The notes beneath the pieces were generated by a model that was not told the DNA's origin, ran no database searches, and saw only the letters and a program-made list of their open reading frames with translations. 62,647 bases of DNA, from positions 1 through 62,647 of the IMG/VR virus record IMGVR_UViG_3300010885_033467. One strand, written 5' to 3'. Position numbers and translations under genes: made by a program. Numbering within the stretch: position 1 is the first letter of the stretch; every line of letters starts with the position of its first letter. The DNA comes from a virus. Positions 1 through 62,647 of this stretch are shown piece after piece.

Positions 1-7
1 GACGCTC
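1..7. repeat. 7-bp terminal direct repeat
   Basis: The first seven bases, GACGCTC, are also the last seven bases of the window. This could be a short cohesive end read from both sides, a residual overlap of a circular contig, or chance. No longer terminal repeat is visible. Confidence 0.5.
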
Positions 8-153
8 CTGAATTGCGTAGTTCATTTATCCTCGACATGTTATGTCAAAGTATAACGCGCTACGCAGGTATAACTATCCATACGGAATTAGCCCCCTCTT
101 TGCGTCCCGTATCAAGGCGTGTGATACAGGCTTAGAATCCACATGTAAGGCTT
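8..153. other. noncoding region with small hairpins
   Basis: No convincing gene is seen on either strand. There is a GACAT-gtt-ATGTC hairpin at 34-46 and a GTATCA/TGATAC hairpin with a 7-nt loop at 109-127. GTATAAC occurs twice, about 20 bp apart, near 50-75. A structured leader, a small RNA or a packaging site are all possible; none can be demonstrated. Confidence 0.3.
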
Positions 154-267
154 TCACGCCGCCTCTCGCGTCTTACGGCTCATTCTGTTGTCCCACCGTT
201 GCACTTCGCGCAAATCCCGTTGTAGTGCTTTAAGATTGACTGCAACTAGCTTATTATCCCGTCCCAT
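154..267 (-). CDS. small basic protein, unknown function
   Basis: This 37-codon frame begins MGRDNKLVAVNLKAL and is rich in Lys and Arg with a plausible amphipathic helix. It lies in the same direction as the repressor and tRNA-Met, just past the terminator that ends the tRNA unit. No promoter matching the Bacteroidota consensus was found in front of it. The function is not recognised and the frame may be fortuitous. Confidence 0.35.
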   Translation of the reverse strand: MGRDNKLVAVNLKALQRDLREVQRWDNRMSRKTREAA

Positions 268-300
268 CAATCCGAGCCCGAAAGTTTAGGGAAATAAAAA

Positions 301-324
301 ACCCGTATGGGGAAGCATACGGGT
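301..324 (-). terminator. intrinsic terminator behind tRNA-Met
   Basis: A perfect 9-bp stem, ACCCGTATG/CATACGGGT, has a 6-nt loop. Read on the minus strand it is followed by a T-rich tract (TTTTTTATTT). It would end the transcript running leftwards from the repressor and tRNA-Met. Confidence 0.75.
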
Positions 325-433
325 CGGTGTAGAGCAGGCGTCTTAAACTCACTCTGAACAAACCCGAAACCTAATTCTTCCCAATTAACTTTCGGACCAA
401 TAAATAAAATGTGATTGCTTTCGCTATCCTTGT

Positions 434-506
434 TGCGTGGGTGGGATTTGAACCCACGATTTTCAGGTTATGAGCCTGACAAGGACGGCCTCTCCTTTAC
501 CCCGCA
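434..506 (-). tRNA. tRNA-Met (CAT)
   Basis: This is a 73-nt cloverleaf. The acceptor stem is 7 bp with one G-A mismatch. The D stem is AAGGA/TCCTT with a short loop. The anticodon arm TCAGG-CTCATAA-CCTGA carries anticodon CAT, and the T arm GTGGG-TTCAAAT-CCCAC is intact. CCA is not encoded. It lies downstream of the repressor gene on the same strand, with its own -7 element a few bases upstream. Whether it is elongator Met or a lysidine-modified Ile tRNA cannot be decided from the sequence. Confidence 0.9.
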
Positions 507-511
507 GGGCA

Positions 512-519
512 CAAAGATA
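512..519 (-). promoter_or_regulatory. -7 element of the tRNA-Met promoter
   Basis: On the minus strand this reads TATCTTTG, an exact TAnnTTTG match. It would place the transcription start almost at the first tRNA base. The best -33 candidate is about 23 bp away, so the promoter is weaker than consensus or needs help. A dyad overlaps the expected -33 zone. Confidence 0.5.
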
Positions 520-524
520 CAACT

Positions 525-543
525 GTTTCGCAAAAAACGAAAC
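525..543. promoter_or_regulatory. operator-like dyad upstream of tRNA-Met
   Basis: GTTTCG and CGAAAC are separated by 7 bp and lie between the repressor stop codon and the tRNA-Met -7 element. The same CGAAAC half-site recurs in the repressor-Cro intergenic region, so this may be a distal operator of the phage repressor. It could instead be a hairpin in the repressor mRNA tail. Confidence 0.45.
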
Positions 544-572
544 AAATCGGGTAAAATTTGAAAATTGTAATG

Positions 573-1346
573 TTAGACCTCTCTGTTTATCCTGACGACA
601 TTATAGAGTTTCGCAACGTCCGATAGATTTACCTCTATATCGGCATACTCAGGATTAAGGCTATGGAGCGTTATTACGCCTGTTTCTATGTTGTGGTTAG
701 TTATCTTCTTAATCAGAATGCCATCAGTCCTAGATACGACTATAAACAGGTATTTGTCATGGTGTAGCTTGTACTTCCAATAGTCGGGCGCAAGGTCGCG
801 TCCAAGTAGCACATCGCCATCGCAGATGCTATTGACAGTGCCGTCCTGCATAGAATCGCCCTTAACGGTAAATGCAACATAAGTTCCGCGTGTTTCGCGG
901 TCAACAAAGAATGGGATTTGAGGTAAGGTATTCATATATGTTGGATTTTCGTAGCCAGTAAGGTAGCCCGCTCGCGCGTATTCATTCACGAGCGGTACAA
1001 GAATAACATTTTGAGCATAGTTACTCATTATCTCAGCCTGATTATTATACAAGTTGTTTGTTGTTTTTGACACCTTTAATGCGTTGTTCGTTGAAGCATC
1101 TAAATTTTTTTCTATTACTATTCCCATTTCATCCAAGCCGTCAATAAGCCGTTTCACAAAGTCATTTCCCACGTTGACTTTTTCATTAATAATCTGACTT
1201 ACATAAGACCTCGTAGACCCTGTAATATCAGCTATTTCCTGCTGATTTCTGATAGTCTTGCTAGCTATCAAGCCGCGCATAATTTTCACGGCATTTTCTT
1301 TATTAATCATGGTAGTGATTTTAGTATTTAGGACATACATATCCAC
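573..1346 (-). CDS. CI/LexA-like phage repressor, S24 family
   Basis: Maintains lysogeny by repressing early transcription and would self-cleave when host RecA is activated. Residues about 35-53 form a helix-turn-helix. The C-terminal half is an S24/LexA peptidase fold: the nucleophile is Ser165 in GDSMQDG, the likely general-base lysine is at 213-214, and an Ala-Gly pair at 126-127 in ARAGY is the probable cleavage site. The gene diverges from a Cro-like gene across an operator-rich gap. Met13 is a plausible alternative start and would leave a dyad in the leader. The family assignment is firm; autocleavage is inferred from the motifs. Confidence 0.9.
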   Translation of the reverse strand: MDMYVLNTKITTMINKENAVKIMRGLIASKTIRNQQEIADITGSTRSYVSQIINEKVNVGNDFVKRLIDGLDEMGIVIEKNLDASTNNALKVSKTTNNLYNNQAEIMSNYAQNVILVPLVNEYARAGYLTGYENPTYMNTLPQIPFFVDRETRGTYVAFTVKGDSMQDGTVNSICDGDVLLGRDLAPDYWKYKLHHDKYLFIVVSRTDGILIKKITNHNIETGVITLHSLNPEYADIEVNLSDVAKLYNVVRINREV

Positions 1347-1369
1347 ACTATCAGGTCATTATGTGGATA
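1340..1369. promoter_or_regulatory. inverted repeat of DnaA-box-like sequences
   Basis: TATCCACA and TGTGGATA are separated by 14 bp at the 5' end of the repressor gene. The right arm extends to TGTGGATAA, a perfect DnaA-box consensus, and the left arm has one mismatch. It could be a repressor operator, a pair of DnaA boxes, or a target of the phage's own DnaA domain-IV protein. Confidence 0.5.
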
Positions 1370-1374
1370 AATGA

Positions 1375-1411
1375 TTTCGCACGAAACTTGTTTCAATCAA
1401 CGAAACTTGTT
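1375..1411. promoter_or_regulatory. early operator cluster
   Basis: TTTCG-CA-CGAAA is followed by two direct copies of CGAAACTTGTT spaced 19 bp apart; the first of these also forms GAAAC-tt-GTTTC. The repeats overlap the -33 box and reach the first base of the -7 box of the rightward early promoter, as expected for repressor/Cro operators. Confidence 0.65.
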
Positions 1412-1418
1412 ACGTTTG
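1388..1418 (+). promoter_or_regulatory. rightward early promoter (PR-like)
   Basis: TTG, a 20-bp spacer and TACGTTTG fit the Bacteroidota sigma-factor consensus closely. It reads into the Cro-like gene about 60 bp downstream and probably drives the early operon. The operator repeats overlap it, so repressor binding would block it. Confidence 0.7.
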
Positions 1419-1458
1419 CAATGTCGTTTAGATAATAGTTCAAACATCTAACCGACAT

Positions 1459-1489
1459 CAAATATACTCATAAAACAATCCAATGGCAA
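1459..1489 (-). promoter_or_regulatory. candidate repressor promoter (PRM-like)
   Basis: On the minus strand TTG, a 20-bp spacer and TATATTTG match the Bacteroidota consensus. It would start near 1452 and cross the operators before reaching the repressor gene. Its -33 box lies inside the first codons of the Cro-like gene, so activity from PR and from this promoter would interfere. Confidence 0.45.
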
Positions 1490-1737
1490 CTAAAGTTTCG
1501 GTCAATAATGCTAATAACGGGGTCTATACTATCGAAATACCTAGAAAGGTGTATGATAAATGGCAGCTTTTATGGCGCAATGGACACAACAAGGAAATCA
1601 AAAGAACAACTGGCTTGTCCCTTGGCACTATAATAACAGCAGTTAGGCATGGTCGCGCATCAGACGACACCATCAATAAGATAGATGCCTGTTACAAAGA
1701 CTACGTAAAGAACGGCAATAAATTTTCTAAAGCATGA
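1483..1737 (+). CDS. Cro-like helix-turn-helix protein
   Basis: First gene rightward of the lysogeny switch and divergent from the repressor. The 84-aa product is basic and its centre (about residues 38-60, around TTGLSLGTIITAV) looks like a short helix-turn-helix. Position, size and orientation all fit a Cro-type antagonist of the repressor. No effector domain is present. The role is inferred from position more than from sequence identity. Confidence 0.65.
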   Translation: MATKVSVNNANNGVYTIEIPRKVYDKWQLLWRNGHNKEIKRTTGLSLGTIITAVRHGRASDDTINKIDACYKDYVKNGNKFSKA

Positions 1738-1756
1738 ACACAGGAACCGTATATGG

Positions 1757-1779
1757 GATAGTTTGCCCAATAAACTATC
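1757..1779 (+). terminator. hairpin between cro-like gene and early operon
   Basis: GATAGTTT and AAACTATC form a perfect 8-bp stem with a 7-nt loop, in the 98-bp gap after the Cro-like gene. There is no clear T-tract, so it is more likely an attenuator, an mRNA-processing site or an operator than a strong terminator. Confidence 0.4.
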
Positions 1780-1835
1780 AATGAATTTTACGGCATAGAT
1801 ACCAATGTGCAAACCAAAGAAACTAGCCCGAAACA

Positions 1836-2111
1836 ATGAACAAACTCGACCAACTCCTAACCGATGTCGCCACTATCAAAGCTGAGGTGGCAGATATAAA
1901 GGTCAATTCGGTGCAGACCGAGTTCAAGATAGCGGAGTTCTGTCGGATAGTTGGGTACAATGCTAAGACAGTTCGGGCTATATGGAAAGCGGGGTATCTG
2001 ACGAATTGGAGCTTGGACGGTCACGCGCGGTTCAGCATAGTCCAGTGGCGCAAGCTGATAGCAGACCCGAATAAAAGGCAGGTTGTAGCGGATTTATTAA
2101 AGACTAAATAA
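1836..2111 (+). CDS. small putative DNA-binding protein
   Basis: A 91-aa protein with a heptad-like N-terminus (residues 1-25), followed by a segment (about 30-75) with the spacing of a MerR/excisionase-like winged helix: FCRIVGYNAKTVRAIWKAG, then a hydrophobic WSLDGHARFSI wing. In an early operon this could be an excisionase or a regulator. No family was recognised with certainty. Confidence 0.5.
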   Translation: MNKLDQLLTDVATIKAEVADIKVNSVQTEFKIAEFCRIVGYNAKTVRAIWKAGYLTNWSLDGHARFSIVQWRKLIADPNKRQVVADLLKTK

Positions 2112-2117
2112 AACAGC

Positions 2118-2345
2118 ATGGCAGCGAAAACGATTAGGCAGTGGTTCGACGAATGTCAGGACGAGGAGTTAAAGGCAGAATTGCTTGACAACCTTGATTC
2201 ATTCGAGGCAGACACACGGGCACGGAGCTTTTCAGAAGCAATAGACCTAGCGTTCGTCAAGGCTGATACTGAGCAGGGTTCGACCTACTGGCACGGGATA
2301 GTATCGTTGGAGCAGTTAAAAGAGGAACAACGTGTGCAGGGCTGA
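2118..2345 (+). CDS. hypothetical early protein, acidic
   Basis: An acidic 75-aa protein beginning MAAKTIRQWFDEC, with predicted helices and a STYWHGIVS segment. It is 6 bp behind the preceding gene and overlaps the next by 14 bp, so it is clearly part of the early operon. The function is not recognised. Confidence 0.6.
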   Translation: MAAKTIRQWFDECQDEELKAELLDNLDSFEADTRARSFSEAIDLAFVKADTEQGSTYWHGIVSLEQLKEEQRVQG

Positions 2346-2532
2346 TTACACCATAGGCTACTCAGACGGGCTAACGCGCACAGAGGCGACCACAGAAGCT
2401 CTGATTAAGCCCGAAACGGCTCAATGTAGCACCTGCGGGATAGAAGCCCTTAAAACCGACCTAATGCGCTTAGATAAGAAACTGTACTGCCCTGATTGCT
2501 TCGACCAAATTTTAGAACAACGTAAACCATAA
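2332..2532 (+). CDS. small zinc-ribbon protein
   Basis: The 66-aa frame has a GTG start overlapping the previous gene. A CSTCG pair and a CPDCF pair about 20 residues apart form a likely zinc ribbon. The only in-frame ATG falls inside the ribbon, so the GTG or another non-ATG start is needed. The partner or role is unknown. Confidence 0.55.
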   Translation: MCRADYTIGYSDGLTRTEATTEALIKPETAQCSTCGIEALKTDLMRLDKKLYCPDCFDQILEQRKP

Positions 2533-2535
2533 AAC

Positions 2536-2670
2536 ATGACACCAATAGAATCCCGCCTATGGGCACACAAGACAGCCTATGTCGCACATCAACTCGGATT
2601 GAATAAGTGCAATTGGCAACAATTCAAACTGTGCCTCACATTGGCAACCCTAATAGAGACTACCGTATGA
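2536..2670 (+). CDS. 44-aa hypothetical protein
   Basis: Begins MTPIESRLWAHKTAY and ends in an ATGA overlap with the start of the next membrane protein, the usual signature of translational coupling in this genome. That coupling is the main reason to call it. No motif is recognised. Confidence 0.5.
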   Translation: MTPIESRLWAHKTAYVAHQLGLNKCNWQQFKLCLTLATLIETTV

Positions 2671-2876
2671 GCAACCGCAAACTATGGAACAGAATCGCTC
2701 TAGTCACGCTCATATCCTGCGTATTTTTTTGGTGGATATTCATGCAATACGCCACGGACTACAACAACGCTAACCGACCCGTACCGATTCAACCCAAGAT
2801 GGACAGCGTAACCCACGGTTGGTTCGTATTCAACCCGCGCGGGGGCAGTAAGATTTTAGACAGTTTAACCAAATAA
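2667..2876 (+). CDS. single-pass membrane protein
   Basis: A 69-aa protein with one strongly hydrophobic segment (about residues 9-28) after a basic N-terminus, followed by a hydrophilic tail, presumably outside the cytoplasm. The ATG is chosen because it overlaps the upstream stop as ATGA; an upstream GTG would add 20 residues. A role such as superinfection exclusion is possible, but nothing in the sequence proves it. Confidence 0.55.
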   Translation: MSNRKLWNRIALVTLISCVFFWWIFMQYATDYNNANRPVPIQPKMDSVTHGWFVFNPRGGSKILDSLTK

Positions 2877-2885
2877 AACAGACAC

Positions 2886-3146
2886 ATGAAACCGATTCAA
2901 CCGCAAAAGCCCCTAGAGCTAAGACATCTCGAACACGCATTAGCCGACTCGGCACTACTACTGCAACAGCAGTTTGGCGCACAAATAAAAGTATCGCTCA
3001 TAGTTGAGGGATTAAAAGAGTCAACTATGCTGACAATATCTGAACACACCGATGAGCCCGTGTTTATAGCGGGCGAATCTTGGACACTGTGTGTCCCTGT
3101 TGGCAAGGATGAGCTTATTCTTCACAACGGCGGATTACCCTTTTGA
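2886..3146 (+). CDS. hypothetical early protein
   Basis: An 86-aa protein starting MKPIQPQKPLELRHLEHAL, with a helical N-terminal half and a predicted beta-rich C-terminal half ending LHNGGLPF. It has a typical A-rich leader and precedes the recombination genes. No family was recognised. The LPF end is loosely like an SSB tail but lacks acidic residues. Confidence 0.55.
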   Translation: MKPIQPQKPLELRHLEHALADSALLLQQQFGAQIKVSLIVEGLKESTMLTISEHTDEPVFIAGESWTLCVPVGKDELILHNGGLPF

Positions 3147-3147
3147 T

Positions 3148-3243
3148 ATGATTGCCTACATCAAATCGCTCCTGAGCAGAGACAGGCAAATAAACTCGCC
3201 CGCTACAATGCGGAGGTATAGAAAGTATTTCGGAATAAAATAA
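3148..3243 (+). CDS. 31-aa basic peptide
   Basis: A short frame (starts MIAYIKSLLSRDRQ) filling the gap between the preceding gene, 1 bp away, and the annealing-protein gene. It is rich in Arg, Lys and Tyr. The placement fits a real tiny gene, but it is short enough to be chance. Confidence 0.35.
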   Translation: MIAYIKSLLSRDRQINSPATMRRYRKYFGIK

Positions 3244-3252
3244 AATAAAACA

Positions 3253-3987
3253 ATGTCAAATATTGCAGTAAAAATCCCATCACTCACAGAGCTTGTCGCA
3301 GAGTCGGATGATGCCATAAAGGAAAACGCGCTTATGGTTATCCTAAACCAAGACCCGCCAAAGCAGTGGCTAGAGACACACCCTACCGTAAAGGTCAAGA
3401 ACAAAAAAGGGGAATCAGTGCCTTTGGAGTTCCTTCCGATTACCCGCGTGGAGTACCTTTTAAGCAGGATATTCACTAAGTGGTGGGTAGAGGTCAAGGA
3501 CATAAAGATAATAGCAAACAGCATAGTCGCTACCGTCCGAGTCTACGTCAAAAACCCAATCACAAACGAAATAGAGTGGAATGACGGCATAGGCGCATCG
3601 CCACTTCAAATAAAGAAGGACTCAGGCGGGGCTATTGACTTTCAAAACATGCAAACCGCAGCCGTACAGATGGCAGCACCAAGCGCGGAGTCGTACGCGA
3701 TAAAAGACGCAGCAGAGAAATGGGGCAAACTTTTCGGTAAAGACCTCGGCAGGAAAGATGTAATAGACTACTCTAACCTTCTGAAGCATCAGGACGAGCC
3801 CGCCACCAAAGAAGAACTCATAGAGCTAAGAAAGCAAATAGCTGACATAGAGGTAAACAACGGTTTGCAGATACTATCCGACCAAGACAACGCAGACTAT
3901 CAGCGCGTATTGCAAAACAACGAGACTAAGACCTACAACACTATCCGTAAAATGCTCACCAAAAAATTAGAGGAGGCTAAAAAATGA
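3253..3987 (+). CDS. single-strand annealing protein, Rad52/Sak-like
   Basis: Likely anneals complementary single strands during phage recombination, partnered with the exonuclease encoded immediately downstream. The 244-aa protein has a beta-rich core (about 60-120: RVEYLLSRIFTKWWVEVKDI, then DGIGASPLQ). A helix at about 149-169, AIKDAAEKWGKLFGKDLGRK, matches the Rad52/Sak pattern of an alanine-rich helix followed by a lysine-rich GKxFGxxLG stretch. The C-terminus is charged. Its stop overlaps the nuclease start as ATGA, typical of coupled annealing-protein/nuclease pairs. The exact SSAP family is uncertain. Confidence 0.65.
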   Translation: MSNIAVKIPSLTELVAESDDAIKENALMVILNQDPPKQWLETHPTVKVKNKKGESVPLEFLPITRVEYLLSRIFTKWWVEVKDIKIIANSIVATVRVYVKNPITNEIEWNDGIGASPLQIKKDSGGAIDFQNMQTAAVQMAAPSAESYAIKDAAEKWGKLFGKDLGRKDVIDYSNLLKHQDEPATKEELIELRKQIADIEVNNGLQILSDQDNADYQRVLQNNETKTYNTIRKMLTKKLEEAKK

Positions 3988-4829
3988 TAGCATCACCAAG
4001 CAACGGCAACTTTAATTCTTCGGAAATCTATAAGCTACTCTCTATGGGGAAAATAAAAATGACTTCTGAAGAACTGGCGCAAAGACCCAAATCGGGCGCA
4101 GGTAGTTCTACTACATTTAAAGACGGAGGATTTGGAGATGGGGCGCTCACTTTCATAAAAGAGTGCAATTGGGAGCGCAAGCTAGGCCGCAGTGTCAATC
4201 AGCAGACATGGGCTAAGGCAACCGCTTGGGGAAATCTGTGTGAACCACGCGCATTTGATCTGTTAGGAGCAAGCTACAAGCGCACAGGGCAAGAAACATC
4301 AATAGCACACCCGCTATATCCGTTTTGGCGTGGCACCCCTGACGGCATAGGCTATAAACTTACAGAGCCCTATGTAGTGCCTGATACCAAGTGCCCTTTT
4401 ACAATAAGTTCATACCTAACATTCGCAGACTGCAAGGATATTAAGGAGGTAGTAGAAAAGCACCCCGATGGCTACAAATACTTTTGGCAATTGGTAAGTA
4501 ATGCCTGTATACTCGGATTGGACTATGCAGAGCTTGTTATCTATTGCCCATACGAAAGCGAATTGTCAGAAATATACGACATGGCTCAGAACGGTAGCTT
4601 AGAATCTTACAACCCGCAAACCGAGAGGTGGATAAAGAATTGCAACCCCAACGAATTGCCCTACTTGAAAGATGGAGGCAAATACAAGAACCTCTACATC
4701 TTCCAGTGGAAGGTATCTCAGGAGGACAAGGACTTACTCACGGCGCGGGTGATAGAAGCGTCCAAGTTGCTACTCCCCGATCAGGGCGTACCGCACTCGG
4801 ACTATGGAGCAGGTAAACAAGCCGAATGA
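3984..4829 (+). CDS. YqaJ/lambda-exo-like recombination exonuclease
   Basis: Predicted to resect double-stranded ends for the upstream annealing protein. The 281-aa protein shows the PD-(D/E)xK order: Glu87 in AWGNLCEPRAF, Asp120 in RGTPDGIG, and Asp134/Lys136 in VPDTKCPF, where the usual ExK is DxK. The following helix, YFWQLVSNACILGLDYAEL, corresponds to the Q-containing motif of YqaJ and lambda-exo nucleases. It overlaps the annealing-protein gene by 4 bp. The fold is fairly certain; the polarity of digestion is inferred from the family. Confidence 0.8.
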   Translation: MIASPSNGNFNSSEIYKLLSMGKIKMTSEELAQRPKSGAGSSTTFKDGGFGDGALTFIKECNWERKLGRSVNQQTWAKATAWGNLCEPRAFDLLGASYKRTGQETSIAHPLYPFWRGTPDGIGYKLTEPYVVPDTKCPFTISSYLTFADCKDIKEVVEKHPDGYKYFWQLVSNACILGLDYAELVIYCPYESELSEIYDMAQNGSLESYNPQTERWIKNCNPNELPYLKDGGKYKNLYIFQWKVSQEDKDLLTARVIEASKLLLPDQGVPHSDYGAGKQAE

Positions 4830-4896
4830 GGCTGAAATATTCGCCCAAGGGAAGCGTACAGAAGATCAAAAAATTAATCGAACAAAATCAAACAAC

Positions 4897-5175
4897 ATGA
4901 CAAACGAACAAGTAAAGCTGAAGGTATTAGAGATATGCAGGGAGCTTAACATAACCGATACACGGGAGATTATGAACGCCCACATTCTATTCAACGAGGG
5001 TGTAATAGCTAAGATTGAAGAAAACATTGCCGAATTGACGGCAAATAATCCTAAAAAAGATACTGTCAAGGTTTCAGAATGCTGTGGAGCTATAATACCT
5101 ATCGATGGATTGGATTATGATATATGCCCGGAATGTAAAGAGCACTGTGAATTTGTAGATGAGGAAGATCAGTAA
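4897..5175 (+). CDS. zinc-binding hypothetical protein
   Basis: A 92-aa protein starting MTNEQVKLKVLEIC. A helical N-terminal half is followed by a C-terminal treble-clef-like cluster (ECCGAI, then CPECKEHC). The chosen ATG has the A-rich leader typical here; an in-frame ATG 31 codons upstream would overlap the exonuclease gene by 26 bp. Its place between recombination and replication genes suggests nucleic-acid binding, not otherwise demonstrated. Confidence 0.6.
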   Translation: MTNEQVKLKVLEICRELNITDTREIMNAHILFNEGVIAKIEENIAELTANNPKKDTVKVSECCGAIIPIDGLDYDICPECKEHCEFVDEEDQ

Positions 5176-5216
5176 GACCAGAAGCGACAATTGAAGTAAA
5201 AGACTAAAATATAAAA

Positions 5217-7424
5217 ATGGACTACAAAGAGTTTTTAAAATCGAAATTGAAAAGCCATCAGGCATCGGGATTTGATGTGATGGACGAACAGCTTAATCCG
5301 CAATTATTCCCCTTTCAGAAGTTCATCGTAAAGAGGGCTATCAAGGCGGGCAAGTATGCCATATTTGCTGACTGTGGACTAGGTAAAACCTTTATGCAAC
5401 TGGAATGGGCTAGGCTTGTCACTAAGCACACTCAAAGACCAGTATTGATACTTGCACCTCTCGCAGTAGTCGGACAGACCATACAGCAGGCAGATAAGTT
5501 TGATATAGTCGCTCAGAAGTATTCAGATGTTTTGCTGAATGGGGATTTGAACAAATATCCTACTGGCATATACGTATCTAACTACGATCAGCTTGATAAT
5601 ATTGATACTTCGATATTCGGCGGTATAGTACTGGATGAAAGCTCTATCCTCAAAAATTTTGAAGGCAAGACCAAGACGCAGATACTTGAATCATTCGCTA
5701 ATACGCCCTATAAGCTGGCATGTACAGCGACCCCATCACCTAACGACCCGATGGAGCTAGGCAATCACGCGGAGTTTTTAGACACCATGTCCCGCAATCA
5801 GATGCTTGCTATGTACTTCGTACACGATGGAGGCGAAACAGCTAAATGGAGAATCAAGGGGCACGCTATCAAGATGTTCTATCAGTTTGTCGGCACATGG
5901 GCTATCATGCTTAATAAGCCACAGGATATAGGATTTACAATGGATGGATATGACCTGCCATCACTTAATATCATAGAGAATCAGATCAAAACACCACAGC
6001 GTGATAATGGTCAGCTATTCAACGATGCAATCATTTCGGCTACCAACTTTAATCAGGAGCTAAGACTAACCAAAGACCTACGCATGGCAGAGGTCGTCAG
6101 AATAGTAAACAGTAGACCGCATGAGAACTTCATCATTTGGATAAAACATAATGAGGAAGGCGAAATACTCAAAAAGCTATTGCCTGAGGCGGTAGAAGTA
6201 AAAGGTGCAGACAGTGATGAATGGAAAGAATCAAAACTACTTGGATTTGCCAATAACGACTTTAGAATCCTAATCACAAAGACCAAGATAGCATCATTTG
6301 GTATGAACTATCAGAATTGTCGCAATCAGATATTTGCCTCGCTTGACTTCTCATTTGAGGGGCTGTATCAGGCCATACGCAGGTCGTACAGGTTCGGCCA
6401 AAAGAACGAGGTAAACATCTACCTGATAACTACCGATACTATGTCAAACGTACGCGAATCCATTAACCAAAAACAAAAACAATTTGAGATTATGCAAGAT
6501 GAAATGAGCCAATCTATCAATGAGAATCTAAACGGTTCTATCCTGACCACTATCCACGACACAGAATCAGAATCAAACGAGTGGTACAATATCAGACGCG
6601 GAGACTGCGTACAGCTGATCAAGGACATTCCTGATGAATCAGTAGGGCTGTCGGTATTCTCCCCACCATTCGCGGAGCTATACACCTATTCAGATCACAT
6701 CGAGGATATGGGTAATAGCAAAGACTACACTGAGTTTCTGACACAGTTCGGATTTATGATAAAGGAACTGTATAGAGTACTTCAGTCAGGTCGCAATGTA
6801 GCCGTTCACTGTATGGACCTACCTATCCAAAAGGGTAAAGAGGGTTTTATCGGGCTTAGAGATTTTAGCGGTATGATACTAAGGGCTTTTGAGGATGCAG
6901 GATTTGTCTATCACTCCCGCGTCACTATCTGGAAAGACCCCGTAGTAGAAATGCAAAGAACCAAAGCACTTGGACTGCTTCATAAGCAAATCAAGAAGGA
7001 TAGCACTATGTCCCGCGTAGGCATCCCTGACTATGTAATGATATTCAGAAAAGACGGCGAAAGGCTCAATCCGGTCACTAATACCGATTTGCCCGTTGAT
7101 TTGTGGCAGAAGTACGCATCACCAGTATGGATGGATATAGACTATGGTAACACCTTGCAAGGCATGAGAGATGCAAGAGGCGAAAAGGACGAGAAGCATA
7201 TCTGCCCGCTTCAGCTCGATACAATTGAGCGCATTATACACCTATACAGCAATAAAGGCGACACTATCTATACTCCATTCCTCGGAATAGGCTCAGAGGT
7301 CTATCAGGCGGTAAAAATGGGCAGAAAGGCAATAGGTCACGAACTAAAGGAATCCTATTTCGCAATAGCCAAATCAAACTGCGCTAAAGCTGTCATGGCA
7401 AAAGCACAACTGACCGCATTTTAA
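5217..7424 (+). CDS. SNF2-type helicase fused to DNA methyltransferase
   Basis: A 735-aa two-enzyme fusion. The N-terminal superfamily-2 ATPase has Walker A DCGLGKT (52-58), a DES motif II (140-142), TATP motif III (170-173) and an arginine-rich motif VI near 385-400 (AIRRSYRFGQKNE). The C-terminal part is a beta-class amino-methyltransferase: SPPF catalytic motif near residue 480, with the AdoMet motif FLGIGSE near 687, so motif IV precedes motif I. SPPF suggests N4-cytosine or N6-adenine methylation. Such fusions occur in phages and probably mark replicating DNA against host restriction. No nuclease domain is evident. Confidence 0.88.
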   Translation: MDYKEFLKSKLKSHQASGFDVMDEQLNPQLFPFQKFIVKRAIKAGKYAIFADCGLGKTFMQLEWARLVTKHTQRPVLILAPLAVVGQTIQQADKFDIVAQKYSDVLLNGDLNKYPTGIYVSNYDQLDNIDTSIFGGIVLDESSILKNFEGKTKTQILESFANTPYKLACTATPSPNDPMELGNHAEFLDTMSRNQMLAMYFVHDGGETAKWRIKGHAIKMFYQFVGTWAIMLNKPQDIGFTMDGYDLPSLNIIENQIKTPQRDNGQLFNDAIISATNFNQELRLTKDLRMAEVVRIVNSRPHENFIIWIKHNEEGEILKKLLPEAVEVKGADSDEWKESKLLGFANNDFRILITKTKIASFGMNYQNCRNQIFASLDFSFEGLYQAIRRSYRFGQKNEVNIYLITTDTMSNVRESINQKQKQFEIMQDEMSQSINENLNGSILTTIHDTESESNEWYNIRRGDCVQLIKDIPDESVGLSVFSPPFAELYTYSDHIEDMGNSKDYTEFLTQFGFMIKELYRVLQSGRNVAVHCMDLPIQKGKEGFIGLRDFSGMILRAFEDAGFVYHSRVTIWKDPVVEMQRTKALGLLHKQIKKDSTMSRVGIPDYVMIFRKDGERLNPVTNTDLPVDLWQKYASPVWMDIDYGNTLQGMRDARGEKDEKHICPLQLDTIERIIHLYSNKGDTIYTPFLGIGSEVYQAVKMGRKAIGHELKESYFAIAKSNCAKAVMAKAQLTAF

Positions 7425-7678
7425 CATTCCAATAGAAGTAAAACCATAGACAAGTAATAAAGCTGAAAACCCCGCCCACACTAGCTTTGATGTGGATAAA
7501 TAGGGGCGAAAAAGACAAACAAAAATTAGATAAAAAGAGAGAAAATAGCGATATTTGCATTACTTCTTAACGTCAATACGATGTATTCATTTTTACCATC
7601 AACATACTCCCACACAGTTGCAATACCTACCTACTCGGTTGGCGTTGAGAAGTCCTCTGTGTGGGCATTTTTTGAACT
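7425..7678 (+). other. candidate replication origin and leader region
   Basis: The largest gap in the early operon, 254 bp upstream of the replication genes. It has a perfect DnaA box TGTGGATAA (7491-7499), a C-rich/G-rich dyad around it (CCCCGCCCACA near 7470 with GGGG near 7502), an A-rich stretch (7505-7550), a near-consensus GATATTTG, and a long-range hairpin just before the next gene. The combination fits an origin, but only one consensus box is seen. Confidence 0.4.
7609..7665 (+). terminator. hairpin ahead of the replication genes
   Basis: CCCACACAG and CTGTGTGGG form a perfect 9-bp stem enclosing 39 nt and followed by GCATTTTTTG. It looks like an intrinsic terminator or attenuator sitting 13 bp before the start codon of the next gene. 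Confidence 0.5.
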
Positions 7679-8548
7679 ATGAGTAACAAGGACAAAGCAC
7701 CCGCATTTCAGTGGTATCCTAAAGATATTATCACCTCAGCAAGAGTCGCAGTTATGACCCTTGAGGAAGAAGGTGCTTACCGCAGGGCTTTGGATTTTTG
7801 TTGGCTAAATAAATTCCTACCTGCCGATACCAAGAAACTGGCAATGATAATTGGTAAGGGTTGCAGTATAGAGATAGCTGAGATAGTCAAGGAGATGTTT
7901 GAGGAAAAAGACGGTAAGCTATCTCACGAAAGATTAGATGCCGAAAGACTTAAACAGGAGCAGTACAGAGAAAAGCAAATTGAGAACGGCAAGAAAGGAG
8001 GCAGACCGCCAAAAGAGCAAAAGCCAAATGAAAGCCAAAATAACCCAAGCCTTATTTTTGGGTTAAGCCAAACGAAAGCCAAAAAAAGCTTTCCTATCTC
8101 CTATCTGCATTCTCCTATCTCCAATAATACATCAACTACCGAAGATGAAGATTTGATTAAATATCCAAAGGCGTTTAAAAATCAGAATCACGGAGCTTTC
8201 CTGAAAAGGTATATGGGAGATGTGGGAGATGTGGAAGAATACTTAGAATCTAGGAACGCAACTATGAAGGCGTATAGCATAAAAACGGATGATGATTTAA
8301 GAAAGTTGGCAGAATCTTTCAACTCATTCCTTTCGGGTACGGGGAGAAAACACGCTACAATAGAAGCATGGCAAAGCAATTTCTTTTCGTGGATTAAAAA
8401 GTCACCGAACGGGATGCAAAGTTTAGGCGGATATGACAACGGGAAGATTACAGTACAGACAACCGATCATCCCACGCCATTTGAAATAACGAAGGAATTA
8501 TACGACTCTACTCCAAACAAGGACTACTACAAAATTGTGGCACGATGA
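7679..8548 (+). CDS. DUF1376 replisome-organizer-like protein
   Basis: The N-terminal 90 residues match the DUF1376 pattern: AFQWYPKDI, MTLEEEGAYRRALDFCWL. This domain occurs in phage replication initiator/organizer proteins. A Lys/Gly-rich linker (KKGGRPPKEQ) and a low-complexity Ser/Asn stretch lead to a C-terminal helical domain (about 175-245) with AWQSNFFSWIKK, resembling domains that contact helicases. Its stop overlaps the primase-helicase start by 4 bp. Probably recognises the origin or loads the helicase; the exact role is inferred. Confidence 0.72.
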   Translation: MSNKDKAPAFQWYPKDIITSARVAVMTLEEEGAYRRALDFCWLNKFLPADTKKLAMIIGKGCSIEIAEIVKEMFEEKDGKLSHERLDAERLKQEQYREKQIENGKKGGRPPKEQKPNESQNNPSLIFGLSQTKAKKSFPISYLHSPISNNTSTTEDEDLIKYPKAFKNQNHGAFLKRYMGDVGDVEEYLESRNATMKAYSIKTDDDLRKLAESFNSFLSGTGRKHATIEAWQSNFFSWIKKSPNGMQSLGGYDNGKITVQTTDHPTPFEITKELYDSTPNKDYYKIVAR

Positions 8549-10359
8549 AACTTGATTGGAATAGACACGGCATAGATGTGAGCAAGGTCAGGGGAGGTAA
8601 GATGCTTTGCCCTAGATGTAGCCACACCCGAAAGAATAAATCAGACCTGTGCCTGTCGGTCAACGTAGCGGAAGGAATTTGGAATTGCCACAACTGTGGA
8701 TGGAGCGGAACAGCTAAAGTATTCGAGAAAGTGATAGAGAAAAAAATATATACCAAACCCGAACCACGCCCACGGGCAGTAGGCGAAAAACTATCCAAGT
8801 GGTTTGCAGGTAGGGGTATATCGAATGAAACCCTATTGATAGCCAAAGTAACGGAGTCAATGGAGTATATTCCTAAAGTGCAAAAAGAGAGGCTATGCGC
8901 TTGCTTTAACTACTACCGAGGCGATGAACTGGTGAACATAAAATTTAGGGACGGAGCAAAAAATTTCAAACTATCGGGAGGTGCGGAGCTAATCTTCTAC
9001 AACCTAAATTCAATTTTAGGGCGTTCTGAGGCGATAATTACCGAGGGGGAGATAGATTGCCTTAGTCTGATAGAGATAGGGGCTACAAACGTCGTTTCCG
9101 TGCCAAATGGGGCAAGTGGGGGTAATCAGAAGCTAGTCTATTTGGATAATTGCATAGATAACTTCGATGGTATAGATAAAATAACAATAGCCACGGATGG
9201 AGATGAAGCAGGCATATCTTTGAGAAAAGAGCTTATTCGCAGGCTTGGTTCTGACAGGTGCTACATAGTGACCTATCCTGACGGGTGCAAGGATGCGAAC
9301 GAGGTTCTTTTGAAATACGGCAAAGATGCACTGTGGGAGTGCATAACCAAAACCACGCAACCTGAATTGGAAGGGGTGCATACTGTGGACGACCTCAGAG
9401 CGGAGGTGAACAACATAGCGACCAATGGTTATCCGTCAGTAGTAGGTATCAATGGCTACCCACAGCTAAACGACCTGATAAAGTGGCGCGGAGGTGAATT
9501 GACCGTAGTAACAGGCATACCGAGTAGCGGTAAATCGGAATGGGTAGACCAAATCATGCTGAAACTAGCAAGTCAGCACAATTGGAGGTTTGGGGTTTTC
9601 TCTCCCGAAAATCAGCCGACACAGATACACATTATCAAACTGATTGAGAAGGTCGCAGGACAGCCATTATTTAGGCATGGGGACATACAGCCTATGCTAC
9701 CAAGTACCCGCGAAAAGGTTATGTCTTTTCTTAATGACCACTTCTATTTTCTTGCCATAGACGAAATAGACCTGACGATAGACGGCATACTGGCGAAGTT
9801 CACGGAGATGGTAAAGAGGTACGGCGTTAACGCTGTTCTGATAGACCCATACAACTACATAGAGTACAGCATGGAGCGCGGTCAGACAGAGACGCAATAC
9901 GTGAGCCTGTTGCTGACTAAGATAGTGATGTTTGCCAAGAAGTATGACGTTCATGTGTTCCTTGTGGCACATCCGCGCAAAATGCCAAAGGACTCTATGA
10001 CCAAGAAGTTTGACGTGCCGACACTATACGACATATCGGGCAGTAGTCACTTTTACAATAAGACCTACAACGGTATCACGGTTTACAGAAACGAGGATAG
10101 CGGGGTTATTGACATACACGTGCAAAAGGTCAAGTTCAAGTTTGTTGGCAAGAAGGGTATAGCAAATTTTATTTACGACATACCAACGGGCAGATATACG
10201 GAGCTTGGCGGTAAGTTCATCGGGGAGCTAGGGTATTTGGATAAGGACGACAATCAAGAATACGAAAATAACACCAAGAAGATATTTAGCAGGAAACAGG
10301 TAGAACAGATTATACCGTCAGATGATTTAGACGAGGACGGAAACCCATACCCATTTTAA
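8545..10359 (+). CDS. primase-helicase (DnaG/DnaB-like, T7 gp4-type)
   Basis: A bifunctional replication enzyme. The N-terminal zinc ribbon (CPRC at 21-24, CHNC at 48-51) is followed by a TOPRIM primase region near residue 170 (AIITEGEIDCLSLIEIGA), then a RecA-like DnaB helicase core with Walker A GIPSSGKS near 325 and a Walker-B-like ILIDPYN region. VFLVAHPRK corresponds to the H4 region. At 604 aa it has the usual length. It would prime and unwind the fork for the host replicase, since the phage has no polymerase in this window. Confidence 0.9.
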   Translation: MKLDWNRHGIDVSKVRGGKMLCPRCSHTRKNKSDLCLSVNVAEGIWNCHNCGWSGTAKVFEKVIEKKIYTKPEPRPRAVGEKLSKWFAGRGISNETLLIAKVTESMEYIPKVQKERLCACFNYYRGDELVNIKFRDGAKNFKLSGGAELIFYNLNSILGRSEAIITEGEIDCLSLIEIGATNVVSVPNGASGGNQKLVYLDNCIDNFDGIDKITIATDGDEAGISLRKELIRRLGSDRCYIVTYPDGCKDANEVLLKYGKDALWECITKTTQPELEGVHTVDDLRAEVNNIATNGYPSVVGINGYPQLNDLIKWRGGELTVVTGIPSSGKSEWVDQIMLKLASQHNWRFGVFSPENQPTQIHIIKLIEKVAGQPLFRHGDIQPMLPSTREKVMSFLNDHFYFLAIDEIDLTIDGILAKFTEMVKRYGVNAVLIDPYNYIEYSMERGQTETQYVSLLLTKIVMFAKKYDVHVFLVAHPRKMPKDSMTKKFDVPTLYDISGSSHFYNKTYNGITVYRNEDSGVIDIHVQKVKFKFVGKKGIANFIYDIPTGRYTELGGKFIGELGYLDKDDNQEYENNTKKIFSRKQVEQIIPSDDLDEDGNPYPF

Positions 10360-10362
10360 CCT

Positions 10363-10674
10363 ATGGCATACGCACACCAACTACAAAGCCCGAAATGGCA
10401 GAGATGCAGATTAGAGATACTAAGACGCGATAAGTGGAAGTGTCGCAGATGTGGCGATGGCTCGAACCAACTGCACGTTCACCACTTGTTCTACTTGGGC
10501 GCACCGTGGGAGATGGATAGGCAATGGCTCATCACGGTTTGTGAAAAGTGCCATAAGAAACTAGAAACGCAAAAAGGTAAACCTCTCGAATTGACCGATG
10601 AAGATTATAACAAAATGTACAAGCGATTTGATAAACAAAGAAAGAAAATATGGAAAATCAAACGCGCAGCTTAA
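10363..10674 (+). CDS. HNH endonuclease
   Basis: A small 103-aa HNH nuclease. A CRRCG knuckle is followed by LHVHHLFYLG and an ITVCEKCHKK knuckle, the zinc-stabilised HNH arrangement. The N-terminal SPKWQRCRLEILRRDKW motif is typical of phage HNH proteins. It sits among replication genes rather than next to the terminase, so it may be a homing-type or processing nuclease. The catalytic residues look intact. Confidence 0.85.
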   Translation: MAYAHQLQSPKWQRCRLEILRRDKWKCRRCGDGSNQLHVHHLFYLGAPWEMDRQWLITVCEKCHKKLETQKGKPLELTDEDYNKMYKRFDKQRKKIWKIKRAA

Positions 10675-10811
10675 CCCTCAATCAGAAGCTAGGTCTACTC
10701 GAATACATGAAGGCGAAAGTTGAAAATGTAATCCGACAGAAGCAGACCATACCCGTGAAGCACAGTCCGAAGCTCCTGACCCTAGACGTATTGAATAACT
10801 TAAAAAAATAA
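10650..10811 (+). CDS. 53-aa hypothetical protein
   Basis: A basic helical protein (MENQTRSLTLNQKLGLLEYM) whose start lies inside the end of the HNH gene and whose stop is 3 bp before the ASCH gene. It completely fills the gap, which supports it. No motif is recognised. Confidence 0.55.
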   Translation: MENQTRSLTLNQKLGLLEYMKAKVENVIRQKQTIPVKHSPKLLTLDVLNNLKK

Positions 10812-10814
10812 ACG

Positions 10815-11423
10815 ATGAGCGAAAAACCGATACTATTCAGTACCCCGATGGTGCAGGCTATACTAGCGGGTAGAAAGACGCAGACGCGCAGGGTTGTGAA
10901 ACACCAACCACATGACTGGAAATCTGATTTACTTGAAAAGGGTATATCTAATAATTTAATCGCATTTAGTTGCAAAGGAAGTGCGCGCATGTGTATTCCT
11001 AAATATCAAATTGGCGATACTCTATGGGTCAGAGAGACATGGCGCAAAAATCCACAACCAATAGGCTGGCCATATTTATACCGTGCCAGTCCTGAAGATT
11101 TAATGTACCCTGACGATGAGAAATGGAAGCCATCAATATTCATGCCCCGCGAGGCTTGCAGAATACGCCTAAAAGTTACTGACGTGCGCGTAGAGCGCCT
11201 AAATGATATATCTGAAGATGATGCTTTGTCCGAGGGAGTTGAAAGGCTACCTAATGCTAAAAATGAATTGATGGCATATAGAAGTTATCTGACCACTCCA
11301 GAAAAGCAAATAGTCCCATGCTTTCCTTACGTATCATTTAGGACTCTTTGGCAATCCATAAATGGGAGAGAATCTTGGGACGCTAACCCGTGGGTATGGG
11401 TGTACACCTTTGAAGTCCTTTAG
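10815..11423 (+). CDS. ASCH-domain protein
   Basis: The start, KPILFSTPMVQAILAGRKTQ followed by TRRVV, is the hallmark of the ASCH/PUA-like proteins often labelled phage morphogenetic proteins. GDTLWVRETW and CRIRLKVTDVRVERL belong to the same beta-barrel. These domains bind RNA or modified nucleotides; the substrate here is unknown. At 202 aa it has the usual length for phage homologues. Confidence 0.8.
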   Translation: MSEKPILFSTPMVQAILAGRKTQTRRVVKHQPHDWKSDLLEKGISNNLIAFSCKGSARMCIPKYQIGDTLWVRETWRKNPQPIGWPYLYRASPEDLMYPDDEKWKPSIFMPREACRIRLKVTDVRVERLNDISEDDALSEGVERLPNAKNELMAYRSYLTTPEKQIVPCFPYVSFRTLWQSINGRESWDANPWVWVYTFEVL

Positions 11424-11463
11424 TCCTCCCTCCACAGATTATTAACCTTAAATAGATAAAACA

Positions 11464-11697
11464 ATGAAACACCTAACCCTCTCCCTGCTCCTCTCACTGT
11501 CGGTAATGCTAAGTGGGTGTGACCCAACAAAACACACAACTACTGCGTGGATGATAACTAGTACTGGAAGATGCTCCGATGGAGAACGTCAGTACTACTA
11601 TGACGGTGCTGAAGGCTGTGGGGAGTTCTACGCTCCCTGCGATGCCTACCACGTAGGCGATAGACTCTTTACCGATTCCCTCACAACTAATCAATAA
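11464..11697 (+). CDS. small lipoprotein
   Basis: A signal peptide (MKHLTLSLLLSLSVMLSGC) ends in a lipobox with Cys19. The mature part is about 59 aa and has four further cysteines, suggesting two disulphides in the periplasm or at the surface. It lies within the early/replication operon. A role in superinfection exclusion or lysogenic conversion is possible but unproven. Confidence 0.7.
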   Translation: MKHLTLSLLLSLSVMLSGCDPTKHTTTAWMITSTGRCSDGERQYYYDGAEGCGEFYAPCDAYHVGDRLFTDSLTTNQ

Positions 11698-11709
11698 AAA
11701 AAGACAACA

Positions 11710-12129
11710 ATGGAAAATATCAAAGAAGCTGCTGAACAAGCAACACTTCTCCAAAGAGAGAGATATAACACTAATGCCAATCACATCATAGATGCTCAAT
11801 ATGAATCTGGGTTTAGAGATGGAGCAAAATGGCAATTAAATCAACCATCCACCCCACCCAAGAAGAAACTATCAGAGCTGGCAGAGGATGAGGGGACGTG
11901 TAAGGCTATTGCGGAGCTGATAGGTATGGAGATGATTACTAAGCGGTGTGATAATAGTGTTTTTAGTATGACACTAAAATATATTGATGACCACTATGTT
12001 TACGAACTATCAATTTGGGAAGATGGAGATATGAACTTAGATAACAACACAAGATCGGAATCATGTGTGATTACCCAATGTTTTCAAATCGTCAAGCTCC
12101 TCCTCTCAGCAGGATATGATATTAATTAA
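11710..12129 (+). CDS. hypothetical early protein
   Basis: A 139-aa protein with a helical N-terminus (EAAEQATLLQRERYN), a DGAKWQL segment and a beta-rich acidic C-terminal half with two cysteines. Directly behind the lipoprotein gene, with no signal peptide. Function not recognised. Confidence 0.65.
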   Translation: MENIKEAAEQATLLQRERYNTNANHIIDAQYESGFRDGAKWQLNQPSTPPKKKLSELAEDEGTCKAIAELIGMEMITKRCDNSVFSMTLKYIDDHYVYELSIWEDGDMNLDNNTRSESCVITQCFQIVKLLLSAGYDIN

Positions 12130-12261
12130 CCAAGAACCATCATCAAGACATCTTAAACTAATTTACAAACAACACCTTAAACTAGAATAACCCCATGAAC
12201 ACAGCAATAGAACTAAAGACGACAATAATTTTCAATCACAGCAAGCAGTAAAAAAGACAAG
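12130..12261 (+). other. short noncoding gap
   Basis: AT-rich and without a convincing gene: one 18-codon frame is too short to support. CTTAAACTA occurs twice, starting 24 bp apart (12152 and 12176). No consensus promoter is seen. Confidence 0.4.
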
Positions 12262-12444
12262 ATGAAAAAAGAATATTGGGACGCAATGATGTTTGCAAGC
12301 GCAGCAGTAATGCTATTATTTACTATCGAGCACATGGCTGTATGGTACAAAAATCCTACGGAGAGGAATCATATCAAAATGACGATAAGTATAATACTAT
12401 TCGGTTTCTTATGCGCATTAGCCTATTTACAATTACACGATTAA
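12262..12444 (+). CDS. two-pass small membrane protein
   Basis: A 60-aa protein with two hydrophobic segments (about residues 8-28 and 40-57) and a charged connecting loop containing NPTERNH. Size and topology resemble many small phage membrane proteins. It sits apart from the lysis cassette, so calling it a holin would be unsupported. Confidence 0.6.
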   Translation: MKKEYWDAMMFASAAVMLLFTIEHMAVWYKNPTERNHIKMTISIILFGFLCALAYLQLHD

Positions 12445-12454
12445 ATCAAAACCA

Positions 12455-12904
12455 ATGAACAGCATATACAGTACAGAACCAATCAGTGAGTTTAAGATAA
12501 GGTGCAAAAAGGTCGTTCACCCGTGGGTGTACACCTTGCTTAATAGCAAGCCTAAATTGCCTAAATCTACATCTTACGAATTGATGCAGAAAGAAGAGCA
12601 GAAGAAAATAGTAAAGCGACACCACGCGGAAACGCTATTAAAGGCGGTATGTGATAAATTCAAAGCGACCCCCGAAATAATGGGCAAAAAGTCGCGCGAA
12701 AATGCCTGTATAGAACCAAGACAGGCTTATTACTATCTACTCAGAAAGTACACATCACTAACACTTAGAGAAGCGGGAAAATCGCTTGGATTAAGGCAAG
12801 ACCACTCTACCGTTGTGAACGCAGTAAAGCGGGTTGAGCAAGCTATATCTATAAGGGATGGATTCGGACTAAAAATAATTGAGATAATAGACGCGCTGAA
12901 GTAG
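12455..12904 (+). CDS. DnaA domain-IV protein
   Basis: The C-terminal 90 residues match the DnaA DNA-binding domain: a YYLLRKYTSLTLREAGKSLG helix-turn-helix and the DnaA signature with Asp-His-Ser-Thr at 116-119 (LRQDHSTVVNAVKRVE). The AAA+ ATPase of DnaA is absent, and the N-terminal 50 residues are unrelated and basic. It would bind DnaA-box-like DNA without ATP-driven remodelling, and could mark the phage origin, block host oriC, or regulate transcription. It ends flush against a convergent gene with no gap. Confidence 0.85.
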   Translation: MNSIYSTEPISEFKIRCKKVVHPWVYTLLNSKPKLPKSTSYELMQKEEQKKIVKRHHAETLLKAVCDKFKATPEIMGKKSRENACIEPRQAYYYLLRKYTSLTLREAGKSLGLRQDHSTVVNAVKRVEQAISIRDGFGLKIIEIIDALK

Positions 12905-13204
12905 TTAATCCTTTATTATTTCCGATTTGAGATATTCAAACAAATACGGAAGCATCTCATGGTTGTCCACATCTATTTTTACAGAGTAATGGTCTAATAT
13001 GAACCATGTGAGATGTATTAGCTCGTGGTCAAGGTGAGCTACGTCCGGCAGGTAAATGGCAAACTTCTTATCCCTAGATGTTAATGCCAATGTACGTGGC
13101 GGGATTTCTTCGCCAGTCAGGTCGGTAAACTCTTTTGCATCGTAGCATATATAGCATATTCCGTTGAATATCGGTATCAATATTTGCTTTGTAGGCTTGC
13201 TCAT
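12905..13204 (-). CDS. small putative zinc metallopeptidase
   Basis: A 99-aa protein with a minimal zincin motif HELIH (60-64) in LDHELIHLTWFILDHY and a downstream acidic segment NHEMLPYLFEYL that could give the third ligand. Similar HExxH mini-proteins are common in phages. The target is unknown. It is the last gene of the leftward late region, abutting the convergent DnaA-like gene. Confidence 0.65.
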   Translation of the reverse strand: MSKPTKQILIPIFNGICYICYDAKEFTDLTGEEIPPRTLALTSRDKKFAIYLPDVAHLDHELIHLTWFILDHYSVKIDVDNHEMLPYLFEYLKSEIIKD

Positions 13205-13229
13205 ATTTAGTAGATTTTACCGTCAATGA

Positions 13230-14489
13230 TTATTCACAAAATATCGGAAGCCTTGTGGTCATTCCATACTTTCTATCTATCAATCCAAACCCCTGCATTG
13301 GTCGTTCGGGAGATGCGTTTATCCTTTGAGCGTATGAGTTGAATCCGATAAGGCTACCATTTACCGTACAATCCTTTGTAGCCTGCCATAGTTGATGAAA
13401 GTGCCCCATGAAATTATAGTCGGCGTGTTGCTGTTGGTTCATGCGCATAATAGCCTTAATGAGTGGCACAGTTAAGCCACCGATACCACCACCATACCCA
13501 ATGTGGTCGCCGTGAAAAGTGCGCACCGTAAATTGGTCATAAACGGTAAAATAGTTTAGCAGTCCATTCGGTATAGAAAACTCTATCTTTTTATTGCCTT
13601 GAAAGTAAGAAGCTATATCGTGATACATTGCCCACTCAAAGCTATTCTTATAGCCAGTAGACGACTTCATTCTGTGCGATGACCTACCGTGGTTGCCTAC
13701 ATTGCAAATCACTCTTATTTGGTCAAATTTACCGTGTTCCAAATAGAACTTCAGAGACGCTATAAGGCGTTCCTTTACAAATAGGATTGCCTGATGTGGA
13801 GATAGATAGTTATTTTCTAAACCTTCCTCGTGGATATAGCCCGTCATAAAGTCGCCTCCAAGCCAAACCACAAGTGTTTTTATTTCTGCGCTGTGGCGTT
13901 CTTTATGGACTAACTTTAAGCTATTCTGTATGCACTTGTTTATCCGATGTGTAGCTATATCGAGATTATACTCATTAATGCCATTGATAGTATTTGCCTC
14001 TACCTTTTCCTCAGAGTGCCAATCACTTAGTAATACATAAGCTGTTGCACTGTCTTTTTTGCTGTCTTGCAAAAAATCTATCTGAGTAATATCTACCGAT
14101 TCTTTGATACCCAATAGCGCATCATACCTTTTGTCGGCCTCCTCTAGCTCCTTCAGCACATGGTCGTACTTTGCGCCTAGTTCGCGTATCTTCGCTTTGT
14201 CCTTTCTGTTCGCTATGTCAGACTGCACCAATTCTAGTGTAGTCGGTTGTGCCTTTTCTAGTTTTTGCGGTTGACTTATTTCTGATTTACCGCTCGACGG
14301 ACTGTCTGTTTTCGGTTGCTCTTCAATTGCAACTTCCCCTTTTCTAAGGTCGGCTCTGAATGTTTTAACTTTTGCACGAATAGACTCCAATTTATAGTTT
14401 GGCAAGTATGATACAATTGCTGAGACTATATCTTTAGTCTGCTTGCCCTGTGCGTGCATTTCCTCCACCACCTGCTTCCAATCGCTCAT
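13230..14489 (-). CDS. calcineurin-like metallophosphoesterase
   Basis: All metal-binding blocks of the family are visible in order: SDWH (Asp156, His158), GGDF (Asp213), GNHGR (Asn266, His267), FHGDH (His326) and MGHFH (His363, His365). An approximately 140-residue N-terminal extension is charged and partly coiled-coil. The substrate may be DNA ends, nucleotides or protein phosphate. It is the only enzyme between the lysis cassette and the end of the late region, separated from the cassette by a terminator hairpin. Confidence 0.85.
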   Translation of the reverse strand: MSDWKQVVEEMHAQGKQTKDIVSAIVSYLPNYKLESIRAKVKTFRADLRKGEVAIEEQPKTDSPSSGKSEISQPQKLEKAQPTTLELVQSDIANRKDKAKIRELGAKYDHVLKELEEADKRYDALLGIKESVDITQIDFLQDSKKDSATAYVLLSDWHSEEKVEANTINGINEYNLDIATHRINKCIQNSLKLVHKERHSAEIKTLVVWLGGDFMTGYIHEEGLENNYLSPHQAILFVKERLIASLKFYLEHGKFDQIRVICNVGNHGRSSHRMKSSTGYKNSFEWAMYHDIASYFQGNKKIEFSIPNGLLNYFTVYDQFTVRTFHGDHIGYGGGIGGLTVPLIKAIMRMNQQQHADYNFMGHFHQLWQATKDCTVNGSLIGFNSYAQRINASPERPMQGFGLIDRKYGMTTRLPIFCE

Positions 14490-14508
14490 AATGTGTTTTT
14501 AAATGAAA

Positions 14509-14527
14509 GGGCGGATTTTACCCGCCC
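14509..14527 (-). terminator. terminator after the lysis cassette
   Basis: GGGCGG and CCGCCC form a GC-rich 6-bp stem with a 7-nt loop. On the minus strand it is followed by TTTCATTTAAAAA. It lies between the last lysis-cassette gene and the phosphoesterase start. Confidence 0.55.
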
Positions 14528-14551
14528 CGAAAACAAACAGACATGAAAGAG

Positions 14552-14896
14552 TTACGCCTTTTTGAGCGCCTTGAATACCTTGAAGTCTTTAATCAGATCG
14601 CCAAGAAGCGAACCAAATTTGCCCTCTATTGCGTCGTCGGCTGTATCTTTGATAGCTACGACTACATCAGTTATTTTCTGATTACCAATTTCGTCAGCTA
14701 CAGCCACAGCTAGGTCGAGAGTCTTTTCGGTAAGCACAAGCGGAGTTTGCACAGGTGCGTCTTTTTGCAGTGCGAGTTGTGCTGCAAATTCAGCTTCTAT
14801 TTCTGAAGCTGCTTCGTTTTTGATTTGGTCGAAGATACCTTTTGTTACTGCCGCCGAAGCCGCAAGTAGCGCGATTGTTTTGGGACTAAGTGCCAT
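14552..14896 (-). CDS. hypothetical late protein, lysis region
   Basis: A 114-aa alanine-rich protein. The N-terminal 20 residues (MALSPKTIALLAASAAVTKG) are mildly hydrophobic and could enter a membrane; the rest is amphipathic helices ending KALKKA. It is the last gene of the lysis cassette, 12 bp from the previous one. A holin-accessory or spanin-like role is possible but not shown. Confidence 0.6.
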   Translation of the reverse strand: MALSPKTIALLAASAAVTKGIFDQIKNEAASEIEAEFAAQLALQKDAPVQTPLVLTEKTLDLAVAVADEIGNQKITDVVVAIKDTADDAIEGKFGSLLGDLIKDFKVFKALKKA

Positions 14897-14908
14897 TGTT
14901 GTTTATAT

Positions 14909-15235
14909 TTATTTAGTGAGTAATCCTTTACTGTCAAACCTCGCTACAAGAACCGATAACAGGTCTTGCTTCTCATCTTCGGGCAGGTCTTTCACGTCCC
15001 ATTTCACGTAGTCCCAAACAATTTCTTTCGACACGGGCATTTTACACTCTAGCTTTATCTGCCTCCATATCCGCTTCTCGGTCTTTACCCGTACGCGTTG
15101 ATATATTAGCGGAGTTCTGAGTTTAAACGCCTCTAGCTGTTGCTCCTTGCTAGGTAGCACACCCATCACCATCGCCACGGTCGCCGTATAGGCGTTTGCT
15201 ACTGCTGTTATTGCGGGTGCTACGTCTACATTCAT
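14909..15235 (-). CDS. hypothetical late protein
   Basis: A 108-aa protein with a weakly hydrophobic N-terminus (AITAVANAYTATVAMVMG) and a basic middle (RVRVKTEKRIWRQIK). It overlaps the stop of the 21-aa membrane peptide by 4 bp (ATGA), so translation is probably coupled. No family is recognised. Confidence 0.6.
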   Translation of the reverse strand: MNVDVAPAITAVANAYTATVAMVMGVLPSKEQQLEAFKLRTPLIYQRVRVKTEKRIWRQIKLECKMPVSKEIVWDYVKWDVKDLPEDEKQDLLSVLVARFDSKGLLTK

Positions 15236-15297
15236 TTTTTACACTTGCTTTTAATCCACACAAATACAGCCAGTATGAGCATGGTTGCGATTATCAT
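15232..15297 (-). CDS. 21-aa membrane peptide in the lysis cassette
   Basis: MIIATMLILAVFVWIKSKCK, ending in a second Lys, consists of one transmembrane segment and a basic tail with one cysteine. It overlaps both neighbours by ATGA, so the cassette continues through it without a gap, which supports translation. It could act as a mini-holin, an antiholin or a regulator of the neighbouring lysis proteins. Confidence 0.55.
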   Translation of the reverse strand: MIIATMLILAVFVWIKSKCKK

Positions 15298-15473
15298 TTT
15301 GCGAGAGATGTGGTTTTAGGCAAATCCAATACCACATCACTGAGGCTATTTTTGACTTTTATCGTATTAGGCTTATCACCCGCACCCTTGACTATCCACG
15401 CACCACCGAGACGGTCTATTCTGCACGCATGACCTACTTCAACCGATTCAAGGGTCTTATCTGATTTTGCCAT
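15294..15473 (-). CDS. 59-aa hypothetical protein
   Basis: MAKSDKTLESVEVGHACRID starts a small beta-rich protein. Its start codon shares one base with the endolysin stop and its stop overlaps the 21-aa peptide start. The exact fit between two genes supports it. No function is recognised. Confidence 0.6.
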   Translation of the reverse strand: MAKSDKTLESVEVGHACRIDRLGGAWIVKGAGDKPNTIKVKNSLSDVVLDLPKTTSLAK

Positions 15474-16129
15474 TACGCGAAATCTTTATGGTGAATCAAT
15501 GTGTAGTCTATATTACCCTGTGCGCTCATTTCCTTCAAATAAGGCATTAAAGCCATTAAATAGTCCTCCTGCATGACTTGACAACCTGCGGAAAGATTCT
15601 GCACCATATTGGCTAAAAACCCCTTCCACGAATGAAAATTGATACCGTATAGTCCTGTGAAGATTTGCCCGTGAGTTATAGTGTCGTCCATATCCGCATC
15701 CCGATAGATGTTTACAGGTTTGACCTGCATCAGATACGGGTCGCCACTCCATCCATCGCTACGGTACTGCCAAATGCCTTTGTATTGACCCTCTACAAGA
15801 CAGGCGCAACCTTTTACGCCATCTATGTATTGCTTATTCTTCACGTAGCTAAACCCTGCCTTTGTAGACATAGGAAATATCAGGCACGTTTCACCACTGA
15901 ATAATATGCCATAGTCGGTGAACTTGTTGGTGTATGTATCGTCCATCCTTATGCCAACAAGTGTCCTGCTGAGCACAGGTGAATAACCCTTGCGTTGCAT
16001 AATCCCGCCTAGCTTAGTCGTTAGTTCCTGTATGGCTTTTTTTGATTCACCACCCAATACACCGTCTACCACAAGGCTTTTGCCGAGTAGCACGTTTAGT
16101 GCTGATTGGGTTGATGTTTCTATGCTCAT
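15473..16129 (-). CDS. putative endolysin / peptidoglycan hydrolase
   Basis: The N-terminus (about residues 8-45: SALNVLLGKSLVVDGVLGGE, then SKKAIQELT) resembles a peptidoglycan-binding helical repeat. The C-terminal part has GINFHSWKG followed by NLSAGCQVMQ, similar to the His and Ser-Ala-Gly-Cys motifs of L,D-transpeptidase-like or related murein enzymes. No signal peptide, so release needs a holin. Flanked by small membrane proteins, which supports a lysis role. Catalytic class uncertain. Confidence 0.55.
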   Translation of the reverse strand: MSIETSTQSALNVLLGKSLVVDGVLGGESKKAIQELTTKLGGIMQRKGYSPVLSRTLVGIRMDDTYTNKFTDYGILFSGETCLIFPMSTKAGFSYVKNKQYIDGVKGCACLVEGQYKGIWQYRSDGWSGDPYLMQVKPVNIYRDADMDDTITHGQIFTGLYGINFHSWKGFLANMVQNLSAGCQVMQEDYLMALMPYLKEMSAQGNIDYTLIHHKDFA

Positions 16130-16425
16130 TTAATAGTGTAGTTTTGTTTGACATCTATCATTGCAAGTATCTTAGGCACGTCAGCGGCTTCTATCGGATA
16201 GGTGATGACCGATTCTTTTTTACCGCCCTTACTTTCTAATGCCGCAAGTCTTATTTCGTGAACAGCAAGCATAGTATCGTGGGAGGCTATGCGTTCGTGA
16301 TCTGTTCGGATTTCATTATATGTGGCTACTCCTACAAAACCAACAATTGTTAGTAGTCCAGTGTTTACCCACTGATGTAGCTCTATCTTAGAGTTGGGAA
16401 ATTCAAATTTCTTAGGCTGAGTCAT
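16126..16425 (-). CDS. membrane protein, holin or spanin candidate
   Basis: A 99-aa protein with one transmembrane segment (about residues 22-39, GLLTIVGFVGVATY), then a charged helix (DHERIASHDTMLAVHEIRLA) likely to form a coiled coil. It overlaps the genes on both sides by 4 bp. This topology suits an i-spanin or a class III holin. Confidence 0.6.
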   Translation of the reverse strand: MTQPKKFEFPNSKIELHQWVNTGLLTIVGFVGVATYNEIRTDHERIASHDTMLAVHEIRLAALESKGGKKESVITYPIEAADVPKILAMIDVKQNYTIK

Positions 16426-16724
16426 GGCATCGGCTGTGTTTCTGTTTGAGTAGATGGAGATTCAATATTCACCTGATTGGTGCTATTGTCCGTGGTCACA
16501 GGTGGTTGATTCTTTTTGTCCTTGCTTGACCCGAAATGATAGCCATATACAGCTCCTACTATACTGCCGAGTACCATACCCTCGCCTATCTGAGCGAACT
16601 GCACATTTTCCTTAGATATAAAGCAAAATGTGATTGAGAATAGATAAGCAAATGCTAAGACCGTACCGATTATTGATAGCACATTCCCTATCGTCCAAAA
16701 CTGTTCTTTCTGTATATCTGACAT
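16422..16724 (-). CDS. two-pass membrane protein, holin candidate
   Basis: A 100-aa protein with two hydrophobic segments (about 12-36 and 47-66, the second glycine-rich) and a hydrophilic Thr/Gln/Ser-rich tail. First gene of the lysis cassette and the best class II holin candidate: immediately upstream of another membrane protein and the endolysin. Assignment by topology and context only. Confidence 0.6.
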   Translation of the reverse strand: MSDIQKEQFWTIGNVLSIIGTVLAFAYLFSITFCFISKENVQFAQIGEGMVLGSIVGAVYGYHFGSSKDKKNQPPVTTDNSTNQVNIESPSTQTETQPMP

Positions 16725-16734
16725 GATGCTGATT

Positions 16735-19038
16735 TTAAGGAGTAGAAGTGATGATAGCCCATGTAAAGCCGTTCCAAAATTTCATCTTAGTTAAAGTCGT
16801 ATCGAAATAGAATTGTCCGAGGTATGGACTTACAGGCTCATCGCCTATCGCGCCGCTCGATACTATCGGTTTAAAAGATTGATTTGTGCCATCTGTTGTC
16901 AGGACATTGCCTGCTGTATTGTAGCCTGTGACATTGCCGAGGTGAAGGGCGGTTATTTGGTCTGTGACAAATAGCTTATTATTTGCATCTACTTTTGCAT
17001 TGAAGCCGATAGCGATAGAGTTGGATATTGAAGAATCACTAGATACATCTGCCCGATACCCCAAAAATGTATTGTTAGAACCCTCAGTAATAGTAGCTCC
17101 TGCGTTATGCCCTAATGCTGTATTTCCTGCGCCAGTAGTGACATTTCTAAGACTAAGCGCCCCTATTGAAGTAGTGTTTGATACTGCAAAATAGGCCAAT
17201 CCTATATTCATAGATGCACTGCCAAAAGCGGTATTTGAGCTGTGTATAATCCCTGAGGGGTTATCATTAAATTTAAATATTAATGGGTCGCTGTCTGTAG
17301 TGCCTATCATAGCTCCATTTGAAATGGTATTTGCATTGCCATGTGTAAGCCATACTTGAGTAGTGTCTATAGATGCTTGCCACGTAGCATTTCCATCAGC
17401 ATCAGAGGTAAGTGCCTTGCCAGCGCCTTGTGTGCCGTCTGCTATTTGTAGTTTACTGCTGATTGATACGCTGTCAGCAGTAGTTTTGATGATGCTCTTA
17501 TATGGGTCTGAGAATATGTCAAGCCCTTTGCCTGCAGCGGTAACTTTTAAAGTGTCTTGGACATTCCCTTCAATAGAAAAGGCTCCATTGTTAGCCTGCA
17601 TGTAGCAACGTGAAACTCTCATGTATATAGAGTCGTAAAATGATAATTCAGCATACCCCATGGGCTTAAATGTGTCAGCCATAACAGCTATACGGGCAAT
17701 ATCAATACCTAAAATGTCATCATGGCAATAATGCTCAGCTGATGCCTTTGATCCATGGTATTTAAATACGCCTGTGCCTATATCTCTAGTATCAGATAAT
17801 TGTACAGATAGAGTATTATCTATTTGGCCTGTACTATCTATATGCTGAAACAAGTATGGATTATTTCCAGCTGCGTCAAATACCTGAACAAATTGTTTTA
17901 TATCTTTAGCATGAGTATATTCAGTAGACCACTCAAAAGCGTAGTTTGTATTATCTGTAATTAATGCGTCTAATTCTTTAGCACGGATATCTAAAACAGC
18001 AGTAGGTAATAGCCCTATATAAATTGAATCATTACCCAATTTTAAATGATAATTACTAATTTCTACATCTCTGTCACCCGATAAAGTACCATCTGTTGTA
18101 TAGATATTAGATGGCGGCTGCCATGAAGCATTGCCATTAGGATCTGATGTAAGTGACTTGCCTGCCGCTTGGTTGCCATCCACAAATTTCAAATAAGCAT
18201 TGCCATCTATTCCAAAGTCTATTTCGGGGTTAGATAGATTATTGCCTATCCTTATTTCTCCCGAATTGATGCCTGTATATTGCCCTACTTGAACGGCGTT
18301 TGTAGGGTTTGTCGTCCCTATGCCTAGAAACTTCGGAGACCCATACTGCCCCTTTAGTATCATCGCTGTATCGGTGTACCATGCCCATGAGAACTGACGA
18401 GCCAAATCGCTTATGTCATAGTGCATACCGTAGTCATCGAATGTCAAATCGCCAAAACTCAAACTGTAATCTGGCTGATAAGTTTGAATCATAGTCTGCG
18501 TTGATTTGCCCATAGTAAATGGCGGTACTGAGTAGTTGCCGTAGACTTGGAGTGTGGCTGATGGGCTACCTGTATTAATGCCAAACAGGGTAGTTAGGTC
18601 GGTAGGCCACAAAGAGTTTCCATCCTTAGTAAAGTAATTTATAGCTCCTGTGCTATTTTGCACGTATGCCTTTGTTGCAATTACCTGTGTGTCTATACAT
18701 CCGTTTACCGCTACACAACTAAATGCCGAGTTATTCGAGTATATATGCGCATAGAGCGAATCAAATCCGCTTGTCACGTTTCCGTTAGGGGTCAGGTATA
18801 TCAGGTTTTTAGCAGTGTCCCACCTGTTTATAATCGTATTCGCATTGGTGAATAGATATACCGATGTTTTGTTGCGAGAGGCGTATGTGGAGTTTAGCGG
18901 GTATGTCTGAGATATGTGCTTTCCTGTATCGGTCAGGGTTATGGATACGCTATCGTATGATAGCTTATAGTTATACATCACTTGGGCGTTCGCTGATAGA
19001 ACCCCGATTGCAAAAAGTAGCGAGATTAAATATTTCAT
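16735..19038 (-). CDS. tail fibre/adhesin with YadA-head-like repeats and signal peptide
   Basis: A 767-aa fibrous protein and probable receptor-binding factor. The N-terminus, MKYLISLLFAIGVLSANAQ, is a clear Sec signal peptide, unusual for a virion protein. The middle is beta-rich with repeated NGNASWQ/NGNATWQ units. About residues 630-690 hold YadA-head-like motifs (GAGNTALGHNAG, GSNNTFLGYRA). The C-terminal 40 residues (LGQFYFDTTLTKMKFWNG) resemble ends of other phage fibres. It lies between lysis and internal virion genes. It could be a virion fibre that retained a host-derived signal, or a surface adhesin. Confidence 0.7.
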   Translation of the reverse strand: MKYLISLLFAIGVLSANAQVMYNYKLSYDSVSITLTDTGKHISQTYPLNSTYASRNKTSVYLFTNANTIINRWDTAKNLIYLTPNGNVTSGFDSLYAHIYSNNSAFSCVAVNGCIDTQVIATKAYVQNSTGAINYFTKDGNSLWPTDLTTLFGINTGSPSATLQVYGNYSVPPFTMGKSTQTMIQTYQPDYSLSFGDLTFDDYGMHYDISDLARQFSWAWYTDTAMILKGQYGSPKFLGIGTTNPTNAVQVGQYTGINSGEIRIGNNLSNPEIDFGIDGNAYLKFVDGNQAAGKSLTSDPNGNASWQPPSNIYTTDGTLSGDRDVEISNYHLKLGNDSIYIGLLPTAVLDIRAKELDALITDNTNYAFEWSTEYTHAKDIKQFVQVFDAAGNNPYLFQHIDSTGQIDNTLSVQLSDTRDIGTGVFKYHGSKASAEHYCHDDILGIDIARIAVMADTFKPMGYAELSFYDSIYMRVSRCYMQANNGAFSIEGNVQDTLKVTAAGKGLDIFSDPYKSIIKTTADSVSISSKLQIADGTQGAGKALTSDADGNATWQASIDTTQVWLTHGNANTISNGAMIGTTDSDPLIFKFNDNPSGIIHSSNTAFGSASMNIGLAYFAVSNTTSIGALSLRNVTTGAGNTALGHNAGATITEGSNNTFLGYRADVSSDSSISNSIAIGFNAKVDANNKLFVTDQITALHLGNVTGYNTAGNVLTTDGTNQSFKPIVSSGAIGDEPVSPYLGQFYFDTTLTKMKFWNGFTWAIITSTP

Positions 19039-19051
19039 AGGTTGGTTTAGG

Positions 19052-19576
19052 TTAGATTAGTCCTGTTGTGATTTGAGCGATTGCACCGTTAGTAGCATCT
19101 ATCACTATCGGCTTTTGTGCGTTGCCCTGTCTGACTATGTTTAGGTATTGCTGAGAAGATATTATACTGCCATCCACAGACACATCACCCGAACCTGTAT
19201 TGCGTACCGAACATTGGTCAAAGTGCCTTACATCTCTATCTGTGATTATTTTTGCTTCGCCAGTACTGACATTCGTGTTCCACTTAGGAAATCCGTCAGT
19301 AGGGTAAAAAAACAGGGTAGTGTCTACCAAGCTCCATTTACCAAAAGCTAATTTGCCGTTGACTTTATCAAACATCCAAAACGACTGACCGTATGCCACC
19401 TCTGTTTCGGGAGCAGTCAGAGGCCAATCAGAAACCTCGATGACATTGGGATGCGTTGCGCTAAATGATAAAGTTGTGCTTGCTACGGTTGTATATGGTG
19501 GGTAAGTGCCTATTTCGTCCTCTATTCTGAGTCCGCTAGTTGCACCAAGAATCGGCGTTGCATTGCCCTGTGACAT
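19052..19576 (-). CDS. hypothetical structural protein
   Basis: A 174-aa beta-rich protein starting MSQGNATPILGATSG. It has a middle WMFDKVNGKLAFGKW segment and a C-terminus rich in small residues. It lies directly upstream of the fibre gene in the late operon, which suggests a tail or fibre-attachment protein. Confidence 0.6.
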   Translation of the reverse strand: MSQGNATPILGATSGLRIEDEIGTYPPYTTVASTTLSFSATHPNVIEVSDWPLTAPETEVAYGQSFWMFDKVNGKLAFGKWSLVDTTLFFYPTDGFPKWNTNVSTGEAKIITDRDVRHFDQCSVRNTGSGDVSVDGSIISSQQYLNIVRQGNAQKPIVIDATNGAIAQITTGLI

Positions 19577-19591
19577 AGGTTATTGTTTTCA

Positions 19592-19599
19592 CAAAAGTA
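19592..19599 (-). promoter_or_regulatory. -7 element before the fibre genes
   Basis: Reads TACTTTTG on the minus strand, an exact TAnnTTTG match 16 bp upstream of the start codon. No TTG is found 19-21 bp further upstream, so activity is uncertain. Confidence 0.35.
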
Positions 19600-19660
19600 G
19601 CTATAAATAAGCACTTAATGTAAAACTTTAACCGATATTTCTTAAAATACTATATATCAA

Positions 19661-22600
19661 CTACTTATTAAGTTCAATAGTTTGCATTTCTTGAGTTTGT
19701 TCGGGCGTATTTTCGTCAGCCTTATTATTCCCTACTCGTTGTCTCAAAAATGGTATCGCAGATTCAAGGTGCTCAACAAATCCGTCAGGCTTTCTTTTGA
19801 TTCTGTTGCCATTTTCGTCCACATCGGTATATCTCGCAATAAAGTCAACCAAAGCAGGTATGGTCGCACCCTTAGTAAATTCACCTGCATAGTCCACAGG
19901 GTGTTTAGCTAGCTTGTCTAATCTGCCCGCTTGGTCTATCATCGGTGTCTGAGAAACAAGCCCCATTGCTGCCGCCCACGTCCCTTCGAGGATAGGGTAC
20001 TTATCTTCATTGTCTACATAGTGGTCTTTCACCTGCCTGATTGTAGCCCCAAGTTGCAGTGTTTCCATAAGCGGGTTGTGTAGCATAAATTTTGGTATAG
20101 CCACATCACCAACCTTTAGTTCGCCTTCCTCTACTTCGCTTTCGTTTTCTTTTTTCTTTGAGTTGTAGCCGCCGACCTTAGTTGGGTTAAAATATCCCAA
20201 TAACAAAAATGCCGCGCCTATACTGCCCTTCTTTAAGGTGCGTAGTATCATATCAGCTTCATCGGGCTTTAGATCACCCATGCCTTCATGCAAGACACTC
20301 GCTAACCTTTCAGCGCCTATCGCTTTTAGCTTTGCGGATGCGCGTACCCGTACCACATCAGCTACACCCTTTGGCAAACCACCTGCATATGTGAATGTCT
20401 CACCAATCACATTGGTAGGTACTTTTACGAATGGCATTAGTTCCTGCAATACGGAAGCGGCAAATTTGCCCGATTTGGGATGCGACTTATTGTTTTCAAG
20501 ATACCTTATCAATGCGCTGTTTGCGCTACTGATTAGGTTATCCTGCATAAATATCGCTCTGTTTGCGTCCTTGTATGCTAATGTCAAAATTGAGGCTTGT
20601 ACTAATGGGTCGGTCACGTCTACACCGTTCCTGATACTTGCATCTAATCTTTTTTGTAGCGACCTTTCAAACTCTGCTTCTTTAGCCGGTGCTTTCAATG
20701 CAGAGTGAAGATGACCGAAAAAATCTATTGCAGCAGGTGGTAGTCTTTTCTCTCCAAATAAAACCTCTAGATTAGATTTACCACCCTTTTTTATATTCAA
20801 AATATCTTTTGATGCTCTTATACCATTCATAATACCAGTGGTTATAGCTTTAGCCTCAGCTTTGCTATTAAAACCGCCTTCGCGCAATGCTTGTTTTGCT
20901 ATATTCGGTATCAACTTAGATATACCACCGCCTACTACTTCTTCCAATGGCGTTGTGGTCATTCTTATGATAGCTGCCGATGTTAGTTTTGCAAGCGTTA
21001 TTGGAGATGAAAGTTTTGCAGTCCTGCCCCACTTCACTATCGCATCAAGTGTCTTTTCGTAGCCTGACCTGTTTTTAAGTCTATCCTTTTCTAGCCCCAA
21101 TTCAAATTCCTGCTTAGCTCTTTCGTATTCAGCTTTGAGCGCCAAACCTTCCTTGTCTAGCCCAATAGGTCTACGCTCTTTTTTTGCAAAGTCCCCGTTT
21201 TTCAGTTTCTCTTCAACCTCTTTGATTCTGTTTGCTGTCCTATTCTTGTACGCTTTCAGCTTAGGGTCGTCTATTGCGCCTGACTTTATATCCTCAGCCC
21301 TTGATAACTTTCTCGCTTCGGCTTTGAGCCTGTCAAGTTCCTTTTGTAGTTCTGACCTTGTTGACTTTTCTTTTTCGATACCGTACCCACTGATAGCGTC
21401 TCTGATATTTCTTTTTGATAAGCCCAACGCATCACCTATTTCATCGTGTATCTTATCTACTATCTCATTCAGGTTTATCACACCTTCCTGCGCATAGTTT
21501 TTAGCTAGGTCGGCTATATCGGGTGCTATCTCCTTGAGTAGCGTTGTTAGCGACTCACTATCGGGCGCGTCAAGGTTCTTTATAGCGCCTGTCTTTTCGG
21601 CTACCCTTGCGAGTATAGCTGCGCCTTTGTCTTTTATGTCGGAGACTATCTTTGTGCGCTGTGACAGTATCTTTTCTTTGTCTACCCTTGTACGCGCACG
21701 CCTCTGCTGTTTTAGCTCTTCATTAGCATCTTCTTCCGCACGTTTCTTTTCAGCATTAGCTACATAATCCTCAAATGCCTTTTGGGTTTCATTGATACGT
21801 TCATGAAGCGCCTCTATGTGAGCCTTTACTTCGGGGGTAAGTGGCTTGCCGTCATTCGCTGCGCGTTTCTTTGTTTCCATCGAAGCAAGCGAAAAATCTT
21901 CTTTAGCCAACATACGACGAATAGAAAGGCCGCGCGCGTTTTCCGTACCCGCCCGTTTGCCTATATCGTAAATTTCTTGTAACGCATCTGATGTGCCTGC
22001 CAATCTAGCTTTTGCTTCTGCCAGTGCGCTTTCATCGCCTGTTTCGGCGGCCTTGATGACTGCTTCTGCCTGTTTGGCGTAGTCATTTTGTAGTTCTACC
22101 TGCCTGTGCAATAGCATTGCATTTTCAACATCAGACAGAGGTCGAGGCTTTTCTTTTAGCCCTTTTATTTCTCCTAATCCATTGATAAGCTCGTTGGTGG
22201 CATTAGGGTTTTCGTCTAGGATAGCCATAGCTTCATCCCAAGACTTACCAAACGCCTTGCGTGCTTCTTGAATAGCAGGTGATAGTCCTCGCGCCTCGCG
22301 TTCGGCATCTACCCTTTTGTTTTTAAGAGAAGTGTATGATTGGGGTTCTTTTACCCCTGTTTCGGATTCTGTGGTTGTCGGGGGTTCTTGTCCTCCCTGT
22401 GCAGGTGCGTCTTTTTGCCCAATATCTGACTGTGTTTCTGTATTAGCTGATTCTTCAGATACAGCGCCACCTTGTCCCGCTTGGTCAGCTTGTCCCAATC
22501 TTGCTTGTTCTTGTCCATTTAGTAATTCTGTTTTTTGTTCTTCGGGTAGTGAATCAAACCAATCCTCTGCTAAGGTATGGATTTTATTTATATGTTCATC

Positions 22601-25600
22601 ACTTCCATGATATGCCTCTCTTTGCACATCTAGGTAGTCCTTCATGGGGATAGATACCGTCTCGCGCGAATTGAGGTCTATCATGTCAATATTCCCCGAA
22701 TGATGAGCGTCCTCTAAGGTGTTAAGTAGTATCTCTGCACCATTGGTCGGCCTGCCTTCTTTCACATCTTTCACAGCCGTTTCAATCTGCCTCGGACTCA
22801 TACGCTTACCATCCGCACCGTATATCTCAGGAAATGAGTGTGCGCCCATATCGCTCAATAGCTCAAATGTGCTTTTCACGTCCTCACCCCTGCTTGTTAG
22901 TGGTGTATGCTCCTCAGCTATACCTTTATTCCCCTCTGCGCTCATATTGCGCTTTACGGGTCTATCGATTGCACTTCTGACGGTTATAGCTTTGCCATTC
23001 TCGCGCATGGTCAATCCAAGTTCCGCGACCTTATCCTTTATCTGACCGCGCAATCTTTGTCCATCGGCACTACTTTTACCCCTCGCGCCGTCCGACATCT
23101 TATTGTACGCGTCCTGCATATCAAGCAGTCCGTTTATCTCAGCCTGACGCGGGGTTATTTTTGATGGAGTGGATTTGATAGTTTCGGGTTCCGATACAGA
23201 TTTTGTCTTTGGGTTGCTTTCAATAAAATCCTTTATAATATAAGGCATCCTACCACCTTTGCCACTTTTAATAATAACAGCTTCTTTAGTTTCGGGGCGA
23301 TAAAGATATTTTGAATCAGAACCAATTATAGGAATACTAAGCCATCCATCACCCTCATCTTCGACGCCTTTTTTTAATGATTTTTTAGTAGTATGGTCTA
23401 CATAAAATAATTCTTCTATTGCATTAAAGTCGGGGTTAGTAACTGCGATTGCGGTTGCTTTTGAATCCTTAGATATTCTTGAGTTTAATTTGTATTCTCG
23501 TTCGCCACTTTCTTGCACTGGCTCACGAGTTTCCTGCTCGGAAGTTTCCGATAGCTCTTGATTTGCTTTATTTTTTCTCCTGTCGGCTATTTCTTGATTT
23601 AACTCACTAAACTTTTTTGCAATTGCTTTTGTAAGCGCCTTTTCGTCATCGCTCATCGCGGATTCAATATCTGGATTTGAATACTTTTCTTTTTTCAAAG
23701 CCCGTAATTCATCCAAACTCATGTTGTCGTAGTTTGGTTGATTAGAGACAACTTCATTTTTCTCTTGCACAGGTTCGCTTGCTTCCTGCGTGGGTACTCT
23801 GTTTGATAGGACGCTTGTTTGAGATTTTTCAAATTTCTTCAAAATTGCATTTCTAGCTTCTGCCCCCCTTACGTCTTTGGGTAATTGAGCCATATATGAA
23901 TCCTCTAGATTTGAGATAGCCCTTTGCTCTCCTCTATCTTTTAAAGTTTCATTAAATTGTTTTTCTAGTCCGACCCTTAAGGATTCCGAATCTTTCCACC
24001 CTGCATCCTGCATCCTTTTTTCAATCTCATCCAAAAGAAACTTACCGTATGGATGACTAATGCCTATATCTCTAGCACTATCTCCAACAACATCTCTCAA
24101 CTCCTCTTTCTCCTGAACTGGCTCTATCGCCTCCTGAACGGGGGTTGTTTTTTCTATTACCCTAAAATCTACGCCACCATGTTCTTCGTTAGTTATTTTA
24201 ACCAACCCTTTTTTTTCTAAAGCATTTTGAGCGTTAAGTGCATCTTCGCTTATGGGGCTTGTTGAGTAAATCCGACCATGTTCGTCTAGGGCTTTCATAT
24301 ATAATTCCTGTCCCTTGCCTTTACCCTTATTTACGCCTTCATTTAAATTAATGTCGGATATAATAAGTCCCGTTTTAGGAAGTTTAATTTTATTGCCATT
24401 TACTTCTACTTCATTCCCATAACTGCCATTTATTTGGCCACTATCTGTTTTTATGTTTACATCCTGAACGGGCGTTTCCACGCTTTCCGTCTCAGGCTTG
24501 GCGACTAGGTTGTCTATTTCGTCTTTGTGCTCTCCGTAGTGCAATAAATCTTCATCTTTGACATCGCTCGCCTTTACATCTTCGGCTATACGCGCTATCC
24601 TTTCAGCTTTTGTTTCCTCGTTGCCCCTGCCTGCCATAATGCTTTTTATCTCATCATCTATGGCTCCTATCTTTTTATCTATCGGTTCGTGAAAGGACTT
24701 ATCCAACTGTTTTTTTTGCTCTATCAGCCCCATCTTCTCGCGCATGAGTGGCATTAGCTGTTGATCCTTCACTACGCCAATATTCTGTGGCATTTTATCC
24801 AACACCTCTTTAGCTTGCAGGGTCGGCACAATTACCTTGTTCGCTTGTTCTTGAGTCATTTTACCGCTATTTACCGCTTCATTCAGCGATATATCTATAT
24901 CGGGGAATATCTTAGCCATGCCCGCGTCATAAACATCTTTTACGTGCTGTGGCATTTCATCTCTGAGCGTGTGCAATGTGCCGAACAGCACAGCCATTTT
25001 TACTTGGTCGCCCACTCCACTTGATAGGTCGCGTTTTGCGCCGTTGCTGTTTGCGTATAGGTTACTTGCATATCTGCTACCACCAAATAGTGAAGCATCT
25101 ACACCAACCTTTGACGCGTATTTTTCTAGCACATTCAGCGCGCCTTTTGATAGTGCTTTTTTAGCTAGCCCCTCCCCTGCTACACCGCCGAACGGAAGTC
25201 CTGCGCCTACTATTGCACCCTTTGCCGCGTCAAAGTTAGATTGCTTCTTTGCTGCGTCCAATGCGTCTTGATTGGATATATTTGGGTCATTTTGCTTTTG
25301 TTCCTGATACGCCTCTACAAGCGAGCTCCATTTAGCGTCTGCACCAAAAGTTGCGCCACTCATTATCGCTTGCGCTACTGCTGATTCGGGCAATACTGCA
25401 CCCTGTACCATATATGGCAATACTGACCCTGCCGTTTGCGCCAATTCACCTGCGGGCGTTTCGGGCTTAGTGGGGTATAGTGCTTGCTTGCGGGCTATAT
25501 CATCATTGATAGCTTTTATTTTCTCGTCGTCACTCATCGCTAGCGAAGCGACTCCATTAGCTACCCCTGTTGCTGTTTCATTTATGCCATTCAAAAACGA

Positions 25601-26566
25601 CTCTTTAGCACCCATAAGGTGCGCTTCGTTGCCGTTCTCATCTTTGGTCACATCAAACCCCGCTTTGCGCCTTACATCAGCTATTGCATGATTCGATGCA
25701 GAATACAGCGAACCTAAGTTTTGCCTGTCCTGTGCTAGTTCTTGACCTTTCTGAGTAGATTGCCCGTATATATCGCCTACTGTCGTTTTATCGGTTATAC
25801 CATGCTTCGCATTAAAGTCAGCAAGCCTTTTAGCTATTGACGCTTTTTGCATACCCTCTACTGCGGAGGGTACGGTCGTATCGGGAGCGTTTCTTTGCGC
25901 CCACCTATTGTACTCATCTTGCACAGCTTGCGGGTCGCTATTTACAAAAGGCTGACTAGATGTTTGGTCTATCTGAGCTTTAATTTGTTCTGCCGTCTGA
26001 GCGTCCCCGCTTTGCACTGCTGATTGATATTGTTTATTCAGCTTATCTAGTGCCTGTATAGATGGATTTGTAGCAACCGATTTAAGGTATTGCTCATTGT
26101 CGGTTATCTTATCGCTTATCTTGCTAGTAAGCGGATTGTTTCTTACTGCCGTAATCAGCTTTATTGCCTCGTTTTCATCCGCAGCCCTAGTCTTATCTTG
26201 CAGCGCAGCATCCTCTATTTCGTCAGATTGTACATTCCCACCTATATGCTTATTGGCATACATATCATTCTCCATGCCGTATGCTTTTTGCAGTTCGGCT
26301 TGCTTCTGTCTGTATGATTCTATGGTGTTAGGCTTTATAGCCCCGCCTGTACCCTTATCAAGCGCAGACATTACCCCACTAGCATCAAGCGTTGTAGGTA
26401 ACGCAGAAGGCGTGCCATCCTGCTTTGCAGGCTGAGTAGAAACGCTTGTATCTTGGCTTTTTTTTTTCGGCGGCGGCGGTGGCAATAAATCCACATCAGG
26501 CGCTTGTGTTTCTGCTACTGTTTGCTTCTTAGGCGGTGGCGGTGGCAATAGTTCTATTTCTTCCAT
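19661..26566 (-). CDS. giant polyvalent internal virion protein
   Basis: At 2301 aa this is the largest protein in the window, likely carried in the capsid and injected. It opens with two LLPPPPPKK motifs. A long helical region with a hydrophobic patch near 380-410 follows. Between about 698 and 1013, small domains are joined by repeated PVQE linkers; one, near 749 (GKGKGQELYMKALDEHG), resembles N-acetyltransferase-like modules of polyvalent proteins. Long coiled coils fill 1400-1800. The C-terminus has LMPFVKVPTNVIGETFTYA and a hydrophobic GAAFLLLGYF near 2118, as in ejected membrane-active proteins. No catalytic triad identified. Confidence 0.7.
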   Translation of the reverse strand: MEEIELLPPPPPKKQTVAETQAPDVDLLPPPPPKKKSQDTSVSTQPAKQDGTPSALPTTLDASGVMSALDKGTGGAIKPNTIESYRQKQAELQKAYGMENDMYANKHIGGNVQSDEIEDAALQDKTRAADENEAIKLITAVRNNPLTSKISDKITDNEQYLKSVATNPSIQALDKLNKQYQSAVQSGDAQTAEQIKAQIDQTSSQPFVNSDPQAVQDEYNRWAQRNAPDTTVPSAVEGMQKASIAKRLADFNAKHGITDKTTVGDIYGQSTQKGQELAQDRQNLGSLYSASNHAIADVRRKAGFDVTKDENGNEAHLMGAKESFLNGINETATGVANGVASLAMSDDEKIKAINDDIARKQALYPTKPETPAGELAQTAGSVLPYMVQGAVLPESAVAQAIMSGATFGADAKWSSLVEAYQEQKQNDPNISNQDALDAAKKQSNFDAAKGAIVGAGLPFGGVAGEGLAKKALSKGALNVLEKYASKVGVDASLFGGSRYASNLYANSNGAKRDLSSGVGDQVKMAVLFGTLHTLRDEMPQHVKDVYDAGMAKIFPDIDISLNEAVNSGKMTQEQANKVIVPTLQAKEVLDKMPQNIGVVKDQQLMPLMREKMGLIEQKKQLDKSFHEPIDKKIGAIDDEIKSIMAGRGNEETKAERIARIAEDVKASDVKDEDLLHYGEHKDEIDNLVAKPETESVETPVQDVNIKTDSGQINGSYGNEVEVNGNKIKLPKTGLIISDINLNEGVNKGKGKGQELYMKALDEHGRIYSTSPISEDALNAQNALEKKGLVKITNEEHGGVDFRVIEKTTPVQEAIEPVQEKEELRDVVGDSARDIGISHPYGKFLLDEIEKRMQDAGWKDSESLRVGLEKQFNETLKDRGEQRAISNLEDSYMAQLPKDVRGAEARNAILKKFEKSQTSVLSNRVPTQEASEPVQEKNEVVSNQPNYDNMSLDELRALKKEKYSNPDIESAMSDDEKALTKAIAKKFSELNQEIADRRKNKANQELSETSEQETREPVQESGEREYKLNSRISKDSKATAIAVTNPDFNAIEELFYVDHTTKKSLKKGVEDEGDGWLSIPIIGSDSKYLYRPETKEAVIIKSGKGGRMPYIIKDFIESNPKTKSVSEPETIKSTPSKITPRQAEINGLLDMQDAYNKMSDGARGKSSADGQRLRGQIKDKVAELGLTMRENGKAITVRSAIDRPVKRNMSAEGNKGIAEEHTPLTSRGEDVKSTFELLSDMGAHSFPEIYGADGKRMSPRQIETAVKDVKEGRPTNGAEILLNTLEDAHHSGNIDMIDLNSRETVSIPMKDYLDVQREAYHGSDEHINKIHTLAEDWFDSLPEEQKTELLNGQEQARLGQADQAGQGGAVSEESANTETQSDIGQKDAPAQGGQEPPTTTESETGVKEPQSYTSLKNKRVDAEREARGLSPAIQEARKAFGKSWDEAMAILDENPNATNELINGLGEIKGLKEKPRPLSDVENAMLLHRQVELQNDYAKQAEAVIKAAETGDESALAEAKARLAGTSDALQEIYDIGKRAGTENARGLSIRRMLAKEDFSLASMETKKRAANDGKPLTPEVKAHIEALHERINETQKAFEDYVANAEKKRAEEDANEELKQQRRARTRVDKEKILSQRTKIVSDIKDKGAAILARVAEKTGAIKNLDAPDSESLTTLLKEIAPDIADLAKNYAQEGVINLNEIVDKIHDEIGDALGLSKRNIRDAISGYGIEKEKSTRSELQKELDRLKAEARKLSRAEDIKSGAIDDPKLKAYKNRTANRIKEVEEKLKNGDFAKKERRPIGLDKEGLALKAEYERAKQEFELGLEKDRLKNRSGYEKTLDAIVKWGRTAKLSSPITLAKLTSAAIIRMTTTPLEEVVGGGISKLIPNIAKQALREGGFNSKAEAKAITTGIMNGIRASKDILNIKKGGKSNLEVLFGEKRLPPAAIDFFGHLHSALKAPAKEAEFERSLQKRLDASIRNGVDVTDPLVQASILTLAYKDANRAIFMQDNLISSANSALIRYLENNKSHPKSGKFAASVLQELMPFVKVPTNVIGETFTYAGGLPKGVADVVRVRASAKLKAIGAERLASVLHEGMGDLKPDEADMILRTLKKGSIGAAFLLLGYFNPTKVGGYNSKKKENESEVEEGELKVGDVAIPKFMLHNPLMETLQLGATIRQVKDHYVDNEDKYPILEGTWAAAMGLVSQTPMIDQAGRLDKLAKHPVDYAGEFTKGATIPALVDFIARYTDVDENGNRIKRKPDGFVEHLESAIPFLRQRVGNNKADENTPEQTQEMQTIELNK

Positions 26567-28701
26567 TATTTCACTGTATATCCCTGACTTCTGTAATATT
26601 GTTTCAGTTCATCGAGCGTGTAGCCCTCGTAGCCCTTCGTGCCTACTAGGCTTTGCAGTTTTGATATAGGCACTTCTTTTGTCGGTGCAGATTTCTTTTG
26701 CGCGGCGGGTGCACCTTGTGCTAGCTTTGATACGTCATACCCCTTTTCTCCAAGTGTAGCCAAAACCTCATCGGAAGTAAAGGCATTTGTATTTTCAGGA
26801 TTAGTGCCCGCCGCGCCAATCTCTTTCCATATTCTACCAAGTTGCCCCGATTTTCTTAGTTTCTCTGCTATTGCTTCGTATTTAGCGGGATTGCTAGCGT
26901 AGTCGCCATACTTGTAGCCTTTTAGCGCTCCCGCTTCATCGGCGGTTAAGATTGGAGTACTTGATTGGGTTGTTTGTTGTTCTTGTGGCGTTGTTTGAGT
27001 GGCTTGTGCATTGACCTTTTGTACAGGCTGAGGGGTTTGAGTAGTTTGAGTACCTTGCGCAGCACCTATCCTTCTCGCATTAGGGTCACTAGAACTTGCC
27101 ACATCGGTAATGCGTTGACCGTAGCCACCCACAGATTTAAAGAATTTGGACATTCTTTCGTCCTTCACACCGTTGTTACGTGCAAGCCCCTCTAAATACC
27201 CCTTGTCAAATGTCGCGTACGCTTTTGGGTCATCCTTCCATTCAGATTCGGGCGCGTCAGGCGCATACCCCGCAGCTACCAATGACCTCGCATCAGCTAC
27301 TAATGGTTTTATACCCGTTCTGTTGCCGTCAGCATCATACTCACCAAGACCAATCACACGGCGAACATTATTGTCCACCTTGCTGTATTTAAACACAGGT
27401 TTGCCTTTCTCTATCAGTTGAGTTACTTTTCCATTTGCGCCCTTTACAGTCATAGGTATAGCCACATCGGCAGTACCATTTTTCGCACCTGTAAAAAACG
27501 GCGCTATGCCGTACTCATCAGGGTTGAGCTTGCCGCCGTTTGCATTAGGTATAGGGTTGCCTGTTGCATCTACCACTGCATTATTTATAGACGCAGGGTC
27601 GGCAGGATTGTAAATTGTAGCAGTTCTTTTTGCTACTGGCTCTTTGTCAAATACAGAAGCAACCCCATTCTGAGTATTTGCGCCTTGCTGAAGCAAATAG
27701 CTTTCCCCGTCGTCTTGTTGCTTTAGGCCATGCTTATACGCGGCAAGGTCGAAAGGGTTGAATTGAGTATTATGAACTTTAGTCGTAACGTCTTTAGGGT
27801 TATTCTGTATCAAATAATCCTCAAGGAATGATTCTTGCGGAGTTATTACCCGTGGGCTTTTGCCTACTCTTTGCTCTAGTTCCTGTTTCTGCTCTGACAT
27901 TTGCTGAAACCTAGCTTGCTCGGCAGGCGGTAGCTTTGCAAAAGCATCATCAGTAGCTCTGATTACATTTCGATCATCAGCATAGTTTACCCTCGCCAAT
28001 TCACCTATCCTTTCGGGCGAGTGGGTTTTCATTGTATTCTGCTGATACACGTTTGGTATAGGCGTTTTTTCCCAAGAGTCTACACTTTTATCGGGATGCG
28101 CCAATATGTTTTTTGTCACTTTAGATAGGAATGGAGCCTGTTGCACCAATAGCGACCCGTTACCCTCGTCAAGCATCTTTTGCCTCTCAGGGAGCGCCGA
28201 TGCGCGAAATTTGGCTATGTTTAGCGCTGTTGCATCTTTATCATAATTTTCGCCTGTCTTATCTGCGTCTAATGCGCTAATAGCCTTTATAAGTTGCTCC
28301 TTATGACCTGCGCTTTGATTGACCTCTGAGCCGAATATATTTTTGTCAGCATTGATATTTTGAAGCGCCGTTAGCGAGTCTACCGAGGTGGGATTGCCGT
28401 TATGTTGTTTGTATAGTTCAGCCTGACGATTGGTTATGTCTGCTATCCTTTGCCTAAGATATGGAGCATCCGAGTCTAGTGCACCCTTGGTGTCAAGGTT
28501 CAAATCACCCACAAGCAAACGGGCGTTTTTCAGCTTCTCTTTTTCAGCTTCAGCCGCCGCCGCTTCATCAGCCGCGTTCTGAGCGTTCCAAGCTGCCCCT
28601 ATGTCCGTAATGTCCTTGTGGTTCGGAGTAAACATCACCGCCCCAACACCGCTACCTGCGCCACCTGCATCATACGGATTTCCAGTTGCTATTTCTGCCA
28701 T
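26566..28701 (-). CDS. internal virion/structural protein
   Basis: A 711-aa helical, Gln/Ala-rich protein with a coiled-coil N-terminal third (AADEAAAAEAEKEKLKNARL), a low-complexity Thr/Gln linker near 570-600, and a C-terminal KGYEGYTLDELKQYYRSQGY segment. It abuts the giant protein (1-bp overlap) and the next gene (3-bp gap). By position and composition it is likely another injected inner-core protein. Confidence 0.6.
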   Translation of the reverse strand: MAEIATGNPYDAGGAGSGVGAVMFTPNHKDITDIGAAWNAQNAADEAAAAEAEKEKLKNARLLVGDLNLDTKGALDSDAPYLRQRIADITNRQAELYKQHNGNPTSVDSLTALQNINADKNIFGSEVNQSAGHKEQLIKAISALDADKTGENYDKDATALNIAKFRASALPERQKMLDEGNGSLLVQQAPFLSKVTKNILAHPDKSVDSWEKTPIPNVYQQNTMKTHSPERIGELARVNYADDRNVIRATDDAFAKLPPAEQARFQQMSEQKQELEQRVGKSPRVITPQESFLEDYLIQNNPKDVTTKVHNTQFNPFDLAAYKHGLKQQDDGESYLLQQGANTQNGVASVFDKEPVAKRTATIYNPADPASINNAVVDATGNPIPNANGGKLNPDEYGIAPFFTGAKNGTADVAIPMTVKGANGKVTQLIEKGKPVFKYSKVDNNVRRVIGLGEYDADGNRTGIKPLVADARSLVAAGYAPDAPESEWKDDPKAYATFDKGYLEGLARNNGVKDERMSKFFKSVGGYGQRITDVASSSDPNARRIGAAQGTQTTQTPQPVQKVNAQATQTTPQEQQTTQSSTPILTADEAGALKGYKYGDYASNPAKYEAIAEKLRKSGQLGRIWKEIGAAGTNPENTNAFTSDEVLATLGEKGYDVSKLAQGAPAAQKKSAPTKEVPISKLQSLVGTKGYEGYTLDELKQYYRSQGYTVK

Positions 28702-28704
28702 GTA

Positions 28705-29535
28705 TTATTGATAATATGGATAAAGACCCAATGATGAAATGCCGTTACTTGACTTTAGCGGGTCAGATGCGCCTTGATACGAGTTTAGCCCGCTAATATT
28801 CACAGGGGTATTGTATGGAGATAGCCCCAACGAGCTAATGCCGCCACCCGAAGGTATAGAGGTAAACCCCGAATTATTCAGAGGCGCTACTATTGTTTGT
28901 TTTACGGGAGTTGTTGACCCGTCGTCTGTGTTTTTCTTAAATACCTGCGAAGCCCCTTGTTCTACACCGCCCAATGCGTCATTTATACCTGTCTGCTTGT
29001 TTGCCGTTGCTGCATTTTCGAGTGCTGCCGCCTGACCGCGTATAGCTGCCTGTTGCGCGTCTCTTTTATCCTCTAGCGACCTTTGTTGTGCGCCTACATT
29101 CCATAATACCTGATTAGCCGCCAACCCCTTCCTTTCTTGCGCGTTCGCATCTTCCAGTGACAGGTCGTTTGTTGCCTTATTGGCATTGGCTAATGTACCC
29201 CCGATAGCGGCAAGTGTAGCCTCTCCATTCGGTGAGGATTCCTTGATAGCTCTGATTGAGTTAGATATATTTGAATTGATTTGGTCTTGATAGCCCTGCT
29301 TGCCCGCAAGGCCATACATAGATGCCATTTGAGCGTTTTGCTGAGCAGCTTTAAATTCGGGGCGAATCTGCTGTGTAGGGACTTGATTAGCCTTATCTCT
29401 GAGTTTTGCGGCTCTATCGGCTTGCTGTGAAGCAGCAATGGCTTCTGTAATGCCCTTTATTGCACCTGCACCCGCCTCTATCGCCCCCGCATACGGGTTC
29501 AAATCATCAATACTAAATCCCTTCATAGTGTTCAA
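28705..29535 (-). CDS. internal virion protein, Ala/Gln-rich
   Basis: A 276-aa protein with a helical, alanine-rich N-terminal two-thirds (AIEAGAGAIKGITEAIAASQ) and a flexible Ser/Gly/Pro C-terminus where GISSLGLSPY and GISSLGLYPY repeat. The composition recalls T7 gp14-like or P22 gp7-like ejection proteins. It follows the nozzle gene in the late operon once the inverted lipoprotein gene is ignored. Confidence 0.6.
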   Translation of the reverse strand: MNTMKGFSIDDLNPYAGAIEAGAGAIKGITEAIAASQQADRAAKLRDKANQVPTQQIRPEFKAAQQNAQMASMYGLAGKQGYQDQINSNISNSIRAIKESSPNGEATLAAIGGTLANANKATNDLSLEDANAQERKGLAANQVLWNVGAQQRSLEDKRDAQQAAIRGQAAALENAATANKQTGINDALGGVEQGASQVFKKNTDDGSTTPVKQTIVAPLNNSGFTSIPSGGGISSLGLSPYNTPVNISGLNSYQGASDPLKSSNGISSLGLYPYYQ

Positions 29536-29592
29536 TTATACATACAAAAATAACGAAAAATATCCTAGATTTTCTTATTAAAATTATTTACG

Positions 29593-29600
29593 TAGATTTG
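29593..29600 (+). promoter_or_regulatory. -7 element of the lipoprotein gene
   Basis: TAGATTTG is an exact TAnnTTTG match 17 bp before the start codon, in an AT-rich gap. The -33 region has only a TTTTC-like match. Confidence 0.5.
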
Positions 29601-29617
29601 GTAGATAAATTAACCAT

Positions 29618-29833
29618 ATGAACATAAAAACCACATTTTTATTTTTGGCTATTATATTAACATTTGCATCATGTAAAAAGGATTACACCTGTAAATGTGT
29701 AACAACTTTAAATGGAGTTGTTCAATCTACAAGCACAAATACAATTTCCAATGTGACGCTTAGCGAAGCACAAAACCAATGCAATGGAAGCGGTGGTGGT
29801 GGTGGATTGTATTCTAGTTGTAGTATTCAGTAA
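29618..29833 (+). CDS. small lipoprotein (moron)
   Basis: A 71-aa precursor with signal peptide and lipobox (MNIKTTFLFLAIILTFASC, Cys19), then CKCVTTLNGVV, a Thr/Asn-rich middle, a five-glycine run and two more cysteines. It lies alone on the plus strand inside the minus-strand late operon with its own promoter and terminator, the classic moron layout. Probably expressed from the prophage and displayed on the envelope, perhaps excluding other phages. Confidence 0.75.
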   Translation: MNIKTTFLFLAIILTFASCKKDYTCKCVTTLNGVVQSTSTNTISNVTLSEAQNQCNGSGGGGGLYSSCSIQ

Positions 29834-29849
29834 TTTTTGTGTATAAAAA

Positions 29850-29878
29850 GGGGGATGTAAATACACCCCCTTTTTTTT
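29850..29878. terminator. strong bidirectional terminator
   Basis: A GGGGG/CCCCC stem with an inner TGTA/TACA stem is flanked by five A on the left and at least eight T on the right, so it can act on both strands. It ends the lipoprotein transcript and would also attenuate the late operon downstream of the nozzle gene. Confidence 0.85.
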
Positions 29879-29883
29879 CTTTT

Positions 29884-32800
29884 TTATTTGCCCGTCCTTT
29901 CGCTAGTCATTGTGAGCGCCATCAGCATCCTCAGTATCACATCGCCAGTATAATCGCTATTCATCGTCACTTGCAGGCTTTCTGACCTCAGTACGCGTCC
30001 GTTTAGTATTGGTATAGCCACATTAGTAGTTGTAGTGTCCCTTTTAAAGTCCACCGCAAATTGCCTTTCCTTCTTTCGGAACGCCTGTTTAGTGATTATT
30101 GACTTTTGACCATAATCGTTGGTAATTTCGCACGACCAATTATTGCCACCGTCAGCCTGTATAGACTCCATAGTCATGGATAGCCATACTTTTATCAGGT
30201 CAGGTCTTGCATTGAATACAGGCGTTATTGTTGCACCGTATTGTGTGCCGTAGAAGTTATTGCGTACATCGTTTTGATCGTGAATCCATAATTCCCCGTT
30301 ATTGTAAGAATATAGTAGCGCTCCAAGCGTTCCGTAGCACTCAGGTTGGAATGAGTAAAATGTAGTCCACCTATTCTTATCTTCCTGCCAAGCTATTGTC
30401 ACGCCTGCGCCTCTGAATGAGACACGCGCCTGTGTCAACTGAACATAGGTATTAGTGCCGTTTATTATCAGAGTGCCATGATTGTCCACCGTCACGCCTG
30501 CTGTACCATATAGGGTTACTGCTGTGCCATTAGGTAGTATGCCGTCCACTATTACATCGTCACCGTCCTGTATGCCAAAATCCTCAACGGGATGATTTAG
30601 AAACATTGCAAAACTTCCACCTTCCAACACCTCAGTAAATGGCACAATATTGTAAGCCACCTCTTTCTGAAATATAGTTATGATGTACTCGTTGTAGTAT
30701 TTATCTATACCCGAAGTTACCGACCACAACGGTTTAGCACAAAGCTCCTTAAAATAGGACTGCATGGTCGTGACACCTTTTGAGTTTATTGACTTGCTTA
30801 TTTCAGTCATCCCGTCATTCGCGTCTCTCCACATGATGAACCTCAAAGCATCTAATCCGTATATGTACCCGTCTTTGCGATACACGCTTGCGGGGTGCTG
30901 TGTGCCGATGTCCTTTATCTGCGCACGTTCAGTTCCGAGAAAGTCATTAGCTATCGCCACGGGCCCATTGAGTTGCTTGCTTTCGGATAGAACACGTTGA
31001 CCGATGTAGTCCGATATGGATTTGTTGGTGCATATTACGTGCAGCACATTTCCTAGCATTATCAGCCTTTGTATAGCTCCGTATTGCTTGTCTAGGCTCT
31101 TTCTGTTTAGTGCCTCAAAGCTGTTAAAGCCATTAAGATTGCTGTCGGTGATATACGGATTTGATACTATAATATCTGTCTCTTTATACGTCCTTTTAAA
31201 GAATGGGTCTGATACTCCTATTCTACCTATGTCCCATGAATCGCTGACGAAGAAGTCTGATAAGTTTGCATCCTCAATAATGTATGAGGTGAAGAATATG
31301 ATATAGTTTGTAGTGTCATTTACGATATACTGCCTCCTACGCCAGTATGCGTCCCCACAAGTCAGTACTATTGGATTAACACTATGGTCATTATTGGGGG
31401 TATTGGGGGCGGTACATAGAAATGATTCTCCCACCTCATAAAACAACTGTTCACCTGCCTCTATGTTCAAGCGAGGGTGTAGAACCTCGAATAATACGCC
31501 AGATTTTAATTCTGGCACTGACACTCTATTTCTTACGATAATACAATTTTGTTCCGTATCATAACCCGTAACCTCAAACTCATAAAGAGAACGGTATTTA
31601 TTGCCGTTTTCATCAGCTATAAGCCTAAGCCTATCACCTGCTTTATATGTGTATGATAATATAGAGTCGGGATTAGCCTTTTGGTAATCCAAAAAATTAT
31701 ATAAGCTGATGTATATATTTGTTGCGTCACCTGCAGAGTATGAGGATACTACGGGAGGATTGTATGTTGATATGGGGGTTGTTGTTGATATTGATGAAAC
31801 TATATTACCAGAGTCAATGGTATTTTCAGTAAGAGTTGTTGAGGCTCCCGCGTTCTCTGCTGTGCTGTATCCGATGTTACTTACATAGGTTATCTGATTT
31901 GCCACCCATTGCAAATAACCCGTTTCATACTGATTTTTGGTCAACATGATGTTATATGATGTCGCCCATATCGGCGGCTTGAAATTTAGCGTAACGGTAA
32001 GCGTAGGTTTACCAAATAAATACGTCCCTACTGGATATTGACTTGGGAAGTATATGTTAAGGTCTTCCGTGATAAATGGGATATATATTATAGACGATTG
32101 ATTGGTAATAACGCTACACTCTCTACCTGCTTCATCTTGATACCTTATTCCTATTTGATATGTACCCCCCCTTTTCAATCCCTTGCCAAATGGCGCATAA
32201 TTAGCTACGAGGATGAAGTTTAAAGGAGTGAGATATGGATTTGTTCCATTGTATGTCGTGAAATCTGGGAATGATATTATTTGTACGTTATTATTTATAT
32301 TGATTCCCTGATCGTTAAAATAAGCAATCAAATCATTAGGGTATCTTTGAGCAATAGCAGGAGCATTTAAAAAATTTCCAGGCGAAATAAACACATTTGC
32401 GTTTGCATATACCAATATTGAAAAAAGCCCTGAAATATCAGTTGTTGCTATTCTCCCTGTTTGCCCAAAAATTACTAAAGCCCCAGATATAGGGTTGGAA
32501 TTTGCATCCACAAAGCTACCGCTTATGTGAGTTTTTATTTGATTAGATAAAGTAATGTCATTTAGAACAAAAAGTAACTGGTATTGCTCATTAACGGCAA
32601 ATGGCTTTAATCCGCCAGTGGCTAGCCCCGGTGTTATAGTAAATGAATAGGCGCTAAGAGTATTTGAAACTAAAGAGTTTAATATTGAATCTCCTCCGTA
32701 TGGATTCGTATTAAATGAAGTATATACAGATGCCGTAGCTTGATTATTATATACAATCCAAGCCATTATAAGGTTGTTTATATTGTTGGTGTATTTCCAG

Positions 32801-35151
32801 TTAAACGATGTATAGAAGTACCCGTTGTGGTCTGTTACTCCACATGACGCATTAGCATTACTTAATGCTCCGCTTCCTGATGAAGGCGGTACTCTAAGTT
32901 TAATCCCTTGCCCCTCTATTCTTGGGGCACCTATCAACGCCTGATTTGCACTCCCTAATCCAGACCCATCTACTACATATCCAGATAGCATTGTATTGGT
33001 ACATTTTGGAAACCAAGCCCGACAATCCTCTATTAGAAACTCTCCTATAAAAACATCACCATTAGTTACTGTTACCTCTATTTCCTTTACATTCCAATTC
33101 TCTTGTAAAAATAATCCAGTATTGGGGTCTATGGGGATTGTTGAATATATATGAGTTGAAGTAGTTTGGTAAGATCTGCCATTATACATGTCATACATAG
33201 GGCCCTTTCCCAATACATCCCCAAAAGAACACCAGTGAGAAGCAAATCTTATTATGTATTTGCCCGGTTTTACACGTAAGCTAAATGTATTTAGTACTCC
33301 GTGTTCATCATGATAAGGAGGAGTTGTAGTTAGAAAATCTCTAAGTGTTTGAGCAGGATTGGCATTTAATACTGTACCGAAAGCTGTCGGAAGATAAGAC
33401 CCAAATTGTGGCACTCCTGCCGAATTTATTTCATATAGTTCCTGCTTAGTTAATGTCCAATGATCTGTGCCTGCGGCATAAACCACAAATCCACCCATTG
33501 GAAGGTACTGATCTAGGTTTCTATCTCTATCAGAAATACTATTTCCTGTAAAATATTTAGGGGGTATCCCCCCCCATTGAGGATATGATTCTCCTTCTGT
33601 CGGATTGGAGGCATCTACTGGAGGGTATTTATATATCAACCCCAGTCTGCTTTGGATGTTTGTTCCGTGAAATAGATTCCCATTATTACTATCCTCTAAG
33701 TGCATTATCCGCATTTGACCGCTTATCGTAAAAAACACATCATCTCCTGCATCAAATTCCTGCTTCACCGCTATATCCAAACAATCCACCCCGTCATCAC
33801 CTGACAAAATCCCCCCCTTCACAAGCCTGTTCTGCACAATATCCTGAGCGTTATTCTGTATAGGCACTCCGTCTTGTATTTTTATTGCGTAGGCTGTGTC
33901 TATGACATTGGCTATTGTGTCATTGTAGAAGTCGTAATCGCAAAACCACCTGCCAAGACCGTAGTCGTAATTCAAGAAATCGCAAATTTCTAGTTGTGCC
34001 ACTTCTTGTTCTACTCCCGTGTTACCCGACCTAGCTGTAACCGATATTCGGTTTACTAGCGTTAGGTTGTCAGGTATAGACCTGTCATTAAAATTTATAT
34101 TTAGGTAGTTAAAGTTCTGCACCTGAAGGCCGTCATTCACTAGCTCATTGACGGGCACTTGTGTAAATGGACTTAATACGGACTTTTCAAAGTCATCATA
34201 AAACAGGTTAATACGAAACTGCCAAACCTGATTCTTGACGTTGTTAAATTGCTTGTCAGGGTTCACGCCAAAGTTCACCAATGGGGAAAGTAGCGACGGG
34301 TATTTAGCCTCGTCAAACATTCTTTCGGTAAACACCTGTCCATACCAATTTGTCGGTACAGTTTTTATGTCCTGATTCAGAAAGAATACATCTACCATGT
34401 TGGCAAACTTCTCTATCAGGTTTAATTTGCAGTCACAAGCCTCTGCGGTGATGTATTGAGAGCAAACAGGGTCGGCATTGATGGCATCAGCCAAATAAGC
34501 GAAAAGCTCCCCTATTGTCTTTATTTGCGTTTGTGCGGTAGTATCTATTGTCAGTGTGGTGATAGGCGTTGTGCTGCCCATCGGCTGTATCACAAAGTAA
34601 AACAACTGCTGAAACCGCGTAGACGTTTTAGGAAAATAGCACGTCCAAGTTTTGAGCTTGCCGACTATCTCCGCTTTGGTCAGGTTTATCTTTCTACCGC
34701 GTACGTTATCACACCAATAAATCAATTCACCGCTTTTGCCCGATATGGTATTGATGGACGTTATCTGAGTGTTAGCCTTCCATCCAAAATTAAAATAGGC
34801 GACTTGGTGTATCTCGCCAAATGGATTAGTAGCATCTATAAGTTGCGGGTAGTAGCGGTATATGCCTGATTGACCGTTAGCATTGCGCACCATGAAAATG
34901 ATAGTGTTGGTCTGCTTATCCTCATAGCTGCCTATGGTCTTGCTATTACCCGTAGGCGTGCCGTATGTATAGATTATTTTAGGTATGAGCTTGTTGCCCT
35001 TTACAAAAGTAGCGCCCGACTTTTTTTTGACATAGGCTACCCCGTTTCGAATGTTTAGCGAATACCTGTAATCGGTCGCTTCAATGTCGCGTGAGTTATT
35101 ATCGAAATCTAAGCCTCCTGTGGGCAAATTATGGCTATATATATTGGGCAT
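29884..35151 (-). CDS. giant tail nozzle/stabilisation protein (P22 gp10/muzzle-like)
   Basis: A 1755-aa protein. The N-terminus (LPTGGLDFDNNSRDIEATDY, then RYSLNIRNG) matches the start of phage stabilisation or muzzle proteins of short-tailed phages. The C-terminal third carries phrases expected for a propeller (YKDGYIYGLDALRFIMW). In the middle there are two inserted carboxypeptidase-regulatory-like beta-sandwiches, near residue 720 (MLSGYVVDGSGLG) and near 874 (ISGSFVDANSNPISGALV). It probably closes the tail tip and may bind sugars. It follows three connector-type genes, the usual order. Confidence 0.65.
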   Translation of the reverse strand: MPNIYSHNLPTGGLDFDNNSRDIEATDYRYSLNIRNGVAYVKKKSGATFVKGNKLIPKIIYTYGTPTGNSKTIGSYEDKQTNTIIFMVRNANGQSGIYRYYPQLIDATNPFGEIHQVAYFNFGWKANTQITSINTISGKSGELIYWCDNVRGRKINLTKAEIVGKLKTWTCYFPKTSTRFQQLFYFVIQPMGSTTPITTLTIDTTAQTQIKTIGELFAYLADAINADPVCSQYITAEACDCKLNLIEKFANMVDVFFLNQDIKTVPTNWYGQVFTERMFDEAKYPSLLSPLVNFGVNPDKQFNNVKNQVWQFRINLFYDDFEKSVLSPFTQVPVNELVNDGLQVQNFNYLNINFNDRSIPDNLTLVNRISVTARSGNTGVEQEVAQLEICDFLNYDYGLGRWFCDYDFYNDTIANVIDTAYAIKIQDGVPIQNNAQDIVQNRLVKGGILSGDDGVDCLDIAVKQEFDAGDDVFFTISGQMRIMHLEDSNNGNLFHGTNIQSRLGLIYKYPPVDASNPTEGESYPQWGGIPPKYFTGNSISDRDRNLDQYLPMGGFVVYAAGTDHWTLTKQELYEINSAGVPQFGSYLPTAFGTVLNANPAQTLRDFLTTTPPYHDEHGVLNTFSLRVKPGKYIIRFASHWCSFGDVLGKGPMYDMYNGRSYQTTSTHIYSTIPIDPNTGLFLQENWNVKEIEVTVTNGDVFIGEFLIEDCRAWFPKCTNTMLSGYVVDGSGLGSANQALIGAPRIEGQGIKLRVPPSSGSGALSNANASCGVTDHNGYFYTSFNWKYTNNINNLIMAWIVYNNQATASVYTSFNTNPYGGDSILNSLVSNTLSAYSFTITPGLATGGLKPFAVNEQYQLLFVLNDITLSNQIKTHISGSFVDANSNPISGALVIFGQTGRIATTDISGLFSILVYANANVFISPGNFLNAPAIAQRYPNDLIAYFNDQGININNNVQIISFPDFTTYNGTNPYLTPLNFILVANYAPFGKGLKRGGTYQIGIRYQDEAGRECSVITNQSSIIYIPFITEDLNIYFPSQYPVGTYLFGKPTLTVTLNFKPPIWATSYNIMLTKNQYETGYLQWVANQITYVSNIGYSTAENAGASTTLTENTIDSGNIVSSISTTTPISTYNPPVVSSYSAGDATNIYISLYNFLDYQKANPDSILSYTYKAGDRLRLIADENGNKYRSLYEFEVTGYDTEQNCIIVRNRVSVPELKSGVLFEVLHPRLNIEAGEQLFYEVGESFLCTAPNTPNNDHSVNPIVLTCGDAYWRRRQYIVNDTTNYIIFFTSYIIEDANLSDFFVSDSWDIGRIGVSDPFFKRTYKETDIIVSNPYITDSNLNGFNSFEALNRKSLDKQYGAIQRLIMLGNVLHVICTNKSISDYIGQRVLSESKQLNGPVAIANDFLGTERAQIKDIGTQHPASVYRKDGYIYGLDALRFIMWRDANDGMTEISKSINSKGVTTMQSYFKELCAKPLWSVTSGIDKYYNEYIITIFQKEVAYNIVPFTEVLEGGSFAMFLNHPVEDFGIQDGDDVIVDGILPNGTAVTLYGTAGVTVDNHGTLIINGTNTYVQLTQARVSFRGAGVTIAWQEDKNRWTTFYSFQPECYGTLGALLYSYNNGELWIHDQNDVRNNFYGTQYGATITPVFNARPDLIKVWLSMTMESIQADGGNNWSCEITNDYGQKSIITKQAFRKKERQFAVDFKRDTTTTNVAIPILNGRVLRSESLQVTMNSDYTGDVILRMLMALTMTSERTGK

Positions 35152-35152
35152 A

Positions 35153-35959
35153 TCATCGTTTCGGGATTTGTATAAAAGACTGACGAATGAGCGTGTAAAA
35201 ATCCTTTTCAGTCATTGCATTATTTCTCATATTCAGCGCAGACGCTTCCGATTGGAATATTGACATGTGTTCGCGGGCTAATTGCAGTTTCTCTTTTTCG
35301 AGATACGACATCCAATTCACATACGCGATAAGCGCAGGAATAGCCCCTTCAGGTACAATTGCGTTACCCATATCTGATATGCCAGTAGATTTATACTCTA
35401 GCACTATCTCATCTACGCGCGAAATGAAACTGCCTATTCTAATTATGCGATTTGGCAAGTCTATGATAAACCCGCCTCTGTATATGTTCCCACCTTCGCC
35501 GTATATTCCCGCCGTATATTGTCCGTTGTTTACGCGAGGCGCATAGTATAGCCACGTCTGCCATCCGTACTGAGCGGGGTCGTAGTTTGCTACTTGGCTA
35601 TTAAACGCATCAGGTGTACATGGGCACTCGCAATAGTTTGGCATTTCGCCACCCACTCCTACTATATTGGGGTTGTAGTCAATGTTTATGATACGTTCCA
35701 CGTGACACGTGCCATCCCACCATTTATACACTACTCCTAGCTTAAAGTAGTCTACATAGTCAGACGGAAGATTTGCGATATTGGTAGCGGGGTCTAATGG
35801 TATACGGGCGGTCTTTACCGTCTGTTGTATCAGGCCATGCAGGTTTAGCTTGCGATAACCGTTTATAGCGTGCTTTAAAAGATACGGGTACGACCTTTCG
35901 TCAAGCGTGTCTGCCTTTAACATTACGTTCGCTACTATGTATTTGAGGTCGTATATCAC
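35153..35959 (-). CDS. tail adaptor/ring-like protein
   Basis: A 268-aa protein: a helical start (YPYLLKHAINGYRKLN), a beta-rich middle with an acidic/cysteine patch (NYCECPCTPD), and a helical end (VPEGAIPALIAYVNWMSYLE). The helix-beta-helix pattern and position directly before the nozzle gene fit head-tail connector or ring proteins of podoviruses. It overlaps the next gene by 4 bp. Confidence 0.55.
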   Translation of the reverse strand: MIYDLKYIVANVMLKADTLDERSYPYLLKHAINGYRKLNLHGLIQQTVKTARIPLDPATNIANLPSDYVDYFKLGVVYKWWDGTCHVERIINIDYNPNIVGVGGEMPNYCECPCTPDAFNSQVANYDPAQYGWQTWLYYAPRVNNGQYTAGIYGEGGNIYRGGFIIDLPNRIIRIGSFISRVDEIVLEYKSTGISDMGNAIVPEGAIPALIAYVNWMSYLEKEKLQLAREHMSIFQSEASALNMRNNAMTEKDFYTLIRQSFIQIPKR

Positions 35960-36555
35960 TGGTTATCTTTTGAATCGTTCACGGTATCTTCAGGTGTTTG
36001 CTTCTGCACCATTAGCACGGCGGTCAGCTTTTCGCACAGGTACGATAAAGCCTCAGACGGACAAGTTATCTCATCGGTATCTGTAAGGTTCATTATTGTC
36101 GGCACGCGGGTCACTCTTATGTTTGGCGGTACAGGTATCGGGTCTTTCTGAAAATAAGCCCTGTTGCCCACTAAGAAAAACCCTATTCTATCAGCTAGTC
36201 CACCTACCTCTAGGACAGATGCTATGCTATTAAATGACGACTGTATAGGCACATAAGAGAAACTTTCGTCCTGCGTGTCCCCTATCTGCCTTACTCCGCC
36301 AAAACCTCCAAGGTTCATTGGAGATGGTATGTCTACGCAATATTTGCCACGGCTCGCATCATACTTCACGGGTTCTACCGAGGTCACTACAAAGTTGTTC
36401 AGCACAGCGTCGCCGTTGGCTTTACCCCATGTGGTCAGAATCAATGGCAAGTACTTGTCTATATCCGCATAAATTTGCCTGCGATCTAGCTTCTTGCTTA
36501 CATCGTCATATCCTAAGTCCAGTATGAGTGAATCCGCGAATTGTACTCTATTCAT
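35956..36555 (-). CDS. connector/ring-type structural protein
   Basis: A 199-aa protein starting MNRVQFADSLILDLGYDDV, with a central beta domain and a C-terminal helix (CPSEALSYLCEKLTAVLMVQ). It overlaps both neighbours by 1-4 bp in a three-gene block between the tail-fibre and nozzle genes. Probably part of the head-tail interface; no named family is certain. Confidence 0.5.
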   Translation of the reverse strand: MNRVQFADSLILDLGYDDVSKKLDRRQIYADIDKYLPLILTTWGKANGDAVLNNFVVTSVEPVKYDASRGKYCVDIPSPMNLGGFGGVRQIGDTQDESFSYVPIQSSFNSIASVLEVGGLADRIGFFLVGNRAYFQKDPIPVPPNIRVTRVPTIMNLTDTDEITCPSEALSYLCEKLTAVLMVQKQTPEDTVNDSKDNQ

Positions 36556-37283
36556 TATTGTCCGTTCATTTGTCTTGCTTCACCAAATTGCCTAGCGCTG
36601 TCGTCTCTGATGTTTTCGGCTATGTACTTAATCAGCATAGCGCAGTAGTCATTGTGCATGATTACAGGATATTCTAATTGTATACTTGTTGTAGGGTCGT
36701 AGGTCACTTCTTGCGTCACGGGGTCATAAAAGAACCCAAACACAGGTTTAACAGGCAATCTCAGATATGTCAACCTAAATTGAGTAATTGTTTTAGGATT
36801 AATCAGAAACCCTCTATCTTCAAAAGATATAATAGGGTATTCTACATCGGGAGCTATGATTGAGTTGTTAAGTCTGAATTTCTTTTGCTCGTCAGTGACG
36901 GGCTCTATGGACTGCACGTATACGCTTGGTTGCTGACCGCACCCGTTGTTATTTATGATTAGGTCATATTCGCTTGCCGAGTGACGTACGTAGTCGGCAG
37001 GGTATGGGAAGAACCCACTACCCACCTTTGTTACCACAGTAGTCTTTATAAATAGTCTCAGGTCGTCGGTAATAGTCTGCCCCGCCTGATAGTTCTGTCT
37101 TGCTTCTGCACCGCCACCGTTTCTTGACGGAAACTGATATTCTTCGGGTAGACCTATTTTAACTTTAAATGGGTCTAGGTAGGTAGCCGCTAAGACTTGG
37201 TTGAACTCATCGGGCGTAAAACTTCCTGACTGATACTTATTCAGTTCAAAGTTTACGAATTGATATATTTCGCCAATGTTCAA
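36555..37283 (-). CDS. connector/ring-type structural protein
   Basis: A 242-aa protein: N-terminal helices (IGEIYQFVNFELNKYQSG), a PSRNGGGAEARQNYQ loop, a beta domain with GFFPYPADYVRH, and C-terminal helices. This arrangement resembles the previous two ring-type proteins and suits a podovirus connector. First of the three-gene block. Confidence 0.5.
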   Translation of the reverse strand: MNIGEIYQFVNFELNKYQSGSFTPDEFNQVLAATYLDPFKVKIGLPEEYQFPSRNGGGAEARQNYQAGQTITDDLRLFIKTTVVTKVGSGFFPYPADYVRHSASEYDLIINNNGCGQQPSVYVQSIEPVTDEQKKFRLNNSIIAPDVEYPIISFEDRGFLINPKTITQFRLTYLRLPVKPVFGFFYDPVTQEVTYDPTTSIQLEYPVIMHNDYCAMLIKYIAENIRDDSARQFGEARQMNGQ

Positions 37284-37286
37284 TGC

Positions 37287-38252
37287 TTAGTTTTGAGAGA
37301 ATGATTTTTGAATATATGTGCTAGAAACTGCGTCCCATGCGACAGTAAGGATAGATGTATGTGTACTTACTCCCGTTATCGTCGTAAATGACATATTCGT
37401 GCCTGCTGTCACCGTATGCGCTCCACCGAAGGGCAGAATGAATGTTATCTCAGATACGCTACCACCGCTAAACACATCGGCGTTTATCACTGTGTTATTG
37501 GTGATTGAGCCTATCGCTACCGTATTCAGCACATCACCCACTAAACCCGTAAGGTCTATGGATGCTGCCCAAGCAACCGCGTTGTATGTAGCAAAAGCAC
37601 CAAATTGATTTTGAACAAAAGCCGTTGTAGCTATTTGGGTTGTGTTAGTGCCTGTTGCTGCTGTTGTAGATGTCGGCGTACCCGTCAAAGCGGGACTAGC
37701 CAACGGCGCTTTTGCGTTCCATGTAGAAGCAGAAGCTATATAGCCATCCGTTATTGCAGTGCCATGCCAAACACCCGTTGCTATTGTGCCGAGCGTAGTG
37801 ATTGCAGATGAGCCAGTGAAAGCTGCAAGTGCCGATGATATATACCCCGATATGCTAGATATTAGCGCATACGGGGTAAGTCTGCCTGTGATAGTTGTAT
37901 CAATGTTTGACACTTCCCATGAGCCGTTAAAATACTGTATCAAAAAGTCCTGACTAGCTGCACCACTCAAAAGCGATGTGTAGTCTGTGCTCTGTATAAC
38001 AAGCGTATAGCTACCGACTGTCAAATTTGAACGCCAGTTTATCACCTGCGTCCACCCGTCTTTAGGCGTTACGCCCGTCTGCATCCTGATTGTTACATTG
38101 CGGGCTAGTGTGCCTGTGCCTGTAATCAGATAGTTTTGAGCAGTTACGGGTACGTTTGGTGTCCCTTCTAGCGGGTATTGAACAGGTATAGTGTATACGT
38201 TACTTGCTATAACCGTACTCAGCAATACACTATTAACTTCATTTCTTGTCAT
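37287..38252 (-). CDS. tail fibre-like protein
   Basis: A 321-aa protein rich in Thr, Ser and Ala. Residues about 180-215 contain the phage fibre repeat PLASPALTGTPTSTTAATGT followed by TQIATTAFVQNQ. The C-terminal 110 residues form a predicted beta knob (AWAASIDLTGLVGDVLNT). An accessory fibre or decoration protein is likely. Confidence 0.65.
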   Translation of the reverse strand: MTRNEVNSVLLSTVIASNVYTIPVQYPLEGTPNVPVTAQNYLITGTGTLARNVTIRMQTGVTPKDGWTQVINWRSNLTVGSYTLVIQSTDYTSLLSGAASQDFLIQYFNGSWEVSNIDTTITGRLTPYALISSISGYISSALAAFTGSSAITTLGTIATGVWHGTAITDGYIASASTWNAKAPLASPALTGTPTSTTAATGTNTTQIATTAFVQNQFGAFATYNAVAWAASIDLTGLVGDVLNTVAIGSITNNTVINADVFSGGSVSEITFILPFGGAHTVTAGTNMSFTTITGVSTHTSILTVAWDAVSSTYIQKSFSQN

Positions 38253-38253
38253 C

Positions 38254-40002
38254 TTAGAGCTTTATTAGTTCGGTTTCAGAAAGTGCGAGTTCCACAGCGT
38301 TGTCGGGATAGTTGCTGAAGTCATATACAAGGTCGTTTGCGATGGTTGGGTCAAATGTCACAGTAGAGCCAAATCCGTACACAGGTTGACTCAAAGCTAC
38401 CCCGCTACCGTCTATGTTCTGATAGATTACCTGCACGGTCAGCGTATTTGCAGCCGAGTATATCATTTTGACTATCTGTTCCTGCTTTCCTACCGATGTT
38501 GAACTTTGAGTTATCAGCGCCAATGACGCGCCTCCGATAGTTATCGGCAAAAACGTAAAGACGTGATTGGTCAGGAAGTTTACGTATGATGACAGCGTGA
38601 GCTTATCCCCTATTGTCGTAAACGAATTGGCGGGTATTGACCTAGTTACAGCATTTCCCGTTCCGCCTGTATTGGTATATACTATCAGTGGATTCCAAAG
38701 CTCAGTCGTGCCGTTTGCTCCTTTGAAGCTACCTTGCAGTACATACGCGCCCGATACCTTCAGATAGTATTTAGATGTGTCGTTGTCTATGTAGTAGTCG
38801 CCATCAGCACCTAATGAGTTCGATGGCACTCCGCTACCGTTGCGCCATACAGACCCGTTTGTGCCGTTTGTGCCTGACGGTATCAATCCCGCATCTATCT
38901 GCTGATTGTTGGTCAGAGTGATTATAAGGTGATTTGAGCCATTTATAGCTACAGTTGATATACCTACTCCATCATTACCTGCGGGACCCTGTGACGGGCT
39001 TACAGGCACTACTGGCGACGGTTTATCGGAGCATCCGCATCCGCAAGTCGTAGAGCAACCTGTTACTTTGTAGAATTGCTTTTTCAAATCCTCTACTTCC
39101 GATTGTCTGCTACAAGCTAATGCCGACTGACACAATATGTATATTTCTATACCCGCGTCCAATCTGTTCTTGTAGGTATTAAACACGGTTGTATTCACTC
39201 CCGCATTAGCCATCATATCCACGTACAACTGACGCAAACAGCACGATAGCTCGCACAGACTTTGGTCGCAATCAGTATCGTGGTTCTGAAAGTAGTTGAT
39301 GTAGCTTATTGTGACAGTATCGCCCGTAGTGTATGTCACTACGTTGTTAATCTGTCCTTGATATGGGGCAGGCGACCACAGGTTAGTTACGAGTACCGAG
39401 TTTGAAGATGCTGTAAACGGTGACTGAGTTGCCTCTACGGGTGGTGTTACGGTGATTGACCTTGTAATGCTAGTATAAGCTCCATAAACGGTTGCATCCG
39501 ATACGGTCATGTTTGCATGGGCGCAATCCTCTGCAAAAAGCATTGCAGGGTGTAGATTTGATTGCAAATAGTCTGAGCACAATGTAGGGTTTGTTACTCC
39601 ACCGCCGTATGTTGTTACAGGCGTAGTCGCATAGTCTACTATTACCTGCACTTGCGCCTCTACGGTAAATGTGCCTGTTATCAGGTTTCCGTTTGCATCA
39701 TATAGAAGTGTTTTAGCAGTTGTTACTGTGACGGGAACTGAGCCAAAATACAGATCGGGAGAGGAAAAGTTAGCAGAAACCCATCCTGTGTTTTGATATA
39801 CTATTTGCCCCGCAGGGTCGGATATTTGAAGTATGATGTTTACCTTGTCGGTAGAGGACGATACGATTGACGACCAATTTGAAAGGTCGGTTATTTTTAC
39901 CGTATCGGGTGGTGGCGAACCCGTATTACCTACGGTGAACGTAGTCTTGAGCCTAAGAGTATTATTTATTTGTGCGGTTGTTACGCTCATGGTTCGGGAC
40001 AT
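38254..40002 (-). CDS. cysteine-rich structural protein with collagen-like segment
   Basis: A 582-aa protein with three parts: an N-terminal beta-rich domain with an Ig-like pattern (1-230); a helical cysteine-rich section with CELSCCLRQLY near 250 and CSTTCGCGCSD near 317; and a C-terminal portion with short collagen-like GPAGNDG and GTNGTNG tracts leading to beta-rich knobs. Likely a virion appendage or decoration protein next to the fibre gene. The cysteine cluster suggests metal binding or cross-linking. Confidence 0.55.
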   Translation of the reverse strand: MSRTMSVTTAQINNTLRLKTTFTVGNTGSPPPDTVKITDLSNWSSIVSSSTDKVNIILQISDPAGQIVYQNTGWVSANFSSPDLYFGSVPVTVTTAKTLLYDANGNLITGTFTVEAQVQVIVDYATTPVTTYGGGVTNPTLCSDYLQSNLHPAMLFAEDCAHANMTVSDATVYGAYTSITRSITVTPPVEATQSPFTASSNSVLVTNLWSPAPYQGQINNVVTYTTGDTVTISYINYFQNHDTDCDQSLCELSCCLRQLYVDMMANAGVNTTVFNTYKNRLDAGIEIYILCQSALACSRQSEVEDLKKQFYKVTGCSTTCGCGCSDKPSPVVPVSPSQGPAGNDGVGISTVAINGSNHLIITLTNNQQIDAGLIPSGTNGTNGSVWRNGSGVPSNSLGADGDYYIDNDTSKYYLKVSGAYVLQGSFKGANGTTELWNPLIVYTNTGGTGNAVTRSIPANSFTTIGDKLTLSSYVNFLTNHVFTFLPITIGGASLALITQSSTSVGKQEQIVKMIYSAANTLTVQVIYQNIDGSGVALSQPVYGFGSTVTFDPTIANDLVYDFSNYPDNAVELALSETELIKL

Positions 40003-40008
40003 TAAAAA

Positions 40009-40038
40009 GGCTACTACCCACGTTAGCAGATAGTAGCC
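40009..40038 (-). terminator. terminator between capsid-adjacent and tail genes
   Basis: GGCTACTA and TAGTAGCC pair over 8 bp with a 14-nt loop. On the minus strand TTTTTAAT follows. It lies just after the gene downstream of the capsid gene. Confidence 0.7.
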
Positions 40039-40059
40039 TATGGTTATTCATAGGTATTA

Positions 40060-40971
40060 TTAGTTCACCGCTAAAGATAACTCCAAATGCTCAAGCAGGG
40101 TGTCCCTGTCTGTGCCCGATATGTCCTTCTTAACGAGATATTCGCAGAAGGCATCTACCTTGTTTTCGGTTATCTTAAACTGGCATATAGTCTTTCCAGA
40201 GTCACGGCCTTCCACCGTATCACCCCAAGTTATCTTTCTTGAATCACTGCACACGAGAATACCCTTTTCAAAGGCCTCTACTACGCGCGCTTTCATATCA
40301 TACATCGTATCTTCCACGAGTTCAATGAACTTTTCGGGATTAGACTTTGCATATTCGGTCACCTTCACTCTCATGCCTGTGAAGTCCTCATTTTCGATAA
40401 GGTCTGCCTCAAAGCCGAGTTGTTTGTAGATGTCATGCACCTTCTTGTCTGATACTTTCTTTTCTCCGATGAGATAGCCAAGCACCTTCAGTTGCATTTC
40501 ATCTTTGTTTACCTGTGTCCTTACTGCCGCACCTTTCTTAGCGAGCGTGAACAGTGGAGATGATGACGGCGTTGTCTTGTGCCCGTCATACAGGATATTG
40601 TGCGTATTAAATGAATGATACGCGAGTGCAAGGATTAGCTCAGAATCAGTGCTCTTATGTAGCTTCGTCACTCTTGCAGGTGGCGAATAAGTTGGGCATG
40701 ACCATTTCGGGTCTATTACGCCCTGTCCATCTATTGGTATGTCATCGTGCTTGCTGTACACGACCTTTACCGTTCTTCCGCCCTTGTTAGGGTCGTTTAC
40801 CGTAAAGCTCATCGGAATGTTTACTTTGGGCTTGGATGGTGTTACCTGTCCATTTGTCTGCAACCTTCCGTGGCTTGCGATTTTCAATTCCAACGTAACT
40901 ACCTTGTCGTAGTCCGCTAGTTTTGTTTCGATTTCTGCGTCTGTGACTCTCTTTCCGTCAATTATTAGCAT
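40060..40971 (-). CDS. hypothetical late protein next to capsid
   Basis: A 303-aa protein. The N-terminal 130 residues are beta-rich and basic (KVVYSKHDDIPIDGQG); the C-terminal half is helical (EKKVSDKKVHDIYKQLGFEA). It is flanked by a terminator on each side, so its level is set separately from both the capsid and tail genes. Not recognised; a head-completion or scaffolding partner is possible. Confidence 0.5.
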   Translation of the reverse strand: MLIIDGKRVTDAEIETKLADYDKVVTLELKIASHGRLQTNGQVTPSKPKVNIPMSFTVNDPNKGGRTVKVVYSKHDDIPIDGQGVIDPKWSCPTYSPPARVTKLHKSTDSELILALAYHSFNTHNILYDGHKTTPSSSPLFTLAKKGAAVRTQVNKDEMQLKVLGYLIGEKKVSDKKVHDIYKQLGFEADLIENEDFTGMRVKVTEYAKSNPEKFIELVEDTMYDMKARVVEAFEKGILVCSDSRKITWGDTVEGRDSGKTICQFKITENKVDAFCEYLVKKDISGTDRDTLLEHLELSLAVN

Positions 40972-40989
40972 ATATGGTTGTTTTAAAAA

Positions 40990-41017
40990 GACGGAGTGGC
41001 TGAATTACCACCCCGTC
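40990..41017 (-). terminator. strong terminator after the capsid gene
   Basis: GACGGAGTGG and CCACCCCGTC form a 10-bp stem with one mismatch and an 8-nt loop. On the minus strand TTTTTAAAA follows. It would raise capsid mRNA relative to the downstream genes. Confidence 0.8.
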
Positions 41018-41034
41018 CTTTTGTGTTTTGTTCC

Positions 41035-42444
41035 TTACGGAGCGTAGATGATACCGAAGCTCTCAGGGCAGGCGAGACGCTGACCCACGAAAGACTTGTA
41101 GTAGATGTATCTACGGTCTTGATCGGTTGTTCCGAACTCACTGTTCGCACCACCTTGCCATACGTCCATGAAGCCCTTTTGCTTAGCTTGTGGCATGTAG
41201 CACACTTCGATAAGCGGAGCAGGAGATGAAGATGCAGTTCTTGCCACAGCGTTCATCGGAAGGATGAAGCTCAGGTAGTTGCTGTTGTAGCCCGCAGGGT
41301 TGTTGGTTGATGGGTCACTCAGTGCCTTGAGGTTACAGAAGTCATAGGTTCTTGTACCGTCAGTAAATGTCCTTACGTTGATGTTGATTCCCTTTGCAGC
41401 AGCACGCATACCTTCGTCGTCAATGCCTTCATTGAAACGAGTTTGGAATGAACCCGCCTGATTAGGGTCTACGTAGGTCATGGCGTTAGATGAGTACTGC
41501 GCTGAAGCAGCAGCTACGATTTCACGTTGACGGGAGTTGCCGCTTACCATTACGTACTGACCACCTGCGTTGGTTGCATCGAGGTCATCATTTATGCCTT
41601 GGAACTGAGACAGTGTGAAAGCGCCCGGAGCGGTTGGGTTCACAGAACCACCGTTACCGATTATCCACGGCTTCCATCCCTGCATAGTTGTCTGTCCTGT
41701 CAGACCTGTCCATGAGCTTGTGAGTCCTTCAGAGAACATCATGGAGTTGGCGATTTTCTTTATCATTTCCTGTTCGCCACGGATTTTGAGGAACTGATAG
41801 CCTTTCTGAGATACACCATTGCTATCTACTGTTGCCCACTTTTCAGCTTGTTCAGCCGTACCAGTGATAGCCTCAGAGTGCTTGATGTATTGCAGGGCAT
41901 ATTGATACTCCCAATCTGCTTGGAAGTAAGGCGTAGGCTGTCCTGAGCCCTCATACCATGCGTCAGTGATTACCGCAATTTGCTCACCGTTAGCCAGTGC
42001 GGGCACGTTGCCTGTTGGTGATGGTTGCAGGGTTACGGTTGGAGTAGTTGTACCCACACCCGATACAGCAGTAATGACATACGAGTAGCCGTTTTTGAAG
42101 AAACCACCGTCATTTACCTGTGGGAAAAAGAGATTGTTCACACCGAGGCTTGACGTAGCCAGTGTTACGGTTACAGGTGCGCCTGTTGCGCCTGCGGCTG
42201 TGCTACCTGATACGGTGATAGGTGCATTGAAAAAGCCCCTTTCTTGGTGTTTGATGATAGGTCCGCCGACTGCTTTGCGCGGTCCCATTGTTGATACGAG
42301 GGTAAAGGCATCTATATAGCTATTACCTGTTTTTTGATATACGACGCTTGCTACCTGCGGTTTGTACCTGTCTTGTAGCGACCCGTCGGCGTAATTGTCT
42401 AACGACGGCCCTACGCCAGAACTGCCTACATAATTTGTGCTCAT
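41035..42444 (-). CDS. major capsid protein
   Basis: A 469-aa protein between scaffold and a terminator, as expected for the most abundant product. The N-terminal arm (MSTNYVGSSGVGPSLDNYAD) and Ser/Gly/Ala-rich composition suit an HK97-fold capsid of a short-tailed phage. The extended beta insert (about 70-155) and C-terminal YYKSFVGQRLACPESFGI region are consistent. The call rests on length, position and composition; no single signature proves it. Confidence 0.75.
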   Translation of the reverse strand: MSTNYVGSSGVGPSLDNYADGSLQDRYKPQVASVVYQKTGNSYIDAFTLVSTMGPRKAVGGPIIKHQERGFFNAPITVSGSTAAGATGAPVTVTLATSSLGVNNLFFPQVNDGGFFKNGYSYVITAVSGVGTTTPTVTLQPSPTGNVPALANGEQIAVITDAWYEGSGQPTPYFQADWEYQYALQYIKHSEAITGTAEQAEKWATVDSNGVSQKGYQFLKIRGEQEMIKKIANSMMFSEGLTSSWTGLTGQTTMQGWKPWIIGNGGSVNPTAPGAFTLSQFQGINDDLDATNAGGQYVMVSGNSRQREIVAAASAQYSSNAMTYVDPNQAGSFQTRFNEGIDDEGMRAAAKGININVRTFTDGTRTYDFCNLKALSDPSTNNPAGYNSNYLSFILPMNAVARTASSSPAPLIEVCYMPQAKQKGFMDVWQGGANSEFGTTDQDRRYIYYKSFVGQRLACPESFGIIYAP

Positions 42445-42471
42445 TGGTTATTAATGTTTAAATAGGTTGAA

Positions 42472-43605
42472 TTAATTTTTTACTCCCAATAGCCCTAAAA
42501 ATTCCGAAGCGGAACCCTTTTGAACTTGACCCGTTGGAGCGGGTGTTTTGCCTTTCGGCGCTTCGTATGCTGCCATCTTCAGTGCCCATTTTTCATTTAC
42601 GATAGATATGGCTCTTTCTGTGGCTTTCTGTACAAGTTTCGGGTAGTGTTCAGCTACGAACTGCTTTTGCATATAGCTTAGCATTTGTTCCTTGCTTTCA
42701 AAACCCATCAATGCGCCATTCTTTTCGACAAATTCCTGCATAATGGCTTTATCCCTTGCAGGTATATCGAAGTTTATTGGCACATCTATGGCGGAGGCTT
42801 TAGAGTCGAACGGGTCAGCTATTTTCAGAGATACGGGCAGTTTGTCAAAGCTCTTAATGAGGTTCGGCGCTTCTGTTTTCCAATATGTCTTTTTAGCCTC
42901 CAATTCGGCATCCAATTTTGGCGCTTCGGTCTGAGCGGGAGCGATAGCATCTGCTACGAGCTTTTCCTTGTGAGCGTCAAATTTTGCCAACGCCTCTTTG
43001 AAATCCTTATTCATGGCGACCTTGCCTACTGCTTTTTCTGCGGGTGTCGCATCTTCGTATAGCTTGTACTTGTCTATAAGATAATGCTCTCTTTCCTCAG
43101 CCGTCAGATTAGGGTCATCCAATTTCAGTTGGAAGTCTAGGACATCCTTTGGAGCCATTTCCTTGAAATCGGTTGCAACAAAGGTGAAAAAATCAGCCTT
43201 TGTCATTTTTGTTCCCACCTCCAACTCATCAGCGAGTTTGGCTAGTTCCGTTTTATATTGTTTGTCTGCTTGCGGAGCGGATAGCTTGACCTTTATCGTT
43301 TCTAGATCTGCGCCCAAGTCTCTGCTCAGGCGTTCTCTGTACTTCGACTCAAAGTCATCATCGGCTACGGGTGCAGTAGTTTCCTTTACAGGCTCATCCT
43401 CTATGGAGATTGTGTCCGATTGCGCGGGCTTAGTCTCCACAGTTTCAGTTACCACAGGCGCTACTTCCTCCTTTACAGTTTCTGTCGGCGCGACTTCTTC
43501 CACTATACTTTGTTGTGGCGCTGTGTCGCTATACAGTAATCCCATAAGGGTGGATGCAGATTCCGAAGTTTCTGTTGGACTTTGTACTGTTTCTGTTGCT
43601 TCCAT
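42472..43605 (-). CDS. scaffolding protein
   Basis: A 377-aa, highly acidic, coiled-coil-rich protein between portal and capsid. A low-complexity Glu/Thr/Val N-terminus (about 1-90) is followed by charged helices and a short basic C-terminus (KGTPAPTGQVQKGSASEF is flexible). This profile and position are typical of head scaffolds. The first gene after a consensus late-type promoter. Confidence 0.75.
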   Translation of the reverse strand: MEATETVQSPTETSESASTLMGLLYSDTAPQQSIVEEVAPTETVKEEVAPVVTETVETKPAQSDTISIEDEPVKETTAPVADDDFESKYRERLSRDLGADLETIKVKLSAPQADKQYKTELAKLADELEVGTKMTKADFFTFVATDFKEMAPKDVLDFQLKLDDPNLTAEEREHYLIDKYKLYEDATPAEKAVGKVAMNKDFKEALAKFDAHKEKLVADAIAPAQTEAPKLDAELEAKKTYWKTEAPNLIKSFDKLPVSLKIADPFDSKASAIDVPINFDIPARDKAIMQEFVEKNGALMGFESKEQMLSYMQKQFVAEHYPKLVQKATERAISIVNEKWALKMAAYEAPKGKTPAPTGQVQKGSASEFLGLLGVKN

Positions 43606-43621
43606 ATATAATACGTTGATA

Positions 43622-43654
43622 CAAAAATACTAAATTCAATTCACTTAAAGCAAA
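43622..43654 (-). promoter_or_regulatory. promoter of the scaffold-capsid genes
   Basis: TTTG, a 21-bp spacer and TATTTTTG on the minus strand fit the Bacteroidota consensus, starting about 10 bp before the scaffold start codon. It would boost scaffold and capsid over portal. Confidence 0.6.
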
Positions 43655-43694
43655 GATTTAACTGATTAGTTTTAATCTATTGATTATTAATAAC

Positions 43695-46103
43695 TTATTT
43701 TTGTGTATTTGGCTGTAATTCGTGCTCAAGAATGGTATGCTGCTGCTCCAAATTGCTCTTTATGACTGCGTGATGGGCGCTGTTGATGTCCTTTTGTTGC
43801 GTCACCTTTAGATTCCATTGACCCGTTAGGTCTATTTCCTCCATCTTGTACTGGTGTTCTTTGTCCATCTTTTTGTCATCTATCTGAGCCTTTTGCTCAT
43901 TAGCCTGCATAGAACCTTCGAGGTTAGTCTTAGCGTTCGCTTGTTGCTGTGCTGTTTGGCGTTCAATGTTCTTCTGCACTATATTGCCGAATATGAGCTG
44001 TATGAGCTTAAAATCAACATCGCTATCTATCAGGTCGCACAGGTAGAAGTAGTCGGGATAGTTCAGGCCGCCCTTTATTGGGTCGGCTGTATTGATAAGC
44101 GCCTGCTTGGCTGCGTCTTTTAGTTCTGATTTTGCCTCTAAGGTTGGCTTAGCCTGCCAATCGAAGGCGAATGAGTGTGATATTACGTTCTCGCCCAAAA
44201 TGTGCGTTACGGTCTTTCCTAGCGAGTTTTCTATAACCTTTACTTCACCACTGCGAACCTGCATCTGTATCTTTTGCGCCATCTGTTCACACATTTTGCA
44301 GTGTGTGATTGCCACTCCCGATATGATTTGCTGTAAAGAATAACCCGTACCTGCGACCGCCAATTCACTAACAGCTTTACCCGTACGCGCTGCGGGAGTT
44401 GCACCACTTGTTATGTCGTTAAAGCCTATGACCTGCTTCATGGCATCCACATTGTTGTGTAGATCGGTCAGCCATCCTTCAAAGTCAGAACCTAGTCCCC
44501 CTTCTAATTCTCCGATAGGTTTATAGCCCTGTGCCTGTTCGGGTGTAAGGAAGTTCTTTGACGACCAAATCAGATTGCCCGTAGTATTAAATATCTGCAC
44601 GACTGACCTTGCGCTAATTTTGCCGTCCACAGATACATTTGATAGCGCAGACACGTCTATTGTATAGCCCCGTGGCCTTGCTGCTGCCTTTGCCTGTTGC
44701 ATTTTAAGCCATGCTAGGTTAGCCGCCTCGTCAAATGCGCGTATTCTGTCTGTGAATGAAGCTGTATTGACTACATAGGTAAGTAGCGGACATACGGCTT
44801 TTTTTGCCTTTAGTATCTCGCGTGACTGATTGAGCACCTTGCCATAGTCAAATACTATGTCAGTGCCAACCACCCAATATAGTTGCTCGTAGTATTGCAG
44901 GTCTATTTCAGATACAACCTTGACTTTCTTTTTGCCCTTACCACCTTCGCTTGTATCGGTGTACTCTATGTCGCCCACTTGTGTATCAGGGTCTACGGGC
45001 TGAAATTTATCGCCCAATGAACCTTCTTTTTTCTGATACTTCAGCCTATCCGAGTTGGCAAAATACATCTTCATTACAGGCACATTGAATGTCTGCCAAA
45101 TGCTGTTTTCTGAATCGGTATTGACCATTGTCTGAATACCGCTTGGCATCGTTGTATTGCCAAAGTTGTTTCTGTATAACGATAGTATCTTTTCTTTTTG
45201 CAAAGCAGTCAATGGCTCGTCTATCATGGTCATTAGCTGTGAAGCTGTGTATGATTCCATGTAGGCTATCTTGTCAGGATTCGACAATAGGTGTCCCCTA
45301 AACTCCTCTACGATTGCATTTACAGGGTCTACGTACTTTGCCGTGGTCGTGTGGTCTATCGGATTGGTCACGATGTCTACCATGAATCGCCCGATGTCTA
45401 CAACGTCCTCGTAGTGCATCTTTTTGAGCAATTTCCACGGGATATCGCCACCGTTCATAGCGCTTTTGATAGCCATTTGCATAGCCGTTTCAAAGCCATG
45501 CTTAAATCCCGTATTCATAAAGATGTCCAAATCCTGACGGGTATTTATCTCAATCGGAGTATCGGGCTTTTGCCCAATGTCTAGCTGTGCCAGTTCCTCC
45601 ATTTGCTTTATGTACTGCTGATTCTGAACCTGTGACCATATCTGCCACTTGATGTTTTCTTTTTCGTCGCCCGCTTCAGGGTTGATGGCGGTACATACTG
45701 CATCCCAATCGTATTCCTCTAAACGAGAAATAACTTGGTCGCGTAGCTGAGGCCAAAATTTCAGACGCTCCCAATCCAAACTGAGAAAATTCTTTAAATC
45801 CTTTTCGGCATCCGTTTCCATAGGTCCATCAGGATTACCCCCACGTTTACCGATTATCTTTTCTATGAGTAGTCCCTCATCCTGTTTGCCTTGGGATATA
45901 AGCCTGTTTGTTACCCATTCCTGTATTTTAAGGTACGAGATATACCGACCCGATGCGAGTTGATAGTTCCAATAGTAAAAGTTCTGAGCTACACGCAGAT
46001 AGCCTTCCTTAGTCCTATTGGCTACGTCGGTCATATCAGGTGCGGGCTTATCGGGCTTTTCTATTTTGATAGACGCGAACGGTGAGCCAAGATTTTCTGC
46101 CAT
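43695..46103 (-). CDS. portal protein
   Basis: An 802-aa protein with the long helical C-terminus expected of a large portal (Gln-rich coiled coil: QTAQQQANAKTNLEGSMQAN) and an alpha/beta body containing TSGATPAARTGKAVSELAVA, like the conserved portal segment of crAss-like and related podoviruses. It lies directly upstream of the scaffold gene, separated from the terminase only by the inverted 269-aa gene and tRNA-Gln. Size and position support the call. Confidence 0.75.
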   Translation of the reverse strand: MAENLGSPFASIKIEKPDKPAPDMTDVANRTKEGYLRVAQNFYYWNYQLASGRYISYLKIQEWVTNRLISQGKQDEGLLIEKIIGKRGGNPDGPMETDAEKDLKNFLSLDWERLKFWPQLRDQVISRLEEYDWDAVCTAINPEAGDEKENIKWQIWSQVQNQQYIKQMEELAQLDIGQKPDTPIEINTRQDLDIFMNTGFKHGFETAMQMAIKSAMNGGDIPWKLLKKMHYEDVVDIGRFMVDIVTNPIDHTTTAKYVDPVNAIVEEFRGHLLSNPDKIAYMESYTASQLMTMIDEPLTALQKEKILSLYRNNFGNTTMPSGIQTMVNTDSENSIWQTFNVPVMKMYFANSDRLKYQKKEGSLGDKFQPVDPDTQVGDIEYTDTSEGGKGKKKVKVVSEIDLQYYEQLYWVVGTDIVFDYGKVLNQSREILKAKKAVCPLLTYVVNTASFTDRIRAFDEAANLAWLKMQQAKAAARPRGYTIDVSALSNVSVDGKISARSVVQIFNTTGNLIWSSKNFLTPEQAQGYKPIGELEGGLGSDFEGWLTDLHNNVDAMKQVIGFNDITSGATPAARTGKAVSELAVAGTGYSLQQIISGVAITHCKMCEQMAQKIQMQVRSGEVKVIENSLGKTVTHILGENVISHSFAFDWQAKPTLEAKSELKDAAKQALINTADPIKGGLNYPDYFYLCDLIDSDVDFKLIQLIFGNIVQKNIERQTAQQQANAKTNLEGSMQANEQKAQIDDKKMDKEHQYKMEEIDLTGQWNLKVTQQKDINSAHHAVIKSNLEQQHTILEHELQPNTQK

Positions 46104-46122
46104 AGGTTAACAGTATATCGTG

Positions 46123-46156
46123 CAAATATACTATTAAATCTTCACTTTAAGTCAAA
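46123..46156 (-). promoter_or_regulatory. candidate promoter of the portal gene
   Basis: TATATTTG with TTTG 22 bp upstream on the minus strand, 20 bp before the portal start. The spacing is slightly long. It is divergent from the strong promoter of the plus-strand gene. Confidence 0.45.
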
Positions 46157-46190
46157 TATCATACATGGTTGATTAATAGCAATATAAAAC

Positions 46191-46223
46191 TTTTGAAAAT
46201 TAGATGAATTATGGCTACCTTTG
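46191..46223 (+). promoter_or_regulatory. strong promoter of the 269-aa gene
   Basis: TTTTG, exactly 20 bp and TACCTTTG: one of the closest consensus matches in the window, giving a leader of about 25 nt. Confidence 0.75.
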
Positions 46224-46254
46224 CCATATTATTAATAATAAACAATTTTAACCT

Positions 46255-47064
46255 ATGGCAACTCTTTTCATCCCGCTCAATGATGGTACGCATCCATGTG
46301 TGTCTATCGGGGGCGTAAACCAACCAACCCCACCCGCAGGTGAAATAGCGGCTGCTGACGTTGTGTACGTGCTCCCTTGCAAGTATAACGTGAGCGGGTC
46401 TTTGACCGATATGGTCTGTGCTTATGTAGGACAAAACTCAACCACACCTACACCGTATATATTCAATGTCTCTACTCTCGCAGGATTCCTTACTTTCCTG
46501 TCTACCGCTACCGTTACCAACTCGCTCAGCACGTACACCAAGCTGAAAGTTCTTAACGGCTCTAAAAACAGCGCAACGGTTCTGCCTAGCGTTCTCATTA
46601 ATCAAAACCTTATCATCGGTCGTGAATATCAGGCGCTCAATAATATCTGCACTATCATCGCAGGTTCACTCAGCAAGACATATCCTAACACTCAACTCGG
46701 CGTACTCGGCAATCAGACTGACGCGGGCGCTGCTGCCACTGCATCACTCGCAGTTCCTATTGCTGCATCACCTGTCAATGGAGATACCCTGAAAGCATAT
46801 ATCAATGGCGTGCAAATCGGCACTACATACACAGTCTCAGGTTCACCTTCACAGGCCACCGTCAAAACGGCTATTGACGCAAAGTTCAACAGCAACACCC
46901 TCGGATTCACATTCGTCGGTACGCTTAATACTAACGTTGACACACTGGCGGGCACAGCACCTACTAAGGGTTCGTTCTATAATGGCTACACCGTGTCATT
47001 CGTGAGAACAGGAACAACCTTCGGTTCATCAAATGTGTCGGCTACCTTCTCAGGAGGCGTATAA
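46255..47064 (+). CDS. unknown plus-strand protein inside the head gene cluster
   Basis: A 269-aa Thr/Ser/Ala-rich, beta-predicted protein with no signal peptide (MATLFIPLNDGTHPCVSIGG). About residues 165-269 look like a repeated beta-sandwich. It is transcribed against the surrounding late operon from a strong promoter and followed by a bidirectional terminator. It might be an abundant virion decoration or vertex protein, or a prophage-expressed moron. No family recognised. Confidence 0.6.
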   Translation: MATLFIPLNDGTHPCVSIGGVNQPTPPAGEIAAADVVYVLPCKYNVSGSLTDMVCAYVGQNSTTPTPYIFNVSTLAGFLTFLSTATVTNSLSTYTKLKVLNGSKNSATVLPSVLINQNLIIGREYQALNNICTIIAGSLSKTYPNTQLGVLGNQTDAGAAATASLAVPIAASPVNGDTLKAYINGVQIGTTYTVSGSPSQATVKTAIDAKFNSNTLGFTFVGTLNTNVDTLAGTAPTKGSFYNGYTVSFVRTGTTFGSSNVSATFSGGV

Positions 47065-47090
47065 GCTCTTTCATGTTTCGTTTGTTTTGT

Positions 47091-47116
47091 AAATGCCCTA
47101 AGAAATTAGGGCATTT
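47091..47116. terminator. bidirectional terminator before tRNA-Gln
   Basis: AAATGCCCTAA and TTAGGGCATTT form a perfect 11-bp stem with a GAAA tetraloop, flanked by T-rich sequence on both strands. It ends the 269-aa gene and can also end the terminase operon coming from the other side. Confidence 0.85.
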
Positions 47117-47120
47117 TCTT

Positions 47121-47190
47121 TATCCCTTCGTCTAATGGCAGGACATCACATTTTGGATGTGAGTATATTGGTTCGAGTCCAGTAGGGATA
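47121..47190 (+). tRNA. tRNA-Gln (TTG)
   Basis: A compact 70-nt cloverleaf: acceptor TATCCCT/AGGGATA fully paired, anticodon stem TCACA/TGTGA with loop TTTTGGA and anticodon TTG, and T loop TTCGAGT with a weak T stem. CCA is not encoded. It starts 4 nt after a terminator and ends 1 nt before the terminase stop, with no promoter of its own. It reads CAA, a frequent Gln codon in this genome. Confidence 0.88.
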
Positions 47191-47191
47191 A

Positions 47192-49375
47192 CTACTTGTA
47201 TCGAGTAAAGAAGTCACCCAAGTCTATCTTTGCGTCCTCTTTCTTTTCGTTTCTCTCTAGCACTTGATAATAGTGCCTGTATGCTCCCGTAGCGGCTATA
47301 AACAAATCCCACGGTCTGAAATCTTCGTAGTCCATATCTCTTAGTTGCTCTAGTAGCTTTGGAAACTTACATCTTTGAGCACACCTGCTGACGTACTTTT
47401 GCATCGCATTTATCATCGGAACTTTTGATTCGTCACCGCCGGTATAGAAGCCCGCATGTGGCGTTGCCTCTATCCTTACATCGCCTTTCTTTATGACTAG
47501 CTTTTCGGGGAACATAAGGTAATTTGTAAATCCCTTCTTTACAAAATAATCCTGCACTACCCGAAGGTTATTTTCGGGAGCCATAGCGCATCCGTAATAA
47601 ATACACATCATTAGCATATCCTCTGCAAATTCATCAGTAGGCATATTCTCGTATCGGAAAAAATACTGACAAACAAAGTCGTCCGTTTTCCATGTGCTAG
47701 GGTCGTCCATTAGGTTATCTATCGCAGGATTAAACCCCGCATATACAAAACCTGCACCTTTAGATGATCGTGCTACGTCCTTTACATTGTCGTACTTAAA
47801 ACAATCCGCACCCGCAGTAAATAGATGTGTATTAGCGGGCGCTCTGCCACCATAAGATTCTACTGATTTGTTTGCGTACTGTTGCGCCAATAAACTTATC
47901 TCTACACGCGCTTCTGCTTTTGACGTAGGTATAAATTCAACCGTTCCAAATTTCACATCATCTACCCATCCAAATTTTCCGTATGTGACCAAGTGGTCAT
48001 TGCCCCTGATAAAATAATCAAGACGGTTATTTATCTTGGTTACATCATATAAGCATCCTACTGCCGACGAACGGAACGCCTCTTTAATGCTACGCGGAAA
48101 CTTCCTGATAATATCCTGCTTTTTAGCATCCGTCTTTTGGTTGTTTATAAGTTCGTCTATGAGTTGTCGTCCACCCTTCCGAGCTTCTTTATCCGCAAAC
48201 TTCAACCTGTTTGCCTCGTGCCTTTTTTTCATGTACTCGTATTGGTACTCTTTAGGCTCATCTATGATAGCCTGCCCGTATTGGTCGGCTATGTAGTTAG
48301 CATAAGACGGAGTAAAATACGGGTACAATCCCGATACCGTTTTCCCTTCCTCAGTTATTCTTTGTTTGCTTTTGTCGTGATATATTATTCTGTCGCTATC
48401 AAGAAACACCTGCCTGAAGTTTGCGCCTCCACGCTTTTCCATCTCCTCAACCGTGGTAGTAAACAAAGCCTTGCCAACTATCCTTTCATCTTCCATAAGA
48501 CAAGGCTTAATAACATCTAGTGTTGTGCCTATGTTTTCCTCTGTGTTTTTACCACACTCGTCATTGCCATACATATGCTCTTTCTGCCCGTCAAAAGCAA
48601 GCGCATTACTTGAACCGTATTCGATGTGACTATCAAGTGCGGGATTACCTAAGTGGTCGCCTATGTCAAACTCCCTTCGCTTGCCCTTTGATGATAGGTC
48701 TGTGCTACTATTGGGACGTAGATAAAAAGGATATTTTTTAAACGGCAACGTAATACACTTTTTCATGAACCTTTCAGCATCATCCTCGGTCTTAGATTGC
48801 ATCGCTGCATACCTATTGGCGTTCATTCTTGCCTTGCGTATCATCTTAGCGCCTAGCTTAAACGATTTGCCGACACGCCTACGCATCATCATTATACCTC
48901 CGTAGCACACAGGATTGGGCACTATCTCAAACTCCCACCAATAATCTTCCTCTAAATCCCATGATCTAAACTGAGGCAGACCCGTGTCCATGTGATAGAA
49001 TGAAAGGTATTCAAGGTACGCGCCACTGATATATGTCGGCACTCCCCTTATTAATTGCCATTGACCAGTATCTAGCAGGTCATGTGTTTCAGCTATAAAA
49101 TTTGCAAGATGGTCTTTTGCTTCAACGTGTTTGTACGCTAAAGACTTATCCTTTTCGGATTTGATAAACTTTTCTAGCTCCCATAGTTCCTTTGGCGCTA
49201 CTATTGGTTTAAAGAATTGCTCTTTAAAGTCCATCCCAAAGTTTACCATTTGGTCTAACTTGGGCGGTTCTGTCAGGGTTATGTGATAGGGTGCAAGGTC
49301 GTCAATGTCTTTACAAAAAGTAATCTTCGTATTTGCGTCCTGATACCCTTTATATTTGGGGATTAAAATAGCCAT
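47192..49375 (-). CDS. terL: terminase large subunit
   Basis: The packaging motor. The 727-aa protein has a Walker-A-like MMMRRRVGKSFKLG (P-loop at about 165-171), a Walker-B/catalytic region HMYGNDECGK (about 267-276), and a C-terminal RNase-H-like nuclease beginning near FTAGADCFKYD. The length and long N-terminal extension are like terminases of Bacteroidota podoviruses. It is followed in operon order by portal, scaffold and capsid. Confidence 0.88.
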   Translation of the reverse strand: MAILIPKYKGYQDANTKITFCKDIDDLAPYHITLTEPPKLDQMVNFGMDFKEQFFKPIVAPKELWELEKFIKSEKDKSLAYKHVEAKDHLANFIAETHDLLDTGQWQLIRGVPTYISGAYLEYLSFYHMDTGLPQFRSWDLEEDYWWEFEIVPNPVCYGGIMMMRRRVGKSFKLGAKMIRKARMNANRYAAMQSKTEDDAERFMKKCITLPFKKYPFYLRPNSSTDLSSKGKRREFDIGDHLGNPALDSHIEYGSSNALAFDGQKEHMYGNDECGKNTEENIGTTLDVIKPCLMEDERIVGKALFTTTVEEMEKRGGANFRQVFLDSDRIIYHDKSKQRITEEGKTVSGLYPYFTPSYANYIADQYGQAIIDEPKEYQYEYMKKRHEANRLKFADKEARKGGRQLIDELINNQKTDAKKQDIIRKFPRSIKEAFRSSAVGCLYDVTKINNRLDYFIRGNDHLVTYGKFGWVDDVKFGTVEFIPTSKAEARVEISLLAQQYANKSVESYGGRAPANTHLFTAGADCFKYDNVKDVARSSKGAGFVYAGFNPAIDNLMDDPSTWKTDDFVCQYFFRYENMPTDEFAEDMLMMCIYYGCAMAPENNLRVVQDYFVKKGFTNYLMFPEKLVIKKGDVRIEATPHAGFYTGGDESKVPMINAMQKYVSRCAQRCKFPKLLEQLRDMDYEDFRPWDLFIAATGAYRHYYQVLERNEKKEDAKIDLGDFFTRYK

Positions 49376-49417
49376 AAGTTTTCACGGGTTCAGCCGTATA
49401 GGTTAAAAGTGGTCAGT

Positions 49418-50068
49418 TCATTTACTCGCACGCGCTTCAGGGGTCAGTCTTGCCTTTATGTCCTCTCTTACTACCGTTGAGCCTACGTAGTTTAGCAAAT
49501 CGATATCACCAATGAATAACTTGTCGGCTAGCTTCTCTAGCTTTTGCTCAAGTACTTCGCTGTCCTTTTGCGTACTAAGCCTGACTTTCATTAGCTCGTC
49601 AGGCGTTTTTTTGCCGTCGTCGGATATGGCTGAGCTAATTATCTTCTGATGCTCTAACCATAGTTCACTTGCATTGCACAGTTGCAACCAAATGATATTG
49701 TTCTCAAACCTAAGAAAACGCATTTTAAGGTCTATTACGGGCAGACTTTTATTAGCTATAATAGCATTTACCTGCTCAGAGAAAAACCCTTTGTTATCCA
49801 CTTTAGCACCACAAAGAAGCATAGCTGCTTTTTTACGGGCTAAAACATTTTCCTCGCCATTAACAAGGGGCGATTTTGTATGATACACGTAGACGATATA
49901 TCGGATAACTTGATCGGGCGTTAATCCTACCACCTGTTTGATAGTTGGCTTCATATCCTCAAACATTCTCGCCAAGTCAGGAAAAGCGTTTAATACGGAT
50001 TCATCTTTGGGTACGCCAAGGATATTCCACCGCATTTTTTCGCCGTCCTTGTATGTGTAATTGGTCAC
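49418..50068 (-). CDS. hypothetical protein, possible small terminase
   Basis: A 216-aa helical protein directly upstream of TerL, overlapping the GroES-like gene by 4 bp. Residues 40-110 are helix-rich (QVIRYIVYVYHTKSPLVNGE) and the C-terminus has charged heptads (KDSEVLEQKLEKLADKLF). Position suggests a terminase small subunit or packaging factor, but no DNA-binding motif is obvious. Confidence 0.5.
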   Translation of the reverse strand: MTNYTYKDGEKMRWNILGVPKDESVLNAFPDLARMFEDMKPTIKQVVGLTPDQVIRYIVYVYHTKSPLVNGEENVLARKKAAMLLCGAKVDNKGFFSEQVNAIIANKSLPVIDLKMRFLRFENNIIWLQLCNASELWLEHQKIISSAISDDGKKTPDELMKVRLSTQKDSEVLEQKLEKLADKLFIGDIDLLNYVGSTVVREDIKARLTPEARASK

Positions 50069-50949
50069 AGTATCTCCTTTATGTTTGAAATCCTTGTCCT
50101 GAATAGCTGCCTGTCACCAAAAAACTTCTGTATGCTATTATCAAGCGGTATATTCCACGACTTACCACACTTCACTACATCGCCTTCCTGCACCTCAGCA
50201 CCTACTATCACCTCTCCCGATATGTACTTTGTCTTTTGAAGCGCCTCAAGTCTGTGTTCGTCCATGCCATTTTTGCTTGGCAGTGACACCACCTTGCATT
50301 TAAACGGCTCATACGGCTTACCTACGGCTGATTCTTTTGCTTCTAGTATAATTCCACCTGCCGATACCGATTCGGGCTTGTAAAGTATCTTTATGTCCTT
50401 ATTTGCCCCTACTACACCCGTGTTTACCACCTCGTATTCTATCGGGATGGCCTCGGTGATGCAAAAATCAGGATGAAGCGCAACAGGCTTCCCGTCTATT
50501 ATGCCTATAAAGATTTGCTTTGCGTCAAGGACTAGGTAGGGCTTATCCTCGCAGATTATAAATAGGCCGACCCTGTGATTCTTTTGTAGTTTGGCATTTA
50601 TGATTTGCAGGTAGTGAAAGAACACCCTGCACCCTTTTGGTATTCCGCAGGCCGACTTGTAGATAATGCCCGATACTGGCTGATGTGTAGTCTCGTGTTG
50701 ACCCCCAAAAGTTTCGGGTAGCTCTAATCTCAGTGTGCCGTGCTCGTAATGAGTGAGCTTGTCCACCTCTATAACTACTTTATCGTAAAAAAAACCATCG
50801 TCAAGCTCTTTACGGGTTAATGTGACGTGAAATTCCTTTTCCTCTTTCACGCCGTTCTTTATGGCAAGGTCGCGGTCGGTTCCCCCCATGTAGTTTATCC
50901 ACTTTTCTTCGTTGCGCTTACGTAGTTCTTCAATTTGGTATTTGGTCAT
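50065..50949 (-). CDS. GroES-like co-chaperonin, two tandem barrels
   Basis: A 294-aa protein. The C-terminal half follows the Cpn10 plan: SAGGIILEAKESAVGKPYEP, then FKCKVVSLPS, a mobile insert, IVGAEVQEGDVV, and the ending FRTRISNIKEIL where GroES has a resDIl element. The N-terminal half has a similar order (GTLRLELPETFGG, SGIIYKSACGIPKGCRVFFH), so two GroES-like domains are likely. It would replace or modify host GroES on GroEL during capsid folding, as T4 gp31 does. Sits just upstream of terminase and head genes. Confidence 0.65.
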   Translation of the reverse strand: MTKYQIEELRKRNEEKWINYMGGTDRDLAIKNGVKEEKEFHVTLTRKELDDGFFYDKVVIEVDKLTHYEHGTLRLELPETFGGQHETTHQPVSGIIYKSACGIPKGCRVFFHYLQIINAKLQKNHRVGLFIICEDKPYLVLDAKQIFIGIIDGKPVALHPDFCITEAIPIEYEVVNTGVVGANKDIKILYKPESVSAGGIILEAKESAVGKPYEPFKCKVVSLPSKNGMDEHRLEALQKTKYISGEVIVGAEVQEGDVVKCGKSWNIPLDNSIQKFFGDRQLFRTRISNIKEIL

Positions 50950-51164
50950 ATCTTTTCAAATGTAATTACAGGTTTTCGATTCGTTGCTACGCCTATTTTG
51001 TTTAATAGCTTCATACTTGGCGACGAGCTACCACGTTCGGTATTGCTTATGGTAGACCGATTCACGCCAACTTTACTAGCAAGCTCTGCCTGAGATAGCC
51101 CCGCCGCACGCCTGACATCTCGTACAGCATTGGAGCATTGAGGATATTTTGAGTTGTCGCGCAT
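50946..51164 (-). CDS. XRE-family helix-turn-helix regulator
   Basis: A 72-aa single-domain regulator: VRDVRRAAGLSQAELASKVG, then VNRSTISNTERG is the canonical XRE helix-turn-helix (about residues 13-50). Second or third gene of the leftward operon, overlapping the GroES-like gene by 4 bp. Probably controls late or lysogeny functions. Confidence 0.88.
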   Translation of the reverse strand: MRDNSKYPQCSNAVRDVRRAAGLSQAELASKVGVNRSTISNTERGSSSPSMKLLNKIGVATNRKPVITFEKI

Positions 51165-51167
51165 AGA

Positions 51168-51488
51168 TTAGAATGGCAGGCTTTCTTCGTCTACATTTGA
51201 TGCAGGACGGTTGTTTGTCTGTGCATTTGTCTTTGATTGCCCCGCACCACCTTTGTAGGTGTCTACCGACATGGACATTGAACCGTCGCGGTCAGATTTA
51301 GTTATTTGAAATTTGATTTGAGGCTTGCCTTGGTACTCAGTGATATTCTCTTTTAGCTCCTTTTGCTCCTTGACAAACTTTGCCAAGTCGTCAAGACTAA
51401 TTACTCCATTTGCTACTACCCACGTTGGCGCACCCTGTTTTGCAGGAAATAATCTTACACCACCGATAAATACCTTTTTGTCTGCCAT
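51168..51488 (-). CDS. SSB-like protein
   Basis: A 106-aa protein starting MADKKVFIGGVRLFPAKQGA, with a beta-rich body (KPQIKFQITKSDRDGSMSMS, then VDTYKG), a Ser/Thr/Asn-rich linker, and the acidic tip DEESLPF. Such a tip is the protein-interaction tail of single-stranded DNA-binding proteins. The OB fold is not proven. It would coat phage ssDNA and recruit host repair and replication proteins. Confidence 0.6.
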   Translation of the reverse strand: MADKKVFIGGVRLFPAKQGAPTWVVANGVISLDDLAKFVKEQKELKENITEYQGKPQIKFQITKSDRDGSMSMSVDTYKGGAGQSKTNAQTNNRPASNVDEESLPF

Positions 51489-51489
51489 A

Positions 51490-51780
51490 TTATTGTTGTT
51501 TAATTTTACTCCATTCTAAAATCCCTTCCGCAGAAGGTCGGTCAATTACTATCGGGTCATTGCCTTCTACCTGAAGCTCCACTTCATATTTGCCGTCGTT
51601 ATAAACGAGCCAATGACCGTGCAAAACCCCTTCCGATTCCCACTCCCTGATTATCCACTGATGGCAATTCGGTTCGTCAACTACGTCATACCTTTTCCCA
51701 AATAGGGAGTCGGTATCACTAAGCGAACCAATCGAGGTAGTTTTAGCTTCCACGAAACAAATGTAAAGTAAATTTTCCAT
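51490..51780 (-). CDS. hypothetical protein
   Basis: A 96-aa acidic protein with a WIIREWESEGVLHGHWLVYN segment and predicted beta structure. First gene of the leftward operon; it starts 45 bp from a small divergent gene. No function recognised. Confidence 0.55.
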   Translation of the reverse strand: MENLLYICFVEAKTTSIGSLSDTDSLFGKRYDVVDEPNCHQWIIREWESEGVLHGHWLVYNDGKYEVELQVEGNDPIVIDRPSAEGILEWSKIKQQ

Positions 51781-51797
51781 TTGTTGTAATAAAGTAG

Positions 51798-51805
51798 TAC
51801 TTTTG
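51798..51805 (+). promoter_or_regulatory. -7 element in the divergent gap
   Basis: TACTTTTG is an exact TAnnTTTG match ahead of the 32-aa and zinc-finger genes. No -33 box at the usual distance. Confidence 0.35.
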
Positions 51806-51825
51806 TTTTACTAAACAAAACAAGC

Positions 51826-51924
51826 ATGAAATACCTTACCGTAGAACAAAGGAATTATTTAGCGCACCTGCTCGATAGGACCGAGCGTTCTGCGGAATTA
51901 CTATTGGCCTACATCTCAAAATGA
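51826..51924 (+). CDS. 32-aa hypothetical peptide
   Basis: MKYLTVEQRNYLAHLLDRTE is the start of a short helical peptide with a consensus-type leader, 4 bp before the zinc-finger gene. The promoter context and spacing favour translation. Confidence 0.45.
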   Translation: MKYLTVEQRNYLAHLLDRTERSAELLLAYISK

Positions 51925-51928
51925 TACT

Positions 51929-52168
51929 ATGGACGAGCGCATCTGTGATAAACGGGGGTTTTCTAAGAAGGACGCGCAGACCATTGTAAACTCCAAGAAA
52001 AAAGCGCTTGGTAAGAATAAAAAAGAAAAGAGGTGCTATCACTGCCAGTTTTGTAATATGTGGCACTTGACAAGTCAGGATTACGAGTACAAAGTAACAT
52101 CGTCACCGATTGATTTGAAGTATAGGGACGAATGGCAGAAATTATTAGGCAATACTACAACCCGCTAA
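51929..52168 (+). CDS. small zinc-finger protein
   Basis: A 79-aa basic protein with CYHCQFCNMWHLTS, which resembles a CxxC-x2-C/WH knuckle found in small phage proteins, preceded by a lysine-rich helix (KKALGKNKKEKR). Likely binds nucleic acid. Its 3' end overlaps the convergent RusA gene by 14 bp. Confidence 0.6.
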   Translation: MDERICDKRGFSKKDAQTIVNSKKKALGKNKKEKRCYHCQFCNMWHLTSQDYEYKVTSSPIDLKYRDEWQKLLGNTTTR

Positions 52169-52655
52169 TCTCTATATACCCCCTTACACCCCAAACCTTA
52201 GTCACGCTCACCGAGTGAATCCCGCTATCTTCATCCCGCAGGCAGTCGCACAGGGCTTTAGCAAAGTTATCCCAATCGGGTTTAGCGCGGTGGGGCTGAC
52301 CGTCCTGAGCTGACCGCTTGGATTTACTCCAACTCATAGGCATAGAGACGACAAATTTGACCGTGAAACTATCGGGCAGCACAAAGCCAATCGCGTCAGC
52401 CTGACTATTCAGCGCATCCTTAAACGCCCAATACTTTTCCGTAGCGGGTCGCTTTGACCACTTATCGCGCCTAGTCATTCTAGGTTTAGCCACAGGGTCT
52501 ATATCAAATATTACGGACTGTGACTGATCTAAACGCTTTGATTTGGCTATTACGAGCAATTCCGAGCCACCTTTAGCCTTTACGGGTAGCTTCGTAGGCT
52601 CCTTGCAGTAAATTCGCCTAAAATCGGCTGAGGAAATCGTTTCGCCGTGTTTCAT
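52155..52655 (-). CDS. RusA-family Holliday-junction resolvase
   Basis: A 166-aa protein with the RusA motifs KPRMTRRDKW (57-66) and KPDWDNFAKALCDCL, where Asp127 and Asp129 would bind Mg2+, then DEDSGI with a third acidic site (Asp142). It carries about 50 extra N-terminal residues compared with short RusA proteins. It would resolve recombination intermediates before packaging. Confidence 0.88.
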   Translation of the reverse strand: MKHGETISSADFRRIYCKEPTKLPVKAKGGSELLVIAKSKRLDQSQSVIFDIDPVAKPRMTRRDKWSKRPATEKYWAFKDALNSQADAIGFVLPDSFTVKFVVSMPMSWSKSKRSAQDGQPHRAKPDWDNFAKALCDCLRDEDSGIHSVSVTKVWGVRGYIEISGL

Positions 52656-52667
52656 AGGTAGGTGGCG

Positions 52668-53078
52668 TTAATTAAATATTACATTGAACCGCAATCTAGT
52701 GTCATCTTTTAGCGCATCATCTAAAAAAGATTGCGTGATTTCATCTGCGGTTGATGTAAATGGATTGACTGAATATCTTGGAAGCCCCGCAAAGTCAGCC
52801 ATGACTTTACCGCGCGTAGCAACTTTTATTCCTTTGGGATAAATATTGGTTGTGACAATAACCGATAGTACATCCCTTGCTATTACAAAGCTATATAATA
52901 TGCGCCTATGCCTATTACTATGCTTAAACGTATTCGCCACAAACATATCAGGGTGAAACTCCTCAAAATCATTTAAATCAAAACTTAAAGTTTCAGCCAA
53001 GTTTGCCATATCGGACTCATCAGGCTGTTTGTCAAATTCGATATAGAATTGCAAATTCCCGTACTCATGTATTTTCAT
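52668..53078 (-). CDS. hypothetical protein
   Basis: A 136-aa protein with mixed alpha/beta content and many aromatic residues (MKIHEYGNLQFYIEFDKQPD). Between the RusA and RepL-like genes in one leftward operon. No motif recognised. Confidence 0.55.
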   Translation of the reverse strand: MKIHEYGNLQFYIEFDKQPDESDMANLAETLSFDLNDFEEFHPDMFVANTFKHSNRHRRILYSFVIARDVLSVIVTTNIYPKGIKVATRGKVMADFAGLPRYSVNPFTSTADEITQSFLDDALKDDTRLRFNVIFN

Positions 53079-53086
53079 ATCCCTGC

Positions 53087-53593
53087 TTACCCGTTTAATC
53101 TTCCGTAATGCTCCTTGGCGCTATAACCCGACATCATTCCAATCCTGCTCCCATTATAGAAAATAGATGGATTGATGAAATACATATCACCCTTTTGCGG
53201 AGCTATCACACCTAGCTTAACCAACTCTTTCTTAGCTTTAAAAAATTGCTGACTTGCGTATATGCCCGAAAACACCGCATATTCATCCTGAAACAACCTA
53301 ACCCTGTCTGAGCGTGGCTTCAAAAGTGTACAGATAAAAAAGAACATCCTTAACGCAGGCTTACTAAGCCCCATTAACAAACGCAAATTATAAGTAGTGG
53401 AAAATAACTTTAAAAACACAGCACCATCGTGCCAAAAGAAATCAGAGTCAGAAGTATCTACTTCCTTACCAAAAACCTCCCCGTCATCAACAAAAGCAGC
53501 CTCCCTTGTCTTTTTCTTTTTCTTTGAAAGCGGCACAAAACTACTCTTGACGGAAACTATAAAAGGATTGGTTTCATTATAGGCTTTTTTCAT
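53087..53593 (-). CDS. RepL-like winged-helix protein
   Basis: A 168-aa protein. A basic N-terminus (LSKKKKKTREAAF) precedes a winged-helix region (about 80-140: LMGLSKPALRMFFFICTLLK), and the wing ends in KGDMYFINPSIFYNG, like the YxINP motif of plasmid RepL proteins. It could be a replication initiator for a plasmid-like origin or a DNA-binding regulator. A TATATTTG -7 element lies 15 bp upstream. Confidence 0.6.
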   Translation of the reverse strand: MKKAYNETNPFIVSVKSSFVPLSKKKKKTREAAFVDDGEVFGKEVDTSDSDFFWHDGAVFLKLFSTTYNLRLLMGLSKPALRMFFFICTLLKPRSDRVRLFQDEYAVFSGIYASQQFFKAKKELVKLGVIAPQKGDMYFINPSIFYNGSRIGMMSGYSAKEHYGRLNG

Positions 53594-53966
53594 AGGATTA
53601 TTACCCTACAAATATACTCATTTTAGTGCAAAATAATTGCAATTAGCAACACTTTTTACACTAATTTTTTACAGTATATCTACGTTTCAGCGTGCCCCTA
53701 TTCTTATTAATTATTACGGCTGTTTTGAGCTAATGTATTAAAGGTAAAATAAGTGCAAACCAACTACACGCATCCCAAATAATTATTACAAACATTTACC
53801 AATATCAATGGGGTTTCCCCTGAAAAGGCCACCCCCTTCGCGCCAGTGGGAAACGGAATCCGCAAGCCCCGCCCTCTCACTTTTTGGAAAAGGATTGCTA
53901 CCATCCCCAAAAACCATAAACCGACCTCCCGCAGGAGCCCCGATATAAACCATTCTAAACTACTTT

Positions 53967-54036
53967 GACTCTTATAAAGAGTCGCAACAGTATTGGTAAT
54001 AAGCTACTTACATTCGTTGGTGTACTTATGGTGTAC
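53967..54036 (-). promoter_or_regulatory. att-like site B: dyad plus paired 9-mers
   Basis: On the minus strand two 9-mers, GTACACCAT and GTACACCAA, are spaced 11 bp apart. They are followed after exactly 32 bp by CGACTC, which opens the perfect dyad GACTCTT-tat-AAGAGTC. The attP beside the integrase has the same repeat pair, the same 11-bp period and the same 32-bp gap to CGACTC. Probably bound by the integrase, or by a regulator that also controls the integrase. Confidence 0.5.
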
Positions 54037-54270
54037 TTTTGACGGCGCAAACATAGGTGAGCAGAACCGAACGCGGGAAATTCCCAAGCTGATGACCGAG
54101 GCGCAAACGACCGAGCGCACGCAAGCCATGACAGTTATGACAAACTGGTAAACGTGGCGCAAATCACCCTAAAATGGGGTAATTTTCCCTTGTAAACGGG
54201 ATTTGCCCATGTTCGCCCATGACAAACTATACAAAATGCTCATATATGGGACAAGATTATGAATGAATTG

Positions 54271-54278
54271 TATCTTTG
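54271..54278 (+). promoter_or_regulatory. -7 element giving a probably leaderless mRNA
   Basis: TATCTTTG ends 6 bp before the ATG of the wHTH gene, so transcription would begin at or next to the start codon. The -33 region is not consensus. Confidence 0.5.
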
Positions 54279-54284
54279 CGTTAA

Positions 54285-54674
54285 ATGAGTCAAAAAAAGC
54301 CTATACACGCTCAAACGCTTAGCGACCTATCAATATCAGTGCTTTGCTCAAATTATGCCTTAAAACGCGTTCAATTAGCTTTTAGGGGTATGACTGCTTT
54401 AGATTGCAGTATCATTTTGTCCTTGTATGGTCAAGGTGCTGTTTCTGTTCGTGCCGTTTCTGAGATAGTTTTGAGGGTTAGGCGAACGACTTACAATATA
54501 CTTAGGCGGTGTGCTGAGCGTGGTTTGATTGAGGAGACAGGGGGCGTAAAAAAGAAATATAGGCTTTCGGAGCTTGGATTGTCTGTTTACGCGAAATATT
54601 GTGAAGGCTATGAGATTATGAAAAACAACCTGATAAAATTAGAAGAGGAGCGGTTAGCTAGGTTGAGAAGATAG
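54285..54674 (+). CDS. MarR-like winged-helix regulator
   Basis: A 129-aa protein: an N-terminal helix pair (LDCSIILSLYGQGAVSVRAV), a recognition helix region (LRVRRTTYNILRRCAERGLI) and a beta wing (EETGGVKKKYRLSELGL), then a helical tail. This is the MarR/PadR order. It opens the accessory region and may regulate it or the convergent RHH gene. Confidence 0.75.
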   Translation: MSQKKPIHAQTLSDLSISVLCSNYALKRVQLAFRGMTALDCSIILSLYGQGAVSVRAVSEIVLRVRRTTYNILRRCAERGLIEETGGVKKKYRLSELGLSVYAKYCEGYEIMKNNLIKLEEERLARLRR

Positions 54675-54763
54675 CCAAACTTGTTGGCGTGTTATAATAC
54701 GGTCTTATTATTCGTTCCGCGTTGCTTCACTATGCCTCCCGTTGGTCGGAGCGGTTTTTTATT

Positions 54764-54940
54764 TCATTCAGCCAGTTTGGCTATTTCAGCTATAAGTATA
54801 TCCTCTATAAATTTCGCTTTAGATTTATTGCCCTTTTTGCTTTCTGCTTTGGCATCTATATGCTTTGGCAGTCTTATTGATGTTTTGATATACTCAATAT
54901 TTGACTTGGGGCGACCAACTTTATTTTGCTTTTCACTCAT
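54764..54940 (-). CDS. ribbon-helix-helix (Arc-like) regulator
   Basis: A 58-aa protein: IEYIKTSIRLPKHIDAKAES is a typical ribbon strand and first helix, followed by KSKAKFIEDILIAEIAK as the second helix. It has a near-perfect promoter overlapping its 5' end, so the mRNA is probably leaderless. Convergent with the MarR-like gene. Could be an antitoxin-like or Arc-like repressor, with no toxin partner visible nearby. Confidence 0.7.
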   Translation of the reverse strand: MSEKQNKVGRPKSNIEYIKTSIRLPKHIDAKAESKKGNKSKAKFIEDILIAEIAKLAE

Positions 54941-54944
54941 ATAG

Positions 54945-54976
54945 CAAAGGTAAGTTTTTATATTTACTCAACCAAA
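54945..54976 (-). promoter_or_regulatory. consensus promoter of the RHH gene
   Basis: TTTG, exactly 20 bp and TACCTTTG on the minus strand. The -7 box ends 5 bp before the start codon. Confidence 0.7.
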
Positions 54977-55052
54977 TTAATATTTATTTTAGCCTTGAAA
55001 CGTAGTAATAAAGCCAATCCGTAATTTTTAACAAATAAAATTACACTAATTG

Positions 55053-55083
55053 TTTGGTGGATTAAATTAGTTACTTACCTTTG
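55053..55083 (+). promoter_or_regulatory. consensus promoter of the accessory operon
   Basis: TTTG, 19 bp and TACCTTTG. The transcript would have a leader of about 70 nt containing a TTCCGA/TCGGAA hairpin and one copy of the repeat TAATACAAAAGAC. Confidence 0.75.
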
Positions 55084-55114
55084 TATCACGAAAGGACGCG
55101 AAAGCGGATTTAAT

Positions 55115-55127
55115 TAATACAAAAGAC
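55115..55127 (+). repeat. 13-bp leader repeat, copy 1 of 3
   Basis: TAATACAAAAGAC occurs here and at 56143-56155, each time in the leader of the following gene. An inverted 12-of-13 copy lies at 57105-57116, after the second gene. It could be a protein-binding or mRNA-level control element common to the two genes. Confidence 0.55.
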
Positions 55128-55159
55128 CACATTCCGAGCGTGGTTAAACATCGGAACAA

Positions 55160-56104
55160 ATGACACAAAGTACAAACTTTGCAGACAACGTTTTAAACAA
55201 CGTATTTTCAAACGTCCAAAACATAGAGAACGCTTACGAAGTGGGCGAACTTTTGGACAAATTCGGATTATCTTGGAAAGTATCAAAAGAGGGGTTAAAT
55301 CTCCCTTCGGGCAATCCAAGCGGTTATTATGGCATTGTCAGAGAAGATACACAAAAGTGCTTTACTACCTGCAAGGAATCTTATATGCCGTTTCAAAATT
55401 CGGAGCTTGCTGAGATGCTAATACGCATATCTGAGCAAACAGGCTATGACATTCACAGTGGGGGAATGTTTAACGGCGGGGGTAAAGTTTACCTACAACT
55501 CAAAAGCCCAAACAAGATACAGGGCATAGGCGCTAATAATGACAGCGTAAACGGATTTTTAACAGGCATAAACAGCCATGACGGAACAACCTCTTTAAAG
55601 TGGGGTGAAACCAATATCACCATTTCATGCCGAAATACTTTCATGTATGCAAGCAAAGAACTTAAACAGAGCGCAAGACACACGCAAAGCATACACACCC
55701 GCGTAGAAGATGCAATCAGAACTTTGCAGGGCGTGATAATAGAGGAGTCTAACCTTTTCGACCGCTTCATAAAACTGTCAGAGATAGCAGTAAAGCCCGC
55801 GCACATAGCAAAGGTGGTAAAGGATATAACAGCCGTTGACATAATGGACACGGGATATAGGAACAACGAAAAAAACACTACATACGCTATCAACAGGACA
55901 AACGATTTACTAAGCAGCATTAGCGTAGAGATGAAGCAAAAAGGCGAAACTCTTTGGGGGCTAATGTCAGGAGTAACGAACTACACTACACACAAATTAC
56001 CAGTACCAACAAGAGACAACGCGAGACTCGAAAGCCTCTACACTGGCTCAGGCTTCAGCATCAACAATGACGCCTTTAACACGGTGTTAGCTTTTGCTAA
56101 CTAA
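55160..56104 (+). CDS. DUF932 phage/plasmid-like protein
   Basis: A 314-aa protein with the pattern of the DUF932 family: GYYGIVREDTQKCFTTCKES, FNGGGKVYLQLKSP, and SLKWGETNITISCRNTFMYA. These proteins are widespread on plasmids and phages; their biochemical role is not settled. Its own promoter and leader make it the head of the accessory operon. Confidence 0.8.
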   Translation: MTQSTNFADNVLNNVFSNVQNIENAYEVGELLDKFGLSWKVSKEGLNLPSGNPSGYYGIVREDTQKCFTTCKESYMPFQNSELAEMLIRISEQTGYDIHSGGMFNGGGKVYLQLKSPNKIQGIGANNDSVNGFLTGINSHDGTTSLKWGETNITISCRNTFMYASKELKQSARHTQSIHTRVEDAIRTLQGVIIEESNLFDRFIKLSEIAVKPAHIAKVVKDITAVDIMDTGYRNNEKNTTYAINRTNDLLSSISVEMKQKGETLWGLMSGVTNYTTHKLPVPTRDNARLESLYTGSGFSINNDAFNTVLAFAN

Positions 56105-56115
56105 ATATAGGGTAG

Positions 56116-56135
56116 TCGGCTAATCCTCTCGCCGA
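56116..56135 (+). terminator. weak hairpin terminator
   Basis: TCGGC and GCCGA with a 10-nt loop, followed by ATTTTTAT, between the DUF932 gene and the next. Likely partial attenuation. Confidence 0.4.
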
Positions 56136-56182
56136 ATTTTTATAATACAAAAGACATTGGCGAATGTAAACCGCAAAACAAA

Positions 56183-57100
56183 ATGGAAACTTTGCAACAG
56201 GAGCAACCACTCACACTATTGGCAGACCTTACAAGAACAGCAAACAGCGCATTTTATTGGCAGTCGTTCAACCCCGAAAGACGCGGAGCGCAAACACTGA
56301 AAGAGCATGAAGCGGAATTGATAGCCGACATGGCACATATAACCGAAATCAGTGACGCGGAAACAGCGCAAAGGTATTGCGCTAAGTACAAAGCTAAATT
56401 AGCCTCATGGCTGCACTCGGAGAGCAACTGCGCAAGCGCAATGATAACAGGACCCGCGCGTTTTCCTGTAAACTCACAGCGTAAAAAACACGATTGGGCA
56501 GCTAATCACTATACTGAATTTAGGGAGTTTCGCAAACGGATGATAGAATCTATCGAGCGGGCTAAAAGAAGGGCAGAAAAGGCACAAATAGACCCTATGC
56601 AAGACCTTCAGCAAAGGATAGCAGACAGGGAGAAAGCGCAAGAGCAATACAAGCAAATAAATGCTATAATCAGAAAGTACAAGACCGACCAAACTAGATT
56701 TGTTGCACTTGTTGAATGTGGACTATCTGAGCAGACCGCAACAGAACTACTAAAGCCTGATTTCGCAAACAGACTAGGCATCCCTTCTTACAGGCTAACT
56801 AACAACCTAGCTGAGATAAAAAGGCTGAAAGACAGACTATCCGAGGAAATCAGAAAGTCACAGCTAGCAGGCGGAGAAAGTCAAAAAACTATTAGCTTTG
56901 ATGGTGGAGAGGTGATAATAAACCGCGAATTAGACAGGGTGCAAATCAAACACGATTCTAAGCCCTCAGCCGAAGTTATCACAGCCATGAAGCGCAACGC
57001 GTTTAAATGGTCACCAAGTCAGGGCGTATGGCAAAGACAGCTAACAGCAAACGCTATATACGCTACAAGGCAATTACTCAAAATAGATATAGCCCTATAA
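56183..57100 (+). CDS. hypothetical protein with DUF3560-like C-terminus
   Basis: A 305-aa protein with coiled-coil helices (IESIERAKRRAEKAQIDPMQ) and a C-terminal segment AMKRNAFKWSPSQGVWQRQL. That tail, a basic helix followed by FKWSP..WQRQLT, recurs in plasmid and phage proteins with DUF3560-like or antirestriction context. It has the leader repeat TAATACAAAAGAC. Function unknown; an antirestriction link is inference. Confidence 0.6.
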   Translation: METLQQEQPLTLLADLTRTANSAFYWQSFNPERRGAQTLKEHEAELIADMAHITEISDAETAQRYCAKYKAKLASWLHSESNCASAMITGPARFPVNSQRKKHDWAANHYTEFREFRKRMIESIERAKRRAEKAQIDPMQDLQQRIADREKAQEQYKQINAIIRKYKTDQTRFVALVECGLSEQTATELLKPDFANRLGIPSYRLTNNLAEIKRLKDRLSEEIRKSQLAGGESQKTISFDGGEVIINRELDRVQIKHDSKPSAEVITAMKRNAFKWSPSQGVWQRQLTANAIYATRQLLKIDIAL

Positions 57101-57122
57101 CCTTTCTTTTGTATTATGCGCT

Positions 57123-57147
57123 CAGGGCTACGCTTCCCTGCTTTTTT
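57123..57147 (+). terminator. intrinsic terminator
   Basis: CAGGG/CCCTG with an 8-nt loop followed by CTTTTTT, shortly after the preceding gene. Confidence 0.6.
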
Positions 57148-57168
57148 AACAAACTAAAAATCAACGAT

Positions 57169-57426
57169 ATGAGCAAGCTAATAGCCCCCAATATATGCGA
57201 CTCCAACAAGGACACAGATTTATTTGACCACTACGACTCACTACCTGCACATGTACGCAAAGTGGTGGACAGATACTGCAATGGAGACAATAGCTACGAA
57301 CTATGCAAAAAACTAATAACCGCGCTTAATAAAATAGGATACACCTGTGACTATGGTCTCGATGGGCAGCCCTATAATCTCAAAAAATTACCAAACACAG
57401 GTCTTAAATCCATAGGAGCAATATAA
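57169..57426 (+). CDS. hypothetical protein
   Basis: An 85-aa protein (MSKLIAPNICDSNKDTDLFD). YELCKKLITALNKIGYTCDY, then GLDGQPYNLK, looks like a small alpha/beta domain known from mobile elements of Bacteroidota. This ATG is chosen because it follows the terminator and an A-rich leader; an in-frame ATG further upstream would fall inside the preceding gene. Confidence 0.6.
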   Translation: MSKLIAPNICDSNKDTDLFDHYDSLPAHVRKVVDRYCNGDNSYELCKKLITALNKIGYTCDYGLDGQPYNLKKLPNTGLKSIGAI

Positions 57427-57477
57427 AGCAGACCAAGAATTAGCGAAATCACTTTAATCACCAGTAAACCGCATAAA

Positions 57478-57675
57478 ATGAATATGTATATAACGATAAA
57501 CGAGCCAAAGGATATTAACTCCCGTCAGATTCAAAGACAGATAGAACAGCATACAAGAAACGGGAATAATGTAATAGCTCGATTTACTTTCGAGGCTCCC
57601 GATTCAGTATATACCGAAATATACAACAAGCTCAGAGTATTAGTAAGCCGCATACAATTTTCGCTAGATAAGTAA
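57478..57675 (+). CDS. hypothetical protein
   Basis: A 65-aa protein, MNMYITINEPKDINSRQIQR, basic and helical at its centre, with the leader motif GTAAACCGCA upstream, as before the 305-aa gene. No function recognised. Confidence 0.5.
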   Translation: MNMYITINEPKDINSRQIQRQIEQHTRNGNNVIARFTFEAPDSVYTEIYNKLRVLVSRIQFSLDK

Positions 57676-57678
57676 ACC

Positions 57679-57888
57679 ATGAATAACCAAGAATTTAATT
57701 TTAGGAAAGGGAATCTATCAATTCGTCAGGTAATAACCGAGGACAGGTCAGGCATACTAAAGCAAACCGATGTTATGGAGTTAGACCCAATTTCGGACGT
57801 ATGGACTACATTATACCCCAACAGCGAGAAAGAAAATGAGATGTTTATTTTTATGCACAATGAAAAGGTAAGGCTAGGAATAAAGTAA
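57679..57888 (+). CDS. hypothetical protein
   Basis: A 69-aa protein (MNNQEFNFRKGNLSIRQVIT), beta-rich, 3 bp behind the preceding gene. No motif recognised. Confidence 0.5.
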   Translation: MNNQEFNFRKGNLSIRQVITEDRSGILKQTDVMELDPISDVWTTLYPNSEKENEMFIFMHNEKVRLGIK

Positions 57889-57940
57889 ATCACTTATGAG
57901 TTTATCATACAGCGACAGGCTAAAAAATCAATAGAAAAAA

Positions 57941-58384
57941 ATGTTTAGTCACGAGAATTTAAAACAAAACACCATGAAAAAACTAATAGAAACAGAAGGA
58001 TATTTTATCTTAGACGGATATGTGTATAGCGGTACACGCGAGGAGGCAGAGGAGTCGTACTATGGCGCATCATCGGAATATGAAATGAGAAACGGACTAA
58101 ACTTTGAGCGATATTGCGAGGACAGAATACACCAAATCGGGAGAGGTTGGGCAAGAATTTGCAGTGTTACAGGGTTGGGCATGAATGAAGGTTGGTGCTT
58201 TGCTGAAGGCGAAGAATACGCCCATGACCAAAACGCGGCGGATAAACTAGCTATCAACTATGGGTACAAAAACGCCAGTGAAGCAGTAAAAGAAGGTGCA
58301 GCCTATTGGTCACAGTGGCTCGATGATGAAGATGTGAGCTACGTAGAGATAAACGGCATATTCTATAACATTGACGAACTATAA
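57941..58384 (+). CDS. hypothetical protein
   Basis: A 147-aa acidic protein with many aromatic residues (EGYFILDGYVYSGTREEAEE). The ATG 11 codons in (MKKLIETEGYF) has the better A-rich leader and may be the true start. No family recognised; mobile-element-type small protein. Confidence 0.5.
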   Translation: MFSHENLKQNTMKKLIETEGYFILDGYVYSGTREEAEESYYGASSEYEMRNGLNFERYCEDRIHQIGRGWARICSVTGLGMNEGWCFAEGEEYAHDQNAADKLAINYGYKNASEAVKEGAAYWSQWLDDEDVSYVEINGIFYNIDEL

Positions 58385-58410
58385 CCAACCCACGCGGGCA
58401 AGCGATAAAA

Positions 58411-58635
58411 ATGAAAGCAATAGTAAGCAAAGACGGAAACTTCGGAACGCTGAACGGAGTAATCACAAAGAACAGCGAAATACAAACTGTAATAAACCAA
58501 TATCTGAAATTAGGGACAGCAAAGAAGTTGGTAGATACAGAAACAACTTTAATGTATGAGTTGGGCGAACAAAAGCCCAACTCTAATATTCACCCAATTT
58601 TTGAACAAGCACTCAAACCATTTGGAATAAGATGA
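58411..58635 (+). CDS. hypothetical protein
   Basis: A 74-aa protein (MKAIVSKDGNFGTLNGVITK). First of four genes overlapped by ATGA. More AT-rich than the replication genes. Confidence 0.5.
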   Translation: MKAIVSKDGNFGTLNGVITKNSEIQTVINQYLKLGTAKKLVDTETTLMYELGEQKPNSNIHPIFEQALKPFGIR

Positions 58636-58850
58636 ACTGGCAAGACAATAAACAAGAAACTGCATTGTTGAAAGATACTTCCATTGTGAATTTTAAAGAT
58701 GATGGGAGTGTTGAATTATACCCTTCAACCGAATGGGTGAAACCAAGAAATAAAAACAAACACGGATTTGGACATTGCCACACTTTCAAATTTCAAACTA
58801 AAGAACAGGCGATAAAAGTATTTACAGAACTTGAAAATAATTTACAATGA
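58632..58850 (+). CDS. hypothetical protein
   Basis: A 72-aa protein (MNWQDNKQETALLKDTSIVN) with HGFGHCHTFKF, a possible metal-binding His/Cys patch. It overlaps both neighbours by 4 bp. No function known. Confidence 0.5.
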   Translation: MNWQDNKQETALLKDTSIVNFKDDGSVELYPSTEWVKPRNKNKHGFGHCHTFKFQTKEQAIKVFTELENNLQ

Positions 58851-59041
58851 AAGCAAGAGAAATAAAAGAGGTATTAACCGAATACCTACAACAAAACGGA
58901 ACAGAAAGTTTTACAAAATTGGTAAGCGATGCTATTGATGAAGCTGGTGCAAACAAACACCATGAAAGCATACATCTTACCCGTCAAAACTTTGTAAAAA
59001 AATTTACGGCATTATCAAATTTACACCTTACTGAAAGATGA
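58847..59041 (+). CDS. hypothetical protein
   Basis: A 64-aa helical protein (MKAREIKEVLTEYLQQNGTE). Coupled to both neighbours by ATGA overlaps. Confidence 0.5.
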   Translation: MKAREIKEVLTEYLQQNGTESFTKLVSDAIDEAGANKHHESIHLTRQNFVKKFTALSNLHLTER

Positions 59042-59220
59042 GAAAAAACATTGACATTTCGGATGATGCTGTAAAAGCAATTACCATTCAGGCGGTGAAT
59101 GAAGGAACTGTTTTCAAACTTAAAGCGGAACAGGTATTGGAAGATTACGCAAAACCTTTTATTGTTTTGAAAAAACAAAAGAGCGTGGGCAAAAAAAGTT
59201 TTAAGAAAAAAAATGATTAA
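59038..59220 (+). CDS. small basic hypothetical protein
   Basis: A 60-aa protein ending in a lysine-rich tail (KKQKSVGKKSFKKKND). Last of the four coupled genes. Confidence 0.5.
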   Translation: MRKNIDISDDAVKAITIQAVNEGTVFKLKAEQVLEDYAKPFIVLKKQKSVGKKSFKKKND

Positions 59221-59396
59221 GCACTACACTTGCTATGGAACACGGCTATTGCTGCTAACATTATCTTATACGCAACTCAGGTTGAATAAGTATATAGTTG
59301 CCAAGATTTATTCTATGCAAATTAGCATGGAACAGACCGCAACGGTAACAAGTTAACTAAAGCAAGCAAACCGCCTCAGACCTGACCAATTAACTA

Positions 59397-59657
59397 ATGG
59401 GAATTGCCCGAAAAACAAACAGTATGACACAACAGGAAATGGAGAAATTAGCCCAAATGGAATATTTTGATTTGGGCGACCTAGAGCAAATTGCAATACC
59501 CCACATTGTAAGTTTTGCCATAAAGATGTACAACCAAGCAATACAAGATGCAGCCGATAACGCAAGGCTAAAACCATACGGTAGATATGCCAATGTTTTT
59601 GATGACAACCTAATGGACATAGATAAGTCCTCAATCCTTAACCTCAAAATAAACTAA
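59397..59657 (+). CDS. hypothetical protein
   Basis: An 86-aa protein with MTQQEMEKLAQMEYFDLGDL, an acidic helical middle and a KPYGRYANVFDDN segment. The second methionine (residue 10) is a plausible start. A 176-bp gap without a gene precedes it. Confidence 0.5.
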   Translation: MGIARKTNSMTQQEMEKLAQMEYFDLGDLEQIAIPHIVSFAIKMYNQAIQDAADNARLKPYGRYANVFDDNLMDIDKSSILNLKIN

Positions 59658-59658
59658 C

Positions 59659-59865
59659 ATGGAAAAGATAGACGTAAAGCGGAGAATAGATGCAATGGTT
59701 GCGACAATCCAAGAAAACAGAACCGAAGATGACGTATTTAATAAAAGATACAACAGTCACACCGAAGAACACGCAATAATAGCGGCGCAGTGGCTAAATG
59801 GCGATATAGAGGACGGGGAATTAGTAGACCCTGAATATTTAGAAAAAGCAAAATTGCAAAACTAA
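59659..59865 (+). CDS. hypothetical protein
   Basis: A 68-aa acidic helical protein (MEKIDVKRRIDAMVATIQEN), 1 bp behind the preceding gene and immediately upstream of attP. No function known. Confidence 0.5.
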   Translation: MEKIDVKRRIDAMVATIQENRTEDDVFNKRYNSHTEEHAIIAAQWLNGDIEDGELVDPEYLEKAKLQN

Positions 59866-59928
59866 CATGCCAAACCGCGTACACCAACCGTACACCAATG
59901 AGCTAAAACCCTTATCAATCCTAGATAC

Positions 59929-59948
59929 TTCGACTCCCTTCAGGGACA
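59929..59948 (+). promoter_or_regulatory. attP core, tRNA 3'-end-like
   Basis: TTCGACTCCCTTCAGGGACA has the form of a tRNA 3' end: T-loop TTCGACT, T-stem CCCTT, acceptor CAGGGAC and discriminator A. Integration at a host tRNA would restore the gene. The TCCC/GGGA dyad is also usable as a recombinase core. The host tRNA cannot be named from the window. Confidence 0.5.
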
Positions 59949-59958
59949 CAATAAACTA

Positions 59959-59979
59959 GGGGCGATAAGCCCCTTTTTT
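59959..59979 (+). terminator. intrinsic terminator beside attP
   Basis: GGGGC-gataa-GCCCC followed by six T. Ten bases past the core, it could terminate both the accessory operon and the restored host tRNA after integration. Confidence 0.8.
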
Positions 59980-60136
59980 AATGCAAAGTGGCGAAAACAT
60001 TAGGATTGGTTAGCTTTTATCAAATCCTGCACTTTGACAAAATAGGGTATAATAGGGAATAATTTTTAGCTTTACGGACACCAAGCGTACACCAAAATCA
60101 AATCACGTACACCAAAGGCTATTAAACAGACAAATC

Positions 60137-61417
60137 ATGGCTAAAGGCAGACTAACACTCCGAGACAGAGCGAACGCGGACGGCACGCACCCCGTAATAC
60201 TATCCTATAAGGTCGGGAATACGCCTTACAGGGTCACCACGGGCAAAAGTATAACTAAGAAGCACTGGAACCCGTTGAGCCCCGATTCGCCCGTTAAATC
60301 GTCCCATAATGACGCAGATAGCCTAAACGCTTTCCTGAGATCACTATTAGGCAAGTTCAACCGCATTATAGACGACTATGTGCTGAAGCACGGGGAATCG
60401 CCATCGGTTCTTTACGTTCGGTCACAGTGGGAGAAGGATAAGAACGAGAACACAACGAGCTTTGAGTACCTATATAAACAATTTCTGAGGCGCAAGGCTA
60501 AGAAGTCGGGAGTTGATATTAAGCTAGGTACATTTGAGAATAATCACAAGGTATTGCTCAGATTGCAGGAGTTCACCACAGATAAACGTTTGGAGCTTTC
60601 ATTTGAGGCTATCACTTACAGTTTTATAAACGACTTTCAGGATTGGCTAGTCAAGGAGCGCAAGAACGCGCCTAACTCAGTCGGGACTATCTTTAGGAAT
60701 CTGCGCACGTTTCTTAAATGGGCACAGGAGTTTCACGATGTTAAGGTGAATGAGAAAGTAATCCGAGCCATGCCTTGCCTGAAGGAACAAAAGTGGCGTG
60801 CCTCGCTCGATATGGGCGAAATGGAGCTGATTGCAGGGTTAGACCTGAGCCATAATGAGCTATGGGAGCGGTGCAGGGATATATGCCTTATACAGTTCAA
60901 TATCGGCGGGCGTATCAGTGACGTGTACAACCTGCTTAAAGGTCAGGGCATAGTTTTCGAGAATGGTCAGCCTTACTACAAGTACACTGACAAGAAAACA
61001 GGCGGGTTACACTCGGTGCAACTATTCCCGTTCGTGTACTCAATTATTAAAAAAAGGCTTAACACGCCAGTAAGTTGGATTCCACCTGAGCAGGTCATAA
61101 ACGAGAAGATAAAGCTAATTTGCGCGTTTGCAGGTATAGACGAAATGGTCAGCATTAAAAAGATGAACAGGCAGACAGGCGAGTATGAGGAAAAGCAAGT
61201 GCCTAAGTGGTCGGCTATATCAACCCACACATTCCGAATCAGCCTTATCAATATCCTGTTAGATATGGGCGAATCCCTATCAACTATATCAGGCATCACA
61301 GGTCAGAGTCACGCGACATTATTAGGCTATATGCACAAGTCTAAAAAAGCTGTTACTAAGGCGCTTTCGTCTATCAATGAGAATTTGAGTAGAGGGGCTA
61401 TGAAGGTTGCGAAATAG
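60137..61417 (+). CDS. int: tyrosine integrase
   Basis: A 426-aa recombinase: an N-terminal arm-binding region (1-60), a SAM-like core-binding domain (about 105-215), and the catalytic domain with Arg259 (GGRISDV), lysine near 286, His364-Arg367 in THTFRIS, His392 in GQSHATLLGYMH and the nucleophile Tyr398. All five family residues are present. The arm-binding domain matches the arm repeats found just upstream. Confidence 0.92.
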   Translation: MAKGRLTLRDRANADGTHPVILSYKVGNTPYRVTTGKSITKKHWNPLSPDSPVKSSHNDADSLNAFLRSLLGKFNRIIDDYVLKHGESPSVLYVRSQWEKDKNENTTSFEYLYKQFLRRKAKKSGVDIKLGTFENNHKVLLRLQEFTTDKRLELSFEAITYSFINDFQDWLVKERKNAPNSVGTIFRNLRTFLKWAQEFHDVKVNEKVIRAMPCLKEQKWRASLDMGEMELIAGLDLSHNELWERCRDICLIQFNIGGRISDVYNLLKGQGIVFENGQPYYKYTDKKTGGLHSVQLFPFVYSIIKKRLNTPVSWIPPEQVINEKIKLICAFAGIDEMVSIKKMNRQTGEYEEKQVPKWSAISTHTFRISLINILLDMGESLSTISGITGQSHATLLGYMHKSKKAVTKALSSINENLSRGAMKVAK

Positions 61418-61430
61418 GTAAGCTGTGCGC

Positions 61431-61667
61431 TTATTGCTCGTCTATCAATTCCAAAATACGTTTCCACTTTCCTACATCATCATACTCGGCTTTTATCTTG
61501 CCCAATTTAGTGTAAAAAACTATCACGTACCAATTTTTAGACTCTTTCCATGACTGTATTTGCAGTCCCGTCTTATGTATTGACAGATGCAGAATACCGT
61601 TGATGTATATTCTTAGCTTCCCTTCATCTGTCTTAGCTGATATTTCCATAGTCCCACATTGTCTCAT
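61431..61667 (-). CDS. hypothetical protein
   Basis: A 78-aa beta-rich protein (MRQCGTMEISAKTDEGKLRI), convergent with the integrase 13 bp away. MEISAKTDEG may be a better start. No family recognised. Confidence 0.55.
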   Translation of the reverse strand: MRQCGTMEISAKTDEGKLRIYINGILHLSIHKTGLQIQSWKESKNWYVIVFYTKLGKIKAEYDDVGKWKRILELIDEQ

Positions 61668-61686
61668 TTAGTGACGCAAAATTCAA

Positions 61687-61950
61687 TCATTTATTCGCCT
61701 TTTTATTCGCCCTGTGTAGGTCGTTGATTCTATTCCGTAGACCCTGCGACATTTTGAGCAGGTAGTCTATTTGATTAGATTTGCTCCAATTTTCCTGTTT
61801 GAGTTGTTCGCACAGCCCAAGCAGCGCCGTTTCAGCCTCTTTAGCTAGAGTAGCATGAAGCCAACAGTACCAAGAAAATAGCCCAAGCCCGATTATTATC
61901 AGACCGAAAAGAACTAGGTAGTATTCGAGCGGGATATATGGTAGTGTCAT
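61687..61950 (-). CDS. membrane protein with cytoplasmic coiled coil
   Basis: An 87-aa protein with one N-terminal membrane segment (about 10-32, YYLVLFGLIIIGLGLFSWYC) and a charged helical tail (KQENWSKSNQIDYLLKMSQG). It overlaps the next gene upstream by 4 bp. Possible superinfection or lysis regulator; unproven. Confidence 0.6.
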   Translation of the reverse strand: MTLPYIPLEYYLVLFGLIIIGLGLFSWYCWLHATLAKEAETALLGLCEQLKQENWSKSNQIDYLLKMSQGLRNRINDLHRANKKANK

Positions 61951-62339
61951 GGTTGTAGATTTAAGGTTAGTTCTGTGCCAGTGAGGGTGAAGTATAAGTT
62001 TTGTAGTTGGTGGACGTATTCAATCGGAACGTTTTTATTATTTGTATCATCGGCTTGCCGATATACAAAATTCCATCCATCGTAGCGATAAAGCCTAAAC
62101 GCTCCTCTGTGGTGTATATTAAACAGGCTGTTTTCTAGTGGCTCAAATCCAAACCTTATCAGCCATTCATCAGTCAGCGGTATCGGGAAGAAATCTCCGT
62201 TGCCCAAATCCCACTTAGTAGCCTTATCTATATCCGCACAGCAAATCCCCAAATGAGAAATTTGAGTGACACGCGATACCGTCTCGCCTAAATGATTGTG
62301 ACTTATAAAATTGCCTAATCTCAATTCTTGCCCGTTCAT
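61947..62339 (-). CDS. Bacteroidota phage hypothetical protein
   Basis: A 130-aa protein with ELRLGNFISHNH, PIPLTDEWLIRFGFEP and VHQLQNLYFTLTGTELTL, a conserved pattern often met in uncharacterised proteins of Bacteroidota phages and prophages. Function unknown. It overlaps both neighbours by 4 bp. Confidence 0.7.
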   Translation of the reverse strand: MNGQELRLGNFISHNHLGETVSRVTQISHLGICCADIDKATKWDLGNGDFFPIPLTDEWLIRFGFEPLENSLFNIHHRGAFRLYRYDGWNFVYRQADDTNNKNVPIEYVHQLQNLYFTLTGTELTLNLQP

Positions 62340-62542
62340 ATCGTCTCATTTATTTCTTCTGAATTATTAGCTTCTGAATAGTACCACCTAGCAACGCCAC
62401 CGCCAACACAGAGAGCGTTTCCGATAGTCAATACAACCAAAACCCAAAACAACCACTCCTCTCGCATGTGATACGCCGAATCAAGGCTATACACACAGCC
62501 AAGCAGGGATATTAGATTTACTATTGCCGTATATTGATTCAT
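62336..62542 (-). CDS. two-pass membrane protein
   Basis: A 68-aa protein with hydrophobic segments at about 6-22 and 30-50 (LFWVLVVLTIGNALCVGGGV), overlapping the next gene by 4 bp. First gene of the four-gene leftward unit. No function recognised. Confidence 0.6.
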   Translation of the reverse strand: MNQYTAIVNLISLLGCVYSLDSAYHMREEWLFWVLVVLTIGNALCVGGGVARWYYSEANNSEEINETI

Positions 62543-62640
62543 GCTGTCTGCTGTTTATTGTTCAAGAAATTAGATTAGGACTATTTAGTAGATTACCTTT
62601 TGACTAATAATACTACCTATACTAAACTATCCAACGGTTT
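62543..62640. other. AT-rich gap at the window end
   Basis: No gene is visible. Upstream of the leftward membrane-protein unit, with no exact TAnnTTTG match found on the minus strand. The last seven bases (62641-62647) repeat the window start. Confidence 0.4.
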
Positions 62641-62647
62641 GACGCTC

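Follow-up and report, generated by a model that had tools for sequence, protein, structure and literature searches.

A third pair of attP arm-type repeats lies in the divergent intergenic region of a tyrosine integrase phage, 5.9 kb from attP

The viral sequence IMGVR_UViG_3300010885_033467 carries, within positions 53967 to 54036, a pair of direct repeats that resembles the repeats at the phage integration site, which lies 5.9 kb away in the opposite orientation. Is this segment a second recombination site for the phage integrase, a site from which the integrase or another protein controls transcription, or a remnant of an earlier arrangement? The segment was analyzed in the context of the window, i.e., the whole record of 62,647 nt, and of relatives of the encoded integrase.

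The repeat pair and the attachment site

The motif GTACACCAW is present in seven copies in the window versus 0.91 expected, and seven copies were reached in none of 100 shuffled sequences. Pairs of the motif with an 11-bp period occur only at 54017 on the minus strand and at 59879 and 60076 on the plus strand (Table 1), and shuffled motifs used as controls gave no pairs. The excess of the motif and the controls exclude chance as the origin of the extra pair, which scores 17/18 against the arm motif. A single copy at 46533 is intragenic and probably is a chance occurrence. The third att pair at 60076-60095 and the extra copy at 60107-60115 had not been listed in the sequence-only reading that preceded this analysis.

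Table 1. Positions of repeats, promoter-like boxes, and genes at the extra site and at attP
Feature	Sequence	Position	Strand	Remark
First leftward gene, 168 aa		53087-53593	-	No family match; own TATATTTG box at 53616
Perfect dyad	GACTCTT-ATA-AAGAGTC	53967-53983		Adjoins minus-strand CGACTC; operator-like or weak core-like
Extra arm-type site 2	GTACACCAA	54017-54025	-	Motif and 11-bp period as in attP pairs
Extra arm-type site 1	GTACACCAT	54028-54036	-	Motif and 11-bp period as in attP pairs
Bacteroidetes -7-like promoter box	TACTTTTG	54034-54041	+	Overlaps arm-type site 1
Opposed promoter-like box	TATGTTTG	54048-54055	-	Arm pair just downstream of expected start
Winged-helix regulator (TrmB/MarR-like), first rightward gene		54285-54674	+	Own TATCTTTG box at 54271
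P-arm pair of attP, 11 bp	GTACACCAA twice (59879-59887, 59890-59898)	59879-59898	+	Fits family geometry
attP core	TTCGACTCCCTTCAGGGACACAATA	59929-59953	+	Identical to 3' end of Bacteroidetes tRNA-Arg(ACG) gene
P'-arm pair, 11 bp	GGACACCAA / GTACACCAA	60076-60095	+	Arm-motif match
Additional P' arm-type site		60107-60115	+	22 bp before int start codon
Tyrosine integrase		60137-61417	+	Arm-DNA-bind_5 and Phage_int_SAM_5

The attP region (59879-60115) has arm pairs of the same motif on either side of its core, spaced 197 bp apart, which is within the 183 to 233 bp found in the integrase family. The core was identified by searching the genome collection with a 19-base pattern from attP, and all 25 bp are identical to the tRNA-Arg(ACG) gene on contig L051 of a Bacteroidetes bin (MAG); we infer a Bacteroidetes host of the L051 type for this phage. 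Domains recognized in the integrase are the arm-binding PF17293 and the SAM-like PF13102, and the catalytic residues of tyrosine recombinases are conserved (R259, K287, H364, R367, and Y398). Near residue 390, before the catalytic tyrosine, it has ITGQSH versus ITGH in relatives, one residue shorter. With its arm pairs, a core at a tRNA 3' end, and an adjoining int gene, 59879-60115 is like the lambda-type attP of tRNA-integrating bivalent tyrosine recombinases, from which 53967-54036 differs by its single arm pair and the absence of a tRNA core.

Contig L049, from the same bin as L051, holds a second copy of the core with GTACAACA arm-like pairs of 11- to 12-bp period nearby. The core copy and these pairs in L049/L051 mark another element integrated at the same tRNA-Arg gene, and its GTACAACA resembles GTACACCA of the window.

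Arm-site plan among integrase relatives

Relatives of the integrase were collected from one order of Bacteroidetes and from viral contigs, and the plan described here rests on those with clear repeats upstream of int. In viral relatives, a near pair of 9- to 10-bp direct repeats with an 11- to 12-bp period is located ∼20 to 70 bp before the int start codon, and a far pair of the same motif and orientation is located 183 to 233 bp further upstream. The median of this distance is 198 bp in 18 phages (L104, L111, L112, L116, L133, L137, L143, L147 to L149, L155, L158, L159, L169, L172, L173, L175, and L178), compared to 197 bp in the window. The arm motif varies among phages and is common to both pairs within one phage. 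In the integrated elements G318, G305, G128, G162, and G264, the two pairs are found at opposite ends, i.e., at attL and attR, with shared cores of 14 bp in G318 (TGTGATCCCGAAGG) and 18 bp in G305 (ATTCCCGGCGAGACTACT). Pairs that flank the core and shift to both prophage ends behave as integrase arm-type sites do, and the repeats are probably the P and P' arm sites of the integrase. Covariation between the motif and the integrase N-terminal domain gave a Mantel P value of 0.18 with a cyclic motif comparison that is too lenient. In an unrelated marine phage, GTACACCAAAA arrays flank a tRNA-like core beside its integrase.

These data provide a rule for Bacteroidetes integrases of the Arm-DNA-bind_5 type, namely, two pairs of the same motif with a period of 11 to 12 bp, about 200 bp apart and upstream of int, by which attP and its core can be found without experiments. 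The distance from the near pair to int is that of a promoter, so integrase autoregulation may be common in this group.

The sequence-only reading had looked to related phages for conservation of the repeats. A pair away from the att ends was found in none of 20 viral relatives, scanned over all of their contig sequence in the collection, and in none of 10 chromosomal elements, scanned over 14.5 to 40 kb each; 3 of the 10 chromosomal searches failed to recover even the known pair, with either the int side outside the region or the pair below threshold, and are given no weight. The 20 viral relatives have att pairs only, two each or one where the partner was missed, and the window alone has a third. 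As far as these collections show, the third pair appears to be particular to the window phage. No close relatives by integrase, regulator, or 168-aa protein were found in the viral or genome collections, and terminase relatives are only 25 to 30% identical.

The CGACTC match and its 32-bp geometry

The repeats had been described as a pair with an 11-bp period lying 32 bp from a CGACTC in a perfect dyad with 7-bp arms, with the same distance at attP, and both arrangements were confirmed. On the minus strand, the extra pair is followed by 32 bp (54016-53985) and then CGACTC (53984-53979), and at attP, 59899-59930 separates the pair from CGACTC at 59931-59936. The intervening 32-mers are dissimilar (P = 0.12 to 0.18), as had also been stated, and no homology of flanks and spacer between the extra site and attP was detected (P = 0.12 to 0.47). 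From this the match had been judged functional rather than a recent duplication. Recent duplication of an attP arm is indeed excluded by flanks without similarity to attP, but a functional role for the 32-bp geometry was not sustained. CGACTC in attP belongs to the tRNA T-loop, so the host gene accounts for its presence there. In two relatives whose core is defined, 55 to 58 bp separate the P pair from the core versus 30 to 32 bp in the window, so the integrase family does not hold this distance constant. A 6-mer common to both sites at an equal offset is expected by chance in 1.3% of comparisons over 60 bp and in 3.5% over 150 bp, and the window has 18 copies of CGACTC versus 14.6 expected. 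The CGACTC match 32 bp from the extra pair is therefore weak evidence and suggestive at best.

The dyad is the sole perfect dyad with 7-bp arms and a spacer of 0 to 8 bp in its intergenic region. No second copy with fewer than three mismatches is present in the window, and a GACTCTT-N3-AAGAGTC operator family was ruled out because of this single copy.

The stretch at equal offset in the extra site is identical to the attP core at 12 of 25 positions, a level reached by 1.0% of all places, and includes six of the seven T-loop letters. A tRNA core is not present in 53967-54036, and no P' arm was found, i.e., no GTACACCAW with at most one mismatch from 51131 to 54016. Given the lack of a tRNA core, a P' arm, and flank homology, 53967-54036 is not, as judged from its sequence, a complete att site. 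The proposed second integrase site thus holds in that the protein acting at attP very probably recognizes the pair, and fails in that the core and P' pair of an att site are missing.

The divergent intergenic region and the role of the extra pair

The extra pair lies in a 691-bp gap between a leftward operon (up to 53593) and the rightward regulator gene (from 54285), and this gap is also where the window's cumulative GC skew changes direction. A promoter overlapping the repeats had been suggested, and a candidate box, TACTTTTG, does overlap arm-type site 1. TACTTTTG and TATGTTTG are two opposed TAnnTTTG boxes, an arrangement with P = 0.0018 for two within 40 bp. TAnnTTTG is found 86 times in the window versus 57 expected, and it stands directly before several genes (boxes at 53616, 54271, 54952, 55076, and 1466). 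No TTG is present at the usual -33 spacing for either TACTTTTG or TATGTTTG, and the flanking genes have boxes of their own, which makes the activity of these two boxes uncertain. The predicted structure of the 168-aa protein was unusable (pLDDT of 35). A structured RNA in the intergenic region was rejected (no Rfam match; fold z scores of -0.66 and -1.65). Three copies of GGCGCAAA(C/T) at exactly 56-bp spacing (54044-54164) are located at the GC skew turn and could be iterons or operators.

We tentatively favor the reading that 54017-54036 is an additional arm-site pair, outside attP, for the phage's own integrase and most likely serves as a repressing operator. We infer that the integrase is the binder. 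As integrase accumulates, its N-terminal domain would bind the extra pair and would cover positions -33 to -7 of the predicted rightward TACTTTTG promoter as well as the region in which transcripts from the opposed, predicted TATGTTTG promoter would start, and occupancy would be expected to repress transcription that originates in the main divergent intergenic region. Such an operator, far from attP and at the main divergent promoters, may let the amount of integrase feed back directly on phage gene expression. A precedent is the KplE1 prophage, in which IntS represses the intS promoter by binding at att sites that overlap it (PMC2951348). The two systems would be alike if the predicted boxes, which the extra pair overlaps or abuts, are promoter elements like those that integrase arm-type sites overlap in KplE1 (IntS/TorI), such that integrase binding can repress; they differ in that the KplE1 sites are in attL beside intS, whereas the window pair is 5.9 kb from att in another promoter region (PMC2951348). 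If the favored reading is correct, an integrase would be a direct regulator of transcription away from att, beyond its own promoter, and the integration decision would be coupled to early gene expression. No extra pair was found in the relatives searched, and conservation thus lends no support to an operator function; the same absence speaks for an inert relic or titration site, a doubtful alternative. Such a relic could have remained after an ancient rearrangement or from a related element once present. It would consist of a P-arm pair and a weak core-like stretch (an attR-like half) and may hold a few integrase molecules without a selected role. The presence of the P-type half alone, in P-to-core order, and the partial core and T-loop similarity at equal offset are consistent with this. 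However, the flanks and spacer have no homology to attP, yet the 9-mers are nearly intact, and a neutral relic whose flanks have decayed should have lost its repeats too.

The pair could also belong to a different protein, for instance, a directionality factor for recombination or a dual regulator of the 186 Apl or P2 Cox kind, whose targets both at att and between early promoters would be direct repeats spaced by one helical turn; we consider this unlikely. Apl recognizes direct repeats of 10 to 11 bp that are located at attP and between two face-to-face promoters, and it represses both promoters; its sites in phage 186 are separate from the integrase arm sites (PMC7498355). The window is similar in having direct repeats one helical turn apart, as for one protein, both at att and at predicted early promoters, with the extra pair placed on two opposed boxes, and GTACACCA pairs also occur in viral contigs in which no integrase was recognized nearby (L021 and L027). 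In 186 and P2, however, the binder is the directionality factor, and its sites are distinct from arm sites and more numerous (five and seven) (PMC7498355), whereas the repeats here are not distinct from integrase arm sites and, in relatives, flank the core and occupy both prophage ends as arm sites do. No Pfam excisionase family matched the window proteins scanned; as a candidate for a Cox, Apl, or Xis protein, the product of 1836-2111 appears HTH-like by eye only. Inversion of the 5.9-kb accessory module by recombination between this site and attP, which the sequence-only reading had raised, is very improbable. The inverted orientation, the equal distance from pair to CGACTC, and a 7-bp dyad centered at the core position would fit inversion, but the site has neither an attP-identical core nor a P' arm, its overlap stretch differs, the 32-bp distance is no family constraint, and no relative has such a site. 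The extra site is more likely a control switch, as in the integrase-bound operator that we favor, or a relic than a site at which DNA is cut and flipped.

In other viral contigs, GTACACCA pairs are mostly in unrelated contexts, and two of these contigs have integrase domains. L021 (2930-3320) and L040 (7460-7850) each contain three GTACACCA pairs, of which two share the minus strand at a spacing of 196 bp and the third is inverted at a distance of 176 bp. No integrase was recognized among the ORFs scanned in either contig. L027 (2339-2650) has a tandem GTGTACACCAA with an 11-bp period and an inverted copy ∼280 bp away, again with no integrase recognized, in an operator- or origin-like arrangement. 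In the window, positions 1-7 and 62641-62647 are both GACGCTC, a match too short to prove circularity. The phage protein encoded at 12455-12904 contains the C-terminal domain of DnaA, which binds DnaA boxes.
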